In this document: one piece after another, positions 1-64,000 of the stretch
How the letters are laid out: each line of letters begins with the position of its first letter
Numbering within the stretch: position 1 is the first letter of the stretch
Assembly: GCF_014596915.1 (NCBI RefSeq)
Contig: NZ_JACVWU010000009.1
Location: forward strand, 186,001-250,000
DNA length: 64,000 bases
Direction: 5' to 3'
Origin: Streptomyces sp. TRM68416
GTDB taxonomy: Bacteria > Actinomycetota > Actinomycetes > Streptomycetales > Streptomycetaceae
The notes under the pieces: generated by a model
Databases searched by the model: none
Told to the model about the DNA's origin: nothing
What the model saw: only the letters and a program-made list of their open reading frames with translations
Position numbers and translations under genes: made by a program

Positions 1-564
1 GGCGTGACCGACGTCGTGGTCAGCTGCGGCCACCTGGCGGACGTACTCAAGGAGTGGCTCGCGTCGGCGGACCTCCCCGTGCGGGTGACCACCGTCGTCG
101 AGGCCGAGCCCCTCGGACGCGGCGGCGGCCTGAAGTACGCGGCCGCTCACCTGCCGTACCCCGACCGGCCCTGGTACGCCACCAACGGGGACATCTGGAC
201 CCGCTTCTCGCTGCGGGACATGGCCGGCTTCCACACCGAGCGGGACGCGGTCGCGACCCTTGCGCTGGCACGGCCGCGCATCCCCTGGGGGGCCGTACGG
301 ACCGACGGCTTCGGACACGTCACGGACTTCATCGAGGCGCCGCCGACGACGTACGAGATCAATGCGGGCGTCTACGTCTTCGCGCCGGAGTTCGCCGCGC
401 TGCTGCCCGAGCGCGGGGACCACGAGCGGACGACGTTCCCGCGGCTCGCGCGGGAGCGGAGGCTGGCCGGGTTCCCCCTCCCCCAGGGCGCGTACTGGCG
501 GGCCATCGACACGGCGAAGGACCTGACCGAGGCGGCCAGGGAGCTGGCCGCCCTCAAGTCCTGA
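1..564 (+). CDS. NDP-sugar nucleotidyltransferase, 5' end outside window
   Basis: This is the C-terminal part of a sugar-phosphate nucleotidyltransferase (NTP_transferase fold), a cytoplasmic enzyme that joins a sugar phosphate to an NTP. The reading frame is open to base 1. The family's N-terminal nucleotide-binding loop (GxGTRLRP type) is absent, so the gene starts upstream and the GTG at base 4 is not taken as the start. Visible family features are the GRGGGLKYA segment (about residue 38 of the visible part), the NGDIW motif that carries the metal-binding Asp, and the INAGVYVF segment. The gene ends 7 bp before a permease relic on the other strand. The exact sugar substrate cannot be read from the fragment. 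Confidence 0.85.
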   Translation, partial: GVTDVVVSCGHLADVLKEWLASADLPVRVTTVVEAEPLGRGGGLKYAAAHLPYPDRPWYATNGDIWTRFSLRDMAGFHTERDAVATLALARPRIPWGAVRTDGFGHVTDFIEAPPTTYEINAGVYVFAPEFAALLPERGDHERTTFPRLARERRLAGFPLPQGAYWRAIDTAKDLTEAARELAALKS

Positions 565-570
565 CGCGCC

Positions 571-690
571 TCACCGACACAGGGCCTCCACCGGCCGGAT
601 CCGGGCCGCGCACATCGTCGGGCAGAGCCCCGCGAGCACACCGGCGACCAGGACGCACGCCGGGGCCGCGGCGAGCGTGCCGGTGTGGCC
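571..690 (-). pseudogene. 3' remnant of an FtsX/MacB-type ABC permease
   Basis: About 39 codons in one minus-strand frame read as the last transmembrane helix and tail of a MacB/FtsX-family permease: VLVAGVLAGLCP, then AARIRPVEALCR and a stop. Intact members end in a segment like AGLYPAWRAARIxPAEALR, so the match is close but carries Cys substitutions. No permease sequence continues upstream, where short tandem repeats start. A second, longer relic of the same kind lies at about 21.8-22.3 kb. The call rests on the C-terminal motif alone. Confidence 0.6.
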
Positions 691-720
691 CACCGGCGCC
701 CAGGCGCGGACCGTCGGCGC

Positions 721-848
721 CCCGGCATGGAACCACCGGCGTGCCGTTGTGGCCCACCGGCATCCCGGCATGGAACCACCGGCATCCCGGCGCGAACCAC
801 CGGCGCCCCGGCGCGGACCACCGGCATCCCGGCGCGAACCACCGCAAC
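721..848. repeat. 21-22-bp imperfect tandem repeats
   Basis: About six units built around CCCGGCRYGRAACCACCGGC follow each other with steps of 22, 21, 22, 21 and 21 bp. Because the step changes between 21 and 22 bp, no reading frame is kept, so this is not a repeat-containing protein. The repeats sit where the body of the degraded permease would have been. Two weaker units may extend the array left to about 681. Confidence 0.6.
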
Positions 849-878
849 GACGGCCACGGTGAACACGCCGAAGCACGG

Positions 879-911
879 CGAAGGCCGACACGGAGTTCGT
901 GTCGGCCTTCG
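879..911. terminator. Bidirectional hairpin terminator
   Basis: A perfect 14-bp stem (CGAAGGCCGACACG and its complement) closes a 5-base loop. It lies between the end of the nucleotidyltransferase/permease relic and the end of the convergent DoxX gene. No U-tract follows, as is usual for Streptomyces terminators. Confidence 0.65.
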
Positions 912-970
912 GCTCAAGGGTTCGTCGTGTCAGCCGGTGGGCTACCCCAGAATGCCGCCCACCGGCCCGT

Positions 971-2593
971 CTACCCCAACAGGCCGCCCACCAGGCCCGG
1001 TTCACCGGAGGTGGATCCTCCGCCTCCCGAGCCGCCCGGCGTGCCGCTGCCGCCGGTGGTGCCGCCCGAGGTCGGGCCGGAGCTGGTGCTCGGGGCCTCG
1101 TCCACCGGGGTGGTCTGCTGGGGCGGGGCCTCGCCCGTGGTGCCCTGGGTCTGGCTCGGGGACGTGCCCGCGGCGCCCGCGGTGCTGGTGTCCCTGGTGG
1201 CGCCCGGCGTCGTGGCGGCGCCTGCCGTCGGTGACGAAGTGGCGCCCTGGGTGGGCGAGGTGGAGGCCGACGGGGTGCGCTTCTGCTTCCGCCCGGGCTC
1301 CGAGGGGAGCGGGGAGCCGGGCAGCTCGTTGCGCGGGGCCTCGCCGGGCCCGGGGACGACCACCCGGTCGGCGTCGCGCACGGCACCGCCGAGCAGCGAG
1401 CCGAGCAGCAGGGTCAGGCCTACGACGATGGCGGTGACCAGAGTGCCGCGGCGCAGCACATAGCGGCGCAGGTCCCAGATGTCGGCGCGGGGACCGAGCC
1501 GCCGCCAGGCGTTGCCCGCGAGCCGCCCGTCGACGGAGTAGACGGGGGCGCCGGCGATGATCAGCGGGGACCAGGCGGCGAGGTAGATGATGTCGGGGGC
1601 GTCGTAGGCGGGGACGCTCTTCCAGCTCACGGTGACGAGCAGCGCGGCCGACAGCAGCGCGCCGATCACGGCGGCGACCCGCTGCCAGCAGCCCAGGACC
1701 GTGAGGACGCCCACGATGACCTGGAAGAAGGCGATGACCAGGCCGGAGCCGACGGGGTGCTCGAGGGCGAACTGCCGCAGCGGCTCGGCGACTTCCCAGG
1801 GGTGCAGGGTGTTGAGCCACTTCACCATCGAGCCGCGCTTGCCGCCGTCGAAGTAGACGGGGTCGCACAGCTTGCCCATGCCGGCGTAGATGGAGATGAA
1901 GCCGAGGAAGATGCGCAGCGGGAGGAGGACCACGCCCAGGTTCATCCGGCGGCCCGGGTAGTAGGCGTGCCGGGCCGGTTCGTCGCCGGAACGCCCGGTC
2001 CGCGAGTCGTCGCCGGAATCCGCGAACCGCTGCTCGTCGTAGGCGAGTTCCTCGTCGTAGGAGCTGCCCACCGGGCGCATGTCGGGCAGCAGCCGGGTGG
2101 CGTCGCCGTCCGGCGGGGTGCGCTGGGCGCCGACGACGGGGGTCTCCACGGTCTGGGCGAGGTCGTCGTAACCGTCGTCGCCGTAAGGGCCGTCTGCGAT
2201 GTCCACGCGCGGGATGACCTGGGTGGCGCCGGCGTCGTTCGGTTCCTCGCCGTGGCGGACGCTGCCGCCCCGCACCGCCTGCAGCAGCCGGTGGGCGCCG
2301 GTGTCGTCCGGGGCGGACTTGCCGCTCCAGACCACCGGCCGACGGCGGGCGCCGGTCGCCGCGCCGACCGCGGGGATGCGGGCGGTGTCCTCGCCGGCGG
2401 TCAAGTCCCGTGCGATCCGCGGTGATTGGGTGCGCCGCGTCGACGCGCCCAACTGCACGCGGAAGCTCGCATGATTGACGATGATCTGCGCCGGATCGCT
2501 CGGCACCTTCACCATGCTCAGCGCGGGAGCGTCGTCGAATCCCGACGAGCGGTCCCCCGTGGGTGTGCGGGGTGTTCTGGTGTCCACACTCAT
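971..2593 (-). CDS. DoxX-family membrane protein with long disordered tails
   Basis: A 540-residue integral membrane protein. Residues 1-215 are polar and low in order. Residues about 219-240, 283-303, 306-324 and 335-350 form the four-helix DoxX core (LPLRIFLGFISIYAGMGKL, then the GLVIAFFQVIVGVLTVLGCW stretch). One further helix lies near 384-405. From about 410 the chain is Ser/Thr/Gly/Pro rich and ends in GLVGGLLG. DoxX proteins are small quinone-linked or redox membrane subunits; the long tails are an actinobacterial elaboration whose role is not known. The gene has its own promoter region of about 230 bp upstream. The start was taken as the first ATG; later starts would only remove disordered sequence. 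Confidence 0.8.
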   Translation of the reverse strand: MSVDTRTPRTPTGDRSSGFDDAPALSMVKVPSDPAQIIVNHASFRVQLGASTRRTQSPRIARDLTAGEDTARIPAVGAATGARRRPVVWSGKSAPDDTGAHRLLQAVRGGSVRHGEEPNDAGATQVIPRVDIADGPYGDDGYDDLAQTVETPVVGAQRTPPDGDATRLLPDMRPVGSSYDEELAYDEQRFADSGDDSRTGRSGDEPARHAYYPGRRMNLGVVLLPLRIFLGFISIYAGMGKLCDPVYFDGGKRGSMVKWLNTLHPWEVAEPLRQFALEHPVGSGLVIAFFQVIVGVLTVLGCWQRVAAVIGALLSAALLVTVSWKSVPAYDAPDIIYLAAWSPLIIAGAPVYSVDGRLAGNAWRRLGPRADIWDLRRYVLRRGTLVTAIVVGLTLLLGSLLGGAVRDADRVVVPGPGEAPRNELPGSPLPSEPGRKQKRTPSASTSPTQGATSSPTAGAATTPGATRDTSTAGAAGTSPSQTQGTTGEAPPQQTTPVDEAPSTSSGPTSGGTTGGSGTPGGSGGGGSTSGEPGLVGGLLG

Positions 2594-2793
2594 CTAACCG
2601 AGTGACGTGTGTTTAGGACACTGCTTTGACCTCCCGGATCTGTCCGGACCGCGTCAAGCTCACGCCGCGCGGCCGGATTACCCCGCACGGGTGACGCCCC
2701 CCGACACCAGTCCGGACCGAGCGCTCCGCCGGAAGCACGGCGACGGACCGTCGTTCGTCCGCGGCACCGCCGTAGCCGGTCGCACAGTTCCCC

Positions 2794-2810
2794 GCGCCCC
2801 TCCGGGGCGC
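2794..2810. terminator. GC-rich hairpin inside a Streptomyces intergenic repeat
   Basis: GCGCCCC, a 3-base loop and GGGGCGC lie 14 bp past the rlmB stop codon. The flanking text (CAGTTCCCCGCGCCCC) is the same intergenic element that is tandemly repeated at about 50.6-50.95 kb. It probably terminates rlmB transcription. Confidence 0.6.
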
Positions 2811-2823
2811 CCCCGTGCCCGTC

Positions 2824-3765
2824 TCAGGCGCGGCGTCGTGCCGTCTCGTACAGGACGATGCCCGCCGCCACGCCGGCGTTCAGGGACTCGGCGCCGCCCG
2901 GCATCGGGATGCGGACGCGGAAGTCGCAGGTCTCGCCGACCAGGCGGGACAGGCCCTTGCCCTCGCTGCCGACGACGATGGCGACGGGGCCGCCGAGGGC
3001 CTCGAGATCGCCGAGTTCGACCTCGCCGTCCGCGGCGAGACCGACGACGACGATGCCGGCCTTCTTGTAGGCCTCCAGCGCGCGCGTGAGGTTGGTGGCG
3101 CGGGCGACCGGCGTACGGGCGGCGGTGCCGGCGGAGGTCTTCCAGGCGCCGGCGGTCATGCCGGCCGCGCGCCGCTCGGGCACCACGACGCCGTGGCCGC
3201 CGAAGGCGGAGACGGAGCGCACGACGGCACCGAGGTTGCGCGGGTCGGTGACGCCGTCCAGGGCGACGATCAGCGGGTCCTCGCCGTCGTCGAACGCGGC
3301 GCTCACGAGGTCCTCGGGGTGGGCGTACTCGTACGGCGGCACCTGCAGGACCAGGCCCTGGTGGTTGAGGCCGTTCGTCATCCGGTCCAGCTCGGGACGC
3401 GGGGCCTCCATGAGGTTGATGCCCCCGCGGTCGGCCGCGAGCTGGAGCGCCTCGCGCACCCGCTCGTCGTTGTCGATGAACTGCTGGACGTAGAGGGTGT
3501 TCGCGGGCACGCCCTCGCGCAGCGCCTCGACGACCGGGTTGCGCCCGACGACCAGCTCGGACGTGCCCTTGCCGCCCCGGCCGCGCGGCGCCGGACGGCG
3601 CTGGACCTGCTTGGCCTTGGCGGTGGCGATGCGGTTCTTCTTGTGCCCCTTGCGCATCTCGGCGGGCGGCGTCGGACCCTTGCCTTCCAGGCCCCGGCGC
3701 CGCTGGCCGCCACTGCCGACCTGCGCGCCCTTCTTGCCGGACATGCGGCGGTTGTTCGCGGCCAT
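2824..3765 (-). CDS. rlmB: 23S rRNA (guanosine-2'-O-)-methyltransferase RlmB
   Basis: A SpoU/TrmH-superfamily 2'-O-methyltransferase of 313 residues that modifies a guanosine in the peptidyl-transferase loop of 23S rRNA, using S-adenosylmethionine. The first about 65 residues are Lys/Arg/Gly-rich and probably bind RNA. The substrate-binding domain follows ([12 protein letters not shown], about residue 73). The C-terminal knotted domain carries all three family motifs: [25 protein letters not shown] and [18 protein letters not shown]. The gene lies downstream of cysS on the same strand with a strong hairpin between them, as in other actinobacteria. Confidence 0.93.
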
Positions 3766-3821
3766 GACCTACCTGTCTGTGTGGAGAGATGGAACGACGG
3801 AAAAGTCGTATGTCTATGCAG

Positions 3822-3849
3822 TGTGCCGCCCGGAGGGCCGGGCGGCACA
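3822..3849. terminator. Hairpin between cysS and rlmB
   Basis: A perfect 12-bp stem (TGTGCCGCCCGG and its complement) closes an AGGG loop, starting 15 bp past the cysS stop codon. It should reduce cysS read-through into rlmB. There is no U-tract. Confidence 0.6.
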
Positions 3850-3863
3850 ATCGATCACTGCGC

Positions 3864-5258
<1,395 letters not shown>

Positions 5259-5311
5259 GGGTCCAAGGGTAGTAGGCGTTCCCCTGTGCCTCCGACGGTT
5301 GTGGACAACGC

Positions 5312-5809
5312 TCACCCCGCCGATCTGGCCACCAGCGCGGTCGCCACCGCCATCAGACCTTCACCCCTACCGGGGAAGCCGAGACCGTCCGTCGTGGCGC
5401 CCGACACCGAAACGGGTGCCCCGGCCGCCTCCGAGAGGATCTTCTGGGCCTCGTCACGGCGCTTGCCGATCTTCGGGCGGGGGCCGACGACCTGCACCGC
5501 GATGTTGCCGATGACGAAGCCGGCCTCGCGGACGATCCGGGCCGCCTCCGTCAGCAGGGTGACGCCGGAGGCGCCGGACCACTCGGGCCGGCCGGTGCCG
5601 AAGTGCTGTCCGAGGTCGCCGAGCCCGGCGGCGGAGAAGAGCGCGTTGCACGCGGCGTGCGCGACGACGTCGGCGTCGGAGTGGCCGGCCAGGCCGGTCC
5701 CCTCGCCCTCCCACTTCAGGCCCGCGCACCACAGCTCGCGGCCCTCCTCGAAGGCGTGGATGTCGGTGCCGATGCCGACCTGGGGAAGCAGCGGCGCCTC
5801 AGAAGCCAT
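5312..5809 (-). CDS. ispF: 2-C-methyl-D-erythritol 2,4-cyclodiphosphate synthase
   Basis: The fifth enzyme of the MEP isoprenoid pathway, which cyclises CDP-methylerythritol 2-phosphate with loss of CMP; it is a zinc-dependent homotrimer. The 165 residues show the metal ligands Asp16 and His18 (GIGTDIHAF) and His51 ([11 protein letters not shown]). The C-terminal CDP-binding part contains the [13 protein letters not shown] loop. The start codon lies 11 bp inside the end of ispD, so the two are translationally coupled and make consecutive-but-one steps of one pathway. Confidence 0.95.
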
Positions 5810-6548
5810 CGTTGAGCCTCCTGCGCGCGAGGACCGCCTCGGCCAGCACCAGGTCCAGCGGCCGGGTGACCTTGAATGCCTCCTCGTGGCCGGGCACGAC
5901 CACGACGGCGCCGCCGAGCTGCTCGACCATGCTCGCGTCGTCGGTCACGTCGTCGGTGACCGTCTCGTGGGCGCGGACCAGGGTCGCCCGGTCGAAGCCC
6001 TGCGGTGTCTGCACGGCCCGCAGCCGGGCCCGCTCCGGGGTGGCGACGACCGGCTCGGGCGCGCCCTCCGCGGCCGGCCCGACCTCCTTGACGGTGTCGG
6101 CGAGCGGCAGGGCGGGGACCACGGCCACCGCGCCCTCCCGTACGGCCTCGATCACGGCGTCGACCGTGTCCACGGGGACCAGCGGGCGGGCCGCGTCGTG
6201 GACGAGGACGATGTCGTACTCGGGCGGCAGGGCGTCCAGGCCGAGGTGCACGGATTCCTGGCGGGACTCGCCGCCCGGGACGACGACGAAGTCGGTCCGG
6301 TCGGGCAGCGCGTGCGCGTCGAGCAGTGACTTCACCTCGGCGGCGCCGTCCGGCGGGGCCACGACGACGACCAGGGAGACGGCGCGGGACGCGGCCATCG
6401 CGCGTACCGCGTGGATCAGCATCGGGGTGCCGCCCAGCGCGCGGAGTGCCTTGGGCGCGCCGGGGCCGAGACGTACGCCTCGGCCGGCGGCCGGAATCAC
6501 CGCCGCGGTACGGGCCTGCGCGGGCGTGGGGCGCGATTCGTCAGACAT
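5799..6548 (-). CDS. ispD: 2-C-methyl-D-erythritol 4-phosphate cytidylyltransferase
   Basis: The third enzyme of the MEP pathway, which transfers CMP from CTP to methylerythritol 4-phosphate. The 249 residues have the nucleotide loop [11 protein letters not shown] (18-28), a conserved Lys33, and the [11 protein letters not shown] motif with the metal-binding Asp near 118. Length is normal for the family. The gene is the first of the ispD-ispF pair and follows carD after a 365-bp gap filled with inverted and tandem repeats. The order carD-ispD-ispF is also seen in mycobacteria. Confidence 0.94.
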
Positions 6549-6711
6549 CGGTTCCTGTCAGGTTTGTGTGCTGGCCTTGCGTGGGTATGGCCTGGGAAGT
6601 GCCGGGCGCGACGCCTTGACCGGACCCTTCCGTGACCCCGGTCGAGCCTGCTGCCCGGGCCCGGCACGCCAAGTATCGGGGGAACCTTCCCCGAAGGACG
6701 CCTTGAAGCAC

Positions 6712-6746
6712 GTACAAGAACGTCTTGTACCAAGAACGCCTTGTAC
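6712..6746. repeat. Inverted-repeat cluster between carD and ispD
   Basis: GTACAAGA, a 3-base loop and TCTTGTAC form a perfect 8-bp stem (6712-6730). A second, imperfect copy follows at once (GTACCAAG then CTTGTAC, 6727-6746). A further near-copy of the AGGACGCCTT half lies at 6695-6705. The cluster could be the carD terminator or a regulator site for ispD. The rest of the 6549-6913 gap holds no gene that I can see. Confidence 0.5.
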
Positions 6747-6851
6747 TGGAACGCCCCGAGGCACGTACGGCGGTGGGACGGTACGCACAAACGCACATGC
6801 CGCAGCGCCCGGCGACTGTGAATACGTCATCGGGCACCGCGGCATTTCAGT

Positions 6852-6887
6852 GTGCTGCTGACTGAGCTTGTGCTGCTGAGTGAGCTG
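6852..6887. repeat. 18-bp tandem duplication
   Basis: Two adjacent 18-bp units (GTGCTGCTGACTGAGCTT, then the same with two changes) lie 27 bp past the carD stop codon. They look like a slippage duplication in the carD 3' untranslated region. No function is evident. Confidence 0.6.
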
Positions 6888-6913
6888 AGCGGGCTGGCTG
6901 CCTGCCGGCTGTG

Positions 6914-7396
6914 TCAGGACGCGAGAACCTCGTCGAGCAGGGCCTCGGCCTTGTCCTCGTTGGTGTTCTCCGCGAGAGCGAGCTCGCTCACCAGGATCTG
7001 GCGGGCCTTGGCGAGCATGCGCTTCTCACCGGCGGAGAGTCCGCGCTCGCGCTCACGACGCCACAGGTCACGCACGACTTCCGCGACCTTGATGACATCG
7101 CCGGAGGCGAGCTTCTCCAGATTTGCCTTGTAGCGACGCGACCAGTTCGTGGGCTCCTCGGCGTACGGCGCGCGCAGCACCTCGAAGACCCGGTCCAGTC
7201 CGTCCTGACCGACCACATCACGCACGCCGACGAACTCCGCATTGTCCGCTGGCACACGCACCGTCAGGTCACCCTGGGCGACCTTCAGCACCAAGTAGGT
7301 CTTGTCCACGCCTTTGATCTGGCGAGTTTCGATGGCCTCGATCAGCGCGGCCCCGTGATGGGGATAGACCACGGTGTCGCCAACCTTGAACGTCAT
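6914..7396 (-). CDS. carD: CarD-family RNA polymerase-binding regulator
   Basis: A 160-residue global transcription factor. CarD binds the RNA polymerase beta subunit through its N-terminal RID domain (here [20 protein letters not shown], residues 3-22) and stabilises open promoter complexes through a helical C-terminal domain that contacts the upstream fork of the -10 region. The C-terminal half here is fully helical and rich in Arg/Glu ([20 protein letters not shown]). Length and sequence are typical for actinobacteria. It is transcribed alone toward ispD, and the long region upstream of it (to 8008) has no other gene. Confidence 0.95.
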
Positions 7397-8008
7397 GTGA
7401 CAGGTACCCCTTCCGTGGCTATCCAGGGTAACACGGAAACTGCGGGTTCTGAATGGCGTTTTCGCAGGTCAGGGCATATCTCGGGGCTTGACAACAGTAA
7501 CAGGAACGTGCTTCGCGGACCGATCGGAAGACGGTATTCGCAGGTCGGAGCGGCTCTCCGGGGGAGGAGAAACGCGCACGTTACACGCATCCACAGGCCC
7601 TGCCAAGCGGATGAACGTCCGCATATGTCCGGTTCCAAGTGTGCGACTTCCGCTACTCCGTTCGGTGTCCGGAGTCGGGTACCAGACGAATCCGGAATTG
7701 ATCACGAGGAGCGCTCGACGCACAGTCGGTGATCAATTTCGGGACGGTCGTGCATTCCTGCACGGAAAATCTGCACATCGGCGCCGCGGCTATGCGCACG
7801 GGACTTATGCGAATGCGGGAGGCGCGTGGAGCCAATGTGACTCATGGGTCAACCGCGACGGACGGGACGGGTGAAGGAGTGGCTCTTCGCGGCTCGGGGG
7901 AGGGTCGGGTGCGGTCGCGCGGGAACGGCTCGGTAACCTAAAGGCCGCTGACAGACACTTAGGGCGGCTTTACGCGCCCCCCGTTCGAGTCAAGGAGTTG
8001 CCGCCGCC
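7397..8008. other. Gene-free divergent region between carD and a lipoprotein gene
   Basis: This 612-bp stretch between two divergent genes has no convincing coding frame on either strand and is visibly less GC-rich than its neighbours. It should contain the promoters of carD (leftward) and the lipoprotein gene (rightward), but no promoter stands out. Its main internal structure is the long-spaced inverted repeat listed at 7696-7738. Confidence 0.6.
7696..7738. repeat. Perfect 10-bp inverted repeat with 23-bp spacer
   Basis: AATTGATCAC (7696-7705) is matched by GTGATCAATT (7729-7738). Each arm also contains the self-palindromic TGATCA. Two palindromic boxes about three helical turns apart would suit a cooperatively binding dimeric regulator, or the arms could pair as a stem-loop. 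No known factor is recognised. Confidence 0.55.
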
Positions 8009-8668
8009 GTGAGCAGCAGCCTTCGACGCGGTGCCCTCGCCGCCGCCGCCATCGCGTTCTCGATCGCCTCGCTCGCCGCGTGCGGTGCCGGCAACAACGC
8101 CCAGACGCTGGAGATCAAGCCGGACAACGCGGCCACCGCGGTCGGCGACATCAAGATCCAGAACGCCATCGTCGTCACCCAGCCCGACCTGGAGTCGACC
8201 GGCCCCGCCGTCATCGCCGCGACCCTCTTCAACGACGGCACCACCGCCCAGAAGCTGGAGTCGATCACCGTCGACGGCAGCGGCAAGGCCGACCTCAAGC
8301 CCGCCAAGGGTCAGAGCCTGACCATCCCGGCCGGCGGCTCCCTGGTCCTGGGCGGCGAGAACAACGCCTCCGCGGTGCTGGACAGCGGCCGTGAGGCCAT
8401 CAAGGACGGCGACGCCCAGAAGATCACCTTCACCTTCTCCAAGACGGGTGAGGTGAGCCTGCGCGCCTTCGTCGTGCCGGCCGAGAGCTACTTCAAGGAC
8501 TGGGGCCCGGCCGAGGTCCCGGCCGCGCCCGGTGAGGAGACCGCGTCCCCCACGACGGAGCCCACGGGCGAGGCCACGGAGGAGGGCGCGGAGGGCGACG
8601 GCTCCACCGCCACCCCGGCCGACTCCGCCTCGGCCTCCGCGACGGAGGAGGCAGCGGCCGGCCACTGA
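8009..8668 (+). CDS. Secreted lipoprotein next to phoRP
   Basis: A 219-residue lipoprotein. A short basic N-terminus and hydrophobic helix end in the lipobox L22-A-A-C25, so the mature protein is anchored to the outer face of the membrane through Cys25. Residues about 35-160 form a beta-rich domain of the DUF461/PCuAC-like type (ATLFNDGTTAQKLESI, then VSLRAFVVPAESYF). The last about 50 residues are an acidic Ser/Thr/Ala/Glu tail. The GTG start follows AAGGAG at good distance. PCuAC-like proteins act in copper handling, but the Met/His ligands of that family are not evident here, so a metal role is not claimed. Confidence 0.8.
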   Translation: MSSSLRRGALAAAAIAFSIASLAACGAGNNAQTLEIKPDNAATAVGDIKIQNAIVVTQPDLESTGPAVIAATLFNDGTTAQKLESITVDGSGKADLKPAKGQSLTIPAGGSLVLGGENNASAVLDSGREAIKDGDAQKITFTFSKTGEVSLRAFVVPAESYFKDWGPAEVPAAPGEETASPTTEPTGEATEEGAEGDGSTATPADSASASATEEAAAGH

Positions 8669-8744
8669 CGCCGCATACGGCTGTACGACGAAGGGCGGGA
8701 CCTCGCGCAGAGGTCCCGCCCTTCGTCGTAGCCGTATGCGGCGT
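8668..8744. terminator. Strong bidirectional terminator between lipoprotein gene and phoP
   Basis: A 34-36-nt arm beginning ACGCCGCATACGGC and its complement pair almost fully, with a 2-nt bulge and a 7-nt loop (8704-8710). It sits between convergent genes, starting at the last base of the lipoprotein stop codon, and ends 14 bp before the phoP stop. Confidence 0.9.
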
Positions 8745-8758
8745 ATGTACGGCGTTGT

Positions 8759-9439
8759 TTACGGCTCGAACTTGTAGCCCAGGCCGCGCACCGTCACCAG
8801 ATAGCGGGGCGCGCCCGGGTCCGGCTCGATCTTCGCGCGCAGGCGCTTGACGTGGACGTCGAGGGTCTTGGTGTCGCCCACGTAGTCGGCACCCCAGACG
8901 CGGTCGATGAGCTGCATGCGGGTCAGGACGCGGCCCGCGTTGCGCAGGAGCATCTCCAGCAGGTCGAACTCCTTCAGGGGCAGGTCGACCTTGGAGCCGG
9001 AGACGGTGACCACGTGCCGGTCGACGTCCATGCGGACCGGGCCCGCCTCCAGCGCGGCCGGGGTGACCTCCTCCGGCTCCCCGCGGCGGCGCAGGACGGC
9101 CCGGATACGGGCGACCAGCTCGCGGGAGGAGAACGGCTTGGTGACGTAGTCGTCGGCTCCTATCTCCAGCCCGACCACCTTGTCGATCTCGCTGTCCTTG
9201 GCGGTCACCATGATGACGGGGACGTTGGAGCGGCCGCGCAGCTGGCGGCAGACCTCGGTGCCCGGCAGGCCGGGCAGCATCAGGTCGAGGAGGACGAGGT
9301 CGGCGCCGTTGCGCTCGAACTCGTCGAGTCCGTCGGGCCCGGTGGTCGCGACCGCGACCTCGAAGCCCTCCTTGCGGAGCATGTACGACAGGGCGTCGGA
9401 GAAGGACTCCTCGTCCTCGACGACGAGCACACGGGTCAC
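8759..9439 (-). CDS. phoP: Phosphate response regulator PhoP
   Basis: An OmpR-family response regulator of 226 residues that activates phosphate-starvation genes and represses secondary metabolism in Streptomyces. The receiver has the acidic pair Glu8/Asp9-Glu10 (VVEDEES), phospho-acceptor Asp52 (LLDLMLPG) and Lys101. The C-terminal winged helix binds PHO boxes (FDLLEMLLRNAGRVLTR; LDVHVKRLRAKIE). The sequence is what I recall of S. coelicolor PhoP almost residue for residue. The start overlaps the phoR stop by four bases (ATGA), so the pair is one operon. Confidence 0.96.
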   Translation of the reverse strand: MTRVLVVEDEESFSDALSYMLRKEGFEVAVATTGPDGLDEFERNGADLVLLDLMLPGLPGTEVCRQLRGRSNVPVIMVTAKDSEIDKVVGLEIGADDYVTKPFSSRELVARIRAVLRRRGEPEEVTPAALEAGPVRMDVDRHVVTVSGSKVDLPLKEFDLLEMLLRNAGRVLTRMQLIDRVWGADYVGDTKTLDVHVKRLRAKIEPDPGAPRYLVTVRGLGYKFEP

Positions 9440-10686
9440 GGAAGGACCTCCGGGGCGGAAAGCGGTTCGTACGAATCATGGATGGACTGCCCGGCCTCGT
9501 CGTCGAGGGCGGGATTCTGCGACGCGCGGTCACGGGCCGCGCCCGCCTCCGGCAGCCTCAGAGTGAAGGTGGAGCCCTGTCCCTCGGAGCTCCACACCGT
9601 GACCTCCCCGCCGTGCGAGGCGGCCACGTGCTTGACGATCGCCAGCCCGAGTCCCGTACCGCCGGTGGCGCGGGAGCGGGCCGGGTCCACGCGGTAGAAG
9701 CGCTCGAAGATGCGCTCCTTGTCCTTGTCGGAGATGCCGATGCCCTGGTCGGTGACGGCGATCTCGATGAGGTCCCCGCCGGGCGCGGTCACGCGGCGGG
9801 CGGCGATGCCGACGCGGGTGCGGGCGGGAGAGTAGTTGACGGCGTTCTCGACGAGGTTGCCGAGGGCGGCGGCGAGCTGGCCGCGGTGGCCCCAGATGCT
9901 GAGGTCCGCGGTGCCGCCGGAGGCCATGGTGATCTGCTTCGTCCCGGCGGCGTGCCGGCAGCGGTCGACGGCCTCGGCGACCAGCTCGTCCACGCGCACG
10001 GGCTCGGCGTCCTCCAGCGGGTCGTCGTTCTGGACCCGGGAGAGGTCGATGAGCTCCTGGACGAGGTTGGTGAGCCGGGTCGCCTCGATCTGCATGCGCC
10101 CGGCGAACCGCTCCACGGCCTCCGGGTCGTCCGAGGCGTCCATGACGGCCTCGGACAGCAGGGAGAGCGCGCCGACCGGGGTCTTGAGCTCGTGGCTGAC
10201 ATTGGCGACGAAGTCGCGCCGTACCGCCTCTATCCGGCGGGCCTCGGTGAGGTCCTCGACGAGCAGGAGCACCAGCCGGGAGCCGAGCGGCGCCACCCGG
10301 GCGGAGACGGCGAGGGCCTCGCCGCGTCCGGTGCCGCGCCGGGGCAGGTCCAGCTCGACCTGGCGTATCTCGCCGTCGCGCCGGGTGTCCCGGGCCATCC
10401 GGAGCATCGGCTCCACCGCCAGCTTGCCGCCGCGCACCAGCCCGAGGGCGTAGGCGGCGGAACTGGCCTTCACGACGGCGTCGGCCTCGTCCAGGACGAC
10501 CGCCGAGGAGCGGAGCACGGACAGGACCGTGTCCACGCCCGGCGGCAGCACCGGGTCGGTGTGCAGGGAGGTTCTGGTGGGTCGCGCCTGGTCGCGTTCG
10601 CTCCAGCGGAACGCCAGCATGGCGACCACGCCGGTGAGCACCCCGGCGATCGCTGCCGCTGCGGCGACCGCCGCGTTCACGTCCAT
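9436..10686 (-). CDS. phoR: Phosphate sensor histidine kinase PhoR
   Basis: A membrane sensor kinase of 416 residues (SenX3/PhoR type) that phosphorylates PhoP. A single N-terminal membrane segment (about 4-26) is followed by a PAS-like region (about 55-150). The HisKA domain has phospho-acceptor His165 (FVANVSHELKTPVGAL). The ATP-binding domain shows the N box (NLVENAVNYSP), DQGIGIS and GTGLGLAIVKH. The gene is divergent from phoU across a PHO box, which fits autoregulation by PhoP. Confidence 0.95.
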   Translation of the reverse strand: MDVNAAVAAAAAIAGVLTGVVAMLAFRWSERDQARPTRTSLHTDPVLPPGVDTVLSVLRSSAVVLDEADAVVKASSAAYALGLVRGGKLAVEPMLRMARDTRRDGEIRQVELDLPRRGTGRGEALAVSARVAPLGSRLVLLLVEDLTEARRIEAVRRDFVANVSHELKTPVGALSLLSEAVMDASDDPEAVERFAGRMQIEATRLTNLVQELIDLSRVQNDDPLEDAEPVRVDELVAEAVDRCRHAAGTKQITMASGGTADLSIWGHRGQLAAALGNLVENAVNYSPARTRVGIAARRVTAPGGDLIEIAVTDQGIGISDKDKERIFERFYRVDPARSRATGGTGLGLAIVKHVAASHGGEVTVWSSEGQGSTFTLRLPEAGAARDRASQNPALDDEAGQSIHDSYEPLSAPEVLP

Positions 10687-10759
10687 GCCTCAAGGTTAGG
10701 CACGGGATCGCTCCAGGCCACAGCCATCGGAGTGCGAGCTCGAACACTCGTCGCCCAGA

Positions 10760-10792
10760 GTTCACCCGGGAGCTAGTAATGGTTCATTTGGG
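10760..10792. promoter_or_regulatory. PHO box between phoR and phoU
   Basis: Three consecutive 11-bp units lie here: GTTCACCCGGG, AGCTAGTAATG and GTTCATTTGGG. The first and third match the known PhoP direct-repeat unit (GTTCACC core, 11-bp period); the middle one is weak. The site lies 74 bp upstream of phoR and 121 bp upstream of phoU, so phosphorylated PhoP could control both directions. Confidence 0.85.
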
Positions 10793-10913
10793 GTGACGGA
10801 AACCGACGCGTAGGGGGCCGAACGTGGGACCGTGGGGTTCGCACCGGCGGTCCGTGCCGGGGCCTCGGCCCCCGGAGCCCCCGAAGAACACGTACGTACG
10901 AGAGGGAACCCTG

Positions 10914-11606
10914 ATGCGGGACGCGTACCACGAGGAACTTGACTCGATCAGCGACAGCCTGGTGGAGATGGCCCGCCTGGTCGGGTCGGCGATCGGGCGC
11001 GCCACGACGTCGATCCTCGACTCCGACCTGAAGCTGGCCGAGAGCGTGATCGAGGCGGACCAGAAGGTCGACGACCTCCAGCACGAGCTGGAGGCGCGGG
11101 CGATAGCGCTGCTCGCCCGTCAGCAGCCGGTCGCGACGGATCTGCGGATCGTCGTCACCTCGCTGCGGATGTCGGCCGACCTGGAGCGCTCGGGCGACCT
11201 CGCCCAGCACGTGGCGAAGCTGACCCGGCTGCGCTACCCCGAGCGGGCCATCCCGCACGACCTGCACGCCACGATCCTGGAGATGGGCCAGCTCGCGCAG
11301 CGCCTGATGGCGAAGGCGGCCGAGGTGATCGTGACGAAGGACGTCGACCTGGCGCTCCAGCTGGAGACCGACGACGACGAGATGGACCTGCTGCACCGCA
11401 CCCTCTTCCAGCACCTGATGGACGAGCGCTGGAAGCACGGCATCGAGACCGCCGTCGACGTCACCCTGCTGGGCCGCTACTACGAGCGGTTCGCCGACCA
11501 CGCGGTGGCGGTCGCCAAGCGCGTGGTCTTCCTGGTGACGGGCGAACACGCGGACGAGCTCCAGGGGACGGATGTGGCGTCGGTGGCGGGGGTGGAAGGG
11601 GCCTGA
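10914..11606 (+). CDS. phoU: Phosphate signalling protein PhoU
   Basis: A cytoplasmic, all-helical protein of 230 residues made of two PhoU three-helix bundles. PhoU damps PhoR kinase activity when phosphate is ample. The metal-binding E/DxxxD motifs are visible in both halves (ADLERSGDLAQH near 90; YYERFADHAV near 195). The ATG at 10914, preceded by AGAGGGA, was chosen over an upstream frame extension because the family begins MRDAYHEELD. It is transcribed alone, away from phoRP. Confidence 0.94.
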   Translation: MRDAYHEELDSISDSLVEMARLVGSAIGRATTSILDSDLKLAESVIEADQKVDDLQHELEARAIALLARQQPVATDLRIVVTSLRMSADLERSGDLAQHVAKLTRLRYPERAIPHDLHATILEMGQLAQRLMAKAAEVIVTKDVDLALQLETDDDEMDLLHRTLFQHLMDERWKHGIETAVDVTLLGRYYERFADHAVAVAKRVVFLVTGEHADELQGTDVASVAGVEGA

Positions 11607-11802
11607 GAACGAGGGGCCTCCTCCCCTGCGGGGTCTGATGGCGGGCGGGCCTCCTCCCGCACGGGGATCTGGGCACGCCCGGATCCTGCGCGGGAGGGCG
11701 CCCGGTTGCCGGACGGGGCGCGTGGAAGCCTCAGTGCGCCGTTGATGCGCCCAGCGGAGCGGGCATGCAATGGGCACAGGCACGAGCCCTGAAGGAGGGA
11801 CC

Positions 11803-11967
11803 ATGGCCGAATCCCCCAGCACGCCCGGCACGACGCCCGACCCCACGCAGGAGCAGCGGACCGAGCAGCCCGCCGAGATCAGGAACCTGATGCTGATCGG
11901 AGCGTGCGGCTGCGGGTCGGGCTGCGGCTGCGGCTGCCAGTCCGGCAATCCGTGCCAGTGCGGATGA
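11803..11967 (+). CDS. Cys/Gly-rich small peptide, 54 aa
   Basis: A short gene with an excellent ribosome site (GAAGGAGGGACC directly before ATG). The first 28 residues are acidic, Pro/Thr/Gln-rich and likely disordered. The last 21 residues hold seven Cys alternating with Gly (GACGCGSGCGCGCQSGNPCQ), and the chain ends in CG. I remember homologues in other streptomycetes but no assigned function. The Cys-Gly pattern suits metal binding or heavy modification. A hairpin terminator follows 16 bp after the stop, so it is a monocistronic unit between phoU and the nickel-binding protein gene. Confidence 0.75.
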   Translation: MAESPSTPGTTPDPTQEQRTEQPAEIRNLMLIGACGCGSGCGCGCQSGNPCQCG

Positions 11968-11983
11968 CGTCCCTACGACGTTG

Positions 11984-12011
11984 AAGGGCCCCGGCGCAGG
12001 CCGGGGCCCTT
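11984..12011. terminator. Hairpin terminator after the Cys-rich peptide gene
   Basis: A perfect 12-bp stem (AAGGGCCCCGGC and its complement) closes a GCAG loop. Flanking ACGACG and CGTCGT extend the pairing. It separates the Cys-rich gene from the next start. Confidence 0.85.
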
Positions 12012-12083
12012 CGTCGTGCCGACGGGCGGCTCGGGGCGCAGTATGGAGGGAGGGGCGGGCGTCCGAGAGGAGGTGGGCCGGTC

Positions 12084-12332
12084 ATGGCGCAGTTCATGGA
12101 CGTGCACCACGGGATGCAGGGCATCACCGCAGAGCAGCTGAACGAGGCCCACAAGGCCGACCTCGCCATCGAGAAGGACGAGGGCGTGCACTCCGAACGG
12201 GCCTGGGCGGACCCGGAGTCCGGCATCGTCTACTGCCTCTCCGAGGCACCCTCGGCCGAGGCCGTCCAGCGCGTCCACGAGCGCGCCGGGCACAAGGCCG
12301 ACGAGATCCACGCGGTGCCGCTGTCGATCTGA
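12084..12332 (+). CDS. Small nickel-binding protein, SCO4226 family (DUF4242-like)
   Basis: An 82-residue protein with a ferredoxin-like fold that I recognise as the homologue of S. coelicolor SCO4226, whose crystal structure showed nickel bound at a dimer interface. His-rich N-terminus (MAQFMDVHHGMQGI) supplies likely ligands. The middle part (WADPESGIVYCLSEAPSAEAV) is typical of DUF4242 proteins. A GGAGG ribosome site lies before the ATG. How it serves the cell is not known; a nickel-sensing regulator (nur) is encoded 33 kb away in this window, without evidence of a link. Confidence 0.8.
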   Translation: MAQFMDVHHGMQGITAEQLNEAHKADLAIEKDEGVHSERAWADPESGIVYCLSEAPSAEAVQRVHERAGHKADEIHAVPLSI

Positions 12333-12340
12333 CCCGGTTC

Positions 12341-13303
12341 CTAGAACATCGTGTTGTCGTTCGCCGAAGTCTCCGGCACGTCCTGCAGCGCGTCCCAGTG
12401 CTCGACGATCTTCCCGCCCCGCACCCGGAAGAGATCGACGACCGCCTGACCCCGCTCACCCGGTGCGTTCACGTAGTGGCTGTGGACCGCGACCAGGTCT
12501 CCCTCCGCGATCACCCGCTTCCGCGCGACCGTCAACTGCGGGAACTGCTCGAAGTAGCCGCCCAGCCCCGCCCTCACTCCCTCCACGCCGTCGGCGATGT
12601 TCGGGTTGTGCTGGTGGTACTCAGGGCCCCAGTAGCGGTCGAGCGCGGACAGGTCCTTGTCGACCAGGAGTTGGTCGAAGGCCTTGGTGACCAGCTTCTT
12701 GTTGTACCCGGTGACCCACCTCGCCCCCGGCTTCTCCGTCCGCGGCCAACTCTCCGTCGAGAACATGTCGTTGCCGTTGACCGAGCTCTCCGGCACGTCC
12801 TGCCCCACGTCCCAGTGCTCGGCGATCTTCCCGCCCTGGAAGCGGAAGATGTCGAAGACGGCGGTGCCCCGCGTGCCCGGCACCATGACGACGTTGGAGT
12901 GCACGAGAACGAGGTCGCCCTCGGAGATGACCCGCTTGATGTCGTACTTGGCGTCCGGGAACTGCTGGTGCAGCGCGACGCCGAGGTTCTTGAGCGTTTC
13001 GGCGCCGTCGGGGGCGAACGGGTTGTGCTGGATGTAGTCCGGGCGTACGTAACGGTCGACGACGGCCGTGTCGCCCTCCTCGAACACCCCCTTCAACACC
13101 CGGGCGACGACGGCCTTCTGGTAGCCGAGGCGGGCGTGGTCGCCGTATCCGGCGTGACCGGCGTGGCCGGCGTGGCCGACGGCGGCAGCAGGCGCTGAGG
13201 CGGGGACGGCGACGGCTACGGCCGGCACCGCGGCGGTGGCCAGCAGTGCGGCGGAGGCGGCCGCAGCGACGAAGGTCCTGCGGACAGAGGTGGTGGGGGG
13301 CAC
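12341..13303 (-). CDS. Secreted protein with two SnoaL/NTF2-like domains
   Basis: A 320-residue exported protein. Residues 1-42 form a signal peptide with an Ala-rich core. A HAGHAGHAG repeat follows. Two related NTF2-like domains then occur, about 60-180 and 205-320, each with the SnoaL-type pattern (Y-QHNP near the start, AV-D-FR-GGKI-EHWD near the end). Such single domains are usually cytoplasmic polyketide cyclases or unknown hydrolase-like folds; an exported tandem form has no assigned function. The gene is convergent with the SCO4226-type gene (8-bp gap) and has a palindrome in its upstream region. Confidence 0.75.
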   Translation of the reverse strand: MPPTTSVRRTFVAAAASAALLATAAVPAVAVAVPASAPAAAVGHAGHAGHAGYGDHARLGYQKAVVARVLKGVFEEGDTAVVDRYVRPDYIQHNPFAPDGAETLKNLGVALHQQFPDAKYDIKRVISEGDLVLVHSNVVMVPGTRGTAVFDIFRFQGGKIAEHWDVGQDVPESSVNGNDMFSTESWPRTEKPGARWVTGYNKKLVTKAFDQLLVDKDLSALDRYWGPEYHQHNPNIADGVEGVRAGLGGYFEQFPQLTVARKRVIAEGDLVAVHSHYVNAPGERGQAVVDLFRVRGGKIVEHWDALQDVPETSANDNTMF

Positions 13304-13355
13304 GGCACTCTCCAGGCAGTTGAAAGTTCAAGCTGACACTTGCCAAAGGAAAGCA

Positions 13356-13370
13356 CTAACCAGGAGTTAG
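13356..13370. promoter_or_regulatory. Candidate operator upstream of the secreted NTF2-like gene
   Basis: CTAAC, five bases and GTTAG form a perfect palindrome 53 bp before the start codon. A looser palindrome (AAGT, ten bases, ACTT) lies at about 13325-13342, between it and the start. Two sites so close to the start suggest repression, but no regulator gene adjoins. Confidence 0.4.
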
Positions 13371-13468
13371 CGTCAAGATCCCGGGGTCGAGCGCTTCCGG
13401 CCCGCGGTCGACGCGGGCGCCGGACACGGCCTGCGGCAAGGCGAGCCCGAGAACCCGTGACTGCCGCC

Positions 13469-13809
13469 CTCGAAGGCGCGTACGCTCGCGTTCACCGAGG
13501 CAGGAGGGCGAGATGTCCGACGAGGGGTCCACCGAGTACCACGTCCCGCTCTGCGACGACCCGTCCCACGAGGTGCTGCTCATCGACTGCGGACCCCGCG
13601 AGACGGACGCGATCCGAGCCGTGCACAAGGTGACCGGGCTCAGCCTGTGGCACAGCCGGGCACTGGCACGCCGAGCACCCGTCACCCTCCTTCAGGGGCT
13701 GTCCGCGTACAGAGCCCAGTCCGCCGTCGCCGTACTCCAGAGCGCCGGCGCCCGAGCGGAGTGGCGCCAGGAGCCGAAGCCCGCACGGCGCACGACCACA
13801 TCGCCGTAA
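13469..13809. repeat. Direct duplication, copy 1 (partner 15269-15609)
   Basis: This 341-bp stretch recurs exactly 1,800 bp downstream with roughly 85% identity by eye. The repeat includes about 44 bp of shared upstream sequence (CTCGARGGCGCGTACGCTC) and the whole 98-codon gene. The upstream part of both copies reads as the last residues of an integrase (LEGAYA), so the duplication carried an integrase 3' end. Confidence 0.8.
13513..13809 (+). CDS. Ribosomal protein L7/L12 C-terminal-domain-like protein, copy 1
   Basis: A 98-residue cytoplasmic protein. Residues about 19-82 follow the L7/L12 C-terminal fold: beta strand VLLIDCGPRE, helix TDAIRAVHKVTGLSLWHSRALA, the PVTLLQGLS turn, and helix AQSAVAVLQSAGA before the last strand. 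It lacks the L7/L12 dimerisation domain, so it is not the ribosomal stalk protein. Such stand-alone domains are frequent in actinobacteria and have no known role. A near copy is encoded at 15313-15609. GCAGGAGGGCGAG provides the ribosome site. Confidence 0.75.
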   Translation: MSDEGSTEYHVPLCDDPSHEVLLIDCGPRETDAIRAVHKVTGLSLWHSRALARRAPVTLLQGLSAYRAQSAVAVLQSAGARAEWRQEPKPARRTTTSP

Positions 13810-14095
13810 CCCGCTCAGAGGCGGCCGGGGACTGGTCAGATGTGATGGACTCGTGCGCCTGGTGGTCGTCGTTGGTCGTCATTGGCCACTGTCGAGCGGC
13901 ATCGAGCGGCATCGGACTGTCGGGGGAACCGAGGGTGGTTCGAGCGTTGACCAGGGCAAATGGTCGGGACAGGGCCTCTGGTGCGGTTGTCGTGCGGTCT
14001 GACCGACGTCTGCTCGCAGGCAGGCGCTGCTGAGCACGGAGGGGTGGACGCCGTTCCCCTTGAGGTGCCGGTTGGAATGATGAGGCGTCGGCCGA

Positions 14096-14590
14096 TCAGT
14101 TGCCCTGCGTAGGGTCCGGCACACTGGCTCGGGGCTCCAGAACCACCACCGCAGTGTCGTACGGCCGGCGTGCCGCGTAGGCGTCCAGATTCTTGTCGAT
14201 CTCGCGCCACCTGGCCCACAGCCGTGACCGCTCATCACCCAGTGCGGCGCGACCGTGAACCAGCCGCTGCCCGTCGACCAGATCGGCGGTCACGTCCGGG
14301 TGGGCCTGCAAGTTGAGCCACCAGGCGGGCTCGGCCTCACCCCACCCGTTCATCGCGAGCGAGACCAGGTTCGGACCGTCTTCGAAGTACCCGATGATGA
14401 CGCTGCGCCGACGGCCCGTGCGGCGGCCGGTGGTGGTCAGCCGCAGGGCGCCCCAGCCGTTGGCACGTGGCCGCCATAGGCCGAAGCGGCCTCCGAAGAC
14501 CCGGTACAGACCCCGATGCGCGTACCAGGCCAGACGGATGACCCAGCGCGGCGGCAGCCAGGGTTTCTTGGCCCGTTGCTCGACCGACAT
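14096..14590 (-). CDS. Nitroreductase/deazaflavin-dependent oxidoreductase-family protein (DUF385)
   Basis: A 164-residue protein of the F420-binding split-barrel (Ddn/DUF385) family. The family signature is clear: LRLTTTGRRTGRRRSVIIGY (residues 49-68), then NLVSLAMNGWGEAEPAWWLNL and the HPDV segment. These enzymes reduce substrates with the deazaflavin cofactor F420H2 or bind fatty acids. It lies between the two L12-like copies, on the opposite strand, and may be cargo of the decayed element or simply caught between the duplications. The substrate is not predictable. Confidence 0.8.
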   Translation of the reverse strand: MSVEQRAKKPWLPPRWVIRLAWYAHRGLYRVFGGRFGLWRPRANGWGALRLTTTGRRTGRRRSVIIGYFEDGPNLVSLAMNGWGEAEPAWWLNLQAHPDVTADLVDGQRLVHGRAALGDERSRLWARWREIDKNLDAYAARRPYDTAVVVLEPRASVPDPTQGN

Positions 14591-14783
14591 GGCGACCTCC
14601 CGCCTGCCCGACAGCCTCGGTTGTGCACACGACGCTAACCGCGGTCGTCAACGGCCGGTAGAGTCGAACAGCCCTTTCGTGAACGGCGCCGAATGCGACG
14701 GAAACTGAGACGGACGGCGGGGCCTACCCCGGTCGCCGTGCACGTTCGCGGTCGAGCATGCGAACACTCCGGGTACGACCCTT

Positions 14784-15052
14784 GTGGTCACCACCGGCCA
14801 GCCACATCCGAGCAACTGGATCGGCGGTGAGGCAGAGCTCGTACTGCCGTCTGCTGTGGCTGCGGCTGTTCGGCTTGCCCTGTGTGAGGGGTGGACTCCG
14901 ACGGCTATGGGCCCTGCGTTCCACCTCTACCAGCCCGTCGCCTTCTCGCCCTCGGCACAACGCTGTCCGGCAAGTCCATGTACCTGCGCCACCTCATCAC
15001 CGGACTCGCCCCGTAACCGGTCGCCCTCGTCGGCATCGACTGCATGTCTGGC
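14784..15052 (+). pseudogene. Relic of a conjugative-element region with FtsK/Tra Walker A
   Basis: The left part reads in one frame (VTTGQPHPSNWIGGEAELVL, then LALCEGWTPT) like a conserved plasmid/element-type protein I cannot name. At about 14,948 the coding signal jumps frame and reads ALGTTLSGKSMYLRHLITGL, which is the Walker A region of the FtsK/SpoIIIE-type DNA translocase (Tra) of actinomycete integrative conjugative elements (GTTLSGKS at 14954-14977). A TAA at 15014-15016 interrupts it. PVALVGIDC still follows in frame before the sequence switches to integrase. The gene is clearly dead. Confidence 0.65.
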
Positions 15053-15298
15053 GTACGTCCCTCAACGAGGAGGTGTGGAAGCGGGCGCTTGCTGCGGCTG
15101 GGGCCATCCCCGAGCGGCAGCCAGGTGAGTCGTACGCCGAGTCTCGCGAGAACGGCACGCACGCGCTTCGGCACTTCTACGCCTGGGTGGTCCTTGACGG
15201 CCCTCCGCGTGTACGCCCATCTGATGCCGTCCAGCCAGGAGCGCACTCGAAAAGCCGTGGCTGGCGTTCTCGAGGGCGCGTACGCTCCCGTTCGCTGA
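15053..15298 (+). pseudogene. 3' remnant of a tyrosine integrase, frameshifted
   Basis: The sequence reads LNEEVWKRALAAAG, then GTHALRHFYAWVVLDG, which holds the HxLRH motif of tyrosine recombinases. A frameshift near 15,195 moves the signal to another frame that reads ALRVYAHLMPSSQERTRKAV, the usual region of the catalytic Tyr, and ends at the TGA at 15296-15298. The N-terminal two thirds are missing, replaced directly by the tra remnant, so one deletion joined the two genes. The next L12-like start is only 14 bp away. Confidence 0.7.
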
Positions 15299-15312
15299 GG
15301 CAGGAGGGCGAG

Positions 15313-15609
15313 ATGTCCGACGAAGAGGCCACCGAGTACTACACGCTGCTCTGCGACGACCCGTCACACGAGGTGGTCCTCGTCGACTGTGGGCCCCGCG
15401 AGATGGATGTGATCCTGGCCGTGCGAAAGGTGACCGGGCAGAGCTTGTGGCACAGCCGGGTCCTGGCGCGCCAAGCCCCCGTGACCCTCCTTGGGGGTCT
15501 GTCTGCGTACCGGGCTCAGTCCGCTGTCGCTGTTCTCCAGAACGCCGGCGCCAGAGCGGAGTGGAGACAGGAGCCGGAGCCCGGAGAGCGCACGGCCCCA
15601 TCGCCCTGA
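15313..15609 (+). CDS. Ribosomal protein L7/L12 C-terminal-domain-like protein, copy 2
   Basis: A 98-residue paralogue of the protein at 13513-13809, same length, differing mainly near the N-terminus and tail (SDEEATEYYTLLCDDPSHEV). The L12-type strand-helix-helix pattern is intact (VVLVDCGPREMDVILAVRKV; PVTLLGGLSAYRAQSAVAVL). The upstream 44 bp including the ribosome site are shared with copy 1. Both frames are open, so both copies may be expressed. It overlaps no other gene and is followed by the gpmA terminator. Confidence 0.75.
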   Translation: MSDEEATEYYTLLCDDPSHEVVLVDCGPREMDVILAVRKVTGQSLWHSRVLARQAPVTLLGGLSAYRAQSAVAVLQNAGARAEWRQEPEPGERTAPSP

Positions 15610-15638
15610 CGGCCCGGAGACGGCCCAGAGGCAGCGAA

Positions 15639-15677
15639 AAGCCCCCTTCCGGCGGAGAAACCGCAGGAAGAGGGCTT
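15639..15677. terminator. Terminator between the L12-like gene and gpmA
   Basis: AAGCCCCCTTCC pairs with GGAAGAGGGCTT (one mismatch) around a 15-base loop that itself contains GGCGG and CCGC. It lies between convergent genes. Confidence 0.7.
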
Positions 15678-15689
15678 ACTCGTGGGCTC

Positions 15690-16451
15690 TTACTTCTTCT
15701 TGCCCTGGTTCTTGACCGCCTCGATGGCCGCTGCGGCCGCCTCGGGGTCGAGGTAGGTGCCGCCGGGGTTGAGGGGCTTGAAGTCGGCGTCCAGGTCGTA
15801 GGCGAGGGGGATGCCGGTGGGGATGTTCAGGCCCGCGATGTCGGCGTCGGAGATGCCGTCGAGGTGCTTGACGAGGGCGCGCAGGGAGTTGCCGTGGGCG
15901 GCGACGAGGACGGTGCGGCCCGCGAGGAGGTCGGGGACGATGCCGTCGTACCAGTACGGGAGCATGCGGACGACGACGTCCTTCAGGCACTCCGTGCGCG
16001 GGCGCAGCTCCGGCGGGATCGTCGCGTAGCGGGGGTCGTCCGACTGGGAGAACTCGGTGCCGTCCTCCAGCGGGGGCGGCGGGGTGTCGTAGGAGCGGCG
16101 CCACAGCATGAACTGCTCCTCGCCGAACTCGGCGAGGGTCTGGGCCTTGTCCTTGCCCTGGAGGGCGCCGTAGTGGCGCTCGTTCAGACGCCAGCTGCGG
16201 TGGACCGGGATCCAGTGGCGGTCCGCGGACTCGAGGGCCAGCTGGGCCGTGCGGATCGCGCGCTTCTGGAGGGACGTGTGGACCACGTCGGGGAGAAGAT
16301 CGGCGTCCTTCAGAAGCTCGCCGCCGCGGACTGCCTCCTTCTCGCCCTTCTCGTTGAGGTTGACGTCCACCCAGCCGGTGAACAGGTTCTTCGCGTTCCA
16401 TTCGCTCTCGCCGTGGCGGAGGAGGATCAGCTTGTACGGTGCGTCGGCCAT
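15690..16451 (-). CDS. gpmA: 2,3-bisphosphoglycerate-dependent phosphoglycerate mutase
   Basis: The glycolytic mutase that interconverts 3- and 2-phosphoglycerate through a phospho-histidine. The 253 residues begin [19 protein letters not shown], with the phospho-acceptor His13 in RHGES and the partner His near 185 in [12 protein letters not shown]. The acid-base Glu lies in the NERHYG segment. The ATG at 16451 was chosen over a 91-codon upstream extension because that extension would overlap the divergent MFS gene and has no family match. It shares a promoter region with the MFS gene. Confidence 0.95.
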
Positions 16452-16487
16452 GTGTAGGAGCGTAATCGAAGGTTTTGATCGCTTGCG

Positions 16488-16508
16488 CGTCCGCTCGAAG
16501 AGCGGACG
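16488..16508. promoter_or_regulatory. Inverted repeat between gpmA and the MFS gene
   Basis: CGTCCGCTC, a 3-base centre and GAGCGGACG form a perfect 9-bp inverted repeat 36 bp upstream of gpmA and 94 bp upstream of the MFS gene. It is not at a gene end, so an operator is more likely than a terminator. Confidence 0.45.
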
Positions 16509-16602
16509 GTTGACGGGTTCTGTTAATTGAGTGGTCCGCGACGGCCCCTCCTGCGTAAGTTGCGCATACCGCTTGTGACTCTTACACCTCTGGGAGACAG
16601 CC

Positions 16603-17859
16603 ATGTCCGTCGCCGCCCTGCGACGTGCCGCCCGGGAGACCGTCTCCGGGCTCCCCCGTGAGTTCTGGTGGCTGTGGACCAGCACCCTGGTCAACCGGCT
16701 CGGCGCCTTCGTCGCCACCTTCATGGCCCTGTACCTGACCCTCGACCGCGGCTACTCCGCCTCCTACGCCGGTCTCGTCGCCGCCCTCCACGGCCTCGGC
16801 GGCGTGATCTCCTCCCTGGGCGCCGGGGTCATGACGGACCGGCTCGGGCGGCGGCCCACCCTGCTGGTCGCCCAGGCCTCCACCGCCGCCTCCGTCGCGC
16901 TGCTCGGGTTCATGCACCACCCCGTCGCCATCGCGGGCGTCGCCTTCCTCGTCGGCATGGCCTCCAACGCCTCCCGGCCGGCCGTGCAGGCGATGATGGC
17001 CGACATCGTGCGCCCCCAGGACCGGGTGCGGGCGTTCTCGCTCAACTACTGGGCCATCAACCTCGGTTTCGCCGTCTCCGCCATGGCCGCCGGGTTCATC
17101 GCCGAGTACAGCTACCTCGCCGGGTTCCTGATCGAAGCGGCCATGACGGCCGTCTGCGCCGTCGTCGTCTTCGTGAAGCTGCCCGAGTCCCGGCCCGAGA
17201 GCGGCGGGACCGTCAAGGCGGGGGACGCGGTCGGCCTGGGGACCGTGCTGCGCGACGGGCGCTTCATGGGAGTCGTCGGGCTGTCGTTCCTGGTCGCGCT
17301 GATCTTCCAGCAGGGTTCCGTGGGACTGCCGGTGGCCATGGGCGAGGCGGGCTTCACCCCGGCCGACTACGGCCTCGCCATCGCCGTCAACGGCGTACTC
17401 ATCGTGGTCCTGCAGATCCCGGTCACCCGGTTCATCGAGCACCGGGACCCGCGGCGGCTGCTCGTGATCTCGTCCGTCCTCGCGGGCTACGGCTTCGGCC
17501 TCACCGCCTTCGCCGGGTCAGTCGGCGTCTTCGCGCTCACCGTCTGCGTGTGGACCCTCGCCGAGATCGTCAACGCGCCCACGCAGACCGGGCTCGTCGT
17601 CCGCCTCTCCCCCGTGCACGGACGCGGCCGCTACCAGGGCATGTACACCATGTCCTGGGCGGTGGCCTCCCTCGTAGCCCCGCTGATGTCCGGCTTCGTC
17701 ATCGACCACTACGGCGCCGAGTGGCTGTGGGGGCTGTGCGCCGTCATCGGCACGCTGGCGGGGCTCGGGTACGCGGTCCTGATGCGGCGGCTGCCGGCCG
17801 AGGAGCCGGTCGTCGAGGCCCCGGCGGCGCCGAAGCCCGACCTCAGCAGCACGGCCTGA
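16603..17859 (+). CDS. Major facilitator superfamily transporter
   Basis: A 418-residue inner-membrane transporter with about twelve helices and the MFS loop motif [12 protein letters not shown] (residues about 76-87) between helices 2 and 3. The central cytoplasmic loop (about 200-220, [16 protein letters not shown]) separates two six-helix halves. Residues QVGQ-like signature [18 protein letters not shown] near 345 is typical of MdtH-like drug exporters. The ATG follows GGGAGA. It is expressed divergently from gpmA. The substrate cannot be predicted; drug or sugar efflux are the usual family roles. Confidence 0.88.
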
Positions 17860-17860
17860 A

Positions 17861-17895
17861 GCCCTCCGCCGGGGATTGTTCCCCCGGCGGAGGGC
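17861..17895. terminator. Terminator after the MFS gene
   Basis: A perfect 14-bp stem (GCCCTCCGCCGGGG and its complement) with a 7-base loop starts 2 bp after the MFS stop codon. It also serves the convergent small precursor gene. Confidence 0.88.
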
Positions 17896-17913
17896 GGGTC
17901 CGCGAAGCCGCGA

Positions 17914-18135
17914 TCAGATGGTGACCGTGACGCCGACCTGCTGGTACTGCGCGGCCGTGGCCAGGGCCTGGCCCTGGACCGCGCCGACCTGGGCGCCGAC
18001 CTCGGACAGCACGTCCGCGCTGCTGACGACCGTGGGACCGGCGGTCACGGTGGCCTCGGGGTGCACGCCGCCGGAGACGGAGTCGAGGTCGGCGTCGGAG
18101 ATCTCAAGGGTCTCGAACCGGGGAGCGGAGTTCAT
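17914..18135 (-). CDS. Double-glycine leader peptide, orphan RiPP-precursor-like
   Basis: A 73-residue peptide with a leader of the double-glycine type: RFETLEISDADLDSVSGG ends at Gly22-Gly23. Many streptomycete peptides with this leader are annotated as type A2 lantipeptides. The 50-residue part after GG (starting VHPEATVTAGPTVVSS) contains no Cys and few Ser/Thr in its second half, and ends VGVTVTI. So no lanthionine ring is possible. The ATG at 18135 was preferred to a GTG 30 bp upstream because GAAGGG lies in front of it. No modification enzyme, peptidase or exporter gene is adjacent. Confidence 0.65.
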   Translation of the reverse strand: MNSAPRFETLEISDADLDSVSGGVHPEATVTAGPTVVSSADVLSEVGAQVGAVQGQALATAAQYQQVGVTVTI

Positions 18136-18432
18136 GGGGAAACTGCCCTTCACATGGGTGTTCACAGGGGAATGGATCCCGTTGGGGACGGGTGCGAGGG
18201 ATCAAACCACGGAGTGCTCCGGCCCTCCACCCAACCACCGCCGCCACCCGGGCAGTTCGCTCCGCGGCCTCCGCATCCGTGCGAACGCGGGCACGAATCG
18301 GGGGCCGTATCTCTACACGCCGCTTCCCACAACAGCCCCCACAGGCCTTGCCGTCGCCGCCGCGAACAGGACATCTCCGCACCAACGGAACCCACCTACC
18401 GGCGAGTTGCGCACGCCCTGTGCAGATTCCGG

Positions 18433-18858
18433 TCACGGGTGCATCCGCGCCCCCTTCAACACCTTGTCCACCGCGTTCCGCGGCCCGTACACCGCCAGTC
18501 CGACCACATCCAGCTCCCGCGTCGGCACCGCCCGCACCGCCGCCCGGTTGTCGCGGTCGTTGCCCGTGACGAACAGGTCGCTGGTGAAGACCGCCCGGGG
18601 CAGCGCGCGGGACAGCACGCGCGCGTGGGCCGCCGTCAGCGTCTCCTTGGTGCCCTCGAAGACCAGCACCGGCTGGCGGAACATGGGCAGGTACGGGACG
18701 CCGTCCGCGTCCTCGTAGGGCTCGCCGATCACCTCGGGCAGCTGGGCGCCCAGGCCGCTGACCAGGAACGCGGTGACGTTCAGGCGCTGCCAGATCTCCA
18801 AATCCGCGCGCAGCAGGACGGCGATCTTGGTGTCGTACCGGAGGGGTTCAGTGGTCAT
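18433..18858 (-). CDS. DUF2000 family protein
   Basis: A 141-residue cytoplasmic protein of DUF2000. The family pattern is visible: KIAVLLRADLEIWQRLNVTA at the N-terminus, LPEVIGEPYEDADG in the middle, LPRAVFTSDLFVTGND and a C-terminal DVVGLAVYGPRNAVDKVLKG helix. The family resembles peptidyl-tRNA hydrolase 2 in fold but has no proven function. The gene is divergent from the AraC-type gene with 49 bp between starts, so the regulator may control it. Confidence 0.82.
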   Translation of the reverse strand: MTTEPLRYDTKIAVLLRADLEIWQRLNVTAFLVSGLGAQLPEVIGEPYEDADGVPYLPMFRQPVLVFEGTKETLTAAHARVLSRALPRAVFTSDLFVTGNDRDNRAAVRAVPTRELDVVGLAVYGPRNAVDKVLKGARMHP

Positions 18859-18907
18859 ACGACGAGACTGCCGACCGGTGCGCGACGGTGTCTTGTACGT
18901 TCTTTGC

Positions 18908-19708
18908 ATGGCCGCCCGGCAGGAAGTCACCGCGTGGCGTCCCCGTGTGCCGGGCGTCACGGAGGTCTTCCACGCCCGCTTCACCGAGTACGCGTATCCG
19001 ATGCACGTCCACGAGGCGTGGACGCTGCTCATCGTCGACGCCGGGGCCGTACGGTACGACCTCGACCGGCACGAGCACGGCACCCCGCACGACACGGTCA
19101 CCCTGCTGCCGCCGCACGTCCCGCACAACGGCTCCCCGGCCGGCCCGGGCGGCTTCCGCAAGCGCGTCCTCTACCTGGACGGCACCCACCTCGGCGACGA
19201 GCTCATCGGGGCCGCGGTGGACGGGCCGGACCTGCGCGATCCCGTACTGCGGCGGCGGGTGGGGCAGTTGCACACCGCGCTGGCGCGGCCCGGCGAGGAG
19301 CTGGCGGCGGAGAGCAGGCTGACGCTGGTGGGCGAGCGGCTGCGGTCGCATCTGCGGCCCCTCGGCGCCGCGCACCCCCGGCGGGCGGATCCCCGCCTGG
19401 CGCGGCTGCTGCGCGAACTCCTCGACGAGCGCGTCGTGGAGGGCCTCGCGCTGGACGAGGCGTCCGCGCTGCTGGGGGCCCATCCGGCCCATCTGGTACG
19501 GGCGTTCAGCACCGCGTACGGCATCGCGCCGCACCAGTACCTCAACTCCCGCCGGGTCGACCGGGCGCGCCGGCTGCTGCTCGACGGGCGGCCGGCCGGG
19601 GAGGTCGCGGTGGCGACCGGGTTCTACGACCAGGCCCATCTCACCCGGCACTTCCGGAAGTTGGTGGGAGTGACCCCGGGCCGGTACACCCGCGCGCGGG
19701 AGCGCTGA
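18908..19708 (+). CDS. AraC-family transcriptional regulator
   Basis: A 266-residue regulator. The N-terminal cupin sensor is seen as YPMHVHEAWTLLIVDAG (about 28-44) and LLPPHVPHNG. Two helix-turn-helix units fill residues about 165-265 (LLGAHPAHLVRAFSTAYGI; EVAVATGFYDQAHLTRHFRK, followed by GVTPGRYTRAR). Length is normal for cupin-type AraC proteins. The ATG at 18908 was chosen as the first start after the divergent DUF2000 start. It lies 18 bp ahead of a methyltransferase gene, which may be in the same transcript. Confidence 0.85.
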   Translation: MAARQEVTAWRPRVPGVTEVFHARFTEYAYPMHVHEAWTLLIVDAGAVRYDLDRHEHGTPHDTVTLLPPHVPHNGSPAGPGGFRKRVLYLDGTHLGDELIGAAVDGPDLRDPVLRRRVGQLHTALARPGEELAAESRLTLVGERLRSHLRPLGAAHPRRADPRLARLLRELLDERVVEGLALDEASALLGAHPAHLVRAFSTAYGIAPHQYLNSRRVDRARRLLLDGRPAGEVAVATGFYDQAHLTRHFRKLVGVTPGRYTRARER

Positions 19709-19726
19709 TCGCCGTACCCTCCCTGC

Positions 19727-20392
19727 ATGGACTGGCATGCGTGGCACGACGCGTACGACGCCCCCGACTCCTGTCTCAGCCGACGCCTGGCGCTCGTCCA
19801 GGAACGCATCCGTACCGCCCTCGACGAGGCCCCGCCGGGTCCGCTCCGCGCGCTCAGCCTCTGTGCCGGTCAGGGGCGTGACCTGATCGGGGCGCTCGCG
19901 GCGCATCCGCGCGGCGGCGACGTGCAGGCCCGCCTCGTCGAACTCGACGAGCGGAACGTGGCGGCGGCCCGGCGGCTGGCCGCGGCCGCCGGTCTGCCCG
20001 GGGTCGAAGTCGTCGCCGGGGACGCCGGGTTGACCGACCACTGCGTCGGCATCGCCCCGGCCGACCTGGTCATGCTCTGCGGCGTCCTCGGCAACCTGAC
20101 GGACGCCGACACCGAACGCGTCCTCGACCACTGCGTGCGGCTGTGCCGGACGGGCGGCACGGTGGTGTGGACCCGGACCCAGCACTACGACACGCGCGTG
20201 TGCGAGTGGCTGGAGGAGCGGGGGTTCGAGCGGGTGTGGGTGACCGGCCCCGACATCCCCTACGGGGTCGGGGCCCACCGCTTCACCGGCGAGTCCCTCC
20301 CCCTCGTCCCCGGGGAGCGCATGTTCACGTTCGTCGGCTACCAGGCCCTGCGCCGACCGGCCCCGGGCACGGCTCAGGTGACGTCTACGTAG
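19727..20392 (+). CDS. Class I SAM-dependent methyltransferase
   Basis: A 221-residue protein with a Rossmann-type SAM-binding core: motif I is ALSLCAGQGRDLIGAL (about residue 42-57), the acidic strand-2 end is VELDERN, and motif II/III regions are VVAGDAG and ADLVMLCGVLGNL. The C-terminal half has the GGTVVWTRTQ strand typical of the fold. No substrate can be assigned. It follows the AraC gene closely and its 3' end overlaps the convergent secreted-protein gene by 19 bp. Confidence 0.8.
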   Translation: MDWHAWHDAYDAPDSCLSRRLALVQERIRTALDEAPPGPLRALSLCAGQGRDLIGALAAHPRGGDVQARLVELDERNVAAARRLAAAAGLPGVEVVAGDAGLTDHCVGIAPADLVMLCGVLGNLTDADTERVLDHCVRLCRTGGTVVWTRTQHYDTRVCEWLEERGFERVWVTGPDIPYGVGAHRFTGESLPLVPGERMFTFVGYQALRRPAPGTAQVTST

Positions 20393-21165
20393 TCGCCCTT
20401 GGCCTTCGCGCCGCCCGTCGTCGCCGTCTCGCCGAACGCCCAGCGCCAGTAGCCGTCGGCGGAGGCGGTGACCGTGGTCTTCAGGTAGCCGGCGGAGCTC
20501 GCCCGCACGTACTTGACCGTCTTGTACGTGCGGGTGCCCGCCTGCCGGAACTGGAGCTTGGCCAGCTTGCCGGGGAAGCCGACGTAGGTGTGCTTGACCC
20601 AGTCCGCGCGCTTGGCGCTGCCCTTCACGGTGATCGTCGCGCCCTTGGCGACCGGCTCGGGGGAGGCGTTGACGGTGGCCGTGGCCCGCCGCTTGACCGG
20701 AATGCTGCCGAAGCCGGTCAGGTACTCCTCGGCGTCGGGCTGGCCGTCGGAGCCCCAGGTCCGGGCGGAGACGGCGATCTTCCAGGTGGTGGCGTCCTTG
20801 TTGGAGTCCAGGCGGTACGGCGGGTCGATGTAGAGCTCCCCGTCGGCGAACCCGTTGTCGTAGAAGGTGACGCTGCCCGTGTAGATGCCGCCCTTTTCGG
20901 CTCCTTGGGCGGCCGTGACGTCGTGGTACAGGAAGGGGAACGCGTCGATCTCGGAGTACGAGTAGCCCGAGGGCTTGGAGACGTTGAACGTGAAGTCGGG
21001 GGTGACCTCGGCCTTGGTGCCCACGATGATCGGCTTGCCGTTGTTGATCACCAGGTTCTTCACGGTGATGCCGGTGTCCGACGCTTCCGCGACCGGGGCG
21101 GTGAACGCCACGAGGGCGAGCGCTCCCGCGAGTGCGGCCGCGGTGCCGGATCTGCCTGCGCGCAT
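20374..21165 (-). CDS. Secreted protein with Ig-like beta domains
   Basis: A 263-residue exported protein. The signal peptide spans about residues 1-28 (GTAAALAGALALVAFTAPVAEA). The mature part is all-beta: a domain of about 120 residues (ITVKNLVINNGKPIIVGTKA) and a second, Ig-like or big-domain-like half starting PEPVAKGATITVKGSAKRAD and ending YWRWAFGETAT. The ATG at 21165 was chosen because GAAGAGG precedes it; an ATG five codons upstream includes that site. Function is unknown; similar secreted proteins are common in Streptomyces. Confidence 0.75.
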   Translation of the reverse strand: MRAGRSGTAAALAGALALVAFTAPVAEASDTGITVKNLVINNGKPIIVGTKAEVTPDFTFNVSKPSGYSYSEIDAFPFLYHDVTAAQGAEKGGIYTGSVTFYDNGFADGELYIDPPYRLDSNKDATTWKIAVSARTWGSDGQPDAEEYLTGFGSIPVKRRATATVNASPEPVAKGATITVKGSAKRADWVKHTYVGFPGKLAKLQFRQAGTRTYKTVKYVRASSAGYLKTTVTASADGYWRWAFGETATTGGAKAKGDYVDVT

Positions 21166-21267
21166 GTACAACCTCTTCATAAGTGTGATTGGTATTGGCT
21201 GCGGCAGGCTAACAACAGGCGTACAGCCTCTGGGGCGTCGGAGACGAGCATGTGCGGTTGTGCGCGT

Positions 21268-21657
21268 TCAGCCGCGGGCGACCCACGGCTGCCACTTCGT
21301 GCTCGCGGCGATCTCCGTGACCTGTTCCATGGTCAGCGGCGGAGTGTTCACCTGCGCCGGGCCGTGCTTGCTGTCCGTGCCGTTCGAGACGATGATCACG
21401 ATCCGGGTGCGGTCCTCGCGCAGGACATCGGCGGTGCGCCGCACGAACGTCCCGTCCGTGTCCTCGTAGGCGATCTGCACCGAGCCGTCGTGGTGAGTGG
21501 GAAGCCGCCCTGCACACTGACCTGCACCTCGGCCGTCCCGCCGGCCGCGGTCATCAGGAGCACCGACACCGAGCGTGAGTCCCGCCGCGCCCCACTGGGC
21601 CTGCCTGCGTCGCCCGAGCCGACGCCCCCTGCTCACGTCCGCGCTCGCATTCCTCAT
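21268..21657 (-). pseudogene. Frameshifted small exported-protein gene
   Basis: Coding signal on the minus strand starts at ATG 21657 (MRNASADVSRGRRLGRR), moves after about 32 codons to a second frame that reads VSVLLMTAAGGTAEVQVSVQ, and then to a third that reads GSVQIAYEDTDGTFVRRTAD and ends LTMEQVTEIAASTKWQPWVA. Joined, these give a plausible protein of about 130 residues with one membrane helix. At least two frameshifts are needed, so either the gene is dead or the sequence has errors. The family is not recognised by name. Confidence 0.55.
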
Positions 21658-21814
21658 GACGCCGCGGGGGGCTGGTCTTGTACGTGTCCCGTGCGAGAAG
21701 TTCGTCTGAAGCGGCGGGTCGTGCACACAGACGAATGCCGCGGCCTCACCCACCACACAGTGGAAGAAGACCGCGGCCTGTGACAGAGCCCACCGCATCG
21801 AACGGACGGCGGTC

Positions 21815-22290
21815 CATCGGCGCAGTGCCTCCGCCGGCTGGATACGAGCAGCGCGCCACGCAGGGTAAAGGCCAGCCACCAGTCCGGTGACCAACCCGAT
21901 GGCCGGAGCGGCGACCACGGTCAGCGTGCCAAGGCTGGTGCCTATAAGACCGCCCAGGGCGCCCAACGAGCCGGATTCTGCCAAGAACTGAAGGGTGATG
22001 TGACCGCCTCTGGCTCCCAGGGCCCGCCGCCGACCGATCTCGCCGGGGCGCTCCAGAACGGCCACCAATGTCGTGTGGGCGATTCCGACCGCACCAATGA
22101 CGAGACAGATCGCGGCCAGCAAAAGGAACAGCTGTTGGAGATCCGAGGTCACGTTTCCGCGGAGGGTCTTGGGACCGGGCGGGGGTGGGCCTTGAAGTAC
22201 TCGGCGTGGTCCGGGCGCAACGCTGTGGCGCCAGCCTGGCCACCTGTTGGGCTGCTCCGATCTCGGTTGAGATCAGCATCTTTGCCCCGC
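21815..22290 (-). pseudogene. 3' remnant of a MacB-type ABC permease
   Basis: Two minus-strand frames carry consecutive parts of one MacB/FtsX permease. The first (about 22,200-22,280) reads MLISTEIGAAQQVARLAP. The second (to about 21,815) reads LFLLLAAICLVIGAVGIA, TLVAVLERPGEIGRRRALGA, then LVAGLYPAWRAARIQPAEAL. The N-terminal half of the permease and its ATPase are absent. A frameshift lies near 22,160. It is a dead remnant of an exporter operon like the intact one at 61.4-64 kb. Confidence 0.7.
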
Positions 22291-22423
22291 CCGCAGCAGG
22301 TTCGCCCCACAGTTCCTGCGCCGTGGACCGGGAAGACGCGATTCCTCAGCCGACGGCGCCTGCAAGTCGACTGAATTCCCTTCAGGAACAACCGCGACTT
22401 CTGCGTCAATTCAGACCAGTGCC

Positions 22424-22924
22424 TCACGCCGACGGGCGACGGAGCAGATGCGTGAACGCGTCCAGGTTGTGGGTCGGTTCGCCTCGGGACACGCGCCACT
22501 CGTACTCGCGGCGGATGGCGCTCGCGAAGCCCAGTTCCAGGAGGGTGTTGAAGGCGCCGTCGGTGGCTTCGAGGACCTGGCCGAGGAGGCGGTCGAGGTC
22601 CTCGGGGGTGATGGTGGAGAGGGGGAGGCGGGCGGTGACGTAGATGTCGCCGAGGTGGTCCACGGCGTAACCGATGCCGTAGAGCTTGAGGTTGCGCTCC
22701 AGGAGCCAGCGGTGGACGCCGGGTTCGTTCTCGTCGGGGTGGCGGATGACGAAGGCGTTCAGGGAGAGGGTGTGGCGGCCGAGGAGGAGGGAGACGGTGG
22801 TGGAGAGTTTGCGGGTGCCGGGGAGCTGGACGACGTAGGTGCCGGGCTCGGGGCTCTCCCAGGAGAGTTCGGCGTCCTTGAGGAAGCCCTCGATCACCCG
22901 CGCTGCGTTGTCTGCCTCAGCCAT
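22424..22924 (-). CDS. YbjN-domain protein
   Basis: A 166-residue cytoplasmic protein with the YbjN fold, related to type III secretion chaperone-like proteins: helix [18 protein letters not shown], strands [20 protein letters not shown] and the [19 protein letters not shown] segment. The role of the family in actinobacteria is not settled. Its start overlaps the mshA stop by 8 bp on the same strand, so the two are co-translated, as in other streptomycetes. Confidence 0.8.
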
Positions 22925-24254
22925 GGTGCGAGCGTACGCGACGGCGGTGGGCCTGGGCCGCGGCCGTGTAGACGTCGGCCGTGGCGGCGGCCGCGGTGTC
23001 CCAGCCGAAGGACTGGGCGTGCCGGGCGGCGGCCTCGCCCATCCGGGCGGACAGCAGGGGGTTGTCGGCGAAGTCGCTCAGCACGCGCGCGTAGGCCGCG
23101 GGCTGGTGGCCCTGGACGAGGAAGCCGGTCTCTCCGTCCCGTACGGCCACGGGCAGGCCGCCGACCGCGGCCGCGAGGACCGGTGTGCCGGCCGCCTGGG
23201 CCTCTATCGCGACCAGGCCGAAAGACTCGCTGTAGGAGGGCATGACGAGGACCGAGGCCGCCCGGAACCAGTCCGCCAGCTGGTCCTGGCCGACCGGCGG
23301 GCGGAAGCACACCACGTCGGCGATGCCGAGGCGGGCCGCCAGCTTCTGCAGGCCCTCCGGCTTGGCGAGGCCGCTGCCGCTGGGGCCGCCCACGACCGGG
23401 ACGACCATGCGGGAGCGCAGCTCGGGCCGCTCCTCCAGGAGGACGGCCACCGCGCGCAGCAGCACGTCCGGGGCCTTCAGGGGCTGGATACGGCCCGCGA
23501 AGAGCGGGATCAGGGCGTCCTGGGGCAGGCCGAGGCGGGCGCGGGCGGCGGCGCGGCCGTCGGCGGGCGAGAAGCGGTCGAGGTTCACGCCGGGGTGGAC
23601 GACGGCGACCTTGGCGGGTTCGGCGCCGTAGTGGCGTACGAGTTCGTCGGCCTCCTCCGCCGTGTTGGCGATGAGGCGGTCGGCGGCGGCGACGATCTGG
23701 GTCTCGCCGATGACGCGGGCGGCGGGCTCGGGGGTGTCGCCGGCGGCCAGGTTGGCGTTCTTGACCTTGGCCATGGTGTGCATGGCGTGCACCAGGGGGG
23801 CGCCCCAGCGCTGGGCGGCGAGCCAGCCGACGTGGCCGGAGAGCCAGTAGTGGGAGTGGACGAGGTCGTAGTGGCCGGGGCGGTGGCCGGCCCACGCCTG
23901 CATCACGCCGTGCGTGAAGGCGCACAGCTGGGCGGGGAGTTCCTCTTTCGCCAGGCCCTCGTAGGGGCCCGCGTCGACGTGGCGGACCGTGACGCCGGGG
24001 GCCATTTCCACCGTCGGCGGGAGCGCGGCGGTGGTCGCGCGCGTGAAGATCTCCACCTCGATGTTGATCGCGGCGAGGCGCTGCGCGAGCTCCACGATGT
24101 AGACGTTCATGCCGCCGGCGTCGCCGGTGCCGGGCTGGTGGAGCGGTGAGGTGTGTACGGAGAGCATCGCGACGCGGCGCGGGCGGCGGTGCAGGCGCAG
24201 CCGCGGGGGTGCCGCCGGGGAGCGACGCCCGAGCCTGCTGACGTAGTGGCTCAC
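22917..24254 (-). CDS. mshA: D-inositol-3-phosphate glycosyltransferase MshA
   Basis: The first enzyme of mycothiol synthesis, a GT-B/GT4 enzyme that moves GlcNAc from UDP-GlcNAc to inositol 3-phosphate. The 445 residues show the acceptor loop [16 protein letters not shown] near residue 50, the donor-site motifs [13 protein letters not shown] and [19 protein letters not shown] (E(x)7E type). The GTG at 24254 was chosen because GAGGAGG lies 8 bases upstream; the frame stays open 27 codons further. It heads a short operon with the YbjN-like gene and is divergent from a methyltransferase gene. Confidence 0.94.
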
Positions 24255-24506
24255 GTGGCGGTCCTCCTCGCTGCGGGCATGCCTCTGGGAGGACGTGCGG
24301 GCCCTCCACAGGGGTGGAACAGCGGAGGGGGCCACTCCATTTCCCGTCGGGGTGTTTTTGCCGAATCATTACCTGTGGTCGCTCAACCGTTCGAGTGCGG
24401 TCGAGGTTCCCTCGCGCCACACGCCCTCGCGGCGCGTCGTGGCACAGGGGCGTACGACGCCCATCGGGCCCGACGGGACGCGCTACGGCCGCATACCCTC
24501 GTACGT

Positions 24507-25304
24507 ATGACAGCCCGCGCAGCCGCCGCCCGCCCCGTGGGAACGGTGACGCGCGGGACGACCAACCCCAACCGCCTGCGCCGCATGGACCGCTGGATCG
24601 CCGCGGTGCACGGCGCCGAGCTGCGCCGCGCCGACGACCTCGTCGCCGTCGACCTCGGGTACGGGGCGGCCCCCTGGACGGCGGTCGAACTGCTCGCCCG
24701 GCTGCGGACTGCGGCCCCAAGCGCGCGCGTGGTCGGCGTCGAGATCGAACCGGCCCGGGTCGCGGCGGCCCGGCCGTACGAGCGCGAGGGGCTCGTCTTC
24801 CGGCACGGCGGCTTCGAGATCCCCATCCCCCAGCGGCCGCTGCTGATCCGGGCGGCCAACGTGCTGCGCCAGTACGACGAGGCCGAGGTCGCCGCCGTGT
24901 GGGAGCGGCTGTGTTCCCGGCTCGCGCCGGGCGGGCTGCTGGTCGAGGGGACCTGCGACGAGATCGGGCGCCGGCACGTATGGGTCGCGCTCGGGCCGCA
25001 GGGTCCGCGGACGGTGACCTTCGCGACCCGGCTGGGTTCCCTGGAACGCCCCTCGGACCTGGCCGAACGGCTGCCCAAGGCGCTCATCCACCGCAACGTC
25101 CCCGGCGAGCCGGTCCACGCCTTCCTCCGCGACTTCGACCGCGCCTGGGCCGCCGCCGCGCCCTACGCCTCCTACGGCGCCCGCCAGCGCTGGCTCCGCG
25201 CGGTACGGGACCTCACGGCCGACTGGCCGGTGACGGACGGACCGTCGCGCTGGCGACAGGGCGAAGTGACGGTGGCGTGGGGGGCGTTGGCGCCTCGGGG
25301 GTGA
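24507..25304 (+). CDS. Class I SAM-dependent methyltransferase-like protein
   Basis: A 265-residue protein. The SAM-binding core is seen as DLVAVDLGYGAAPWTAVELL (about 41-60), GVEIEPARVAAA (strand 2) and LLIRAANVLRQYDEAEV. The loop GTCDEIGRRHVWVAL follows the usual GGLLVEG strand. The N-terminus TTNPNRLRRMDRWIA is characteristic of this streptomycete group, which always lies beside mshA; the function is unknown. The ATG at 24507 is the first start past the divergent mshA promoter region. Confidence 0.75.
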   Translation: MTARAAAARPVGTVTRGTTNPNRLRRMDRWIAAVHGAELRRADDLVAVDLGYGAAPWTAVELLARLRTAAPSARVVGVEIEPARVAAARPYEREGLVFRHGGFEIPIPQRPLLIRAANVLRQYDEAEVAAVWERLCSRLAPGGLLVEGTCDEIGRRHVWVALGPQGPRTVTFATRLGSLERPSDLAERLPKALIHRNVPGEPVHAFLRDFDRAWAAAAPYASYGARQRWLRAVRDLTADWPVTDGPSRWRQGEVTVAWGALAPRG

Positions 25305-25317
25305 GTTGGCGGGGGGG

Positions 25318-25376
25318 ACTTGGCGAAGGGCGTGACTCGGCGAAGGGCGTGACTTGGCGAAGGGCGTGACTTGGCG
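25318..25376. repeat. 17-bp tandem repeat
   Basis: Three and a half copies of ACTTGGCGAAGGGCGTG (17 bp, one base change) start 13 bp after the methyltransferase stop codon. The remaining gap to the next start at 25733 has no gene; it contains a 12-bp perfect palindrome GCCACGCGTGGC at 25601-25612. I looked for a c-di-AMP (ydaO-type) riboswitch there, as these often precede such hydrolase genes, and did not find its conserved core. Confidence 0.8.
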
Positions 25377-25732
25377 GTGGGGTGGGTCGCGCGGCCCGGC
25401 GCTGTCGGGGTGCCGCCTGCGCCCACCCGTGCCGCCCCAGCGGCACGACTGCCCGCAGGGTGGACGGGCGTGCGCGGCAACCCGCCGCGCCGAGGCCGCC
25501 GTACCACCCCTGACCTGCGGGGAACGAACTCCGCGAGTCGTTCGTCACAAAGGCGGGGAGATCGTGAACGTGGGGGCGGGAGAAGGGGGAAGCAGCAGAA
25601 GCCACGCGTGGCCGGGGATGGTCACTGGTGGCGCTGCGTCTGTCGTGACCTCTGTCGCTTTGCGCCACGGCATGGCACGATCCCCCAGACGTCCGCAAGT
25701 TACTGACGGTTAACCAGGTTGGGGGAAGAGGT

Positions 25733-26836
25733 ATGGGTACGGGCAGGCGCGGCCTGATCACTGCTGCCGTCACCGTGGTCTGCGCGGTCACCGTGCTGGC
25801 GGCACCCGGCACCGCGTTCGCGAATCCGAGCCCCGCACCCACATCGAGCGCGACGCCGAGTCCGACGTCGACCCCCTCCGCTCCCCCGACTCCCGTGACC
25901 AACGAGGAGCTTGAGGCCGTACGCGAGAAGCTCGACCGGCTCTACCACGACGCGGCCGTCGCCACCGACGCCTACAACGCCGCCGAGGAGAAGGCCGAGA
26001 AGCAGTCGGCCGAGATCGTGGCACTGGCCAAGAAGATCGTCCAGGGCAAGAAGAAGCTGAAGAAGCTCAAGGACCGCGCGGGCGCCGCGGCCGCCTCCCA
26101 GTACCGCACCGGCGGACTGTCCGACGAGGCCCAGTTGATGCTCAGCGACGACCCGCAGGAGTTCCTCGACGGCGCCGGCCGGGTGATCCAGGGGCAGCGC
26201 GCCACCAAGGGCCTGCTCGCCGAAATGACCCGCGCCCAGAAGGACTTGGAGCTGTACGCCAAGGACGCCTCCGCCCAGTGGGAGAAGCTGGAGGCCAACC
26301 GCAAGGCCAAGGCCAAGGCGAAGGCGAAGGTCAAGAAGCAGATCGCCGCGGCCGAGAAGCTGGAGTCCGAGCTGGAGACGGAGGAGAAGGAGCGCCTCGC
26401 CGAGCTGGAGAGGAAGGCCGCCCAGGAGGCGCAGACCGAGTGGCTCGACTCCGGCATCCTCGACGAGATCGACGGCGAGGCGACCGCACAGGGCAAGCGG
26501 GCCGTCGAGTTCGCGACCGCCCAGCTCGGCAAGCCGTACGAGTGGGGCGCCGAGGGCCCCGACAGCTTCGACTGCTCGGGCCTGACCTCGCAGGCCTGGG
26601 CCAGCGCCGGCCAGGGCATACCCCGCACCTCGCAGGCGCAGTGGCAGCAGCTCAAGCGCATCGACACCAAGGACATGCGCCCCGGCGACCTCATCGTCTA
26701 CTTCGACGACGCCAGCCACATCGGGATGTACGTCGGCGACGGCACGATGATCCACGCCCCGCGCCCCGGGCGCACGGTGACCCTGGCCGGGGCGGGCTCG
26801 ATGCCGATCCTGGGCGTGGTGCGGCCGGGCACCTGA
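25733..26836 (+). CDS. Secreted NlpC/P60 peptidoglycan endopeptidase
   Basis: A 367-residue exported cell-wall hydrolase. The signal peptide covers about 1-30. A Pro/Ser/Thr linker (31-56) leads to a long coiled coil (about 57-235) with the Lys/Ala-rich stretch KAKAKAKAKV. The C-terminal NlpC/P60 domain (about 255-365) has the catalytic Cys281 in DSFDCSGL, His329 in ASHIGMYVG and a third residue at His341. Such enzymes cut gamma-D-Glu/DAP links in peptide stems. The coiled coil probably occludes the active site until a partner releases it, as known for RipA-type proteins. Confidence 0.92.
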   Translation: MGTGRRGLITAAVTVVCAVTVLAAPGTAFANPSPAPTSSATPSPTSTPSAPPTPVTNEELEAVREKLDRLYHDAAVATDAYNAAEEKAEKQSAEIVALAKKIVQGKKKLKKLKDRAGAAAASQYRTGGLSDEAQLMLSDDPQEFLDGAGRVIQGQRATKGLLAEMTRAQKDLELYAKDASAQWEKLEANRKAKAKAKAKVKKQIAAAEKLESELETEEKERLAELERKAAQEAQTEWLDSGILDEIDGEATAQGKRAVEFATAQLGKPYEWGAEGPDSFDCSGLTSQAWASAGQGIPRTSQAQWQQLKRIDTKDMRPGDLIVYFDDASHIGMYVGDGTMIHAPRPGRTVTLAGAGSMPILGVVRPGT

Positions 26837-27121
26837 GCGCGTTTCCCGTGTCTCCGTTCTCCGTCACATGACCCCGGTCACGTGACGCACCGCACGGCCG
26901 GCCGCGCCCCCGCTCCGGACGGACGTGACCTTCGTCATCCCCGCGCCCTTTCCGCCCTGCCCAACTGCGATACGGAACGCGGCATATGACGGCGGCGTGG
27001 AGTCCACCGACGTGGCCTGCACCATTCCTTTACGGCGCCGACTACCGCTATGGTCCCCGTCGGTGGGTCGAGGTCCCTCGTACCCGCCATGCCCTCGGGG
27101 GGAGGGAAGGAACTCACAACC

Positions 27122-28411
27122 ATGCCCGTACCCGTACCGCGGCAGAGAGCGATCCCGGCCGTGGAAAGTGGTCAGGCGCAGGGCACGCCCACGGCCGGCG
27201 GCCCCTCCAAGGACGACACCCACGCCAAGGACGGCACCCACACGAACCTGACGCTGCTGCTGATCGAGGACGACCCGGGCGGCTCCACGGTCCTGCCCGA
27301 GCTGCTCGACCGGTCCGGCAGGCCGATCCGGGTCCGCGCCGCCCGCAACCTCACCGAGGCCGAGCGGCTGCTCACCGACGACGTCCACTGCATCCTGCTG
27401 GACCTCGCGCTGCCCGCCCCCGGCCAGGGGGAGGGGGACGACGAGCTCGCCGTACTCAAGCACGTGCTGGAGCTGGCGCCCCGGCACGCCGTCCTGGCGC
27501 TCACCGCGTCCGAGGACGCCGAGCGCGGCGCCGAGGCAGTGCGCGTGGGCGCCCAGGACTACCTGCTGCGCGACGAGCTGGACGGCCGGCTGCTGAGCCG
27601 CGCGATCCGGTACGCGGTGGAGCGGAAACGTTCCGACTCGGCCGAGCGGCGGCTCGCCGAGGGCCGGGTGCGGGCGCAGGAGAACCGGCGCCTGGAGCGC
27701 GGCCTGCTGCCCACGCCGCTGCTGGAGGGCTCCTCGCTGCGGTTCGCCGCGCGCTACCGGCCGGGACGTTCGCGCGCCCTGCTCGGCGGTGACTTCTACG
27801 ACGTCGTCCGCACCGCGGACGGCACCGTGCACGCCATGATCGGCGACGTCTGCGGGCACGGCCCGGACGAGGCCGCGCTCGGTGTGGAGCTGCGGATCGC
27901 CTGGCGGGCGCTGACGCTGGCGGGGCTGTGCGGCGACGAGCTGCTGGGGACGCTTCAGCAGGTGCTGGAGCACGAGCGGGCGGACGACGAGATCTTCGCG
28001 ACGCTGTGCACGGTGGACATCGCGCCGGACGGGCGGCGGGCGGGCCTGTGCCTCGCCGGGCACCCGTCACCGCTGCTGGCCCGCCCCGGGCGGGCGGCGC
28101 GGCTGCTGCCGTACGACAACAACGGGCCCGCGCTGGGGCTGCTGCCCGGGGCCCGGTGGCCGCGGATGCAGGTGGAGCTGGGGCCCGAGTGGAGCCTGAT
28201 GCTCTACACCGACGGCCTGATCGAGGGGCGGGTCGGCGCGGGCCGGGAGCGGCTCGGGCAGGACGGGATGGTGTCGATGGTCCGGCGCCAGCTGTCCGAG
28301 GGACTGCGGGGCGAGGAGCTGCTGCGCGCGGCGGTCACCGAGGTCCGGGAGCTCAACGGGGGCGAGCTGACCGATGACGTGGCCGTGCTGCTGCTGGACC
28401 GGGCGGGCTGA
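27122..28411 (+). CDS. Response-regulator/PP2C (RsbU-SpoIIE type) phosphatase
   Basis: A 429-residue cytoplasmic signalling protein. Residues about 40-165 are a receiver domain (LLLIEDDPGG; phospho-acceptor Asp in ILLDLALP; LTASEDAE). A helical linker joins it to a SpoIIE-type PP2C phosphatase (about 200-429) with the metal motifs GGDFYDVV, GDVCGHGPDEA, LYTDGLIEG and LTDDVAVLLL. Such proteins dephosphorylate anti-anti-sigma factors and so release stress sigma factors. The ATG at 27122 with GGGAAGGAA before it was preferred to a GTG 72 bp upstream. No cognate kinase is adjacent. Confidence 0.9.
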   Translation: MPVPVPRQRAIPAVESGQAQGTPTAGGPSKDDTHAKDGTHTNLTLLLIEDDPGGSTVLPELLDRSGRPIRVRAARNLTEAERLLTDDVHCILLDLALPAPGQGEGDDELAVLKHVLELAPRHAVLALTASEDAERGAEAVRVGAQDYLLRDELDGRLLSRAIRYAVERKRSDSAERRLAEGRVRAQENRRLERGLLPTPLLEGSSLRFAARYRPGRSRALLGGDFYDVVRTADGTVHAMIGDVCGHGPDEAALGVELRIAWRALTLAGLCGDELLGTLQQVLEHERADDEIFATLCTVDIAPDGRRAGLCLAGHPSPLLARPGRAARLLPYDNNGPALGLLPGARWPRMQVELGPEWSLMLYTDGLIEGRVGAGRERLGQDGMVSMVRRQLSEGLRGEELLRAAVTEVRELNGGELTDDVAVLLLDRAG

Positions 28412-28441
28412 GGCGCCCGCGCCGGCGGCGAGTCTGCGGGG

Positions 28442-28804
28442 TCAGCGCCCGCCGTTCCACGGGCCGTACGGGCCGTCGCTGCTGCTGCCGCCGCCACCCC
28501 CGCGTCGGCGGCCCCAGCCGCCGCCGGAGACCTGGATGAGGGCGGGGCGTACGTCCACGAGGAAGACGATCGAGGCGATGAGGCCCGCGATCTGGAGGAA
28601 GAGCATCGGGATCAGGAGGTTCACCGCGACCGCGATGCCGAGGATGATCAGCCAGAAGCCCTTGCTCTGCTTGCTGGACGCGCGGTACGCGTCCTCACGG
28701 AAGAGGGCGGCCATCACGAACGCCACCACGGCGAACGCCAGCATCGCGAGGTAGAGCAACCACATCAACCCTGCGAACCCCTGCATCAGCACAACGTCCA
28801 CCAC
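28442..28804 (-). CDS. DUF2516 membrane protein
   Basis: A 120-residue membrane protein. Three hydrophobic stretches are seen: about 8-34 (GLMWLLYLAMLAFAVVAF), 49-70 and 68-85. A cytoplasmic loop FREDAYRASSKQSKGFW separates the first two. The C-terminal 35 residues are Gly/Arg/Ser-rich. The family has no assigned role but is conserved in actinobacteria next to the HbhA-like gene upstream. Two start codons are possible: the GTG at 28804 or the ATG at 28786. Confidence 0.75.
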   Translation of the reverse strand: MVDVVLMQGFAGLMWLLYLAMLAFAVVAFVMAALFREDAYRASSKQSKGFWLIILGIAVAVNLLIPMLFLQIAGLIASIVFLVDVRPALIQVSGGGWGRRRGGGGGSSSDGPYGPWNGGR

Positions 28805-28845
28805 CCGACTCGGCTCGTCCCTACGCGGTCACCGTACCCGTAGAA

Positions 28846-28876
28846 CGGGCCGGACACCCCCAAGGTGCCCGGCCCG
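28846..28876. terminator. Hairpin between the HbhA-like gene and the DUF2516 gene
   Basis: CGGGCCGGACACC pairs with GGTGCCCGGCCCG with one mismatch around a short C/A loop. It begins 15 bp past the HbhA-like stop codon and should limit read-through. Confidence 0.7.
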
Positions 28877-28891
28877 CCCGGATGCCGCCGA

Positions 28892-29551
28892 TTACTTCGC
28901 GGGCGGCGTCGTCTTCTTCGCGGTGGTCTTGCGCGGCGTGGTCTTCTTGGCGGCGGGCTTCTTCGCCGGGGCGGCCGCGGCGGACTTGGCCTCGGCGGGC
29001 TTGTCCTCCGCCTTGTCCTCCCCCTTGACCTCGACCGGCTCGGCCTTCGGCTCGACGGCCACGGCGAGCTCCTCGATCTCCTCGGCCATCTCGCCGCGCC
29101 AGGTCTTCACGGTCTGCTCGCCGTGCTCGGCGACCTTCTCGTAGGTCTCGCGGGCCTTCACGGCGTACTCGGCGGCGACACCGACACCGCGCAGCGCGAA
29201 GTCCTGGGCGCTCTCGCCGAACTTCTTCAGGTCGGCGTCGATCGTGGTGCCGAGCTTCTTCAGGTCGCCGTCGAGGGTGTTGAAGAACTCGGTGACCTTC
29301 GCCTGCAGGGTCTCCTGCGTCTCCTTGACGCGGGCACCGGCCTCCTTGGCGCGCGAGGCGGCCTTCTCCTGGACGGCCTTCGGGTCGGTGTTGCGTACGG
29401 CGTCGATGCGGGCCGGGGCCTCGGCGCGCAGCTGCTCCACCAGACCGGGCACCTTCTTGGCCTCCTGGAAGGCCAGATCACCGGCGCCGGCGAGGAAGTA
29501 GAGCGGGGTCGGGTCCGTAACGGCCTTGCGGATGTCGTCGGTGATGGCCAT
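28892..29551 (-). CDS. HbhA-like heparin-binding-hemagglutinin homologue
   Basis: A 219-residue protein that resembles mycobacterial HbhA: an N-terminal helix (DDIRKAVTDPTPLYFLAGAG), a long coiled coil (about 30-150) and a Lys/Ala/Pro C-terminal tail (KKPAAKKTTPRKTTAKKTTP). HbhA is a surface adhesin, and homologues in soil actinobacteria bind lipids or DNA through the Lys tail. No signal peptide is visible, as with HbhA itself. A strong GGGAGGACC site precedes the ATG. It lies 80 bp after the XRE regulator gene on the same strand, as in many actinobacteria, which suggests control by that regulator. Confidence 0.82.
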   Translation of the reverse strand: MAITDDIRKAVTDPTPLYFLAGAGDLAFQEAKKVPGLVEQLRAEAPARIDAVRNTDPKAVQEKAASRAKEAGARVKETQETLQAKVTEFFNTLDGDLKKLGTTIDADLKKFGESAQDFALRGVGVAAEYAVKARETYEKVAEHGEQTVKTWRGEMAEEIEELAVAVEPKAEPVEVKGEDKAEDKPAEAKSAAAAPAKKPAAKKTTPRKTTAKKTTPPAK

Positions 29552-29631
29552 GGTGATGGTCCTCCCGGATCACTTGCAGTTGAGGGTTTTTTTGTGTCCC
29601 GCGGCGGTGCGACCGGCCGATGAAGCTCGGC

Positions 29632-30237
29632 TCAGCCTGCCGACTGCTGCGGGTCGTGCGGATCTTGCTCGTTCTGCGTGCTCTGCGTGCTCTGCGTGTT
29701 CTGCGTGCTCTGCCGCTTGGGCGAACTCCGTCGCTTGCGCGGTCTCTGCTCCGCGGCGTCCTCGCCGCCACCGGACGTGCGGGTACGGCGCTCCACGGGC
29801 CCGGCGTCCTCGCCGTCCTGATCGTCCTGATCGCCCGTCGCACCGTCGCTCAACGAGACGTCCCCGAGGGGGGTTTCGTCCGGCATCCCGAACCCGTTCT
29901 CCTTGCGGAAGGACTCGTAGATCTGGAGCAGCACCTGCTTCTGCCGCTCGTTCAGCGTGGGGTCCGCGAGGATCGCGGCCCGCGTCTCCACCTCGTCCCG
30001 GTCCCGCTCCGCGTCCAGGATCCCGGCGCGCACGTACAGCGTCTCGGCGGAGATCCGCAGCGCCTTGGCGACCTGCTGGAGCACCTCCGCGCTCGGCTTG
30101 CGCAGCCCGCGCTCGATCTGGCTCAGATACGGATTGGACACCCCGGCGGCCTCCGCGAGCTGCCGCAACGACAGCTGCGCATTGCGCCGCTGCTCACGCA
30201 GATACTCACCGAGATTGCCGACGTTGAGCGTTGCCAT
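29632..30237 (-). CDS. XRE-family helix-turn-helix regulator with long tail
   Basis: A 201-residue DNA-binding protein. The HTH occupies about residues 5-65 (LGEYLREQRRNAQLSLRQLA, then NPYLSQIERGLRKPSAEVLQ). A helical segment ERQKQVLLQIYESFRKEN (about 100-118) probably dimerises. The last about 80 residues are acidic then basic and Ser/Thr/Gln-rich. The ATG at 30237 fits homologues; GGAGGT lies directly before it, too close for normal use, so a GTG start at 30255 or leaderless initiation is possible. A perfect palindrome 31 bp upstream is its likely operator. Confidence 0.82.
   Translation of the reverse strand: MATLNVGNLGEYLREQRRNAQLSLRQLAEAAGVSNPYLSQIERGLRKPSAEVLQQVAKALRISAETLYVRAGILDAERDRDEVETRAAILADPTLNERQKQVLLQIYESFRKENGFGMPDETPLGDVSLSDGATGDQDDQDGEDAGPVERRTRTSGGGEDAAEQRPRKRRSSPKRQSTQNTQSTQSTQNEQDPHDPQQSAG
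29671..29715. repeat. 9-bp in-frame tandem repeat in the XRE gene
   Basis: Five 9-bp units (G-T/C-TCTGCGT) lie in the 3' part of the XRE gene and encode a QSTQNTQSTQ-type tail. Because the unit is three codons, copy-number changes would keep the frame. Confidence 0.8.
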
Positions 30238-30267
30238 ACCTCCACCCTGCACCACCCACGCTAACTA

Positions 30268-30287
30268 TTGCAAGCACCCGCTTGCAA
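30268..30287. promoter_or_regulatory. Likely operator of the XRE regulator
   Basis: TTGCAAGC, four bases and GCTTGCAA form a perfect 20-bp palindrome 31 bp upstream of the XRE start. Read on the minus strand, the first TTGCAA could be a -35 element with an AT-rich -10 (around ATAGTTAG) at about 17 bp, so a dimer here would cover the promoter. Negative autoregulation is the natural reading. Confidence 0.65.
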
Positions 30288-30351
30288 AAGTGCGCTACGT
30301 CATGCCGGGCTCCACCGCTACAGAGACAACCCGGGTGCCCCCTCCCCCCTC

Positions 30352-31077
30352 CTACGAACGCCGCGCGACGAAGACCAGCTCCTTGCCCGGTCTGTCGGGT
30401 GCGTCGCGTACGGCCTGCACCGTGTATCCCTGGGCGACCAGGTCCGCCTCGACCTCCTGCCGGTCGCGGAAGCGCAAGGTGGAGTCCGACGTCAGTACCT
30501 GGCCGTCGGAGGCGAACACGTAGGTCCAGCGGAACGTCACCAGTGGTTCGCTGACGTCGATCAGCTGGACCCAGCTCTGGACGGCGCCGACGTCCGGGAT
30601 GTGCGTCACGCGGTACGAGGCCTCGCGGTTCCAGTGCTCCCAGGCGCGTCTGGCCGGATCCCGGGTCTCGAACACCAGACGACCGCCGGGCCGCAGTGCC
30701 TCGTACGCGCCCCGCAGGGTCTCGCGCCATGCCTGCGGATCCTGGATCTCCTGGGCGGCGTTCGCCGTCATCGTGGCCAGGTCGGCCCGCATCGGCGGAA
30801 GGGTCGTGGCATCGCCGCGGATCCAGTGCACTCGCTCGCCGCCCGGTTTGGCTCGGGCCACGTCGAGGGAGGCCTGGGCGGGATCGACACCCACGACGTG
30901 GATCCCGCGTGCGGCCAGCAGAAGCGCGAACACGCCTGTTCCGCAGCCGATGTCCAGCACTCGACGTGCTCCGAACTCCTCCGTCATCCGGACGTACGCG
31001 TCGAGATCGCTGCGATCGGGGTCGAGTGGGTCGTAGATCGCGGCGAGCCGTGGGTGCGTGAAACATTCGTCGGCCAT
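30352..31077 (-). CDS. Class I SAM-dependent methyltransferase
   Basis: A 241-residue methyltransferase. Motif I is RRVLDIGCGTGVFALLLAA (about 39-57), strand 2 ends at VVGVDPAQ, and RGDATTLPPMRADL and the GGRLVFETRDPARRAWEHWN region follow. The N-terminus DECFTHPRLAAIYDPLDPDR is typical of a streptomycete group of unknown substrate. The ATG at 31077 was chosen from the homology to that N-terminus; a GTC-rich extension of 19 codons lies upstream. It is divergent from the MerR-PP2C gene. Confidence 0.85.
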   Translation of the reverse strand: MADECFTHPRLAAIYDPLDPDRSDLDAYVRMTEEFGARRVLDIGCGTGVFALLLAARGIHVVGVDPAQASLDVARAKPGGERVHWIRGDATTLPPMRADLATMTANAAQEIQDPQAWRETLRGAYEALRPGGRLVFETRDPARRAWEHWNREASYRVTHIPDVGAVQSWVQLIDVSEPLVTFRWTYVFASDGQVLTSDSTLRFRDRQEVEADLVAQGYTVQAVRDAPDRPGKELVFVARRS

Positions 31078-31233
31078 GCGGCCCAACGTACGGACTGCCG
31101 AGTCGGGACGCCCTCCGACCGGGTGGGAGACCATCGGCCCGGGCCGGGCAGAACCCTTGGTTGACCTTCACCTTGGGGGAGCCCGCAGCATCGGTGGGGC
31201 CGGGCGACGTGCCCGGCACGAGGAGGAGCGGGC

Positions 31234-32343
31234 ATGGAGTTGCTGACCATCGGGGCGTTCGCGAAGGCGTCCCGGCTGTCGCCGAAGGCGCTGCGTCTTT
31301 ACGACGAGCTCGGTCTGCTGACTCCCGCCCGCGTCGACCCGGTGACCGGCTACCGCCTCTACGCACCCGAGCAACTGGAGCAGGCCCGACTGGTCGCCTG
31401 GCTCCGACGGCTCGGGATGCCTCTCGCCCGCATCCAGCAGGTCTGTGCGCTTGCGGCAGGTCCGGCGGCCGAGGAGGTCCGCGCGTTCTGGGCCCAGGTC
31501 GAGGCCGACACCGCCGCACGGCGGGACCTGGCCGCCTTCCTCATCGACCACCTCTCCCGGAAGGACCCTGCCATGTGCCCGACCACCGAGCCCCTCGGCA
31601 TCCGTTACGCCGCCCTCTCCGACACCGGCCTGGTCCGTGAGAGCAACCAGGACACCGTCTACGCGGGGTCCCGCCTGCTCGCCGTCGCCGACGGCTACGG
31701 CAGCGGGGGCGCTCCGGCAAGCGCCGCCGCAGTCGACGCGCTCAAGAGCCTCGAAACCGACAGCATCCCGGCGGGCAGTCTCCTCAACGTCCTCGAAGAC
31801 GCGGTCGACCAGGCCGAGCGGGCCGTGCACGGCGTCTTCGGCGGGCTCTCCCCTTCTCCCAAAGACGCCGAGGACGCCGAAGACGCCGAAGACGCCGGGA
31901 CGACGCTCACCGCGATGCTCTGGACCGGCTCGCAGCTGGCCCTCGTCCACATCGGCGACTCCCGCGTCTACCTCCTGCGCGACGAAGAGCTGTTCCAGAT
32001 CACCCACGACCACACCATGGTGCAGTCGATGGTCGACGAAGGGCGCCTCAGCCCGGAGGAAGCCGCCTCCCACCCCCAGCGGTCCCTGCTGATACGTGCC
32101 CTGGGCCGAGGAGCCGACTCCACACCCGACATGCGCCTGCACGACGCCCGGCGAGGAGACCGCTACCTGCTCTGCTCGGACGGTCTGTCCACCGTCGTGC
32201 CGAGCGAAGAAGTCCGCCGAGTGCTCTGCGACGTCAGCGAGCCCGAGCGGGCGGTCCGCGAACTCGTCGCCCTCGCCAACGGCCTCGGCGGCCCCGACAA
32301 CGTCAGCTGCGTGGTGGCCGACGTGACGGAGCTCCCGCGGTAG
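31234..32343 (+). CDS. MerR-type regulator fused to a PP2C Ser/Thr phosphatase
   Basis: A 369-residue fusion. Residues 1-70 are a MerR winged helix-turn-helix (LLTIGAFAKASRLSPKALRL; TGYRLYAPEQLEQARLVAWL) and 71-112 the MerR dimerisation helix. From about 122 a PP2C phosphatase begins: AALSDTGLVRESNQD, LLAVADGYGS, TAMLWTGSQLALVHIGDSRV, YLLCSDGLST and GGPDNVSCVVAD. The metal-binding Asp residues are present. An Asp/Ala/Glu repeat (KDAEDAEDAEDAG, about 210) interrupts the phosphatase. AGGAGGAG precedes the ATG. A TTGACC and a 19-bp spacer upstream (31161-31191) resemble MerR-type promoters. Partner kinase and target genes are unknown. Confidence 0.88.
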   Translation: MELLTIGAFAKASRLSPKALRLYDELGLLTPARVDPVTGYRLYAPEQLEQARLVAWLRRLGMPLARIQQVCALAAGPAAEEVRAFWAQVEADTAARRDLAAFLIDHLSRKDPAMCPTTEPLGIRYAALSDTGLVRESNQDTVYAGSRLLAVADGYGSGGAPASAAAVDALKSLETDSIPAGSLLNVLEDAVDQAERAVHGVFGGLSPSPKDAEDAEDAEDAGTTLTAMLWTGSQLALVHIGDSRVYLLRDEELFQITHDHTMVQSMVDEGRLSPEEAASHPQRSLLIRALGRGADSTPDMRLHDARRGDRYLLCSDGLSTVVPSEEVRRVLCDVSEPERAVRELVALANGLGGPDNVSCVVADVTELPR

Positions 32344-32401
32344 GAGCGAGCGGCATGCGGGGCGAGTTGCTGTGCGGGTGAGCCGCCCCTGACGGGGTCC
32401 G

Positions 32402-34438
32402 TCAGAACGGCAGCTCCGCGGTGTGCACCACCTCCAGGGTCGACACCGACCGGGTCAGGGCCACGTACAGGCGGTGCAGGCCGCGGGGTTCGGACGCGGC
32501 GATCGTCTGCGGCTCCACGACGACGACATGGTCGTACTCCAGGCCCTTGACAAGGCTCGCCGGTACCACGGTCAGCCGGTCGGCGGGGGTGAGCGTCGTG
32601 CGCAGGCGGGGTACGTCGGCGTCGGCCGCGACGACGCCGACGGCGCCCTCCCGCGCGAGGGCGTCGCGTACGGCGGCGGCGACCGCCGCGGGCAGCTCGG
32701 CGGCCGGCACCCGCCGCAGCCACAGCCCGCCGTCCCGGCGCAGGGAACGAGCCGGCGGCACGTCGACGTCGAGGCGGGCGAGCAGCCGGTTGGTCAGTTC
32801 CGCGACGGCGGCGGGCATGCGGAAGCCGGTGGTGAGCGGGACCAGGGCCGCGTCCGGCTTGCCCAGGTGGCCGAGGAGTTCCGGCCAGGAGCGCGCCGCC
32901 CACGGTGTGGTCCCCTGGGCCAGGTCGCCGAGGACCGTGAGCGATCCGAAGGCCGCCCGCCGGGCGACGGCCCGGCACTGCATCGGGGAGAGGTCCTGCG
33001 CCTCGTCGACGACGATGTGGCCGTACCCCTCCGGGTGCTCGATCAGTCCGGCCAGCTCGTCGAGGAGGACGAGGTCGGCGGGCGACCAGCGGGCCGACTT
33101 CCAGGTCCGCGGCGGCTTCGCCCACAGCAGCGCCTGCTGCTCGTCGGCGTCGAGCAGGCCGTCGGCGGCCGCCGCCAACTCGTCGGGCCCGGAGAGGAGT
33201 TCGGCGAGCACCTCCTCCGGCCGCACCCGCGGCCACACGGCGTCGACGTACGCGCCGACGCCCCGCCGCCCGCTCATCGCGCGCACCCAGGCGTTCGGCC
33301 GGGGCCCCGCCCGCCGCTCGGCCTGCCGCCGCAGGCACCCCACGGCCCGGGTCCGCACCCGCTCCCGCCCGACCTCGTACGGCAGTTCCTCGGCGCGTAC
33401 CTCCCGCCCGACCTCGTACGGCAGTTCCTCGGCGCGTACCTCCCGCACGATCGCGGCCAGTTCGTCGGCCTCGACCCGCCAGCGGTAGGAGCCGTCCGGT
33501 ACGACGAGGGGGGCGGCGTTGTTGTCGTCCACGCGCGCGTACTGCGCCCGGCGCAGTACGCGGGCCGTCCGGACGTCGTGCTTGAGGGCCGCGGCCCGTT
33601 CGTCGTCGGTGCCGGTGGCGGGGCGGCGGGCGATCTCCTCTTCGAGGGTCGCCTGGCGTACGCCGGTCTCGCCGAGGGCCGGGAGCACCTCGGAGATGTA
33701 GGAGAGGAAGGTGCGGTTGGGGCCGAGGATCAGCAGGCCGGAGCGCTGGATGCGCTGGGGGTGGGTGTAGAGCAGATAGGCGGCGCGGTGCAGGCCGACG
33801 GCCGTCTTGCCGGTGCCGGGGGCGCCCTGGACGCAGACGGAGACACCGGCGTCGGCGCGGACGAGGTCGTCCTGCTCGGGCTGGATGGTCGCGGCGATGT
33901 CCCGCATGGGGCCGACCCGGGGCCGTTCGATCTCCCGCGCGACGATCTCGCTGACCTGCGACTCGCCCCGTGCGAGGTGCTCGTCCTCCAGCCCGGTGAG
34001 GTCGGCGGAGTCGCCGCGGCTGCCCGCCGCCCAGCCGAACCTGCGCCGTACGGCGACGCCCTGCGGGTCGCGGGCGCTCGCCTGGTAGAAGGCCCGGGAG
34101 ACGGGGGCGCGCCAGTCGACGACGAGGGGCGGGGCAGCGGGGTCCTCGGTGATCCGCAGCCGGCCGACGTGGTAGCGCTGCCCGGTGTGCGGGCCGTCGC
34201 CGAAGTCCAGGCAGCCGAAGAACAGCGGTCCTTCGGGCAGTTCCCGCATGGCCTTCGCGCGGCTGCGCAGCCGGTAGCCCAGGACCTCGGCGTCGGCCCC
34301 GGAGGCGGAGACGTCCTCGCCGACGACGATCTGTTCGTCGGCGTGGGCGGCCATGGCGGCGAGGGCGGCCCGGCAGCGGTCGTGGTGGATGCGTTCGTGG
34401 CGGAGGGCGTCCTGGAGGGCAGGGTCGGCTGACGTCAT
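32402..34438 (-). CDS. helR: HelD-family RNA polymerase recycling ATPase (HelR type)
   Basis: A 678-residue SF1-like ATPase related to UvrD that frees RNA polymerase from DNA or drug; in S. venezuelae HelR confers rifamycin tolerance. Walker A is VQGAPGTGKTAVGLHR, Walker B is HIVVDEAQDLSPMQ, motif III GDLAQGTTPW and the C-terminal motif VTLT-like YVALTRS follows. The N-terminal coiled coil that enters the polymerase secondary channel is short. The ATG at 34438 was chosen; 126 upstream codons in frame overlap the tetR gene and are not real. I see no rifamycin-associated element upstream. A 39-bp tandem duplication lies inside. Confidence 0.85.
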   Translation of the reverse strand: MTSADPALQDALRHERIHHDRCRAALAAMAAHADEQIVVGEDVSASGADAEVLGYRLRSRAKAMRELPEGPLFFGCLDFGDGPHTGQRYHVGRLRITEDPAAPPLVVDWRAPVSRAFYQASARDPQGVAVRRRFGWAAGSRGDSADLTGLEDEHLARGESQVSEIVAREIERPRVGPMRDIAATIQPEQDDLVRADAGVSVCVQGAPGTGKTAVGLHRAAYLLYTHPQRIQRSGLLILGPNRTFLSYISEVLPALGETGVRQATLEEEIARRPATGTDDERAAALKHDVRTARVLRRAQYARVDDNNAAPLVVPDGSYRWRVEADELAAIVREVRAEELPYEVGREVRAEELPYEVGRERVRTRAVGCLRRQAERRAGPRPNAWVRAMSGRRGVGAYVDAVWPRVRPEEVLAELLSGPDELAAAADGLLDADEQQALLWAKPPRTWKSARWSPADLVLLDELAGLIEHPEGYGHIVVDEAQDLSPMQCRAVARRAAFGSLTVLGDLAQGTTPWAARSWPELLGHLGKPDAALVPLTTGFRMPAAVAELTNRLLARLDVDVPPARSLRRDGGLWLRRVPAAELPAAVAAAVRDALAREGAVGVVAADADVPRLRTTLTPADRLTVVPASLVKGLEYDHVVVVEPQTIAASEPRGLHRLYVALTRSVSTLEVVHTAELPF
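33362..33439. repeat. 39-bp exact tandem duplication inside helR
   Basis: Two identical 39-bp units lie back to back and encode REVRAEELPYEVG twice. The frame is kept, and 13 residues are added in the region between the two ATPase lobes. Identity at all positions points to a recent event. Confidence 0.9.
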
Positions 34439-34462
34439 TCCACCGAGCGTAGCGAAATAACG

Positions 34463-34473
34463 TAACCGAGTTA
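34463..34473. promoter_or_regulatory. Palindrome between tetR and helR
   Basis: TAAC, CGA and GTTA form an 11-bp palindrome inside an AT-rich gap of 41 bp, 25 bp upstream of the helR start. TetR-type operators often look like this, and the adjacent gene encodes a TetR protein. A second ACCGAG lies at 34482. Confidence 0.4.
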
Positions 34474-34479
34474 AATTTT

Positions 34480-35103
34480 TTACCGAGTCTCGCGTGTGGT
34501 GGTGAGCCCCGGCAGCCCCTTCTCCAGCAGCCCGAACGCCCGCTCGGCGGCGGCCACCGCGTCCGCCTTCACCTCCGCCGCCCGCTCCCCGGCCGCGATC
34601 CGCCGCCAGTTCTCCTGCGCGAGCACCCGCTGTACGGCGATGATCTGCCCCGCGGCCAGCCGCCCGTCCAGGCCTCCGCCGAGCGCCTCGGCGAGGGCGG
34701 CCTCGGACCGCTCGAACCAGCCGAACATCCGGGCCATGAGCGCGGGGGTGCCGTACAGCAGGGAGTGGAAGGCGAGCACCTGCGGATGGTCGTTGAGCCC
34801 GGTGATCGGATCGCACCGCTCAAGACCGTCCAGGAAGTGCCGCCGCAACGCCTCCAGCGGCGTCGGCCCCTCCCCCGCCACCCGCGCGGCCTCCCCCTCG
34901 TGATCGGCGATCCGGTACAGGACCAGGTCCTCCTTGGCCGGGAAGTACCGGAACAGCGTCGGCTTGGAGATCTCGGCGGCCGCGGCGACCTCCGCGACGG
35001 ACACCGCCTCGAACCCCTTCTCCAGGAAGAGCCGCACGGCGATGTCCGACACGGCCTCGTACATCCGCCGCTTCTTGCGCTCCCGCAGGCCGGTCTCACT
35101 CAT
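34480..35103 (-). CDS. TetR-family transcriptional regulator
   Basis: A 207-residue regulator. The N-terminal HTH is clear (residues 8-58: KRRMYEAVSDIAVRLFLEKG; VAEVAAAAEISKPTLFRYFP). The remaining all-helical part is a ligand-binding and dimer domain (WFERSEAALAEAL region). It lies 41 bp upstream of helR on the same strand and could be in one transcript with it. The ligand cannot be predicted. Confidence 0.88.
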   Translation of the reverse strand: MSETGLRERKKRRMYEAVSDIAVRLFLEKGFEAVSVAEVAAAAEISKPTLFRYFPAKEDLVLYRIADHEGEAARVAGEGPTPLEALRRHFLDGLERCDPITGLNDHPQVLAFHSLLYGTPALMARMFGWFERSEAALAEALGGGLDGRLAAGQIIAVQRVLAQENWRRIAAGERAAEVKADAVAAAERAFGLLEKGLPGLTTTRETR

Positions 35104-35137
35104 GGGTCGAGCGTACGCAGTGCGGCACGCCGCGGTC

Positions 35138-37312
35138 TCAGGCCAGGGCCCGGGTCAGGAAGCGGTTCGGGGTCAGGCGGGTGCGCAGGCCCAGGATGCC
35201 GACGGCGGCCTTCAGGGTGACCGCGTAGGCGTCCACGGCACGGCGGACGTTGGGCGCGTCCAGGCTGGTGCCGGTCACCAGGCGGTCCAGGTCGACGTAC
35301 GCGGAGCGCAGGATCTCGACCCGCTGGTAGGCACGCCAGTCACCGCGCCAGCCCGCGGTGTGCTCCGGCGCCAGCCTGGACGCCCAGCGCCCCTGCATGC
35401 GCTCGCGCAGGTGCTGTCGGACGGGGGTGAGGTGTATGTGCCGGACGAGGTCGTACAGCGGGTCGCCCACCACCGCCATCTCCCAGTCGATGATGGTCAG
35501 CCCCCGGCCGTCGGGCGCGCACACCAGGTTCCACGGGTTCAGGTCGCCGTGCAGCAGGACGGGGGTGCGCTCGCGCACCTGGTACTGGGCCAGCACCCGG
35601 TCCAGCCGCTCGGCGTCGGGCAGCCCCAGCAGCCGGGCGAGCTGCTGCGACTCCTTCGGCAACTCGGCGACGAGCTCTACGAGTTGACCGCACAGCCAGG
35701 GGTAGAAGCGCCCCTCGCCCGCGGTCGGGTCGACCTTCTTGTAGTCGACCGTCGTCAGGGCGTGCAGCTGGTCCACCAGGCAGTCCGCCTGGAGCAGCCG
35801 CAGTCCGTCCACCGGGTGGGCGGGGCGCAGCCCGGAGTCGAGGGGCGGGCCCTCGTAGGAGTGGATGGCGAAAGGTTCCCGCCGACTGCACTTGCCGAGG
35901 GCGAGGACTCTGGGCGCCGAGACCCCGCACTGCGACTCCTCGATGACGCGGAGCACGGCGTGCTCGCTCAGGTATCCGCGCTCGCGCCGGCAGACGTTCG
36001 CCACCTTGCGGCGCACCACCACCGGGAAGTCCGTACCCGGTACCCGCACCACGGAGTTGAGGTGCCCGGTGCCCTTGAAGACCCGGTTCGCCGGGGCCGC
36101 GCCCTCGGCGTGCAGCGCCTCGGTCACGGCGGAGTCCGGGAACTCCGACCGCTCGGGAACCCGGCTGTCCCGGGTCCAGCCGCGGTTCCGGTCCCGCGGC
36201 GCCCCCTCGCCGAGTCTGGCCTCCCGCCACCGGTGCAGGATCGTCTCGATCTCCTGCTCGCCCGGCAGGTTCCTGAGCTCGAGCGGCCCGGCCGCCGCCC
36301 CGAGCGCCCGGTGCACCGACGCCGTCGCCTCGTCCAGGCTCCTCTGGTCGGGCGAGTCCAGCAGGGACCGTGCGGCGCGCATCACGTCCGGGTAGACGGA
36401 CTGCGCCCGCTCGAAGGCGACGTAGCGGCGCAGGTCCTTGGCCATGCCGCGGGTGGCCGCGGGGTGGATCCGTTCCATGGCGTCCGCCCAGGCCCCGGTG
36501 ACCTCCTCCCACTGGTGGTCCGGATAGCGCATGCGCACGAGATGCGTGGCGAGGTCGTGCAGGGGGTCGCCGTAGGTCGCCAGCTCCCAGTCGACGCAGA
36601 TCAGCGGCGGGGCTCCGCCGTACGACACGATCAGGTTGTCCCGGTGCAGATCGGCGTGGAGCAGGCTGTACGGACGTGGGGCCAGCTCCGGCACGCGGTC
36701 GGCGAAGCGTTTCAGGGCGTCCTCGGGCACGCCCAGGGCCACGAACAGGCCGCCGAAGTCGTCCCAGTTGGGCTGCCGGATCTGCCGGTCCGCCATGCGT
36801 GCCAGGGTCCGCAGGAAGCCGCTGCTGTCCCCGTGGTCGCGCGGCCAGCCGAACGGCAGCGGCGGCAGCGTCCGCGGGCACACCTCGGTCATCCGGGCGA
36901 GCAGGTGGGCGAGTTCGGTGACGAGTTCGCCGTCCACGGCTCTGCCGTTGCCGCACACGGTGGACAGCGGGACGCCCTCCACATAGCTGTGGATGGCGAA
37001 CTGGCTCGTCCGGACCAGGCACTTCGGGGCGGGCAGGACACTGCCGACGGCGTCGAGGATCGCGGCCTCGTCCTGCCAGGTCCTGATCACCACCGGCAGT
37101 GTCCTGGGCTGCCGCATGCGCACGGTCACCGAGGTGCCGGCTTCGAGGCCGAGGTGCGGGGCGGCCTCCTCGGTCACCGGCAGGACGTAGTTCTGGTTGT
37201 GGTGTCCCCGGGCCGACTGGCCCTGCTGCGTGGCCCGCAGCACGAGGGACCAGATCTCCGAGGGGGTGGTGCGTTCTCCCACGTGGGGAAGGGGCAGAGG
37301 TGGTGCGCCCAC
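35138..37312 (-). CDS. Tandem aminoglycoside-phosphotransferase-like kinase
   Basis: A 724-residue protein made of two APH/choline-kinase-like domains. The first (about 30-330) has the Brenner motif LLHADLHRDNLIVSYGG and metal motif CVDWELATYGDPLHDLATHL. The second (about 415-700) has VLLHGDLNPWNLVC and IIDWEMAVVGDPLYDLVRHI. Both active sites look complete, so both may phosphorylate. The natural substrate is unknown and resistance is not implied. The GTG at 37312 with GGAG before it was chosen; TTG at 37354 is an alternative. It follows a devA-like GntR gene on the same strand. Confidence 0.82.
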   Translation of the reverse strand: MGAPPLPLPHVGERTTPSEIWSLVLRATQQGQSARGHHNQNYVLPVTEEAAPHLGLEAGTSVTVRMRQPRTLPVVIRTWQDEAAILDAVGSVLPAPKCLVRTSQFAIHSYVEGVPLSTVCGNGRAVDGELVTELAHLLARMTEVCPRTLPPLPFGWPRDHGDSSGFLRTLARMADRQIRQPNWDDFGGLFVALGVPEDALKRFADRVPELAPRPYSLLHADLHRDNLIVSYGGAPPLICVDWELATYGDPLHDLATHLVRMRYPDHQWEEVTGAWADAMERIHPAATRGMAKDLRRYVAFERAQSVYPDVMRAARSLLDSPDQRSLDEATASVHRALGAAAGPLELRNLPGEQEIETILHRWREARLGEGAPRDRNRGWTRDSRVPERSEFPDSAVTEALHAEGAAPANRVFKGTGHLNSVVRVPGTDFPVVVRRKVANVCRRERGYLSEHAVLRVIEESQCGVSAPRVLALGKCSRREPFAIHSYEGPPLDSGLRPAHPVDGLRLLQADCLVDQLHALTTVDYKKVDPTAGEGRFYPWLCGQLVELVAELPKESQQLARLLGLPDAERLDRVLAQYQVRERTPVLLHGDLNPWNLVCAPDGRGLTIIDWEMAVVGDPLYDLVRHIHLTPVRQHLRERMQGRWASRLAPEHTAGWRGDWRAYQRVEILRSAYVDLDRLVTGTSLDAPNVRRAVDAYAVTLKAAVGILGLRTRLTPNRFLTRALA

Positions 37313-37380
37313 AGGTCGCTCCGGTGCATCGCGAGAGGCGGAAGGGTCTGGCAAAACCTAGGTGCGGGCGGTATCAGGCA

Positions 37381-37396
37381 CGCCCGGATCCGGGCG
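37381..37396. repeat. 16-bp palindrome upstream of the kinase gene
   Basis: CGCCCGGATCCGGGCG is a perfect palindrome between the GntR-type stop and the kinase start. It could be a weak terminator of the first gene or an operator of the second. Confidence 0.45.
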
Positions 37397-37495
37397 GGAG
37401 GGGCACAAGGGGGTGGAGGGCCGCTCTGCCTCATACACGTGCGCGGAGGAACGATCGCTCAGCGGTGCGCGCATGCTAGCGCACGGCACCGGGCG

Positions 37496-38344
37496 CTACC
37501 GGGAGAGTTGGTGCCACACCGAGTCGAACCAGACGCGCATGCTGTCCACGAAGACGGAGCCGGGCGAGTCCGGGTCCTCGTCCTTGATGTGGTGGGTCAG
37601 CGTGGCGCCGAGGCCCAGCACGTCGTAGGACTCGATCACCTCGCCGGTGTCCAGCTCCATGGGGCGCACGATGACCTCGTACATGCCGTGCAGGGCCTCG
37701 ACGCCGTTGAGCAGGTAGAGCTTGAAGGCGGGGGTCAGCGGGGCCTGCCGGATGTCCACGTCGATGTGCTGCACGTACTCCTCGGTCCTCAGATCCCGCA
37801 GCAGGCGTCGCAGCGAGGCGGTGTACCGGCGGCTCATCTCGCGCATGCGCTCGCCCGGGCGCGGGTCGGAGGGGTCGTCCCGGGACCGGGGGTAGGGCAT
37901 GACCATGTCCTCGGCGGGCAGCAGCATGCGCAGCGCGATGCTCCGGGGCTGGATCTCGGCGCGCCGGATGCGCTCCGCCTGGAGGCGGATGTGCGCCTCC
38001 AGGGACTCCGAGGTGAGCGTGTAGACGTCCAGGGTGACCTCGGGGCGCTCGAACGCCTCGCTGATCAGGGGGCCTAGCGTGACCGGGCCGAAGTTGCGGC
38101 GGGCGGCGGGCGGGGACTGGATGCGGCGGGTGTCGGTCACCACCCGGGAGCCGCTGCCCTGCCGCGACTCGATCCAGCCCTCGCCGACCAGTTCCCGCAG
38201 GGCGCGCTGGACGGTGTCGCGGGAGACCCCGAACTCGGCCGCCAGTTCCCGCTGGGAGGGCAGGTTGACGCCCATCGGGTAGGTGCCGTCGGTGATCCGG
38301 TTCCTGAGCTCGCCGGCGAGCCTCTCGTACTCCTTGTCCACCAC
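37496..38344 (-). CDS. GntR-family regulator of the devA-like group
   Basis: A 282-residue regulator. Residues about 2-70 are the GntR winged helix (ELRNRITDGTYPMGVNLPSQ; FGVSRDTVQRALRELVGEGW). The C-terminal domain matches the DevA/DevE proteins encoded just upstream, with the shared block FKLYLLNGVEALHGMYEVI and the end VFVDSMRVWFDSVWHQLS. So it is a third, more distant paralogue in one cluster. The GTG at 38344 was chosen because a -35/-10 pair and a palindrome occupy the sequence just upstream, which excludes the longer frame to 38464. Confidence 0.85.
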   Translation of the reverse strand: MVDKEYERLAGELRNRITDGTYPMGVNLPSQRELAAEFGVSRDTVQRALRELVGEGWIESRQGSGSRVVTDTRRIQSPPAARRNFGPVTLGPLISEAFERPEVTLDVYTLTSESLEAHIRLQAERIRRAEIQPRSIALRMLLPAEDMVMPYPRSRDDPSDPRPGERMREMSRRYTASLRRLLRDLRTEEYVQHIDVDIRQAPLTPAFKLYLLNGVEALHGMYEVIVRPMELDTGEVIESYDVLGLGATLTHHIKDEDPDSPGSVFVDSMRVWFDSVWHQLSR

Positions 38345-38421
38345 TGGACCGTACCGCCCGCCCTGCAACCGCACACCGGCATCCGGCCAATTGGGCTGCA
38401 CTGCGCGCGAGTTGGTTAGGC

Positions 38422-38451
38422 GATCTACCGGTAGGGGCAGACCCACATCAA
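38422..38451 (-). promoter_or_regulatory. Putative promoter of the third GntR-type gene
   Basis: On the minus strand TTGATG (38446-38451) and TAGATC (38422-38427) are separated by 18 bp. Both resemble the major sigma factor hexamers. The start codon at 38344 lies about 70 bp further. Confidence 0.45.
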
Positions 38452-38458
38452 GCAACCA

Positions 38459-38470
38459 GTCCAATTGGAC
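38459..38470. promoter_or_regulatory. Palindrome upstream of the third GntR-type promoter
   Basis: GTCCAATTGGAC is a perfect 12-bp palindrome 7 bp upstream of the proposed -35 hexamer. It shares the CCAA/TTGG half-site with the repeats in front of devA and devE. Confidence 0.45.
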
Positions 38471-38518
38471 GGCAAGTTGAACGCACCAATCCGGATGACG
38501 GAAAGGCCGAGGCCGATG

Positions 38519-39268
38519 TCAGCCCTGCCCGCGGATCACCCTCAGCAACGACCACAGCGACCCCACCACCGCCGTAGCCCCGGCCTCCCGCAGCAGCCCC
38601 TCCTTGCGCCCGTTGCGCGCGTAGCCGAGGAACGGGACCCCGGCGCTGCGCGCGGCCTCGTGGTCGGAGGGGGTGTCGCCGATCATCAGGGCCGCGGAGG
38701 GGGCCGCACCCATCGCGTTCAGGGCGCGGTGCAGGCAGTGGGGGTGGGGTTTGAGGTGGTGCAGGTTCTGGGTGCGGCCGTAGACGTGCGGGGCGAAGCA
38801 GCCCTCCAGGCCGCGGCCGGAGAGATAGGTGCGCACCACGCGCGGGGAGTTGTTCGTGACGACGGCCAGCCGCGCGCCGACCGCCGTCCAGGTGCGGATC
38901 AGCGGGTCGGCGTACGGGGTCGGCATCGCGGAGGCCGTCGCCCGCAGTTCCTCCTTGGTGAGACGTTCCTCCAGCTCGGCCACCAGGTCACTGCCGGGGT
39001 GCCGGCGGTCCACGGCGCGCAGCACGACGTGCGGGTCGAGGGTCTCGCGTTCGCGCTCCGTCAGCAGACCGTGCAGGCCCCGCCCCTCCAGCCACTCCAC
39101 GAGGTCGGTCGCCACCCGCTCGGCCGCGTGACCGGCGAACAGGCGGCAGACGGGCCCGTCGAAGTCCCAGAGGACCACACGGGCGTTCCCGACCAGCTCC
39201 CGGAGCATGTCCGGGTCGCTCTCCGCCTCGGCCGCCACCGGTTCAGTCTGCCTCGTATCAGAAGTCAC
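38519..39268 (-). CDS. devB: HAD-superfamily hydrolase DevB
   Basis: A 249-residue HAD phosphatase-like protein. Motif I is VVLWDFDGPV (normally DxDGT), motif II VVTNNSP, motif III HLKPHPHCL and motif IV LMIGDTPSDHEAA. A four-helix cap (about 45-120) lies between I and II. In S. coelicolor the devA-devB operon is needed for normal aerial development. The GTG start shares one base with the devA stop (TAGTG), which is strong evidence for translational coupling. The substrate is unknown. Confidence 0.88.
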   Translation of the reverse strand: MTSDTRQTEPVAAEAESDPDMLRELVGNARVVLWDFDGPVCRLFAGHAAERVATDLVEWLEGRGLHGLLTERERETLDPHVVLRAVDRRHPGSDLVAELEERLTKEELRATASAMPTPYADPLIRTWTAVGARLAVVTNNSPRVVRTYLSGRGLEGCFAPHVYGRTQNLHHLKPHPHCLHRALNAMGAAPSAALMIGDTPSDHEAARSAGVPFLGYARNGRKEGLLREAGATAVVGSLWSLLRVIRGQG

Positions 39269-40140
39269 TAGGAGAGTGTCAGGTCCGTGGTGATGGTTTC
39301 CCAGAGGGCGTCGAACCACTTCTGGGATTCCTCCACAAAGGCCGCGTCCCGCTCCGCCGCCTGCTTGACGAAGGAGAAGAGCAGCGACTGGGAGCCGAGG
39401 GCGTCGTACATCTCCAGGGTCTGGCTCTCCCACTCCTCCGCCCGCTCGGTGAGCACGTAGTAGCCGATCAGCGCCTCCACACCGTTGAGCAGGTACAGCT
39501 TCACCGGCGGGGTGAACGGCAGGGCACGGTAGGCGACATGGACGTCGATGCCGTGTGTGGAGCGGAAGGACTGGAGGTTGTGACGCAGCACCTGGGCCTG
39601 GGCGTTGCGCATCGACAGCCAGCGCTTGTGCACCGGATCGTCCTCGCCGTGGGCCTCGACCAGGCGGGGGAAGGCCAGAGTGATCTCCCGGGAGGGGAGC
39701 AGGATGCGTACGTCGATCGACTCCGGGCGGACGGTGCCCGCATGGATCCGGCGCAGCGGCTCGCCGAGCGCCAGCATCAGGGTCTCGGCGGTGTGGCAGA
39801 CGACGTCCACGCGCACCCGGCGGGCCGAGAACGCCTCCACCAGGCGGGGCGCGAGACCCACCATCGTCGGCTTCGGCTCGCCGCGCGCGGGGCCCGGTGC
39901 CGCGATGCGCGGTGGGCTGCCCTTGCTCACGTTGCTGAGCAGGCCGTCCTCCTGGAGGGCGCGCAGGGCCTGGCGGACGGTGCCGCGCTCCACGCCGAAC
40001 TCCTCGGCGAGTTCGGCCTGGGTGGGCAGGCGGTCTCCCGCCTTGAGGTCTCCGACGCGGATGCGTTCCCGCAGGATGTCGGCGATTTCCTGGGGCGAGA
40101 GCCTTCTGCTGCCGTTCACTGCCACGTTCTCCTGGGTCAC
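39268..40140 (-). CDS. devA: GntR-family developmental regulator DevA
   Basis: A 290-residue GntR-type regulator required for aerial hyphae development in S. coelicolor (SCO4190). The N-terminal winged helix covers about 10-75 (EIADILRERIRVGDLKAGDR; FGVERGTVRQALRALQEDGL). The C-terminal effector domain carries the group block TPPVKLYLLNGVEALIGYYV. Three starts are possible: TTG 40146, GTG 40140 and GTG 40119; the last has GGAG at good distance but GTG 40140 matches the paralogue's extent. It is divergent from a small membrane protein gene, with an inverted repeat between. Confidence 0.9.
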   Translation of the reverse strand: MTQENVAVNGSRRLSPQEIADILRERIRVGDLKAGDRLPTQAELAEEFGVERGTVRQALRALQEDGLLSNVSKGSPPRIAAPGPARGEPKPTMVGLAPRLVEAFSARRVRVDVVCHTAETLMLALGEPLRRIHAGTVRPESIDVRILLPSREITLAFPRLVEAHGEDDPVHKRWLSMRNAQAQVLRHNLQSFRSTHGIDVHVAYRALPFTPPVKLYLLNGVEALIGYYVLTERAEEWESQTLEMYDALGSQSLLFSFVKQAAERDAAFVEESQKWFDALWETITTDLTLS

Positions 40141-40226
40141 GACCAAACGCTACAACTCCATCCCATCTATGGGGAGTTGTTCGTAACTTGTTTATGAGTA
40201 CTAACCAAGTGGGGACAACATAATCA

Positions 40227-40242
40227 AAGTTGGCACCAACTT
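40227..40242. promoter_or_regulatory. Putative DevA-family operator upstream of devA
   Basis: AAGTTGG, CA and CCAACTT form a perfect 16-bp palindrome 87 bp upstream of devA and 55 bp upstream of the small membrane protein gene. The same half-sites occur before devE. Autoregulation of devA was reported in S. coelicolor, and this is the natural site. Confidence 0.6.
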
Positions 40243-40297
40243 GGCCGAGTTGGCGGAACCCTGGGATCAAGTTGGACGTCCAGAAGGGGGAACCATC

Positions 40298-40486
40298 GTG
40301 CCCGCTCTCGCCCTCCTCGCCGCCGTTGTCGTCGTCGGCATCGAACAGACGGTGCAAGTCGCCTACGGCACCACCGGCCTCGTCGGTCTGCTCCTGCTCA
40401 CCATAGGCGTCAAGGCCAAGAGCCCGGCCGTCAGCTCCGTCGGCGCCGTCGTGCTCGCCCTCCTGGTCTCGGGACCGGCCCTGTGA
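40298..40486 (+). CDS. Small membrane protein between devA and devE, 62 aa
   Basis: A 62-residue protein with two membrane helices: about residues 1-20 (VPALALLAAVVVVGIEQTVQ) and a stretch split as GLVGLLLLTIGVKA and SSVGAVVLALLVSGPAL. AAGGGGGAA lies before the GTG start. It is conserved between devA and devE in S. coelicolor as far as I recall (SCO4189). It may share the devA operator. No function is known. Confidence 0.7.
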   Translation: MPALALLAAVVVVGIEQTVQVAYGTTGLVGLLLLTIGVKAKSPAVSSVGAVVLALLVSGPAL

Positions 40487-40521
40487 CCGTGCGGTACCCG
40501 GATCAGCCGCCCTGGGGGCGA

Positions 40522-41424
40522 TCAGCTCGTGAACAGCAGTTCCGAACTGATCGTCTCCCACAGCGCGTTGAACCACAGGTGCGACTGCTCCACGAACGTG
40601 GTGTCCCGCAGCGCGGCCCCCTGCTCGAAGGCGAACAGCATCGACTGGGTGCCCTCGGCGTCGTACATCTCCAGGTGTTCGTGGTCGATCTCCTCCTCGC
40701 GGCGCGTCAGCGTGTAGTAGGCGAAGAGCGCCTCGGCGCCGTTGAGCAGGTAGAGCTTGACCGGCGGGGTGAAGGGCAGCGCGCGGAAGGTGACCCGCAC
40801 GTCGATGCCGTGCGTGGACCGCAGGGCGAGCAGATTGTGCCGCAGCACCTGGCCCTGGGCGTTGCGCTGGGCGAGCCAGTGGCGGCGCAGCCGGCCCGCG
40901 GCCGTCACGTCGACCGGGGCCGGGAAGGCGAGGTCGATCTTGCGGCTCGGCAGCAGGACGCGGACGTCGACCTTGGCCGGATTCAGCTCTCCCGCGTGGA
41001 TCCGGCGCAGCGGTTCGCCGATGGCGAGCGTGAGGGAGATGGAGGTCAGACAGAGGGCGTCGATCTCGACGTGCGGGGCGGCGAAGGCCTCCGCGATCCG
41101 GGGCGCGAGGGCCACCATCGTGGGCTGCGGCGGTGCTCCGGGGCCGGTCAGCGCCCGGCCGGGGTCCAGGGCGACGGTGGCCGGGCTGCCCTTGGAGACG
41201 TTGGTGAGCAGCCGCTCCGACTGCAGGATGCGCAGCGCCTGGCGTACGGCTCCGCGCTCGACACCGAACTCGTCGGCCAGCCGGGCCTGGGTCGGCATGC
41301 GCTGGCCGGGCCGCAGTTCGCCGGATCTGATCCGGGCGCGCAGCGCGTCGGCCACGTCACGGTGGGACTTCTGTGGCCGCTGCGACCTGTCCCGCCCATT
41401 GACGGAGGCGTGTTTCGGGTCCAC
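40522..41424 (-). CDS. devE: GntR-family regulator DevE, paralogue of DevA
   Basis: A 300-residue regulator, collinear with DevA over its whole length (shared blocks FGVERGAVRQALRILQSERL; VSKGSPATVAL; GEPLRRIHAGEL; LRSTHGIDVRVTFRALPFTP; KLYLLNGAEALFAYYTL). In S. coelicolor devE arose by duplication of devA and has a separate developmental role. GTG at 41424 was taken as start; TTG at 41439 is an alternative. A 32-bp upstream block with 25 matches to the devA upstream block and a repeat with the same half-sites lie in front. Confidence 0.88.
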   Translation of the reverse strand: MDPKHASVNGRDRSQRPQKSHRDVADALRARIRSGELRPGQRMPTQARLADEFGVERGAVRQALRILQSERLLTNVSKGSPATVALDPGRALTGPGAPPQPTMVALAPRIAEAFAAPHVEIDALCLTSISLTLAIGEPLRRIHAGELNPAKVDVRVLLPSRKIDLAFPAPVDVTAAGRLRRHWLAQRNAQGQVLRHNLLALRSTHGIDVRVTFRALPFTPPVKLYLLNGAEALFAYYTLTRREEEIDHEHLEMYDAEGTQSMLFAFEQGAALRDTTFVEQSHLWFNALWETISSELLFTS

Positions 41425-41510
41425 GACAAAACGGTACAACTTCCCGCCATCTTTGGGCAGTTCACGGGAAGGTGGTTATGAGCCGCTTCCCAACGGCCAT
41501 AAGAAGAGTG

Positions 41511-41527
41511 AAGTTGGTCGCCAACTT
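41511..41527. promoter_or_regulatory. Putative DevA-family operator upstream of devE
   Basis: AAGTTGG, TCG and CCAACTT form a perfect 17-bp inverted repeat 87 bp upstream of devE. Half-sites equal those before devA; the spacer is three bases here and two there. Distance to the start is almost the same for both genes. Confidence 0.6.
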
Positions 41528-41708
41528 GAGCAACATGGTCAAGCTTTTTCAGGGGTTGGCGGTCCGAGGCCCAGAATCCGGCTGACCGGGCTCCCTTCCG
41601 GAGGGGAGCCGGGAGCCCGGCCAGTCTGCACCACCGCACAACAACCACAACTGAACAGCACGCTACGGATGAGTACGGAGGAACAGGCCTGTCATCGGCA
41701 GGAAGGGG

Positions 41709-42953
41709 CTAGAACAGGTCCGGGCACCAAGGCCGCCCGGACGTACGCAGCAGGGCGTCGGCCAGCCGGGCGGCGCCCGCTCGTTCTTCCCGCACCCGGC
41801 CGAGCGCGGCCAGCCGTACGGCGGACTGGTCGCCGAGCCACAGCGTGGCCAGGTCGGAGAGGCCGAGGACGAGGTCCGCGCCGTCGGTGGTGGGCGCACA
41901 GCTTCCGGCGCCGTCCGCGTCCGCCTCGACGCGGTACCGGCCGCCGCCGTCCACGACGTCCAGCACCAGCGTCCCGGCGCTGTCGTACGTGCGCGCCTCC
42001 ATGGCCCGTACGACGTCCAGGATCCGCACCCACAGCCAGTCGGCCTGGGTGGTGAGCCGGGCGGCGCGCGGGTCGGGCAGGAAGTGCGGCAGCAGGTCGT
42101 CGGGGGACCGCCAGCCGCTCTTGACGGTCGTGATCCAGTCGATCGAGCACAGGTAGTGCCACAGGGCGCGTTCGGCGGCCGGGGTGACCCCGATCAGCCA
42201 CTTCACCACCGCCGTGTTGAGCGGCTGCTTGCCGTCGCCCCAGTGGTGGTCGGCCGTGTACGCCACCATGCCCTCGACCTCGCCCGCGGCCGAGCGGTAC
42301 ACCGCGTAGTAGGGCTCGACGAAGTTGTGGAAGAACTTCACGACGCCGGTGGCCGTCTGCCACCACAGGTCGTCGCGGCTGACCGCGCCGGGCTGGGCGC
42401 GGCGCAGTCGCTCGTGCAGCTCGGGGCCGAGCTTGCGTACGTCGGCGGCGTCCACGAGGTCGATACGGCCGCCGTCCTCGGGGCCGGACCAGCGGGGGTC
42501 GAGGCCGGCCCGGGGCACGTCGACCGTCCACTCGGCCAGGGTGGTGGCGGGGCCGAAGCCGAAGCGGCCGTAGATCGGGTACTCGGCGGCGATGAGGGTG
42601 GCGACGACGTCACCGCGCTCCCTGGCGGCCGCGAGGTCCCGTTCCATCATGCGGCCGAGCAGGCCGCGGCGGCGGTGGGTGGGCGAGACGGTGACGTTCG
42701 AGATGGCGTCGGCCTGGACGGATGCGCCGCCGACGGCGGTGAGCTGCTGGTCGAAGGAGCGGAACGTGGCGACGCAGCGGTCGCCGTCGAACGCGCCGAG
42801 CAGGCGGCCGGGGACGAACCAGGGCTGGCGGGCGGCGAGTTGCTCCTCGGTGAGGGTCGGCTCGCGCAGGAAGCCGGTGTTCAGGGCGCGGTGCCAGTCG
42901 GCGAGTTCGGCCTCGGTGACGGGGTGGATGTCGATGTCAGCGGCGCGGGTCAT
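41709..42953 (-). CDS. Eis-like GNAT acetyltransferase
   Basis: A 414-residue protein of the enhanced-intracellular-survival (Eis) family, tripartite with two GNAT-like regions and an SCP2-like C-terminal region. The acetyl-CoA loop is [20 protein letters not shown] (about 84-103). The marker [13 protein letters not shown] follows at about 124. The protein ends in Phe, whose carboxylate acts as general base in Eis enzymes (CPDLF). Eis proteins acetylate amines including aminoglycosides and other small molecules; the natural substrate here is unknown. It is transcribed away from the tandem array. Confidence 0.88.
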
Positions 42954-43074
42954 GGACTCACGGTAGGCGCGGGCCTGCGGGGCTGTCGCGACGTTTTCCC
43001 TCGCCCCCGCCGCCCCTACCCGTCCCGTCCCCGGGGGCTGCGCCCCCGGACCCCCTCATCGGCCTGAACGGCCT

Positions 43075-43460
43075 CGTCCTCAAACGCCGGACGGGCTGTC
43101 TGCACCGACCGGCGCCGACAAGGGACCCGGGGCTGCCGCCCCCGCGGGTGGGTGGGGGCTCGGGACGGCCACCGCCCCGTCCTCGAACGCCGGACGGGCT
43201 GGATGCACCGACCGGCCCCGACAAGAGACCCACGGCTGCCGCCCCCGCGGGTGGGCGGGGGCTCGGGACGGCCACCACCCCGTCCTCGAACGCCGGACGC
43301 GCTGGATGCACCGACCGGCCCCGACAAGAGACCCACGGCTGCCGCCCCCGCGGGTGGGTGGGGGCTCGGGACGGCCACCGCCCCGTCCTCGAACGCCGGA
43401 CGGGCTGGATGCACCGACCGGCGCCGACAAGGGACCTGGGGCTGCCGCCGCTGCGGGTGG
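43075..43460. repeat. 103-bp tandem array, about 3.75 copies
   Basis: Units begin with CGTCCTCGAACGCCGGACGG at 43075, 43178, 43281 and 43384, an exact 103-bp period. Copies differ at few positions; the last is cut after about 77 bp at the rsiG stop codon. Each unit contains the CGTCC/GGACG stem that is a widespread Streptomyces intergenic hairpin. The period is not a multiple of three in a kept frame, so reading frames through it are artefacts. The array lies directly after rsiG. Confidence 0.92.
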
Positions 43461-43461
43461 G

Positions 43462-44076
43462 TCAGACCAGGAGGTCGTCCACCTGGGCCTCTCCCTCTCG
43501 GTAGCGGCGGGTGATTTCCGCGCTGCAGTCGTCGGTGGTGCGTTGGAGGTGTTGACGGCGGCGGGAGACCTGTTGTTCGTAGCGGACGAGGCGGGCCATG
43601 GCCTCGGTCAGCTCGGGGTCCGTGCGGGCGCCGAGGTCGGAGAGTTCGACCTCGGCGAGCATCTCCGCCGCCAGCAGCCGGTACTCCTCGCTGTGCGGCG
43701 TCCCGAGCGTGACATGGCGGGCGGAGGAGCGGTACCGGGCCGGCGCGTCCCGGAGGATCTCCGGGAGCCGCTCGACGACGGAGGCCGCACCCCGCGGCGA
43801 ACGGCGGGCCAGCTCGGCCCGCAGGATGTCGATACGGCCCTGGAGCAGCCGCCTTACATAGCTGAGGTCGGCCTCGTCGCGCTGCGCGTCCCGGCGCAGG
43901 GTGCGCAGCTCGGACAGGCTCAGCACGGTCAGGTCGTGCTCGGGCGGATCCGCGGGCAGCCGCGGGCCGTCCACGTCCGTGGCGCTGCGCTGCACGGGCG
44001 GCCGGAGACGGCCCAGCTCCCCCGTGCGGGTCAGCGAGACAGCCCCGGGCTGCTGCCCGGTACTCGGTGTGCTCAT
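43462..44076 (-). CDS. rsiG: Anti-sigma factor RsiG (c-di-GMP-dependent, WhiG partner)
   Basis: A 204-residue coiled-coil anti-sigma factor that, with c-di-GMP, holds the sporulation sigma factor WhiG. Both antiparallel helices carry the c-di-GMP signature E(x)3S(x)2R(x)3Q(x)3D: EADLSYVRRLLQGRID (about 68-83) and EQQVSRRRQHLQRTTD (about 167-182). The N-terminal about 45 residues are disordered. Having two copies of the motif fits the streptomycete form. It is monocistronic, divergent from dtd. Confidence 0.92.
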   Translation of the reverse strand: MSTPSTGQQPGAVSLTRTGELGRLRPPVQRSATDVDGPRLPADPPEHDLTVLSLSELRTLRRDAQRDEADLSYVRRLLQGRIDILRAELARRSPRGAASVVERLPEILRDAPARYRSSARHVTLGTPHSEEYRLLAAEMLAEVELSDLGARTDPELTEAMARLVRYEQQVSRRRQHLQRTTDDCSAEITRRYREGEAQVDDLLV

Positions 44077-44222
44077 GTGCCTCTACCGTCCCCTCGACCG
44101 GCGTGTGGAAGCATCGTGCCACCCCAAGTGGCCGCTATGTGACCGAGTGCCCCCGATCGGCCCCAGATGGGGGGTTAAGGATCAAATAGAGATCCGGAAA
44201 AGCGGTACGGCATCATGGCCGC

Positions 44223-44660
44223 ATGCGTGCAGTGGTGCAGAGGGTGGACGGCGCGAGCGTCGTCGTGGACGGGGAACACGGTCCGGAAACAGTGGGGGCG
44301 ATCGAGGGCGAGGGGCTGTGCGTCCTGGTCGGTGTCACCCACGAGGACACGAAGGAGAAGGCGGCCCAACTGGCCCGTAAACTCTGGTCGATCCGCATGC
44401 TGGACGACGAGAAGTCGTGCAGCGACATCGACGCCCCGCTCCTCGTCATCAGCCAGTTCACCCTCTACGGCGACGCCCGCAAGGGCCGCCGCCCCACCTG
44501 GAACGCGGCCGCCCCGGGCGACGTGGCCGAGCCCCTCGTCGACGAGGTCGTCTCCCAACTCCGCGCCCTGGGCGCGACGGTGGCGACGGGCCGCTTCGGC
44601 GCCAGGATGCGTGTGTCCCTGACGAACGACGGCCCGTTCACCGTGCTCCTGGAGATCTAG
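44223..44660 (+). CDS. dtd: D-aminoacyl-tRNA deacylase
   Basis: A 145-residue enzyme that removes D-amino acids wrongly joined to tRNA. The family motifs are [17 protein letters not shown] (about 76-92, with the conserved Gln and the specificity loop) and the cross-subunit motif [12 protein letters not shown] near the C-terminus (position of the Gly-cisPro pair). It is a dimer of beta barrels. The gene is convergent with ygfZ, with a 4-bp overlap of stop codons. Confidence 0.94.
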
Positions 44661-45622
44661 GGTTCTACGACGGCTTCCTGGGCGGCCGCCGTGTCGCCCG
44701 CGATCAGCCGCGCGTCCAGCGGGACGTTGCGCTTGACCAGGGCCAGGGCGACCGGGCCCAGCTCGTGGTGGCGTACGGACGTGGTGATGAAGCCGACCTT
44801 GCGGCCGTCGGGGTCCTCGTCGGCGAGCCGGAGCTGCGTGCCGGCGGGCGGGAGGCGGACCTCGCTGCCGTCGAGGTGGAGGAAGACCAGGCGGCGCGGG
44901 GGCTTGCCCAGGTTCTGGACGCGGGCGACCGTCTCCTGGCCGCGGTAGCAGCCCTTCTGCAGGTGCACCGCGGTGCCGATCCAGCCCAGCTCGTGCGGGA
45001 TCGTACGGTGGTCGGTCTCGAAGCCCAGGCGCGGGCGGTGGTGCTCGACGCGCAGGGCCTCGTAGGCGAGGAGGCCGGCCGGCGGGCCCGCCTTCTCCGC
45101 GAAGGACTCCAGGTCGGCGCGGGGCAGGAAGAGATCGCGGCCGTACGCGGTCTCGCGGACCACGGCGTCCTCGGGGACCTCGGCGATCGAGCCGGCCGGC
45201 AGGTGCACCACCGCGCGGTCGGCGGTCCGGTCGGCGACCTCGACCCGGTAGAAGAACTTCATCGACTCCAGGTACGCGATCAGCGCCTCCTGGGTGCCGG
45301 GCTCCACATGGGCCCAGACCGTCGAGCCGTCGTCCACCAGGTACAGCGCGTGCTCGATGTGGCCGTTGGCGGAGAGGATCAGCGCCTCGGTGGCCTCGCC
45401 CGTGGGCAGTTCGCTGACGTGCTGGGTGAGCAGCAGGTGCAGCCAGCTGAGGCGGTCCGCCCCGGTGACGGTGACGACCCCGCGGTGCGAGAGGTCGACG
45501 AAGCCGGTGCCGTCGGCGAGGGCACGCTGCTCGCGGAACAGATCGCCGTAGTGGGCGGCGACGCCTTCGTCCACGCCCTCGGCGGGGACGGCGCCGGGCA
45601 GGGTCAGCAGAGGGCTCTTCAT
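44657..45622 (-). CDS. ygfZ: Folate-binding Fe-S cluster repair protein YgfZ
   Basis: A 321-residue GcvT-like protein that uses tetrahydrofolate in maintaining Fe-S enzymes. The family signature K-G-C-Y-x-G-Q-E is present as [13 protein letters not shown] with Cys225. The N-terminal folate-binding part contains [20 protein letters not shown] (42-61). It lies 10 bp after the nur stop codon on the same strand and is probably co-transcribed with it. Confidence 0.92.
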
Positions 45623-45632
45623 AGCGCTAAGC

Positions 45633-46070
45633 CTACGACTCGGTAGTTGAAGTCTTCATTGAACAGTCCTTGCACCGTCCGAAGATCGCGAAATGCTTCA
45701 TGTCCGTGTCGAAGCCGAAGGTCTCCCGCAGCTTGGCCGTGAAGTCCGCGGCCACGGAGACGTCCGCCTCGATGACGTTCGTGCAGTCCCGGCAGACGAG
45801 GTGGATGTGGTGATGCCGGTCCGCGAGGTGGTACGTCGGCGCCCCGTGCCCCAGATGCGCGTGGCTGACCAGCCCGAGCTCCTCCAGGAGCTCCAGGGTC
45901 CGGTAGACCGTGGAAATGTTGACCCCCGACGCCGTCTTCCGCACTTCGGCGAGGATGTCGTCGGGGGTCGCGTGCTCCAGGGTGTCCACGGCTTCGAGCA
46001 CGAGTTGCCGCTGCGGCGTCAGCCGGTAGCCGCGCTGCCTGAGATCGCTCTTCCAGTCGGTGCTCACCAC
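45633..46070 (-). CDS. nur: Nickel-responsive Fur-family regulator Nur
   Basis: A 145-residue Fur-family repressor, practically identical to my memory of S. coelicolor Nur, which with nickel represses sodF and nickel uptake genes. The winged helix covers 1-80 (LRQRGYRLTPQRQLVLEAVD; NISTVYRTLELLEELGLV). Metal sites appear as HHHIHLVCRDC (about 90-100, first CxxC) and the C-terminal CKDC. Fur-family relatives sense iron or zinc, but the overall match is to Nur. GTG is the start. ygfZ follows within 10 bp. Confidence 0.92.
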   Translation of the reverse strand: MVSTDWKSDLRQRGYRLTPQRQLVLEAVDTLEHATPDDILAEVRKTASGVNISTVYRTLELLEELGLVSHAHLGHGAPTYHLADRHHHIHLVCRDCTNVIEADVSVAADFTAKLRETFGFDTDMKHFAIFGRCKDCSMKTSTTES

Positions 46071-46119
46071 ACCGACGAGTGTAGAACTACGTCAGCCCTC
46101 CGGGGCTGGCGTCCGGGGC

Positions 46120-46695
46120 TCACTTGAAGAACGCGATCCCGTCGTCCGGCATGTCGTCGGGGAGGGCCTTGGCCCAGCGCTCGACGTCCTCCGGGGTGAC
46201 GACCTTCTTCAGGTGGGCGGACATGTACGGGCGCAGCTCGACCTCGGGGGTCTGCTTCTCGCCGACCCACATGAGGTCGCTCTTGACGTAGCCGTAGAGC
46301 CGCTTGCCACCGGTGTACGGGCCGGAGGCGGCCGTACGCGCCACGGCGTCCGTCACCAGGTCGATCTGCGGCTTCTTGTCGGCCATCTCGCCGTACCAGA
46401 CCTCCACGACGCCGTCGTGGCGGACCATGGTCACCTCGACCTTGCGGTCGGCGTCGATGCGCCAGAAGCCGTGCTCCGTCTCCAGCGGGCGGACCTTGTT
46501 CCCGTCGTTGTCCAGGACCCAGGTGTGGGACCGGTACTCCAGGAAGTCCCGGCCGTCGTGCGTGAAGGCCACCTCCTGGCCGAAGTTGCACTTCTCGGAG
46601 CCGGGGAAGTCGTGCACGCCCGCGCCCGCCCAGTTGCCGAGCAGGAAGGCGAGGGGGACGAGGTCCTTGTGGAGGTCGGACGGGATCTCGATCAT
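46120..46695 (-). CDS. Nitrobindin-like heme-binding protein (FABP-like, DUF1794)
   Basis: A 191-residue beta-barrel protein. The family loop is LLGNWAGAGVHDFPG (about 18-32), then FTHDGRDFLEYRSHTWV and ETEHGFWRID. A His in RPYMSAHLKKV near residue 162 is the likely heme ligand. Mycobacterial and plant relatives bind ferric heme and isomerise peroxynitrite. It lies 23 bp after a very small membrane protein gene on the same strand. Confidence 0.85.
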   Translation of the reverse strand: MIEIPSDLHKDLVPLAFLLGNWAGAGVHDFPGSEKCNFGQEVAFTHDGRDFLEYRSHTWVLDNDGNKVRPLETEHGFWRIDADRKVEVTMVRHDGVVEVWYGEMADKKPQIDLVTDAVARTAASGPYTGGKRLYGYVKSDLMWVGEKQTPEVELRPYMSAHLKKVVTPEDVERWAKALPDDMPDDGIAFFK

Positions 46696-46718
46696 GGGTG
46701 GCAGTTCCTAGACGTGGG

Positions 46719-46817
46719 TCAGCGCTGGCCCTGGTAGAGCTTCTTCACGGTCAGTCCGGCGAAGGCGAGGACGCCGACGGCGACCAGAACCAGCAGGATC
46801 TCGAAGAAGAGGATCAC
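46719..46817 (-). CDS. Very small membrane protein, 32 aa
   Basis: A 32-residue single-helix protein: hydrophobic residues 2-22 (ILFFEILLVLVAVGVLAFAG) followed by a basic end (VKKLYQGQR). AAGGAG lies 6 bases before the GTG start. It is 23 bp upstream of the nitrobindin-like gene and probably in the same transcript. A hydrophobic helix plus short basic tail resembles small regulatory or subunit membrane peptides. It can be overlooked because of its size; the good ribosome site and lack of overlap argue it is real. Confidence 0.6.
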   Translation of the reverse strand: MILFFEILLVLVAVGVLAFAGLTVKKLYQGQR

Positions 46818-46950
46818 GGGTTGCTCCTTGATGAGCGTACGGGCGATTGCACAGGGCCGGGGCCCAGCTTACGCGGCCGGGCTCCGGACCACCGGGCGAG
46901 GTCGGCTCCGGCGGCGGCCGAAGGGAGACGGGGTTGATTACGATTCGGTC

Positions 46951-47313
46951 ATGGCGAAGAAGCTCGTGATCAAGGTGACGGCCGGGGCGGACGCCCCCGA
47001 GCGGTGCTCGCAGGCGTTCACGGTGGCCGCGGTGGCCGTGGCCAGCGGTGTCGAGGTGTCGCTGTGGCTGACCGGTGAGTCCGCGTGGTTCGCCCTGCCG
47101 GGGCGGGCCGCCGAGTTCGAGCTGCCGCACGCGGCCCCGCTGCCCGACCTGGTCGAGTCCGTCCTCGCGGGCGGCACCCTCACCCTGTGCACGCAGTGCG
47201 CGGCCCGCCGGGACATCACGGAGAAGGACGTCATCGAGGGCGTACGGATCGCGGGTGCGCAGGTGTTCGTGCAGGAGGCGACGGCGGACGACGCGCAGGC
47301 GCTCGTCTACTGA
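46951..47313 (+). CDS. DsrE-family protein
   Basis: A 120-residue protein of the DsrE/DsrF-like fold. N-terminal strand KKLVIKVTAGADAPERCSQA, then VAVASGVEVSLWLTGESAW. The conserved Cys pair lies in LTLCTQCAARRDI (about 77-89). Family members transfer sulfur or are of unknown function; two Cys in CxxC spacing suit a thiol or metal role. The ATG at 46951 was chosen as the first start with good homology. Its end overlaps the convergent VOC gene by 7 bp. Confidence 0.82.
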   Translation: MAKKLVIKVTAGADAPERCSQAFTVAAVAVASGVEVSLWLTGESAWFALPGRAAEFELPHAAPLPDLVESVLAGGTLTLCTQCAARRDITEKDVIEGVRIAGAQVFVQEATADDAQALVY

Positions 47314-47687
47314 GACGCGGCCGTCCACAGGCAGAACGGATGGCCCGCCGGGTCGAACAGCACCCGTACGTCGTCCTGCGGCTGGTACTCGGCGAGCCGC
47401 GCCCCTTCCGCGAGGGCCCGCGCGGTCTCGCTCTCCAGGTCGTCGACCTCGATGTCCAGGTGCAGCATCATCTGCTGGTCGCCGGGCTTGCGGCCGGGCC
47501 AGAGGGGCGGCACGTACCCGGGCTCGGTCTGGAAGGCCAGGCCGGTGCCTCCGCCGGGCGGTCCGACGAGCACCCAGTCGCGCTCCTCGGCGCGTACGAC
47601 GTACCCGAGCAGGCGGAGGTAGAAGTCGGCGAGTGCACGCGCGTCGGGCGCGTCGAGCACCACCGTGGAAAGCCTCGTGGGCGACAT
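47307..47687 (-). CDS. VOC-superfamily (glyoxalase-like) protein
   Basis: A 126-residue protein with two beta-alpha-beta-beta-beta modules of the VOC fold: RLSTVVLDAPDARALADFYL at the start, then GGTGLAFQTEPGY and the second module LHLDIEVDDLESETARALAE with DPAGHPFCLW at the end. The metal-binding His/Glu positions are partly kept (HLDIEV, GHPFC). Substrate unknown; many are resistance or dioxygenase-like proteins. Confidence 0.82.
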   Translation of the reverse strand: MSPTRLSTVVLDAPDARALADFYLRLLGYVVRAEERDWVLVGPPGGGTGLAFQTEPGYVPPLWPGRKPGDQQMMLHLDIEVDDLESETARALAEGARLAEYQPQDDVRVLFDPAGHPFCLWTAASQ

Positions 47688-47697
47688 ACGCGCCTTC

Positions 47698-47958
47698 TTA
47701 CTGCCGTCGCCGCTTGCCGTCCAGTTCGTCCCACCACTCGTCGGACTTCGGGTCGCCGGACGGGTCGTCCCACCAGCGGTCCTCGGGGCCGCGGCGGTTG
47801 GCGACCATCGCGGCGAGCGGCGGGATGACCATCGCCACCAGGCACATGCCGACGGCGACCGGCACGGACCACAGGCGTACGACAGCGCAGGCCACGACGA
47901 AGAGCGTGAGGCACGTGCCCATCATGACGAAGTAGAGGTGGCGCCGCCGCGCGTACAT
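47698..47958 (-). CDS. DUF3099 membrane protein
   Basis: An 86-residue protein with two membrane helices (about 7-27 and 32-52: VMMGTCLTLFVVACAVVRLW; PVAVGMCLVAMVIPPLAAM). The C-terminal part is polar and rich in Trp/Asp (DRWWDDPSGDPKSDEWWDEL), as usual in DUF3099. No function is known. It lies 10 bp upstream of the VOC gene on the same strand. Confidence 0.8.
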   Translation of the reverse strand: MYARRRHLYFVMMGTCLTLFVVACAVVRLWSVPVAVGMCLVAMVIPPLAAMVANRRGPEDRWWDDPSGDPKSDEWWDELDGKRRRQ

Positions 47959-48031
47959 GAGTCCAGCGTAGGACGATTCCGACCGGCGGCGACCGGGGCC
48001 GACGAACCGGAGGCCGGCGCGGGACGGAGAT

Positions 48032-48085
48032 GGCTGAAGGGCCGCACCCCCTGGCGTCCAACCCGTGGGGTGCGGCCCTTCAGCC
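48032..48085. terminator. Terminator after the DUF1416 gene
   Basis: A perfect 19-bp stem (GGCTGAAGGGCCGCACCCC and its complement) with a 16-base loop lies 17 bp past the DUF1416 stop codon, between that operon and the DUF3099 promoter region. Confidence 0.92.
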
Positions 48086-48102
48086 GTTCATGAGGTGCCG
48101 CG

Positions 48103-48390
48103 TCAGACGGCGATCGCGACCTCCGCCAGGCCGCCCTGCTGGGCGACGACGGTACGGTCCGCGCTGCCGCCGGGGACGAGCGCCCGGACGGTCCAGGTGC
48201 CCTCGGCCGCGTAGAAGCGGAACTGGCCCGTGGCGGAGGTGGGGACCTCCGCGGTGAACTCGCCGGTCGAGTCCAGCAGACGGACGTAGCCGACCACCGG
48301 CTCGCCGTCCTTGGTCACCTGGCCCTGGATGGTGGTCTCACCGGGCTTGATCGTCGAGGCGTCGGGGCCGCCGGCCTTCGCTCCGCACAT
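48103..48390 (-). CDS. DUF1416 protein
   Basis: A 95-residue protein with a carboxypeptidase-regulatory-like beta sandwich: TTIQGQVTKDGEPVVGYVRL, FTAEVPTSATGQFRFYAAEG and TWTVRALVPGGSADRTV. It starts MCGAKAGG with one Cys. The gene always follows the sulfurtransferase gene in actinobacteria and lies 31 bp after it here, so it belongs to the same cysteine-responsive unit. Its activity is not known. Confidence 0.88.
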   Translation of the reverse strand: MCGAKAGGPDASTIKPGETTIQGQVTKDGEPVVGYVRLLDSTGEFTAEVPTSATGQFRFYAAEGTWTVRALVPGGSADRTVVAQQGGLAEVAIAV

Positions 48391-48421
48391 GATGTTCTCC
48401 TGGGGGTGTTGAAGGTCGGGA

Positions 48422-49267
48422 TTACTTGTTGGCGCCGAGCTCGATCGGCACGCCGACGAGGGAGCCGTACTCGGTCCAGGAGCCGTCGTAGTTCTTGACG
48501 TTCTCCACGCCCAGCAGCTCGTGCAGGACGAACCAGGTCAGCGCGGAGCGCTCGCCGATGCGGCAGTAGGCGATGGTGTCCTTGGCCAGGTCGACCTGCT
48601 CCTCGGCGTAGAGGGCCTTGAGCTCGTCGTCCGACTTGAAGGTGCCGTCGTCGTTGGCGTTCTTCGACCACGGGATGTTGCGGGCCGACGGGACGTGGCC
48701 CGGACGCTGCGACTGCTCCTGCGGCAGGTGGGCCGGGGCCAGCAGCTTGCCGGAGAACTCGTCGGGCGAGCGCACGTCGACCAGGTTCTGCGCGCCGATG
48801 GCGGCCACGACGTCGTCGCGGAAGGCGCGGATGGAGGTGTCCTGCGGCTTGGCCTTGTACTCGGTGGCCGGGCGCTGCGGGACGTCGGTGCCGTCGACCA
48901 GCTCGCGGGCGTCCAGCTCCCACTTCTTGCGGCCGCCGTCGAGGAGCTTGACGTTCTCGTGGCCGTAGAGCTTGAAGTACCAGTAGGCGTAGGACGCGAA
49001 CCAGTTGTTGTTGCCGCCGTAGAGGATCACCAGCGTGTCGTTGGCGATGCCCTTCGCCGACAGGAGCTTCTCGAAGCCCTCCTGGTCGATGAAGTCGCGG
49101 CGGACCGGGTCCTGCAGGTCCTTGGTCCAGTCGATGCGGATCGCGTTCTTGATGTGGTTCTTCTCGTAGGCGGACGTGTCCTCGTCCACCTCCACGATCG
49201 CGATGTTGCTGTCGTCCAGGTGCTCCTGGAGCCAGTCGGCGTCGACCAGGACGTCGCTGCGGCTCAT
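48422..49267 (-). CDS. Thiosulfate sulfurtransferase (rhodanese), SseA/CysA type
   Basis: A 281-residue two-domain rhodanese. The N-terminal domain is catalytically inactive; the C-terminal one has the active-site loop YCRIGERSALTWF with the catalytic Cys at about 233. CRIGER is characteristic of the actinobacterial thiosulfate sulfurtransferases called SseA or CysA. It moves sulfane sulfur to thiol acceptors. A short peptide with two Cys codons is encoded 127 bp upstream (49395-49475), so expression is probably set by cysteine supply. Confidence 0.92.
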   Translation of the reverse strand: MSRSDVLVDADWLQEHLDDSNIAIVEVDEDTSAYEKNHIKNAIRIDWTKDLQDPVRRDFIDQEGFEKLLSAKGIANDTLVILYGGNNNWFASYAYWYFKLYGHENVKLLDGGRKKWELDARELVDGTDVPQRPATEYKAKPQDTSIRAFRDDVVAAIGAQNLVDVRSPDEFSGKLLAPAHLPQEQSQRPGHVPSARNIPWSKNANDDGTFKSDDELKALYAEEQVDLAKDTIAYCRIGERSALTWFVLHELLGVENVKNYDGSWTEYGSLVGVPIELGANK

Positions 49268-49394
49268 GCTCGTTCTCCTCCGGGGCAGTTGCGGCGGGGT
49301 GTGCAGGGTGAGAGGTCGGCGCGGTCCGGGTGCGGACGGCGCACGGGTGCCCAGGGCAGGGCGGCGGTGAAAGCGAGGCGTCGGTGCGCTCGCG

Positions 49395-49475
49395 TCAGAA
49401 GGGGCGACAGAGCATGGCGGCGACGCGGCACAGGTCTACTGCCCGCCGCTTCGTGAGATCCGCCTGTCGCTTCAT
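49395..49475 (-). CDS. Cysteine-containing leader peptide of the sulfurtransferase operon, 26 aa
   Basis: A 26-residue reading frame starting MKRQADLTKRRAVDLCRVAA, with Cys16 and Cys23 and ending in CRPF. The stretch RRxVDLxRVAxxLCR is the pattern of the actinobacterial putative leader peptides found before sulfur genes. In mycobacteria short Cys-encoding leaders act as attenuators. Its ATG lies 8 bases after a -10-like hexamer, so the message is probably leaderless. The 127 bp to the rhodanese start would hold the attenuating structure. Confidence 0.75.
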   Translation of the reverse strand: MKRQADLTKRRAVDLCRVAAMLCRPF

Positions 49476-49483
49476 AGCTGCCG

Positions 49484-49513
49484 ATCGTAGGGACGGACAG
49501 GCGGGCGTGTCAC
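49484..49513 (-). promoter_or_regulatory. Promoter of the leader peptide and sulfurtransferase operon
   Basis: On the minus strand GTGACA (49508-49513), an 18-bp spacer and TACGAT (49484-49489) match the major sigma factor hexamers well. The distance from the -10 hexamer to the leader ATG is 8 bases, which puts the transcript start at or next to the A of the ATG. Confidence 0.6.
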
Positions 49514-49717
49514 CGGCGTGTCGCATTCTGAGACGCGATCGTCCGCGATGTGGGAATGGATCAGCGTCGAAGCGGTCGCCGCACGGCTTCCGTGGGGATG
49601 TATCCGTCGTCACAGCTACGGTGCGGACGGCGGCGTCTCGCCTTTCGGACGGTCGGTGTCCATGGACGGGGTCCGGGCCGCCGTACTGGCCGGAGAAGCC
49701 GGTGTCCGGCTGCCGTA

Positions 49718-50455
49718 CTACCCCGCGAGGCGGACGTTCGAACCCTTCACGGTGATCTCCACGCCGTTCTTCGCGGCCTCGACCTTGTCCAGCCGGATGC
49801 CGCCGGGGAGTCCGTCGATCTTCTGCTCGAAGTCGGTGATGTCGCGGGCCCGGGACTCGGCGATCTCGACACCGCCGAAGCTGGGCAGCGAGTCGGCGTG
49901 CACCTTGACCGTGTCGCCCTCCACCGTCACCGAGCTGAGCACGTACACCGGGTTGGGCAGCTTCACGCCGAGCACGGTGGCCTCGACGGCGACCCTGATC
50001 CTGCCGCCACCGCCGTCGGACAGGCCCACGACACTGGCCGTGACGCCCGGACCGACCTCCGTGGGCTCGGACTTGGCGGTCTTGAGCAGCTCGTCGTAGG
50101 TGATGGAGGCGGTGCCGGTGGCGGTGGCCGCGGTGGCGGAGCTGTAGTCGCCGGAGAACGCGACGCCCTTCATGTTCGCCCTGAGCCCGTCGATGCGGAT
50201 CGTCTCGCCGTTGGCGCCCGCGGTGGCCTCGTAGTCCTCTATCCCGACCTCGACGTCGTCCAGCTCCCCGCTGACGACCTGGGTGAGGAAGGGAAAGCCC
50301 TTGATGGACACGTCCGGGGTGGCCGCCAGGTTCTCCGTCGTCCTCAGCCGGTCCGCGGCCTCGCCCTCCGCGAAGCCGACGGCGAGACGGTCGGCGAGCA
50401 CGAAGAGTCCGCCGAGGACGACGACAACGATCAGCGTTATCCGCAGTGCGCGCAT
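49718..50455 (-). CDS. DUF2993 membrane-anchored lipid-binding-like protein
   Basis: A 245-residue protein with an N-terminal membrane helix (ITLIVVVVLGGLFVLADRLA) and a large beta-rich extracellular domain of DUF2993 (VSIKGFPFLTQVVSGELDDV; LPNPVYVLSSVTVEGD; LPGGIRLDKVEAAKNGVEIT). The family is related to LmeA of mycobacteria, which binds phospholipid and serves envelope assembly. The ATG at 50455 was chosen for its GGGGGA site; a GTG six codons upstream is possible. A tandem array lies upstream. Confidence 0.82.
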   Translation of the reverse strand: MRALRITLIVVVVLGGLFVLADRLAVGFAEGEAADRLRTTENLAATPDVSIKGFPFLTQVVSGELDDVEVGIEDYEATAGANGETIRIDGLRANMKGVAFSGDYSSATAATATGTASITYDELLKTAKSEPTEVGPGVTASVVGLSDGGGGRIRVAVEATVLGVKLPNPVYVLSSVTVEGDTVKVHADSLPSFGGVEIAESRARDITDFEQKIDGLPGGIRLDKVEAAKNGVEITVKGSNVRLAG

Positions 50456-50620
50456 GTTCCGGTGTTCCCCCACCTAGGCGGTCACTGACGACCGGGTGGC
50501 CGCCTTCGGCGAGCGTAACCCTGCGGTGTGCGTCGACCGCGTGATTGTCGATCACCTGTGACAGGGGTGGGCGGGTGCGGGTGGGTGGCTTCGGGTGGGC
50601 GGGTGCGGGTGTGTGGGGGC

Positions 50621-50950
50621 CGGTCGCGCAGTTCCCCGCGCCCCTATAGGGCGCGGCAGCCTGCCCCCCGCCCGCCAGCGGAGCGTGGCCGACTCCACGC
50701 CGGCGGGTGCGGGTGCGTGGGGGCCGGTCGCGCAGTTCCCCGCGCCCCTATAGGGCGCGGCAGCCTGCCCCCCGCCCGCCAGCGGAGCGTGGCCGACTCC
50801 ACGCCGGCGGGTGCGGGTGCGTGGGGGCGGTCGCGCAGTTCCCCGCGCCCCTATAGGGCGCGGCAGCGTGCCCCCAACTGCCGGCGGAGCGTGGCCGAAT
50901 CCGCGCGGGCGGGTGCGGGTGGGCAGTTCTCCGCGCCCCTTCGGGGGCTA
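50621..50950. repeat. 103-104-bp tandem array, about three copies
   Basis: CGGTCGCGCAGTTCCCCGCG begins at 50621, 50725 and 50828 (steps 104 and 103 bp), and a decayed fourth CAGTTCTCCGCGCCCC lies at 50924. Each full unit has the hairpin CCGCGCCC-loop-GGGCGCGG and the text GCCAGCGGAGCGTGGCCGA. The same element occurs as a single copy at 2787-2810. The array follows the stop codon of the gene at 50948. It has no conserved frame. Confidence 0.9.
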
Positions 50951-52102
50951 TGTCAGTGCGCGGCCCAGGAGGTACACCGCTGGTGCTGCCGCTGCGAGGG
51001 GCAGGGCCACGCCCGCGGTGAAGTGGACGAACCTCGACGGGTAGTCGTAGCTGGCGACCCGGTGGCCGATCAGGGCGCAGACCGCCGCGCCCGCGCCCAG
51101 CAGCGCGCCGTCCGAACCCAGCCCCGTCATCCCGCCGACGGCGATGCCCGCACCCGCAGCGGCGAGCAGCGAGACGATCACGGAGGCCGCCGTCGGCAGG
51201 GGCAGCGCACGGGCGAGGACGGCCACCGCGACCGCCGCGGCGCCCACCGTCACCGCATCCGCCTCGGCCGCCAGGTGGCCCGCCGCCAGGATGGCCAGCG
51301 CCGCCGAGGCGACCGTCGCCATCAGGCCGTACATCCGCTCGTCGGGGTCGGCGTGGGAACGGAGCTGGAGGACCAGGGAGAGCAGGACCCAGACGCCGAG
51401 CGTGCCGAGGATCGCCGAGGGCGCGCGGTCGGACGCCAGCAGCGCCGCGTCCGCCGTGAGCGCGCCGAGGAAGGCCAGCGCGATGCCCTGCCGGGCCGGC
51501 CACATGCCGTTCAGCCGGAACCAGCCGGCCGCGGTGACGGCCTGCAGGACGACGAGCGGGAGGAGCAGGGCGTACGTGCCGACCGCCGCCGCGCCCGACA
51601 GCAGCAGCCCCAGCAGCGCCGTGAGCGCGGCCGGCTGCATGCCGGGTTCGATGATCGGGGAACGCCCTTCGAGGCGGGCGCGCTGTGCGTCGGTGACCCG
51701 GGCGTTGCCGCCGAGGGTGGCGGGGCCGTAGTCGGCGGGCGAGGGAGCGGCCGGCTGGGGATCGGGGATTGGCTGGGGCTCAGGGATTGGCTGGGGCTGG
51801 GACTGCGGCTGCGAGTACGGCTGCGGCTGCGGCTGCGGGTGCGGGTGCGGGTGCGGGTGTGCGTAGGCGCCCGCGTCGTACCCCTGCGGCGGCAGGTACG
51901 CCGTGTCCGCGGCCACCGGCGCGACCGGTGCCTGCAGCTGCGTCTCCCAGGTCTGCCCCTGCCACTGCTGGGTGTGCTGCGGATCCTCGTACCCCTGCTG
52001 CGGTGCCGGGTACTGCTGCTGGTACGGCTCGTACCCCTGGTACGGCTGGTACCCCTCGTTGCCCTGCGGGTACTGCTGCCCCTCGTACGGCTGGTTGGTC
52101 AT
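50948..52102 (-). CDS. Polytopic membrane protein with Gln/Tyr/Pro-rich N-terminus
   Basis: A 384-residue protein. Residues 1-150 are disordered and very rich in Gln, Tyr and Pro, with [15 protein letters not shown] near 83. From about 155 there are roughly eight membrane helices ([34 protein letters not shown]; and so on to [18 protein letters not shown]). No transporter motif is seen. It is 3 bp downstream of the MoaD-like gene and is translated with it. The function is unknown; similar genes are adjacent in other streptomycetes. Confidence 0.75.
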
Positions 52103-52105
52103 CGC

Positions 52106-52360
52106 TCACCCTCCTGCGAACGGCGGAAGCACCTCGACCGTGCCGCCGTCGGCCAGCCGTACCGTCTCATGTCCGCGGGTGCCCACGGGGTCACCGTCGA
52201 TGAGGAAGGAGCACCGCTGCAGCACGCGCGTCAGTTCCCCGGGGTGTCGCTCGCGCACCGCGGCGAGCGCGTCGGCGAGCGTGGCCGCGTCGTACGGCTC
52301 CTCGGCGACCCCGGCCGCGGCCTTCGCGGCGGCCCAGTAGCGCACCGTGACCTTTGCCAT
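52106..52360 (-). CDS. MoaD/ThiS-family sulfur carrier protein
   Basis: An 84-residue ubiquitin-like sulfur carrier that ends in Gly-Gly ([10 protein letters not shown]), the site for thiocarboxylate formation. The N-terminus is [20 protein letters not shown], typical of the MoaD family. Its adenylating enzyme is not in this window. The ATG at 52360 was chosen because GAGGAACC lies in front. It heads a two-gene unit with the membrane protein. Whether it serves molybdopterin, cysteine or thiamin cannot be told. Confidence 0.88.
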
Positions 52361-52399
52361 CTGGTTCCTCAATCAATCCGACGGTGGACAGCGTTCAGG

Positions 52400-53296
52400 C
52401 TAGCCCGCCCGGCCGACGGCCCAGTCCCCGATGCGGGCCAGCAGGTCGTCGGCGGCCGCGTGCTCGGCGTGCCCCATGCCCGGCTCCAGCCAGAGGTCGG
52501 CGTGGCCGTCGGCCGCCTCGGCCAGCATGCGCGGGTGGTCGACGGGGAAGTAGCCGTCCCGGTCGCCGTGCACGATCAGCAGGGGCGTCGGCGCGATGCG
52601 CGGCACCGCCTGGACCGGGGACAGCGGGACGGGATCCCACTCGCGGTGGTGGATGCGGGTACGGAGTCCGTAGCGGCCGACGAGGCGGCCCTCGGGGCGC
52701 ATTACCAGCCAGTGGAGCCGGCGCATAGGGGCCGTGCCCCGGTAGTACCAGCGAGCGGGTGCGCTCACCGAAACCACCGCATCCGTATGCGCTTCCGTGC
52801 GCCCCTCACGCTCCGAACCGGGTTCCGGACCCCGCCCCGCCCCGTGCCGCCCGTACAGCGCCGCGTGCCGCAGCACCACCGAGCCGCCCATGGAGAAGCC
52901 GACGGTCGCCACACGCGTGTGCCCGAGTTCGCGCGCCCAGGCCACCGCCGCGGCCAGGTCGAGCACCTCCCGGTCCCCCACCGTGGACCGCCCGCCCGAC
53001 CGGCCGTGTCCCCGGAAGGAGAACGTGACCACGGCCCCGTACTGCGCGAACGCCCCCGCGATCCGCCGTACGTGCGGCCGGTCCGCGTCGCCGGTGAAGC
53101 CGTGCGCGATCACGAACGCCAGGTCGCCGGAGGGCGGCGCCCCGGTGTCGTATACGACCGCACCCGGGTCGTATACGGAATCGATCGTCACCCCGTCGTC
53201 CGTGTACAGAAACGTCCGCTTAGGGGTGCGTCTGCTCGTCTCAGAGTTCGGAACAGCCGTCGAACGCGCCACATGACCTGCCGGACCCGTTGTCAT
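52400..53296 (-). CDS. Alpha/beta hydrolase
   Basis: A 298-residue serine hydrolase. The oxyanion region is [14 protein letters not shown] (about 62-75), the nucleophile elbow [11 protein letters not shown] with Ser near 135, the acid in [15 protein letters not shown] and the catalytic His in MGHAEHAA. An inserted polar loop ([20 protein letters not shown]) follows the elbow. Substrate is unknown; esterase or thioesterase are likely. It is divergent from glnR. Confidence 0.85.
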
Positions 53297-53479
53297 GTGG
53301 GCTATTCTGCTGGGCAGAGGACTCGGGCAGTGAAGCCCCCGGGTCCTTTTGTGCTTTCGGAAGCGTTGTATACGACGCGGGAAACCGCCGGTGTACAGGG
53401 CCCCCGGGCGCGCAGAGCAGTCAACGCACTACCGCTGTGCCGCAAACGTCCTCGCAGGGACCGAGGAGGAACCAGACGT

Positions 53480-54259
53480 ATGAGTTCTCTGCTGCTCCTG
53501 ACCAATGCCCTCCAGCCGTCGACGGAGGTGCTCCCGGCCCTCGGCCTGCTCCTGCACAACGTGCGAGTGGCACCGGCGGAAGGCCCCGCCCTCGTCGACA
53601 CCCCCGGCGCCGACGTCATCCTCATCGACGGCCGCCGTGACCTGCCGCAGGTGCGCAGCCTGTGCCAGCTGCTGCGCTCCACCGGCCCCGGCTGCCCGCT
53701 CATCCTGGTCGTCACCGAGGGCGGCCTCGCCGCCGTCACCGCCGACTGGGGCATCGACGACGTCCTGCTCGACACCGCGGGCCCCGCCGAGGTCGAGGCA
53801 CGCCTGCGCCTGGCCATGGGCCGCCAGCAGATCGTCAACGACGACTCCCCCATGGAGATCCGCAACGGCGACCTGTCGGTCGACGAGGCCACCTACAGCG
53901 CCAAGCTCAAGGGCCGCGTCCTGGACCTGACCTTCAAGGAGTTCGAGCTCCTGAAGTACCTCGCCCAGCACCCGGGCCGCGTCTTCACCCGCGCCCAGCT
54001 GCTGCAGGAGGTCTGGGGCTACGACTACTTCGGCGGCACCCGAACGGTCGACGTGCACGTACGACGCCTGCGCGCCAAGCTCGGCCCCGAGCACGAGTCG
54101 CTGATCGGAACCGTCCGGAACGTCGGTTATCGATTCGTTACTCCCGAGAAGGGGGACCGTTCCGCCGAGGAGGCGCGGGCCAAGTCGGACCGGCCAAAGC
54201 CGGAGGATGCGGACGAGACGGCCGCTCTGGACGCCACCGAGGTCAGCGCGGACGCCTAG
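53480..54259 (+). CDS. glnR: Nitrogen regulator GlnR
   Basis: A 259-residue OmpR-family regulator that controls glutamine synthetase, ammonium uptake and nitrate use in Streptomyces. It is an orphan, atypical response regulator: Asp50 ([11 protein letters not shown]) is present, but the other acidic-pocket residues and the conserved Lys are not in their usual form, and it works as a dimer without phosphorylation at that site. The winged helix covers about 125-215 ([34 protein letters not shown]). The C-terminal about 35 residues are acidic and Ala/Lys-rich. GAGGAGGA lies before the ATG. Confidence 0.95.
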
Positions 54260-54342
54260 ACGGCGCTCGGCGGGGGTATGGGGGCACAGGGAAGCCCCCG
54301 TACGCCCTGCCCAGGGCGGGTCCATCCGCGTAGACTCCGCGC

Positions 54343-55377
54343 GTGGCCAAGGTGACTCGGGATGATGTGGCGCGGCTGGCAGGGACCTCCACTGCCGTCG
54401 TCAGCTATGTCATCAACAACGGACCCCGGCCGGTCGCCCCGGCCACGCGCGAGCGTGTCCTCGCCGCGATCAAGGAACTGGGGTACCGGCCGGACCGGGT
54501 CGCCCAGGCGATGGCATCGCGGCGCACGGATCTCATAGGCCTGATCATCCCGGACGCGCGCCAGCCCTTCTTCGGGGAGATGGCGCACGCGGTCGAGCAG
54601 GCCGCCTCCGAGCGCGGAAAGATGGTCCTCGTCGGCAACACCGACTACATCGGTGAGCGCGAGGTCCACTATCTGAGAGCCTTTCTCGGCATGCGGGTCT
54701 CCGGGCTGATCCTCGTCAGCCACGCGCTGAACGACCTCGCCGCGGCGGAGATCGAGGCCTGGGACGCGCGCGTGGTGCTGCTGCACGAGCGTCCCGAGGC
54801 GATCGACGACGTCGCCGTCGTCACGGACGACCTGGGCGGCGCGCAGCTCGCCGTACAGCACCTGCTGGAGCACGGCTACGAGTACGTGGCCTGTATGGGC
54901 GGCACCGCCGAGACCCCGTCGGTCGGCGACCCGGTCTCCGACCACGTCGAGGGCTGGCGGCGCGCGATGGAGGCGGCCGGCGTGCCCACCGAGGGGCGGC
55001 TGTTCGAGGCGCCGTACAACCGGTACGACGCCTACCGGATAGCGCTCGACCTCTTCTCCGGCCCCCGGCGCCCCCCGGCGATCTTCTGCTCCACCGACGA
55101 CCAGGCCATCGGTGTGCTGCGCGCGGCGCGCGAACTCCGTATCGACGTGCCCGGTGAGCTGGCGGTGGCCGGGTTCGACGACATCAAGGAAGCGGCGCTG
55201 GCGGATCCGCCGCTGACCACGGTCGCGAGCGACCGGCCCGCCATGGCGCGGGCAGCGGTCGACCTGGTGCTGGACGACGGGCTGCGGGTGGCCGGATCCC
55301 GGCGGGAGCGGTTGAAGGTGTTCCCTTCGCGGCTGGTCGTGCGGCGGTCGTGCGGCTGCGCCCAAGCCCCTGCATGA
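54343..55377 (+). CDS. LacI-family transcriptional regulator
   Basis: A 344-residue regulator. The HTH and hinge cover 1-60 ([40 protein letters not shown]). The periplasmic-binding-like effector domain follows ([81 protein letters not shown]). The C-terminus RRSCGCAQ carries two Cys. GTG is the start. No sugar operon is adjacent, so the effector cannot be guessed; the gene is conserved beside glnR in S. coelicolor (as I recall, SCO4158). Confidence 0.88.
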
Positions 55378-55407
55378 GGGTTTCCTGAGAGCCCTCGCCA
55401 AGCTCCG

Positions 55408-55440
55408 AGAACCGCCCTTACATCGGGCATACGCGGTTCT
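55408..55440. terminator. Hairpin after the LacI gene
   Basis: AGAACCGC and GCGGTTCT form an 8-bp stem with a 17-base loop, 30 bp past the LacI stop codon. Outer CTGAGA/TCTCAG-like sequences at about 55385 and 55450 lengthen the pairing. It could instead be a regulator site for the protease gene that starts at 55500. Confidence 0.5.
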
Positions 55441-55499
55441 GCCGGGCTTCTCAGTCAGCGCTCAGGAAGCTCTCATGGTCGGGCCACATGCTCATTTCC

Positions 55500-56480
55500 A
55501 TGACCGAGAGCTTCCGCCGCAGCGGCGAGTACGAGGACCCGTCCACCTCCTCCCCCGTGAACCCCGAGTGGCCCGCCCCGCCGGCGTACCCGCCCGCTCA
55601 GCCGGTCGCCACCGCTCCGAGGAAGCGGACCCGGGGCCCCGTCGCCCTCCTCGCCGCCGTCGCGCTCGTCGCCGCGGCCGTGGGCGGCGGCACCGCGTAC
55701 GCCGTCCAGGAACTGACCGGCAGCGACACCGTCGCCGCGAGCACCACCACCAGCGTCGTGCCCTCCAGCAAGAAGGGCGACATCGCGGCCGTGGCCGAGG
55801 CGGTCAGCCCGAGCATCGTCGAGATCAACGCCACCTCGCGCTCCGGCGAGTCGACCGGGTCCGGCGTGATCATCACCGGTGACGGTGAGATCGTCACCAA
55901 CAACCACGTCATCGCCGGCGACTCCACGATCAAGGTGACGACCAGCGACGGCAAGGAGTACACCGCGCAGGTCGTCGGCACCGACTCCAGCAAGGACCTC
56001 GCGCTGATCAAGCTGGAGAACGCCTCCGGCCTGAAGGCGGCGAGCCTCGGCGACTCCTCCGCCGTGCAGGTGGGCGACCAGGTCGTGGCGATCGGCTCCC
56101 CCGAGGGCCTGACCGGCACCGTGACCAGCGGCATCGTCTCGGCGCTCGACCGCGATGTCACCGTCTCCACCGACGGGGGCCAGCAGCAACAGCAGCCGGG
56201 CGGCGGCTGGCCGTTCGAGTTCGGCGGCCAGGAGTTCAACGGCGACACCGGCTCGTCCACGACGACGTACAAGGCGATCCAGACCGACGCCTCCCTGAAC
56301 CCCGGCAACTCCGGGGGCGCGCTGATCGACATGAGCGGCAACATCATCGGCATCAACTCCGCGATGTACGCGTCCGCCTCGTCCTCCTCCGACGCCGGCA
56401 GCGTCGGCCTCGGCTTCGCCATCCCGATCAACACCGTCAAGTCCGACCTGGCGAAGCTGCGCTCGGGCTCCCAGGAGTAA
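55500..56480 (+). CDS. HtrA-like membrane-anchored serine protease
   Basis: A 326-residue protease. A cytoplasmic Pro-rich N-terminus (1-45) precedes one membrane helix (about 47-68, PVALLAAVALVAAAVGG). The trypsin-like domain outside the membrane shows His in EIVTNNHVIAGD, Asp in SSKDLALIKLE and Ser in SLNPGNSGGALID. There is a Gln/Gly-rich insertion (QQQQQPGGGWPFEFGG) and no PDZ domain at the end. The ATG at 55500 was chosen. It lies beside a response regulator/kinase pair similar to MprAB of mycobacteria, whose regulon includes the HtrA-type PepD, which suggests an envelope-stress circuit. Confidence 0.88.
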   Translation: MTESFRRSGEYEDPSTSSPVNPEWPAPPAYPPAQPVATAPRKRTRGPVALLAAVALVAAAVGGGTAYAVQELTGSDTVAASTTTSVVPSSKKGDIAAVAEAVSPSIVEINATSRSGESTGSGVIITGDGEIVTNNHVIAGDSTIKVTTSDGKEYTAQVVGTDSSKDLALIKLENASGLKAASLGDSSAVQVGDQVVAIGSPEGLTGTVTSGIVSALDRDVTVSTDGGQQQQQPGGGWPFEFGGQEFNGDTGSSTTTYKAIQTDASLNPGNSGGALIDMSGNIIGINSAMYASASSSSDAGSVGLGFAIPINTVKSDLAKLRSGSQE

Positions 56481-56490
56481 GGGGTACGTC

Positions 56491-56664
56491 ATGATCAAGC
56501 AGGTCTCCCACACCGTCGCCGACCCCGACCCGGCGAGCCTCGCCCTGGCACTGGAGGTGGCGTACGAGCTGCACGCACCCGTCACCTCGAGGGCCCCGGA
56601 GCTGGCCACGGGCCGCCCGACGGCCCGCAGCCGCACCCGCCGCCGTACGACGGCCCGCGCGTAA
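56491..56664 (+). CDS. Small basic protein between the protease and response regulator genes, 57 aa
   Basis: A 57-residue reading frame starting at ATG 56491, 10 bp after the protease stop. The N-terminal half is an amphipathic stretch ([20 protein letters not shown]), then [11 protein letters not shown], and the end is strongly basic ([16 protein letters not shown]). A short GGGG tract precedes the ATG. No family is recognised. The tight spacing and codon use (third positions mostly G/C) argue for a real gene that could be co-transcribed with the protease. Confidence 0.5.
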
Positions 56665-56762
56665 TCCGCCTGGGTAAATCCGCCTCTCAACGCACCGGCC
56701 ACCGGCATGCGAGGCTGAAGGTGTCGTTGAACCGTCCCTCCGCACCCGAGGAACCCGCAGCC

Positions 56763-57500
56763 ATGAGCCCCGCCGAAGGCGACCGTGACCCCCAGCGCAT
56801 CCTGATCGTCGACGACGAGCCGGCCGTACGCGAAGCACTCCAGCGCAGCCTCGCCTTCGAGGGATACGACACGGAGGTCGCCGTCGACGGCGCCGACGCC
56901 CTGGAGAAGGCCATCGCCTACCGGCCCGACCTGGTGGTCCTCGACATCCAGATGCCCCGGATGGACGGCCTGACCGCCGCGCGCCGCATCCGCGGGGCGG
57001 GCGACACCACCCCGATCCTGATGCTGACGGCCCGCGACACGGTCGGCGACCGCGTCACCGGACTGGACGCGGGCGCCGACGACTACCTGGTCAAGCCCTT
57101 CGAACTCGACGAACTCTTCGCCCGCGTCCGCGCCCTGCTGCGCCGCAGCTCCTACGCGGCGGCGGCCGGCGCGGGCCCGGCGGAGGACGACGAGGCGCTG
57201 ACCTTCGCGGACCTGCGCATGAACCTCGCGACGCGGGAGGTGACCCGGGGCGGGCGGCCGGTGGAGCTGACCCGTACCGAGTTCACCCTGCTGGAGATGT
57301 TCATGGCGCACCCGCGCCAGGTGCTGACCCGCGAGCAGATCCTCAAGGCCGTCTGGGGCTTCGACTTCGAGCCGTCGTCGAACTCCCTCGACGTGTACGT
57401 CATGTACCTCCGCCGCAAGACCGAGGCGGGCGGCGAGCCCCGCCTCGTCCACACCGTGCGCGGCGTCGGGTACGTCCTGCGCCAGGGCGGCGCCGAGTGA
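56763..57500 (+). CDS. OmpR-family response regulator, MprA-like
   Basis: A 245-residue regulator. The receiver has the acidic pocket [10 protein letters not shown], the phospho-acceptor Asp in [12 protein letters not shown] and Lys in [13 protein letters not shown]. The winged helix covers about 140-240 ([50 protein letters not shown]). ATG 56763, with GAGGA in front, was chosen over the GTG at 56721. It overlaps the kinase start by four bases. By gene order it is the homologue of S. coelicolor SCO4156. Confidence 0.9.
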
Positions 57501-58951
57501 GAAGAGTGCTACGGCGCTTCCGCGCGCTGCCGATCCGCTCGCGGCTGGCGTTGCTGGTGGCGGCGGCGGTGGCGTTCGCGGTGGCGGCGGTTTCGGTGAC
57601 GTGCTGGTTCATCGTGCAGGGGAAGCTGTACGAGGAACTCGACAACGACCTGGAGTCGAGCGTCGGCCGGTCGCAGCCCGAGGCCGCGGTGGCCGCCGCC
57701 CTGGACGCCTGCGCACAGTCACCCTCCGCCGCGGCCGTCTTCGGACCGCGGTTCAAGGGCTACTCCCAGCTCGTGCAGTCGGACGGCACCGCTTGCCTGT
57801 ACGGCAGCTCCGGGGCCCTGGTGAAGGTCACCGGCAGCGACCGGAAGGTGGCCGAGGCCCCGCAGATCGGCCGGGGGGCGCTCCGCAACGGGACGGACAA
57901 GGACGGAAACCCGGTACGGGTGCTGACCACCGCCCTGGTCGTGAACAGCGCCGACGGCCACTACGTCGTCAAGGACACCGCACTGCTCATCGCCGTGCCC
58001 ATCAGCAGCACCAAGTCCACCCTCAACGAACTCGCCCTCATCCTCCTCCTCGTCTCCGGCGTCGGAGTCCTCGGCGCGGGAGCCGCGGGACTCGCCGTCG
58101 CCCGCGCGGGCCTCCGCCCCGTCGACAAACTCACCGAGGCCGTCGAACACGTGGCCCGCACCGAGGACCTGAGCGTCCGCATCCCCGTGGAGGACGACAG
58201 CGAGGACGAGGTCGCGCGCCTGTCCCGCTCCTTCAACTCGATGACGTCCTCCCTGGCCAGCTCCCGCGACCTCCAGCAGCAGCTCATCGCGGACGCCGGC
58301 CACGAACTGCGCACCCCCCTCACCTCCCTCCGCACGAACATCGAACTCCTTACCCGCAGCGAGGAGACGGGCCGCCCGATCCCTCCGGAGGACCGCAAGG
58401 CGCTGATGGCGTCGGTGAAGGCACAGATGACCGAACTCGCCTCCCTGATCGGCGACTTGCAGGAGCTGTCCCGCTCGGAGGGCCAGCGCGGCGAACGCGT
58501 CCAGGTGGTGTCGCTGCAGGACACCGTCGAGTCCGCCCTGCGCCGCGCCCGCCTGCGCGGCCCGGAGCTGACCATCACGGCCGACCTCCAGCCCTGGTAC
58601 GTCCGCGCGGAACCGGCGGCGCTGGAGCGCGCGGTGGTCAACATCCTCGACAACGCGGTGAAGTTCAGCCCCGGGGCCGGCACCGTCGAGGTGTCCCTGG
58701 CCGACGGCGTCCTCACCGTCCGCGACCACGGCCCCGGCATCCCCGCCGAGGAACTCCCCCACGTCTTCGACCGCTTCTGGCGCTCCCCCTCGGCCCGCGC
58801 CCTCCCCGGCTCCGGCCTCGGCCTCTCCATCGTCGCCCGCACGATCCAACAGGCGGGCGGCACGGTGTCACTGACCCCGGCGGAGAACGGCGGCACGGTG
58901 GCGACGGTACGCCTGCCGGGGGCACCGGTGCCGCCGCCGGAGGTCCCTTAA
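57497..58951 (+). CDS. Sensor histidine kinase, MprB-like
   Basis: A 484-residue membrane kinase. Two membrane helices (about 17-40 and 170-195) enclose an extracellular sensor of about 130 residues. A HAMP domain ([20 protein letters not shown]) precedes the HisKA motif [20 protein letters not shown]. The ATP-binding part has [25 protein letters not shown] and [12 protein letters not shown]. It overlaps the regulator gene by GTGA. Together they resemble MprAB, which responds to envelope stress. Confidence 0.92.
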
Positions 58952-58997
58952 GGGGCGTGGTCAACGGTCTCCGCGAGCTTGTCGCGTGCAGACAGTC

Positions 58998-59020
58998 AAG
59001 CCCGGCGTCGAACCGGGCTT
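58998..59020. terminator. Hairpin after the MprAB-like operon
   Basis: AAGCCCGG and CCGGGCTT form an 8-bp stem with a 7-base loop between the kinase gene and the convergent gene at 59042. Confidence 0.75.
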
Positions 59021-59041
59021 CCCTTCGACATGGCTCCTCGG

Positions 59042-59695
59042 TCAGCCGGTGATGGAGAAGAACATCGTGTCCTGGGTGTACCAGTCGATGTTCTTCGTGG
59101 CGTACTCCCACTCGCTGTGCTCGAACTCCAGCTTCTCGATGATCTGTTGGGTGTCGTACCGGAAGCTCTCGTCCATCCGGTCCAGCACCGCACGGTAGGC
59201 ATCGGCGGCGGGCTTGGCCTTGGCCAGGGGGAGCATGCCGATGTGAGGACCGTCGAAGGGGTAGGGGATGTAGAAGGGGATCTCCCGGGGCGGGCCGGAG
59301 AACAGGTGGTCGTGCAGCAGCAGATCGGCGCTCACGCCCAGGCGGCGCAGTTCGTCGTCGAGCAGGCCGAAGAAGGTCGACGGCTTGGAGTACACGCCGA
59401 AGTCGGCGGGATCGGACGCGTTGCAGTCGATGATGTGCTGGAGGGCACGGTAGTAGGCACCCGCCGCGTACTCCGCGTCCGAACTCGCGTGGCCGGCCAC
59501 GAGGTGGTCCAGCGCCTCCGGTATGGGCAGGCCCCAGTCGATGTCCTGCTGCTCCAGGGCGAGTTGGCTCCGCTGCGCCATCTCACGCATCGCGCCGAGA
59601 CGCCGCTCCTGGTCAGAGGTGAGGTTCCCGGCGGCTCCGAGGAACGCCAGGACGTGGGCCTTGTCAGCCGTGCTGTACGAGATGATCCGACTCAT
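59042..59695 (-). CDS. Uncharacterised 217-aa protein (DUF7691-like)
   Basis: A soluble protein of 217 residues beginning MSRIISYSTADKAHVLAFLG, which I associate with DUF7691. The middle part (AGAYYRALQHIIDCNASDPADF) and the end (RYDTQQIIEKLEFEHSEWEY) are helical. No catalytic motif is seen. Homologues occur singly in many streptomycetes. The ATG at 59695 was chosen because the family starts there; ten upstream codons in frame are possible. It heads the accessory patch that runs to 61.4 kb. Confidence 0.65.
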   Translation of the reverse strand: MSRIISYSTADKAHVLAFLGAAGNLTSDQERRLGAMREMAQRSQLALEQQDIDWGLPIPEALDHLVAGHASSDAEYAAGAYYRALQHIIDCNASDPADFGVYSKPSTFFGLLDDELRRLGVSADLLLHDHLFSGPPREIPFYIPYPFDGPHIGMLPLAKAKPAADAYRAVLDRMDESFRYDTQQIIEKLEFEHSEWEYATKNIDWYTQDTMFFSITG

Positions 59696-59737
59696 GATCA
59701 CCATGCTGCCAGCCACCACTGACAATCGACTCGGCCC

Positions 59738-60103
59738 CTAGACTTCGTCGCCACGCGTGGCTGGCTCGTCCCACGCGGGCCCCTGCCAAAAGATCTCTTC
59801 GACCACGATCTGCGGATCTTCGGTTCGGCGGACGAAGGTGTACTTCAGCCAGCCGTTTCCCTCGTCGAAAAAGCAGACGTGGCGCCCCTTCGGATCAGCG
59901 GACCGGACCGGCACGACCCACATACCCTCCGGAAGCCCGGCATCAGCGTCGATGCCGCGGAAGTACGGGTCTTTCGCCGTGACCAGTTCAGAGCGCGCCG
60001 CGAGGGCGATCTCACGAACACGGTCGGGCAGCGCCTCGAAGCCGGCGAGAGCATCGATCCGCCAATCCGCTTGCCACGGCGGTCCCATGAACCCATCAGT
60101 CAC
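59738..60103 (-). CDS. Candidate RelE-like toxin of a two-gene module
   Basis: A 121-residue protein. After an N-terminal helix (WRIDALAGFEALPDRVREIA) the chain reads VRSADPKGRHVCFFDEGNGWLKYTFVRRT and VVEEIFWQG, a strand order like the ParE/RelE toxin fold. Its GTG start lies in the GTGA overlap with the stop of the upstream gene, the usual layout for antitoxin-toxin pairs. The similarity to toxins is by pattern, not by a family I can name, and it could instead be an unrelated beta protein. Confidence 0.5.
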   Translation of the reverse strand: MTDGFMGPPWQADWRIDALAGFEALPDRVREIALAARSELVTAKDPYFRGIDADAGLPEGMWVVPVRSADPKGRHVCFFDEGNGWLKYTFVRRTEDPQIVVEEIFWQGPAWDEPATRGDEV

Positions 60104-60450
60104 TCGCCGGGCTCCAGTTCTTGGAGCTGGTGGTGAATCCTCGCCGCCTCTTCGAGGAGAGCTTTGGCTTCGGCGATATCTGTGCACTCGTACGCGGCTC
60201 GGTGCTCGAGGTCGCGAACATGAGCGTCCAGCTCGGGGTCGCGAGCGAGGGCGTACTCACCCCACCACAGGGCCATGAACGCAGGCACCGGCCCGAGGTT
60301 GTAGGCGTCGGCGATCGCCCGCTTCCAGTGCGCGTCGAAGTCAGGAAGAAGCTCGGGAGTGTGCTCCGCAATGGCCTCGCGCAGCGCCTTCGGGGTCCGC
60401 TCGGGCATGGGGGGGACGTCAGGACCGAGTTCCGCAGCGTGGGGAGCCAT
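60100..60450 (-). CDS. DUF6247-family protein, candidate antitoxin
   Basis: A 116-residue protein of DUF6247 type (PERTPKALREAIAEHTPELLP; HWKRAIADAYNLGPVPAFMA; VRDLEHRAAYECTDIAEAKA). Both halves are helical and acidic. Genes of this family usually precede a small RelE-like gene in Streptomyces. The 4-bp overlap with the downstream gene indicates translational coupling. The ATG at 60450 is preferred to a GTG 39 bp upstream because a GGAGG site lies in front. No DNA-binding fold is evident, which an antitoxin need not have. Confidence 0.6.
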   Translation of the reverse strand: MAPHAAELGPDVPPMPERTPKALREAIAEHTPELLPDFDAHWKRAIADAYNLGPVPAFMALWWGEYALARDPELDAHVRDLEHRAAYECTDIAEAKALLEEAARIHHQLQELEPGE

Positions 60451-60546
60451 GATCGATGTCCTCCTTCGACGTGCCGTGTCTACGACCATAACGAGGTCAC
60501 CGTCCCCGCGCCGTCCCGCCTTTCCAGCCGCTTCACCCGAGGGGGA

Positions 60547-60753
60547 CTACACCCGCCCCGCCTTGACGCCCCCCATGAACGCGGACCACGACGACGCCGA
60601 GAAGACCAGCGGCTGGGACGACGGGGTCTTGCTGTCGCGGACCGGGACTATGCCGGGGTGGTCGTCGGTGACCTCGACGCAGTTGTTGTCTCCCCCGTCG
60701 CTGTAGGACGACTTGCGCCACACGGCGGTGCCGAGGTCGGGGGTGTGCTTCAT
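60547..60753 (-). CDS. DUF397 protein
   Basis: A 68-residue protein with the DUF397 pattern WRKSSYSDGGDNNCVEV, VPVRDSKTP and WSAFMGGVKAG. DUF397 proteins are expressed with XRE-type regulators of the DUF5753 group and act as their partners; some are toxin-like. Its ATG overlaps the stop of the truncated DUF5753 fragment by four bases, which confirms that pairing in the ancestor. Its natural partner is broken here. Confidence 0.85.
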   Translation of the reverse strand: MKHTPDLGTAVWRKSSYSDGGDNNCVEVTDDHPGIVPVRDSKTPSSQPLVFSASSWSAFMGGVKAGRV

Positions 60754-60953
60754 GATCTGTACTCCTCCAGTACGTCCCTGATGAACGCGAGCGAGTCAGA
60801 CGGTGACAGCGCCACGTCCCTGAGCCGATCGTAGGACAGTCGGTACTGCAGGACTCCGTCCGGTTCCTCGGTCAACTCGCCCCGGGTATTGCCTTCCACG
60901 TAGGCAACACCGCTGCCGTCCTTCTGCCACAGCAGTGTCAGCGATGCGTACAT
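60750..60953 (-). pseudogene. C-terminal fragment of an XRE/DUF5753 regulator
   Basis: 67 codons read YASLTLLWQKDGSGVAYVEG, then GVLQYRLSYDRLRDVALSPS and SLAFIRDVLEEY. This is the last part of the DUF5753 domain that ends XRE regulators paired with DUF397. The HTH and about 200 residues upstream are missing: at 60953 the sequence changes into a divergent Uma2 remnant. The short ATG frame may still be translated with DUF397. Confidence 0.65.
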
Positions 60954-61356
60954 GTGTTACCAGGACACCAACATCATTCACCAGCGCAAGGGGTGGGTCC
61001 CGGACGCCTTTGTCGCCCCTGAAGACTTGGAGTCGTGCGCGGATGAAGACCACCTGGGCGTTCTGGCCAAGGCGGTCCACCTCGTCGTCGAAGTCGTCTC
61101 CCCCGGCGACCGCAACCAGGACCGCGACCGCGTCCGCAAGCGCCGCGAATACGCGCGCGCAGGCATCCCCGTGTACGTCCTCGTCGACGACTACGACGGT
61201 CAGGGCGCCGTCACTCTCTTCACCCGCCCCCGCCCCGACAAGGCGGACTGGGAGGACATCCACCGCGTCCCCTACGGCACCGAGGTCACCGTCCCCGAAG
61301 GCCCCGCCAAGGGGTTTGTGATCGGCGAGGCCATCACCGGCGCCAGGCGGGTCTGA
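60952..61356 (+). pseudogene. C-terminal fragment of a Uma2-family protein
   Basis: 134 codons carry the C-terminal two thirds of a Uma2-family (PD-(D/E)XK-like) protein: VPDAFVAPEDL, then LVVEVVSPGDRNQDRDRVRK, YARAGIPVYVLVDDY. Full-length members have about 190 residues; the N-terminal part is missing at 60952. The catalytic E-V-V-S and D-x-K-like region is kept. Both this gene and the XRE fragment lost their 5' ends at the same point. Confidence 0.65.
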
Positions 61357-61358
61357 GG

Positions 61359-62390
61359 TCAGGCGTCCAGCAGGGTTCCCGGCAGGTCGAACCGCTTGGT
61401 CCGGCCGGTGGCCAGGTCCACCCGGGTGACCGTCCGCTCCGTGTAGAGGAGCCAGCCCGCCGGTGTGGGCGCGAGGGCGAGGGCCGCGGCGACGCCCTCG
61501 ACCCGCGCGCGGTGCAGTTGCTTGCCGCTGACGGCGTCCAGCTCGACGATCTGCGTGTCCTCGCCGGTCGACACCGCGAGCACGAGCGAGGAACCGGTCG
61601 CGGCCACCGCGTCAGGACGGCCACCGGCGACCGAGACCGTCGTCGCGGTGTCGGTGCGTGTGAGGTCCGTCCGGAGAGGGCCGGAGGCGGACGACCGCGC
61701 GCCCACGACGACCGGACGGCCGGACGGGCAGGCCAGGTCCATGATCTCCAGGTCCGAGGGGACGGGTACGGGGGTCGTCTCGCCGTCGTGCATGTCCACC
61801 GCGTAGACCTGTCGGTCGTCGTCGGCCAGGCAGACCGTGTCCGCGCCCGGATCCGACGCGGCGAGCCCGATCGTGCCGGGGATCCTCAGCTCACGCCGGG
61901 TGCTCCAGTCGGACGGGTCCTTGACCAGGACGCCGGACGTACCGGCGCGGTCGGGCAGGCCCGGCACCTCGGCGACCAGGTTCTTCCCCGGGAGCACACG
62001 CCGTAGCCGCTCGTCGCCCGCCATGCCGTCGAGGACGTGGTCCGTCCGGTTGATCACGTAACGGCGGTCCGGGCCGCCACCGTCCCGGGGGACGCTCAAT
62101 AGCCAGCGGCCGTCGGCCAGTTCGACGATCCCGGGGCTCACCGCATCCGTGTCGTCCGCCTGTTGCGGCACGACCACCAGACTCTCCGCCCGCCCCGCCC
62201 GCGCATTCACCCCCACCACCGTCACCAGCCCGTCGACCCGCGCCAGCGCGAAGGTCGTGGCACCCCGCCAGTCGTGCCCCAGCTCCACTCCACCGGGGCC
62301 GGCGCAGGCCGCGGTCAGGGCGAGCGTCGAACAGAGCGCAGGCAACAGGCGGGTACGAGCACGCATCGACCGAGGCATCGAACCGCTCAC
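61359..62390 (-). CDS. Secreted lipoprotein, beta-propeller-like
   Basis: A 343-residue lipoprotein. The signal peptide ends in the lipobox LTAAC (Cys about 29). The remainder has repeated WD/PQQ-like strands ([53 protein letters not shown]), so a beta-propeller is likely. The GTG at 62390 overlaps the permease stop (GTGA); an ATG at 62378 is an alternative. It is the last gene of an ABC operon and may be its extracellular accessory. Function unknown. Confidence 0.78.
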
Positions 62391-63604
62391 CAGTCCTTCA
62401 TCGCATCGGTGGGGGACATCCTCGCGGCCCGGCGGGCCGGGCCCAGCGCCCCCGCCGTCACCACCAGTACCGTCAGCGCGAGGAGCAGGAGCAGAGTGAC
62501 CGGCGAAGGCAGCGGCACCCAGTCCCCGGCATAGGGGGCAAGGTCTGTACTGCCCCTCATCAGTGCCGCACCGGCAGCGCCGAACACGGCGCCCAGGGCC
62601 GTTCCGATCAGTGCCGCCACGGCACCGGCCAATGCCATCTCCGTCACGAGCATCGTCAGTACCGCTCGCGTGCGGAAGCCGACCGCCTTGAGAATCCCGA
62701 TCTCCTGCGCACGACGACGCGACAGCGCGCCGGTCACCGTCACGGCACCGGCGAACGCCAGCACGCCGAGCACCCCGAGCAGCACCTGGCCGACCACCTT
62801 CACCAGCTCCAACACAGCGGGAAGCGCCTCGAGTTGCTGACGCAGTGTGGCCGCCGGATAGCCGAGCTGCTGCACCGACCGCATCACCCCCGGCACGTCC
62901 GCCGCCGACCGCGCGACCACGGTCAACTGGTCGTAGCCGATGGTTCCCAAGTACTCGCTCTCCGGCTGTCCGGAACGCTGCGCCGCCCACTTGATCACGG
63001 TGGAGTCGGCCACGTATGCCGCGTCCGGGCCGTCGAGCTGCCAGGACGGGTCGTACACACCGACGAGGCGGGCATGGCTGGTCACCCCGGTGCCTTCGCC
63101 GGGACGGACGTAGCGGATGGTCTCCACCTCGATCTCCTGGCCCACCAGCTTGCTCAGGTCCATCCCCTGGGAAGCGGCGGGCGCCACGATCTCTCCCGGC
63201 TTCAGGGGGAAGAGCCGCTCCCGCACGGACTTGGACACCGGTGGAGTGAGCACGGACCGGTAGGTGGTCGCGTACAGCAGGGCCGTGCCTCCGGCCTCGG
63301 TCGACACTCCGAAGGACACCTGCGCCCGGTGCTCGACGGACGCGACGTGCGGCAGTTTCGCCAGCCGCTCGGCAGTCCGATCGGTCAACTGGGGGGTCTC
63401 GGGCCGATCGTCAGGCCGGTCGACGGTGATGCTGCGGTTGGCCGCGCTCTCCGTCACCCCTGTGTCGGTGGCACTCTGCGCCCGGTCCACGACGCCCAGC
63501 GCACCGAGGCAGACACCGGACGCCACCGCGACCATGACCATCAGGCCGTACAAACGGCGCCGCAGGGCACGGACGTTGGCCAGCGCCATGGCGAAGACGC
63601 TCAT
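62387..63604 (-). CDS. FtsX/MacB-family ABC transporter permease
   Basis: A 405-residue permease with one N-terminal helix (about 18-40), a large extracellular domain (about 41-265) and three C-terminal helices. The FtsX domain shows [20 protein letters not shown] and the end [16 protein letters not shown]. It pairs with the ATPase upstream (ATGA overlap, 4 bp). It belongs to the group of ABC exporters or extracytoplasmic mechanotransmitters. Relics of related permeases lie at 0.6 and 22 kb. Confidence 0.9.
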
Positions 63605-64000
63605 GCGGCACTCCCCTCGGCCACCAACGCGCCCGCGTCCAGCCGGTGTACGCGGTCCGCTGCCTCCGACACCGCCGGATTGTGCGTGACGAGCAGCACG
63701 GCCCGTCCCTCGTCCGCCAGTTCGCGGAACAGGCCCAGCAGGGTCTCCTCGCTCCGTGTATCGAGGTTCCCGGTGGGCTCGTCCGCCAGCACCACGGGCG
63801 GGTCGTTGATCAACGCGCGTGCCAGGGCGACCCGTTGCTGTTCACCGCCCGACAGTTCGCTCGGCAGATGGTGGGCGCGTTCCGCGAGCCCCACTCGGTC
63901 CAGGAGCGCACGGGCGTGCCGTTCGCCGTCGGCACCGCGCCCGGTGTACGGCAGCACGACGTTGCGCAACGCCGAGTGCTGCGGCAGCAGGTTGTACGAC
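63601..64000 (-). CDS. ABC transporter ATPase, 5' end outside window
   Basis: The C-terminal about 133 residues of a MacB/LolD-type ATPase. Visible parts are the Q-loop region ([16 protein letters not shown]), signature [20 protein letters not shown], Walker [16 protein letters not shown], and the H-loop THNP. Walker A lies beyond the window edge at 64,000. It is the first visible gene of a three-gene export operon with the permease and lipoprotein, joined by 4-bp overlaps. Confidence 0.9.

Follow-up and report, generated by a model that had tools for sequence, protein, structure and literature searches.

In the 64,000-nucleotide stretch of Streptomyces sp. TRM68416 DNA analysed here (the window), a small reverse-strand gene in all likelihood codes for the precursor of an acidic peptide that is secreted, probably without modification, and that would be exported in trans by an NHLP-type exporter encoded on another contig (C78) and co-expressed with it. 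The exporter would act in trans because the genome holds one C39 domain and because the window gene has a promoter-like sequence in common with the precursor gene adjoining the exporter; on these two grounds, release of an unmodified peptide by a C39-type exporter is now the best supported of the three options listed in an earlier note on this DNA. A single peptide-secretion system probably includes both the window gene and the C78 precursor, and the window gene is probably neither decayed nor isolated.

The precursor gene and its neighbourhood

The features of the gene and of its surroundings are as follows.

17914..18135, reverse strand: precursor gene of 73 residues (open reading frame; leader profile E 1.4e-15; held-out core profile E 1.9e-14)
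18067..18135, reverse strand: 23-residue double-glycine leader MNSAPRFETLEISDADLDSVSGG, with hydrophobic I at -12, L at -7 and V at -4, and T at -15
17917..18066, reverse strand: 50-residue core VHPEATVTAGPTVVSSADVLSEVGAQVGAVQGQALATAAQYQQVGVTVTI, free of Cys, Lys and Arg, with a net charge of -3 and an average mass of 4877.4 Da
18143..18151, reverse strand: ribosome-binding site GAAGGGCAG, similar across the core family
18136..18180 (approximate limits), reverse strand: 5' block, partly common with the exporter-linked precursor gene by alignment
18199..18229, reverse strand: promoter-like element TGG-N15-CGTGGTTTGATCC, its 13-base part at 18199-18211 (pattern CGTGNTTTGATCC)
17861..17895, no strand assigned: perfect inverted repeat of 14 nt lying where the MFS and peptide genes converge, likely a shared terminator
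16603-17859, forward strand: MFS transporter (Pfam), adjoining the window gene tail to tail
One side of the window gene, in order: SnoaL-like, L7/L12-like, F420 quinone reductase, L7/L12-like, histidine phosphatase, MFS transporter
18433-18858, reverse strand: DUF2000 (Pfam), first listed on the other side of the window gene
After DUF2000: AraC-type regulator (Pfam)
19727-20392, forward strand: methyltransferase-domain protein (Pfam), 1.6 kb from the window gene
Beyond the methyltransferase-domain gene: YbjN, then glycosyltransferase (Pfam)

The frame is open from the ATG at 18135-18133 to the TGA at 17916-17914. An alternative GTG start 30 bases upstream would give 83 residues; we preferred the ATG because of GAAGGGCAG at 18151-18143 and of the family alignment. 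The peptide carries GG at -2/-1 and hydrophobic residues at three of the four positions examined, -15 being T; the earlier description of a double-glycine leader followed by a 50-residue core without Cys is confirmed. The leader was found in its own genome at E = 1.4e-15, a value which is not independent, the window leader being one of the 22 rows of the profile, and a loose double-glycine regular expression gave one match in the window and likewise one in total over 100 windows simulated at equal composition. For the unmodified core a monoisotopic mass of 4874.53 Da was computed. No match was obtained for the peptide in Pfam, nor in Rfam at gathering thresholds for 17800-18450; the fold of 17862-17905, the region of the inverted repeat, had a z of -4.1.

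When the peptide was compared with NCBIfam up to E 10, nothing exceeded its cut-off and two lantibiotic models appeared below threshold, the class II lanthipeptide precursors NF000539 (plantaricin C; E 0.13, 12.8 of 29 bits) and TIGR03893 (lichenicidin A2; E 0.14, 12.6 of 32.95 bits). The resemblance of the leader to the lantibiotic type, as claimed from the letters alone, lies far below cut-off in these models and fits the general double-glycine signal. Unlike class II lanthipeptide precursors, the window peptide has a core free of Cys, and Pfam recognised no lanthionine synthetase in the 13 neighbouring genes scanned (12.3 to 25.3 kb), two of which had no match. Neither was a C39 or ABC peptide exporter or a peptidase found among these 13 genes, which agrees with the earlier remark that no modifying, cleaving or exporting gene is near, save that the MFS gene adjoins and a methyltransferase-domain gene lies close by. 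We also observed in this neighbourhood two near-duplicate 98-residue genes 1.8 kb apart (13513-13809 and 15313-15609, forward strand), each with an L7/L12 C-terminal domain (PF00542); these are stand-alone L7/L12-like domains.

The exporter and its linked precursor

A genome-wide look for C39 peptidase-exporters, as proposed in the earlier note, returned a single place at E <= 1 in the 8.86 Mb (121 contigs) of this genome, where the Peptidase_C39 domain is part of the NHLP-type exporter on C78. A C39 exporter is thus present in the same cell as the window peptide, and if the Gly-Gly is cut by such an exporter, the one on C78 is the only candidate seen. It consists of a HlyD-like protein, a C39-ABC protein and a second ABC protein (TIGR03794, TIGR03796 and TIGR03797 at 162, 1026 and 899 bits, all over cut-off), and Pfam confirmed the C39 and ABC domains. 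In the C39-ABC protein Q, C, H and D, which we take to be the C39 active-site residues, are readable. All three genes of the NHLP export system therefore stand together on C78, linked to a paralogous precursor and unlinked to the window gene. This paralogue, the one other clear relative in the genome and 48% identical to the window peptide over residues 1-58, lies directly upstream of the exporter, the locus (L037) running from the linked precursor straight into the three exporter genes. Further matches in the genome (L003-L005, E 0.4-1.8) were taken as noise.

Upstream of the linked precursor, at a distance of some 3.5-10 kb (L037:25-6288), we observed a ram/SapB-like cluster, in which a response regulator and two ABC transporters accompany a class III LanKC seen in its C-terminal part. 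Near the exporter in L039, L044, L046, L048 and L051 there is likewise a regulator with 72-80% identity to the one in this cluster.

We propose that the window gene would be transcribed from the promoter-like element which it has in common with the linked precursor gene, and that the precursor would be made in the cytoplasm, where the C39 domain of the NHLP ABC1 protein would recognise the 23-residue leader and cut after Gly-Gly, the ABC1/ABC2/HlyD exporter then releasing the 50-residue core of 4.88 kDa. One central exporter would in this way serve a linked conserved peptide as well as unlinked accessory peptides bearing the same tag and element.

Co-occurrence of leader and exporter in Streptomyces

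The association of leader and exporter was examined in 247 Streptomyces genomes of 95% completeness or more, the own genome included. The leader-only profile matched 186 of them and the exporter model 189; both were present in 185, the leader alone in one (G199), the exporter alone in four and neither in 57 (Fisher 6e-50 with kinship ignored, related genomes inflating co-occurrence). By these counts, some three in four of the Streptomyces genomes examined have the peptide-secretion system. In G199 two pieces of an exporter gene, covering model positions 1-341 and 416-710, were found beside one of its leaders, so that the exporter looks split; in this locus (L245) ABC1 stands in two pieces beside an intact linked precursor, by a real break or a sequencing error. 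The four exporter-only genomes (G028, G062, G139 and G207) have an ABC1 of lower score, 861-944 bits, and no leader match, and they may export a different type of precursor.

Two or more leader matches were found in 84 genomes (187 matches), namely in 83 of 189 genomes with an intact exporter against one of 58 without (Fisher 3e-11). Three of the 84, with six matches, were set aside because no exporter place was given for them. Each of the remaining 81 had exactly one leader match within 15 kb of the exporter (81 linked copies), and their 100 orphan copies lay on another contig or at least 204 kb from the exporter. This placement covers the multi-match genomes, the 102 single-match genomes standing outside it.

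The core family and its synteny

The first core profile, built from the cores of the window peptide and two relatives without their leaders, matched 44 of 392 genomes at E <= 0.001, a few of the weak matches being clearly unrelated (partial, in frames several hundred residues long). The earlier statement that such genes are widespread in Streptomyces is hence true of the leader (186/247), while the core family of the window gene is rarer (44/392). The fetched loci yielded 36 distinct family peptides with leader and core; as the search reads stop-free frames only, the openness of their frames is no evidence. Outside the set of 247 genomes, 15 matched at E < 1e-4, and when G001 was left out for its partial match in a 327-residue frame, the exporter was present in 14 of 14 further core-family genomes, which is weak alone at a base rate of 189/247.

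A held-out core profile of 35 members, from which the window was excluded, found the window core at E 1.9e-14 and nothing else among the 993 reading-frame fragments of the window. The lack of conservation between cores of different species, which the earlier note had named as grounds for giving up its reading, was not encountered. Holding the window out lowers circularity, the first relatives having nonetheless been found with it. Among 31 other flanked loci, a histidine-phosphatase (gpm-like) gene and an MFS gene stand beside the peptide in seven, the AraC gene in six and DUF2000 in five. These syntenic loci look like positional orthologues, and other members of the core family lie elsewhere.

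A shared upstream element

Two copies of the 13-base sequence CGTGnTTTGATCC are present in the 8.86-Mb genome: one precedes the ATG of the window gene by 63 bases, the other that of the linked precursor by 137. The pattern CGTGNTTTGATCC likewise gave two matches in this genome, each preceding one of the two precursors. In 10 other exporter-bearing genomes 16 of its 17 matches lay upstream of a double-glycine precursor; in eight exporter-less genomes two matches were found, neither near such a precursor, and the backward pattern matched once across the same 18 genomes. As the element was derived from precursors of the same genomes, the test is its rarity elsewhere and not its presence.

We then assembled 154 distinct precursors for which 320 bp or more of upstream sequence was available, 56 of them exporter-linked and 98 orphan. 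From the 94 orphan loci L151-L244, 79 distinct peptides were used, the rest being left out for the pattern, a short upstream region or a repeated peptide. The element common to the 154 precursors reads TGG, 15-17 bases, GTGnTYnnATC. Within 220 bp of the ATG its bipartite form precedes 51 of 56 linked and 68 of 98 orphan precursors, being absent from 5/56 and 30/98, and the half-site GTGnTYnnATC precedes 52/56 and 79/98; the corresponding controls gave 0/56 and 1/98 on the reverse strand and a mean of 0.5/98 in simulated sequence. Strict clustering of the 154 cores produced 49 clusters, of which 32 were singletons, the window core among them (a loose single-linkage clustering merged 145 of the 154 and was dropped in its favour). 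Members of 11 of the 13 strict orphan clusters with at least two members carry the half-site; in two orphan clusters (of six and two members) it is absent even in relaxed form. Since the element precedes different cores, we take its distribution to suggest that it is kept by selection, and we infer that it is a promoter. The core family and the linked gene also have a 5' block of about 60 bases in common, partly diverged in the window, which may be explained by duplication, and the shared element itself may have been inherited from a gene duplication instead of being kept for co-regulation. A hairpin common to these aligned 5' blocks was considered as a possibility.

A separate orphan family (L184, L186, L232, L240, L242 and L243), with a leader of roughly MSNTSxIETREIADxxLDxVAGG and a core beginning LSVSGS.., is without the shared element in the forms tested. 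Its members have their own conserved sequence upstream, roughly GTTCCCGCnGCAGTGCGCCACGCATTGCGACC, and L186 has GCGTTTGATCC. In L205, and also in L035, two double-glycine precursors stand in tandem with no exporter in the locus, and upstream of them GTTCTGATC and GGTCTGATC replace the main element.

Chemistry, evolution and alternative explanations

Two Cys residues were found in none of the 154 cores, and one Cys in 25 of the 98 orphan and none of the 56 linked cores. Because the window core has none, lanthionine rings within the peptide are excluded, and we consider the peptide probably unmodified for this reason and for the lack of a nearby lanthionine synthetase. That an enzyme encoded elsewhere modifies it in trans, which would make it a RiPP in the strict sense, is quite unlikely. 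Leaders of the double-glycine kind are used by LanM systems, the window core does contain Ser and Thr, and candidates can be named in the class III lanthionine synthetase, whose C-terminal part was seen about 8.5 kb upstream of the linked precursor, and in the methyltransferase-domain gene; but this methyltransferase recurs in just one other core-family locus, the 14 most recurrent of the neighbour clusters listed for 32 loci showed no conspicuous peptide-modifying enzyme, and in L037 the linked precursor is directly followed by the exporter genes. Nothing found points to an enzyme acting in trans on the window peptide. Cationic cores are typical of class II unmodified bacteriocins, whereas the window core is acidic, the 56 exporter-linked cores have no Lys or Arg and the mean net charge is -2.4 in both the linked and the orphan group, so that by charge and by Lys/Arg content these cores are unlike cationic bacteriocins. 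Nor did any amphipathic segment stand out in a helical-moment scan of the window core. A classical class II bacteriocin, membrane-active and with its own immunity, is accordingly unlikely in spite of the double-glycine leader, the C39 exporter and the fast-evolving core; among the recurrent neighbours printed for core-family loci none was recognised as an immunity gene, such genes being diverse and small ones liable to be missed, though an MFS permease does recur at the syntenic sites (8/32 loci).

The rates of evolution bear on a further explanation, namely that the window gene is a decaying duplicate of the linked precursor and its promoter which drifts without function. By a crude Nei-Gojobori count, which is expected to overstate ratios in this GC-rich genus, the median dN/dS was 0.26 for exporter ABC1, 0.32 for HlyD, 0.23 for the linked leader and 0.73 for the linked core, against 0.42 for the leader and 1.29 for the core of the orphan family. 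For the window gene against its family, the crude median pN/pS was 1.13 in the leader and 1.07 in the core, with no purifying selection visible. These values near and above 1 speak for decay, as do the singleton status of the window core and the promoter-like element and partly diverged 5' block which it has in common with the linked precursor. We nevertheless hold decay to be very improbable, as the held-out profile recognises the window core and gives 63 matches in the fetched loci, none of them an exporter-linked core, the 36 distinct family members all carry the leader at a length of 66-74 residues, the site of the window gene is syntenic in up to seven of 31 other loci and the 13-base element is an exact match. 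The decayed precursor considered in the earlier note is therefore disfavoured by the held-out profile and the synteny. The pattern of a leader that is held and a core that moves fits recognition or competition, and would fit relaxed constraint as well.

For a secreted peptide exported in trans, the reading we prefer, the most likely role would be that of an extracellular recognition peptide, either a signal or a factor in competition, given a conserved leader combined with numerous, fast-evolving cores; this role is much less certain than the export itself and is put forward tentatively.

Comparison with known systems

That an exporter serves peptides encoded elsewhere is, in principle, already known. 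The published account of the pneumococcal ComAB, BlpAB and RtgAB substrates (PMC7018657) describes the same GG leader with hydrophobic residues at -12, -7 and -4 and, as here, one exporter serving several peptides. By the same account, the choice of exporter in pneumococcus is set by information in the leader, and an N-terminal leader motif can set it; the MNSxPQ leader end seen here recalls the -22 to -18 motif which routes peptides to RtgAB (PMC7018657), and by this analogy the conserved MNSxPQ end may be an exporter address. Unlike the pneumococcal systems, the one described here has an NHLP-type exporter with a second ABC protein, cores that are acidic and unrelated, and Thr at -15 in place of a hydrophobic residue; its orphan genes stand on other contigs or 204 kb and more from the exporter. 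Haft and colleagues described the TIGR03794/03796/03797 exporter with other leaders and many paralogues (PMC2887384). The NHLP/Nif11 systems treated there have in common with ours the three-gene exporter family and paralogous precursors within a genome, and some of those species are likewise without identified modifying enzymes. Unlike NHLP/Nif11 precursors, those described here have a short, lantibiotic-like double-glycine leader, and the models of the former (TIGR03793 and TIGR03798) did not match the window peptide in the NCBIfam scan up to E 10. A LanT survey (PMC3951391) mentions orphan LanT homologues and bacteriocins possibly encoded elsewhere in the genome. No description of the Streptomyces system, its leader, its core families or its element was found in the literature searched, which lies mostly outside subscription journals, and none of the matches listed for the element as sequence letters concerned Streptomyces.

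Significance

Taken across the genus, the results could reflect a Streptomyces secretion regulon made up of the NHLP exporter, a linked conserved peptide and scattered accessory peptides of many core families, the peptides being unmodified and acidic and the accessory ones turned on jointly by one dedicated bipartite promoter TGG-N15/16-CGTGnTTnnATCC, a plausible reading which stops a little short of probable. If it is true, the peptides would be strain-specific signals or surface or competition factors acting outside the cell, possibly in development, the last being suggested by the ram/SapB-like cluster near which the exporter locus lies here and in some further genomes. Mining of Streptomyces natural products around modifying enzymes would miss such peptides. 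With one exporter, a tag that is defined and an upstream element that is nearly unique, otherwise unexplained small genes would become one testable system, in which the upstream element offers a handle for finding the regulator.
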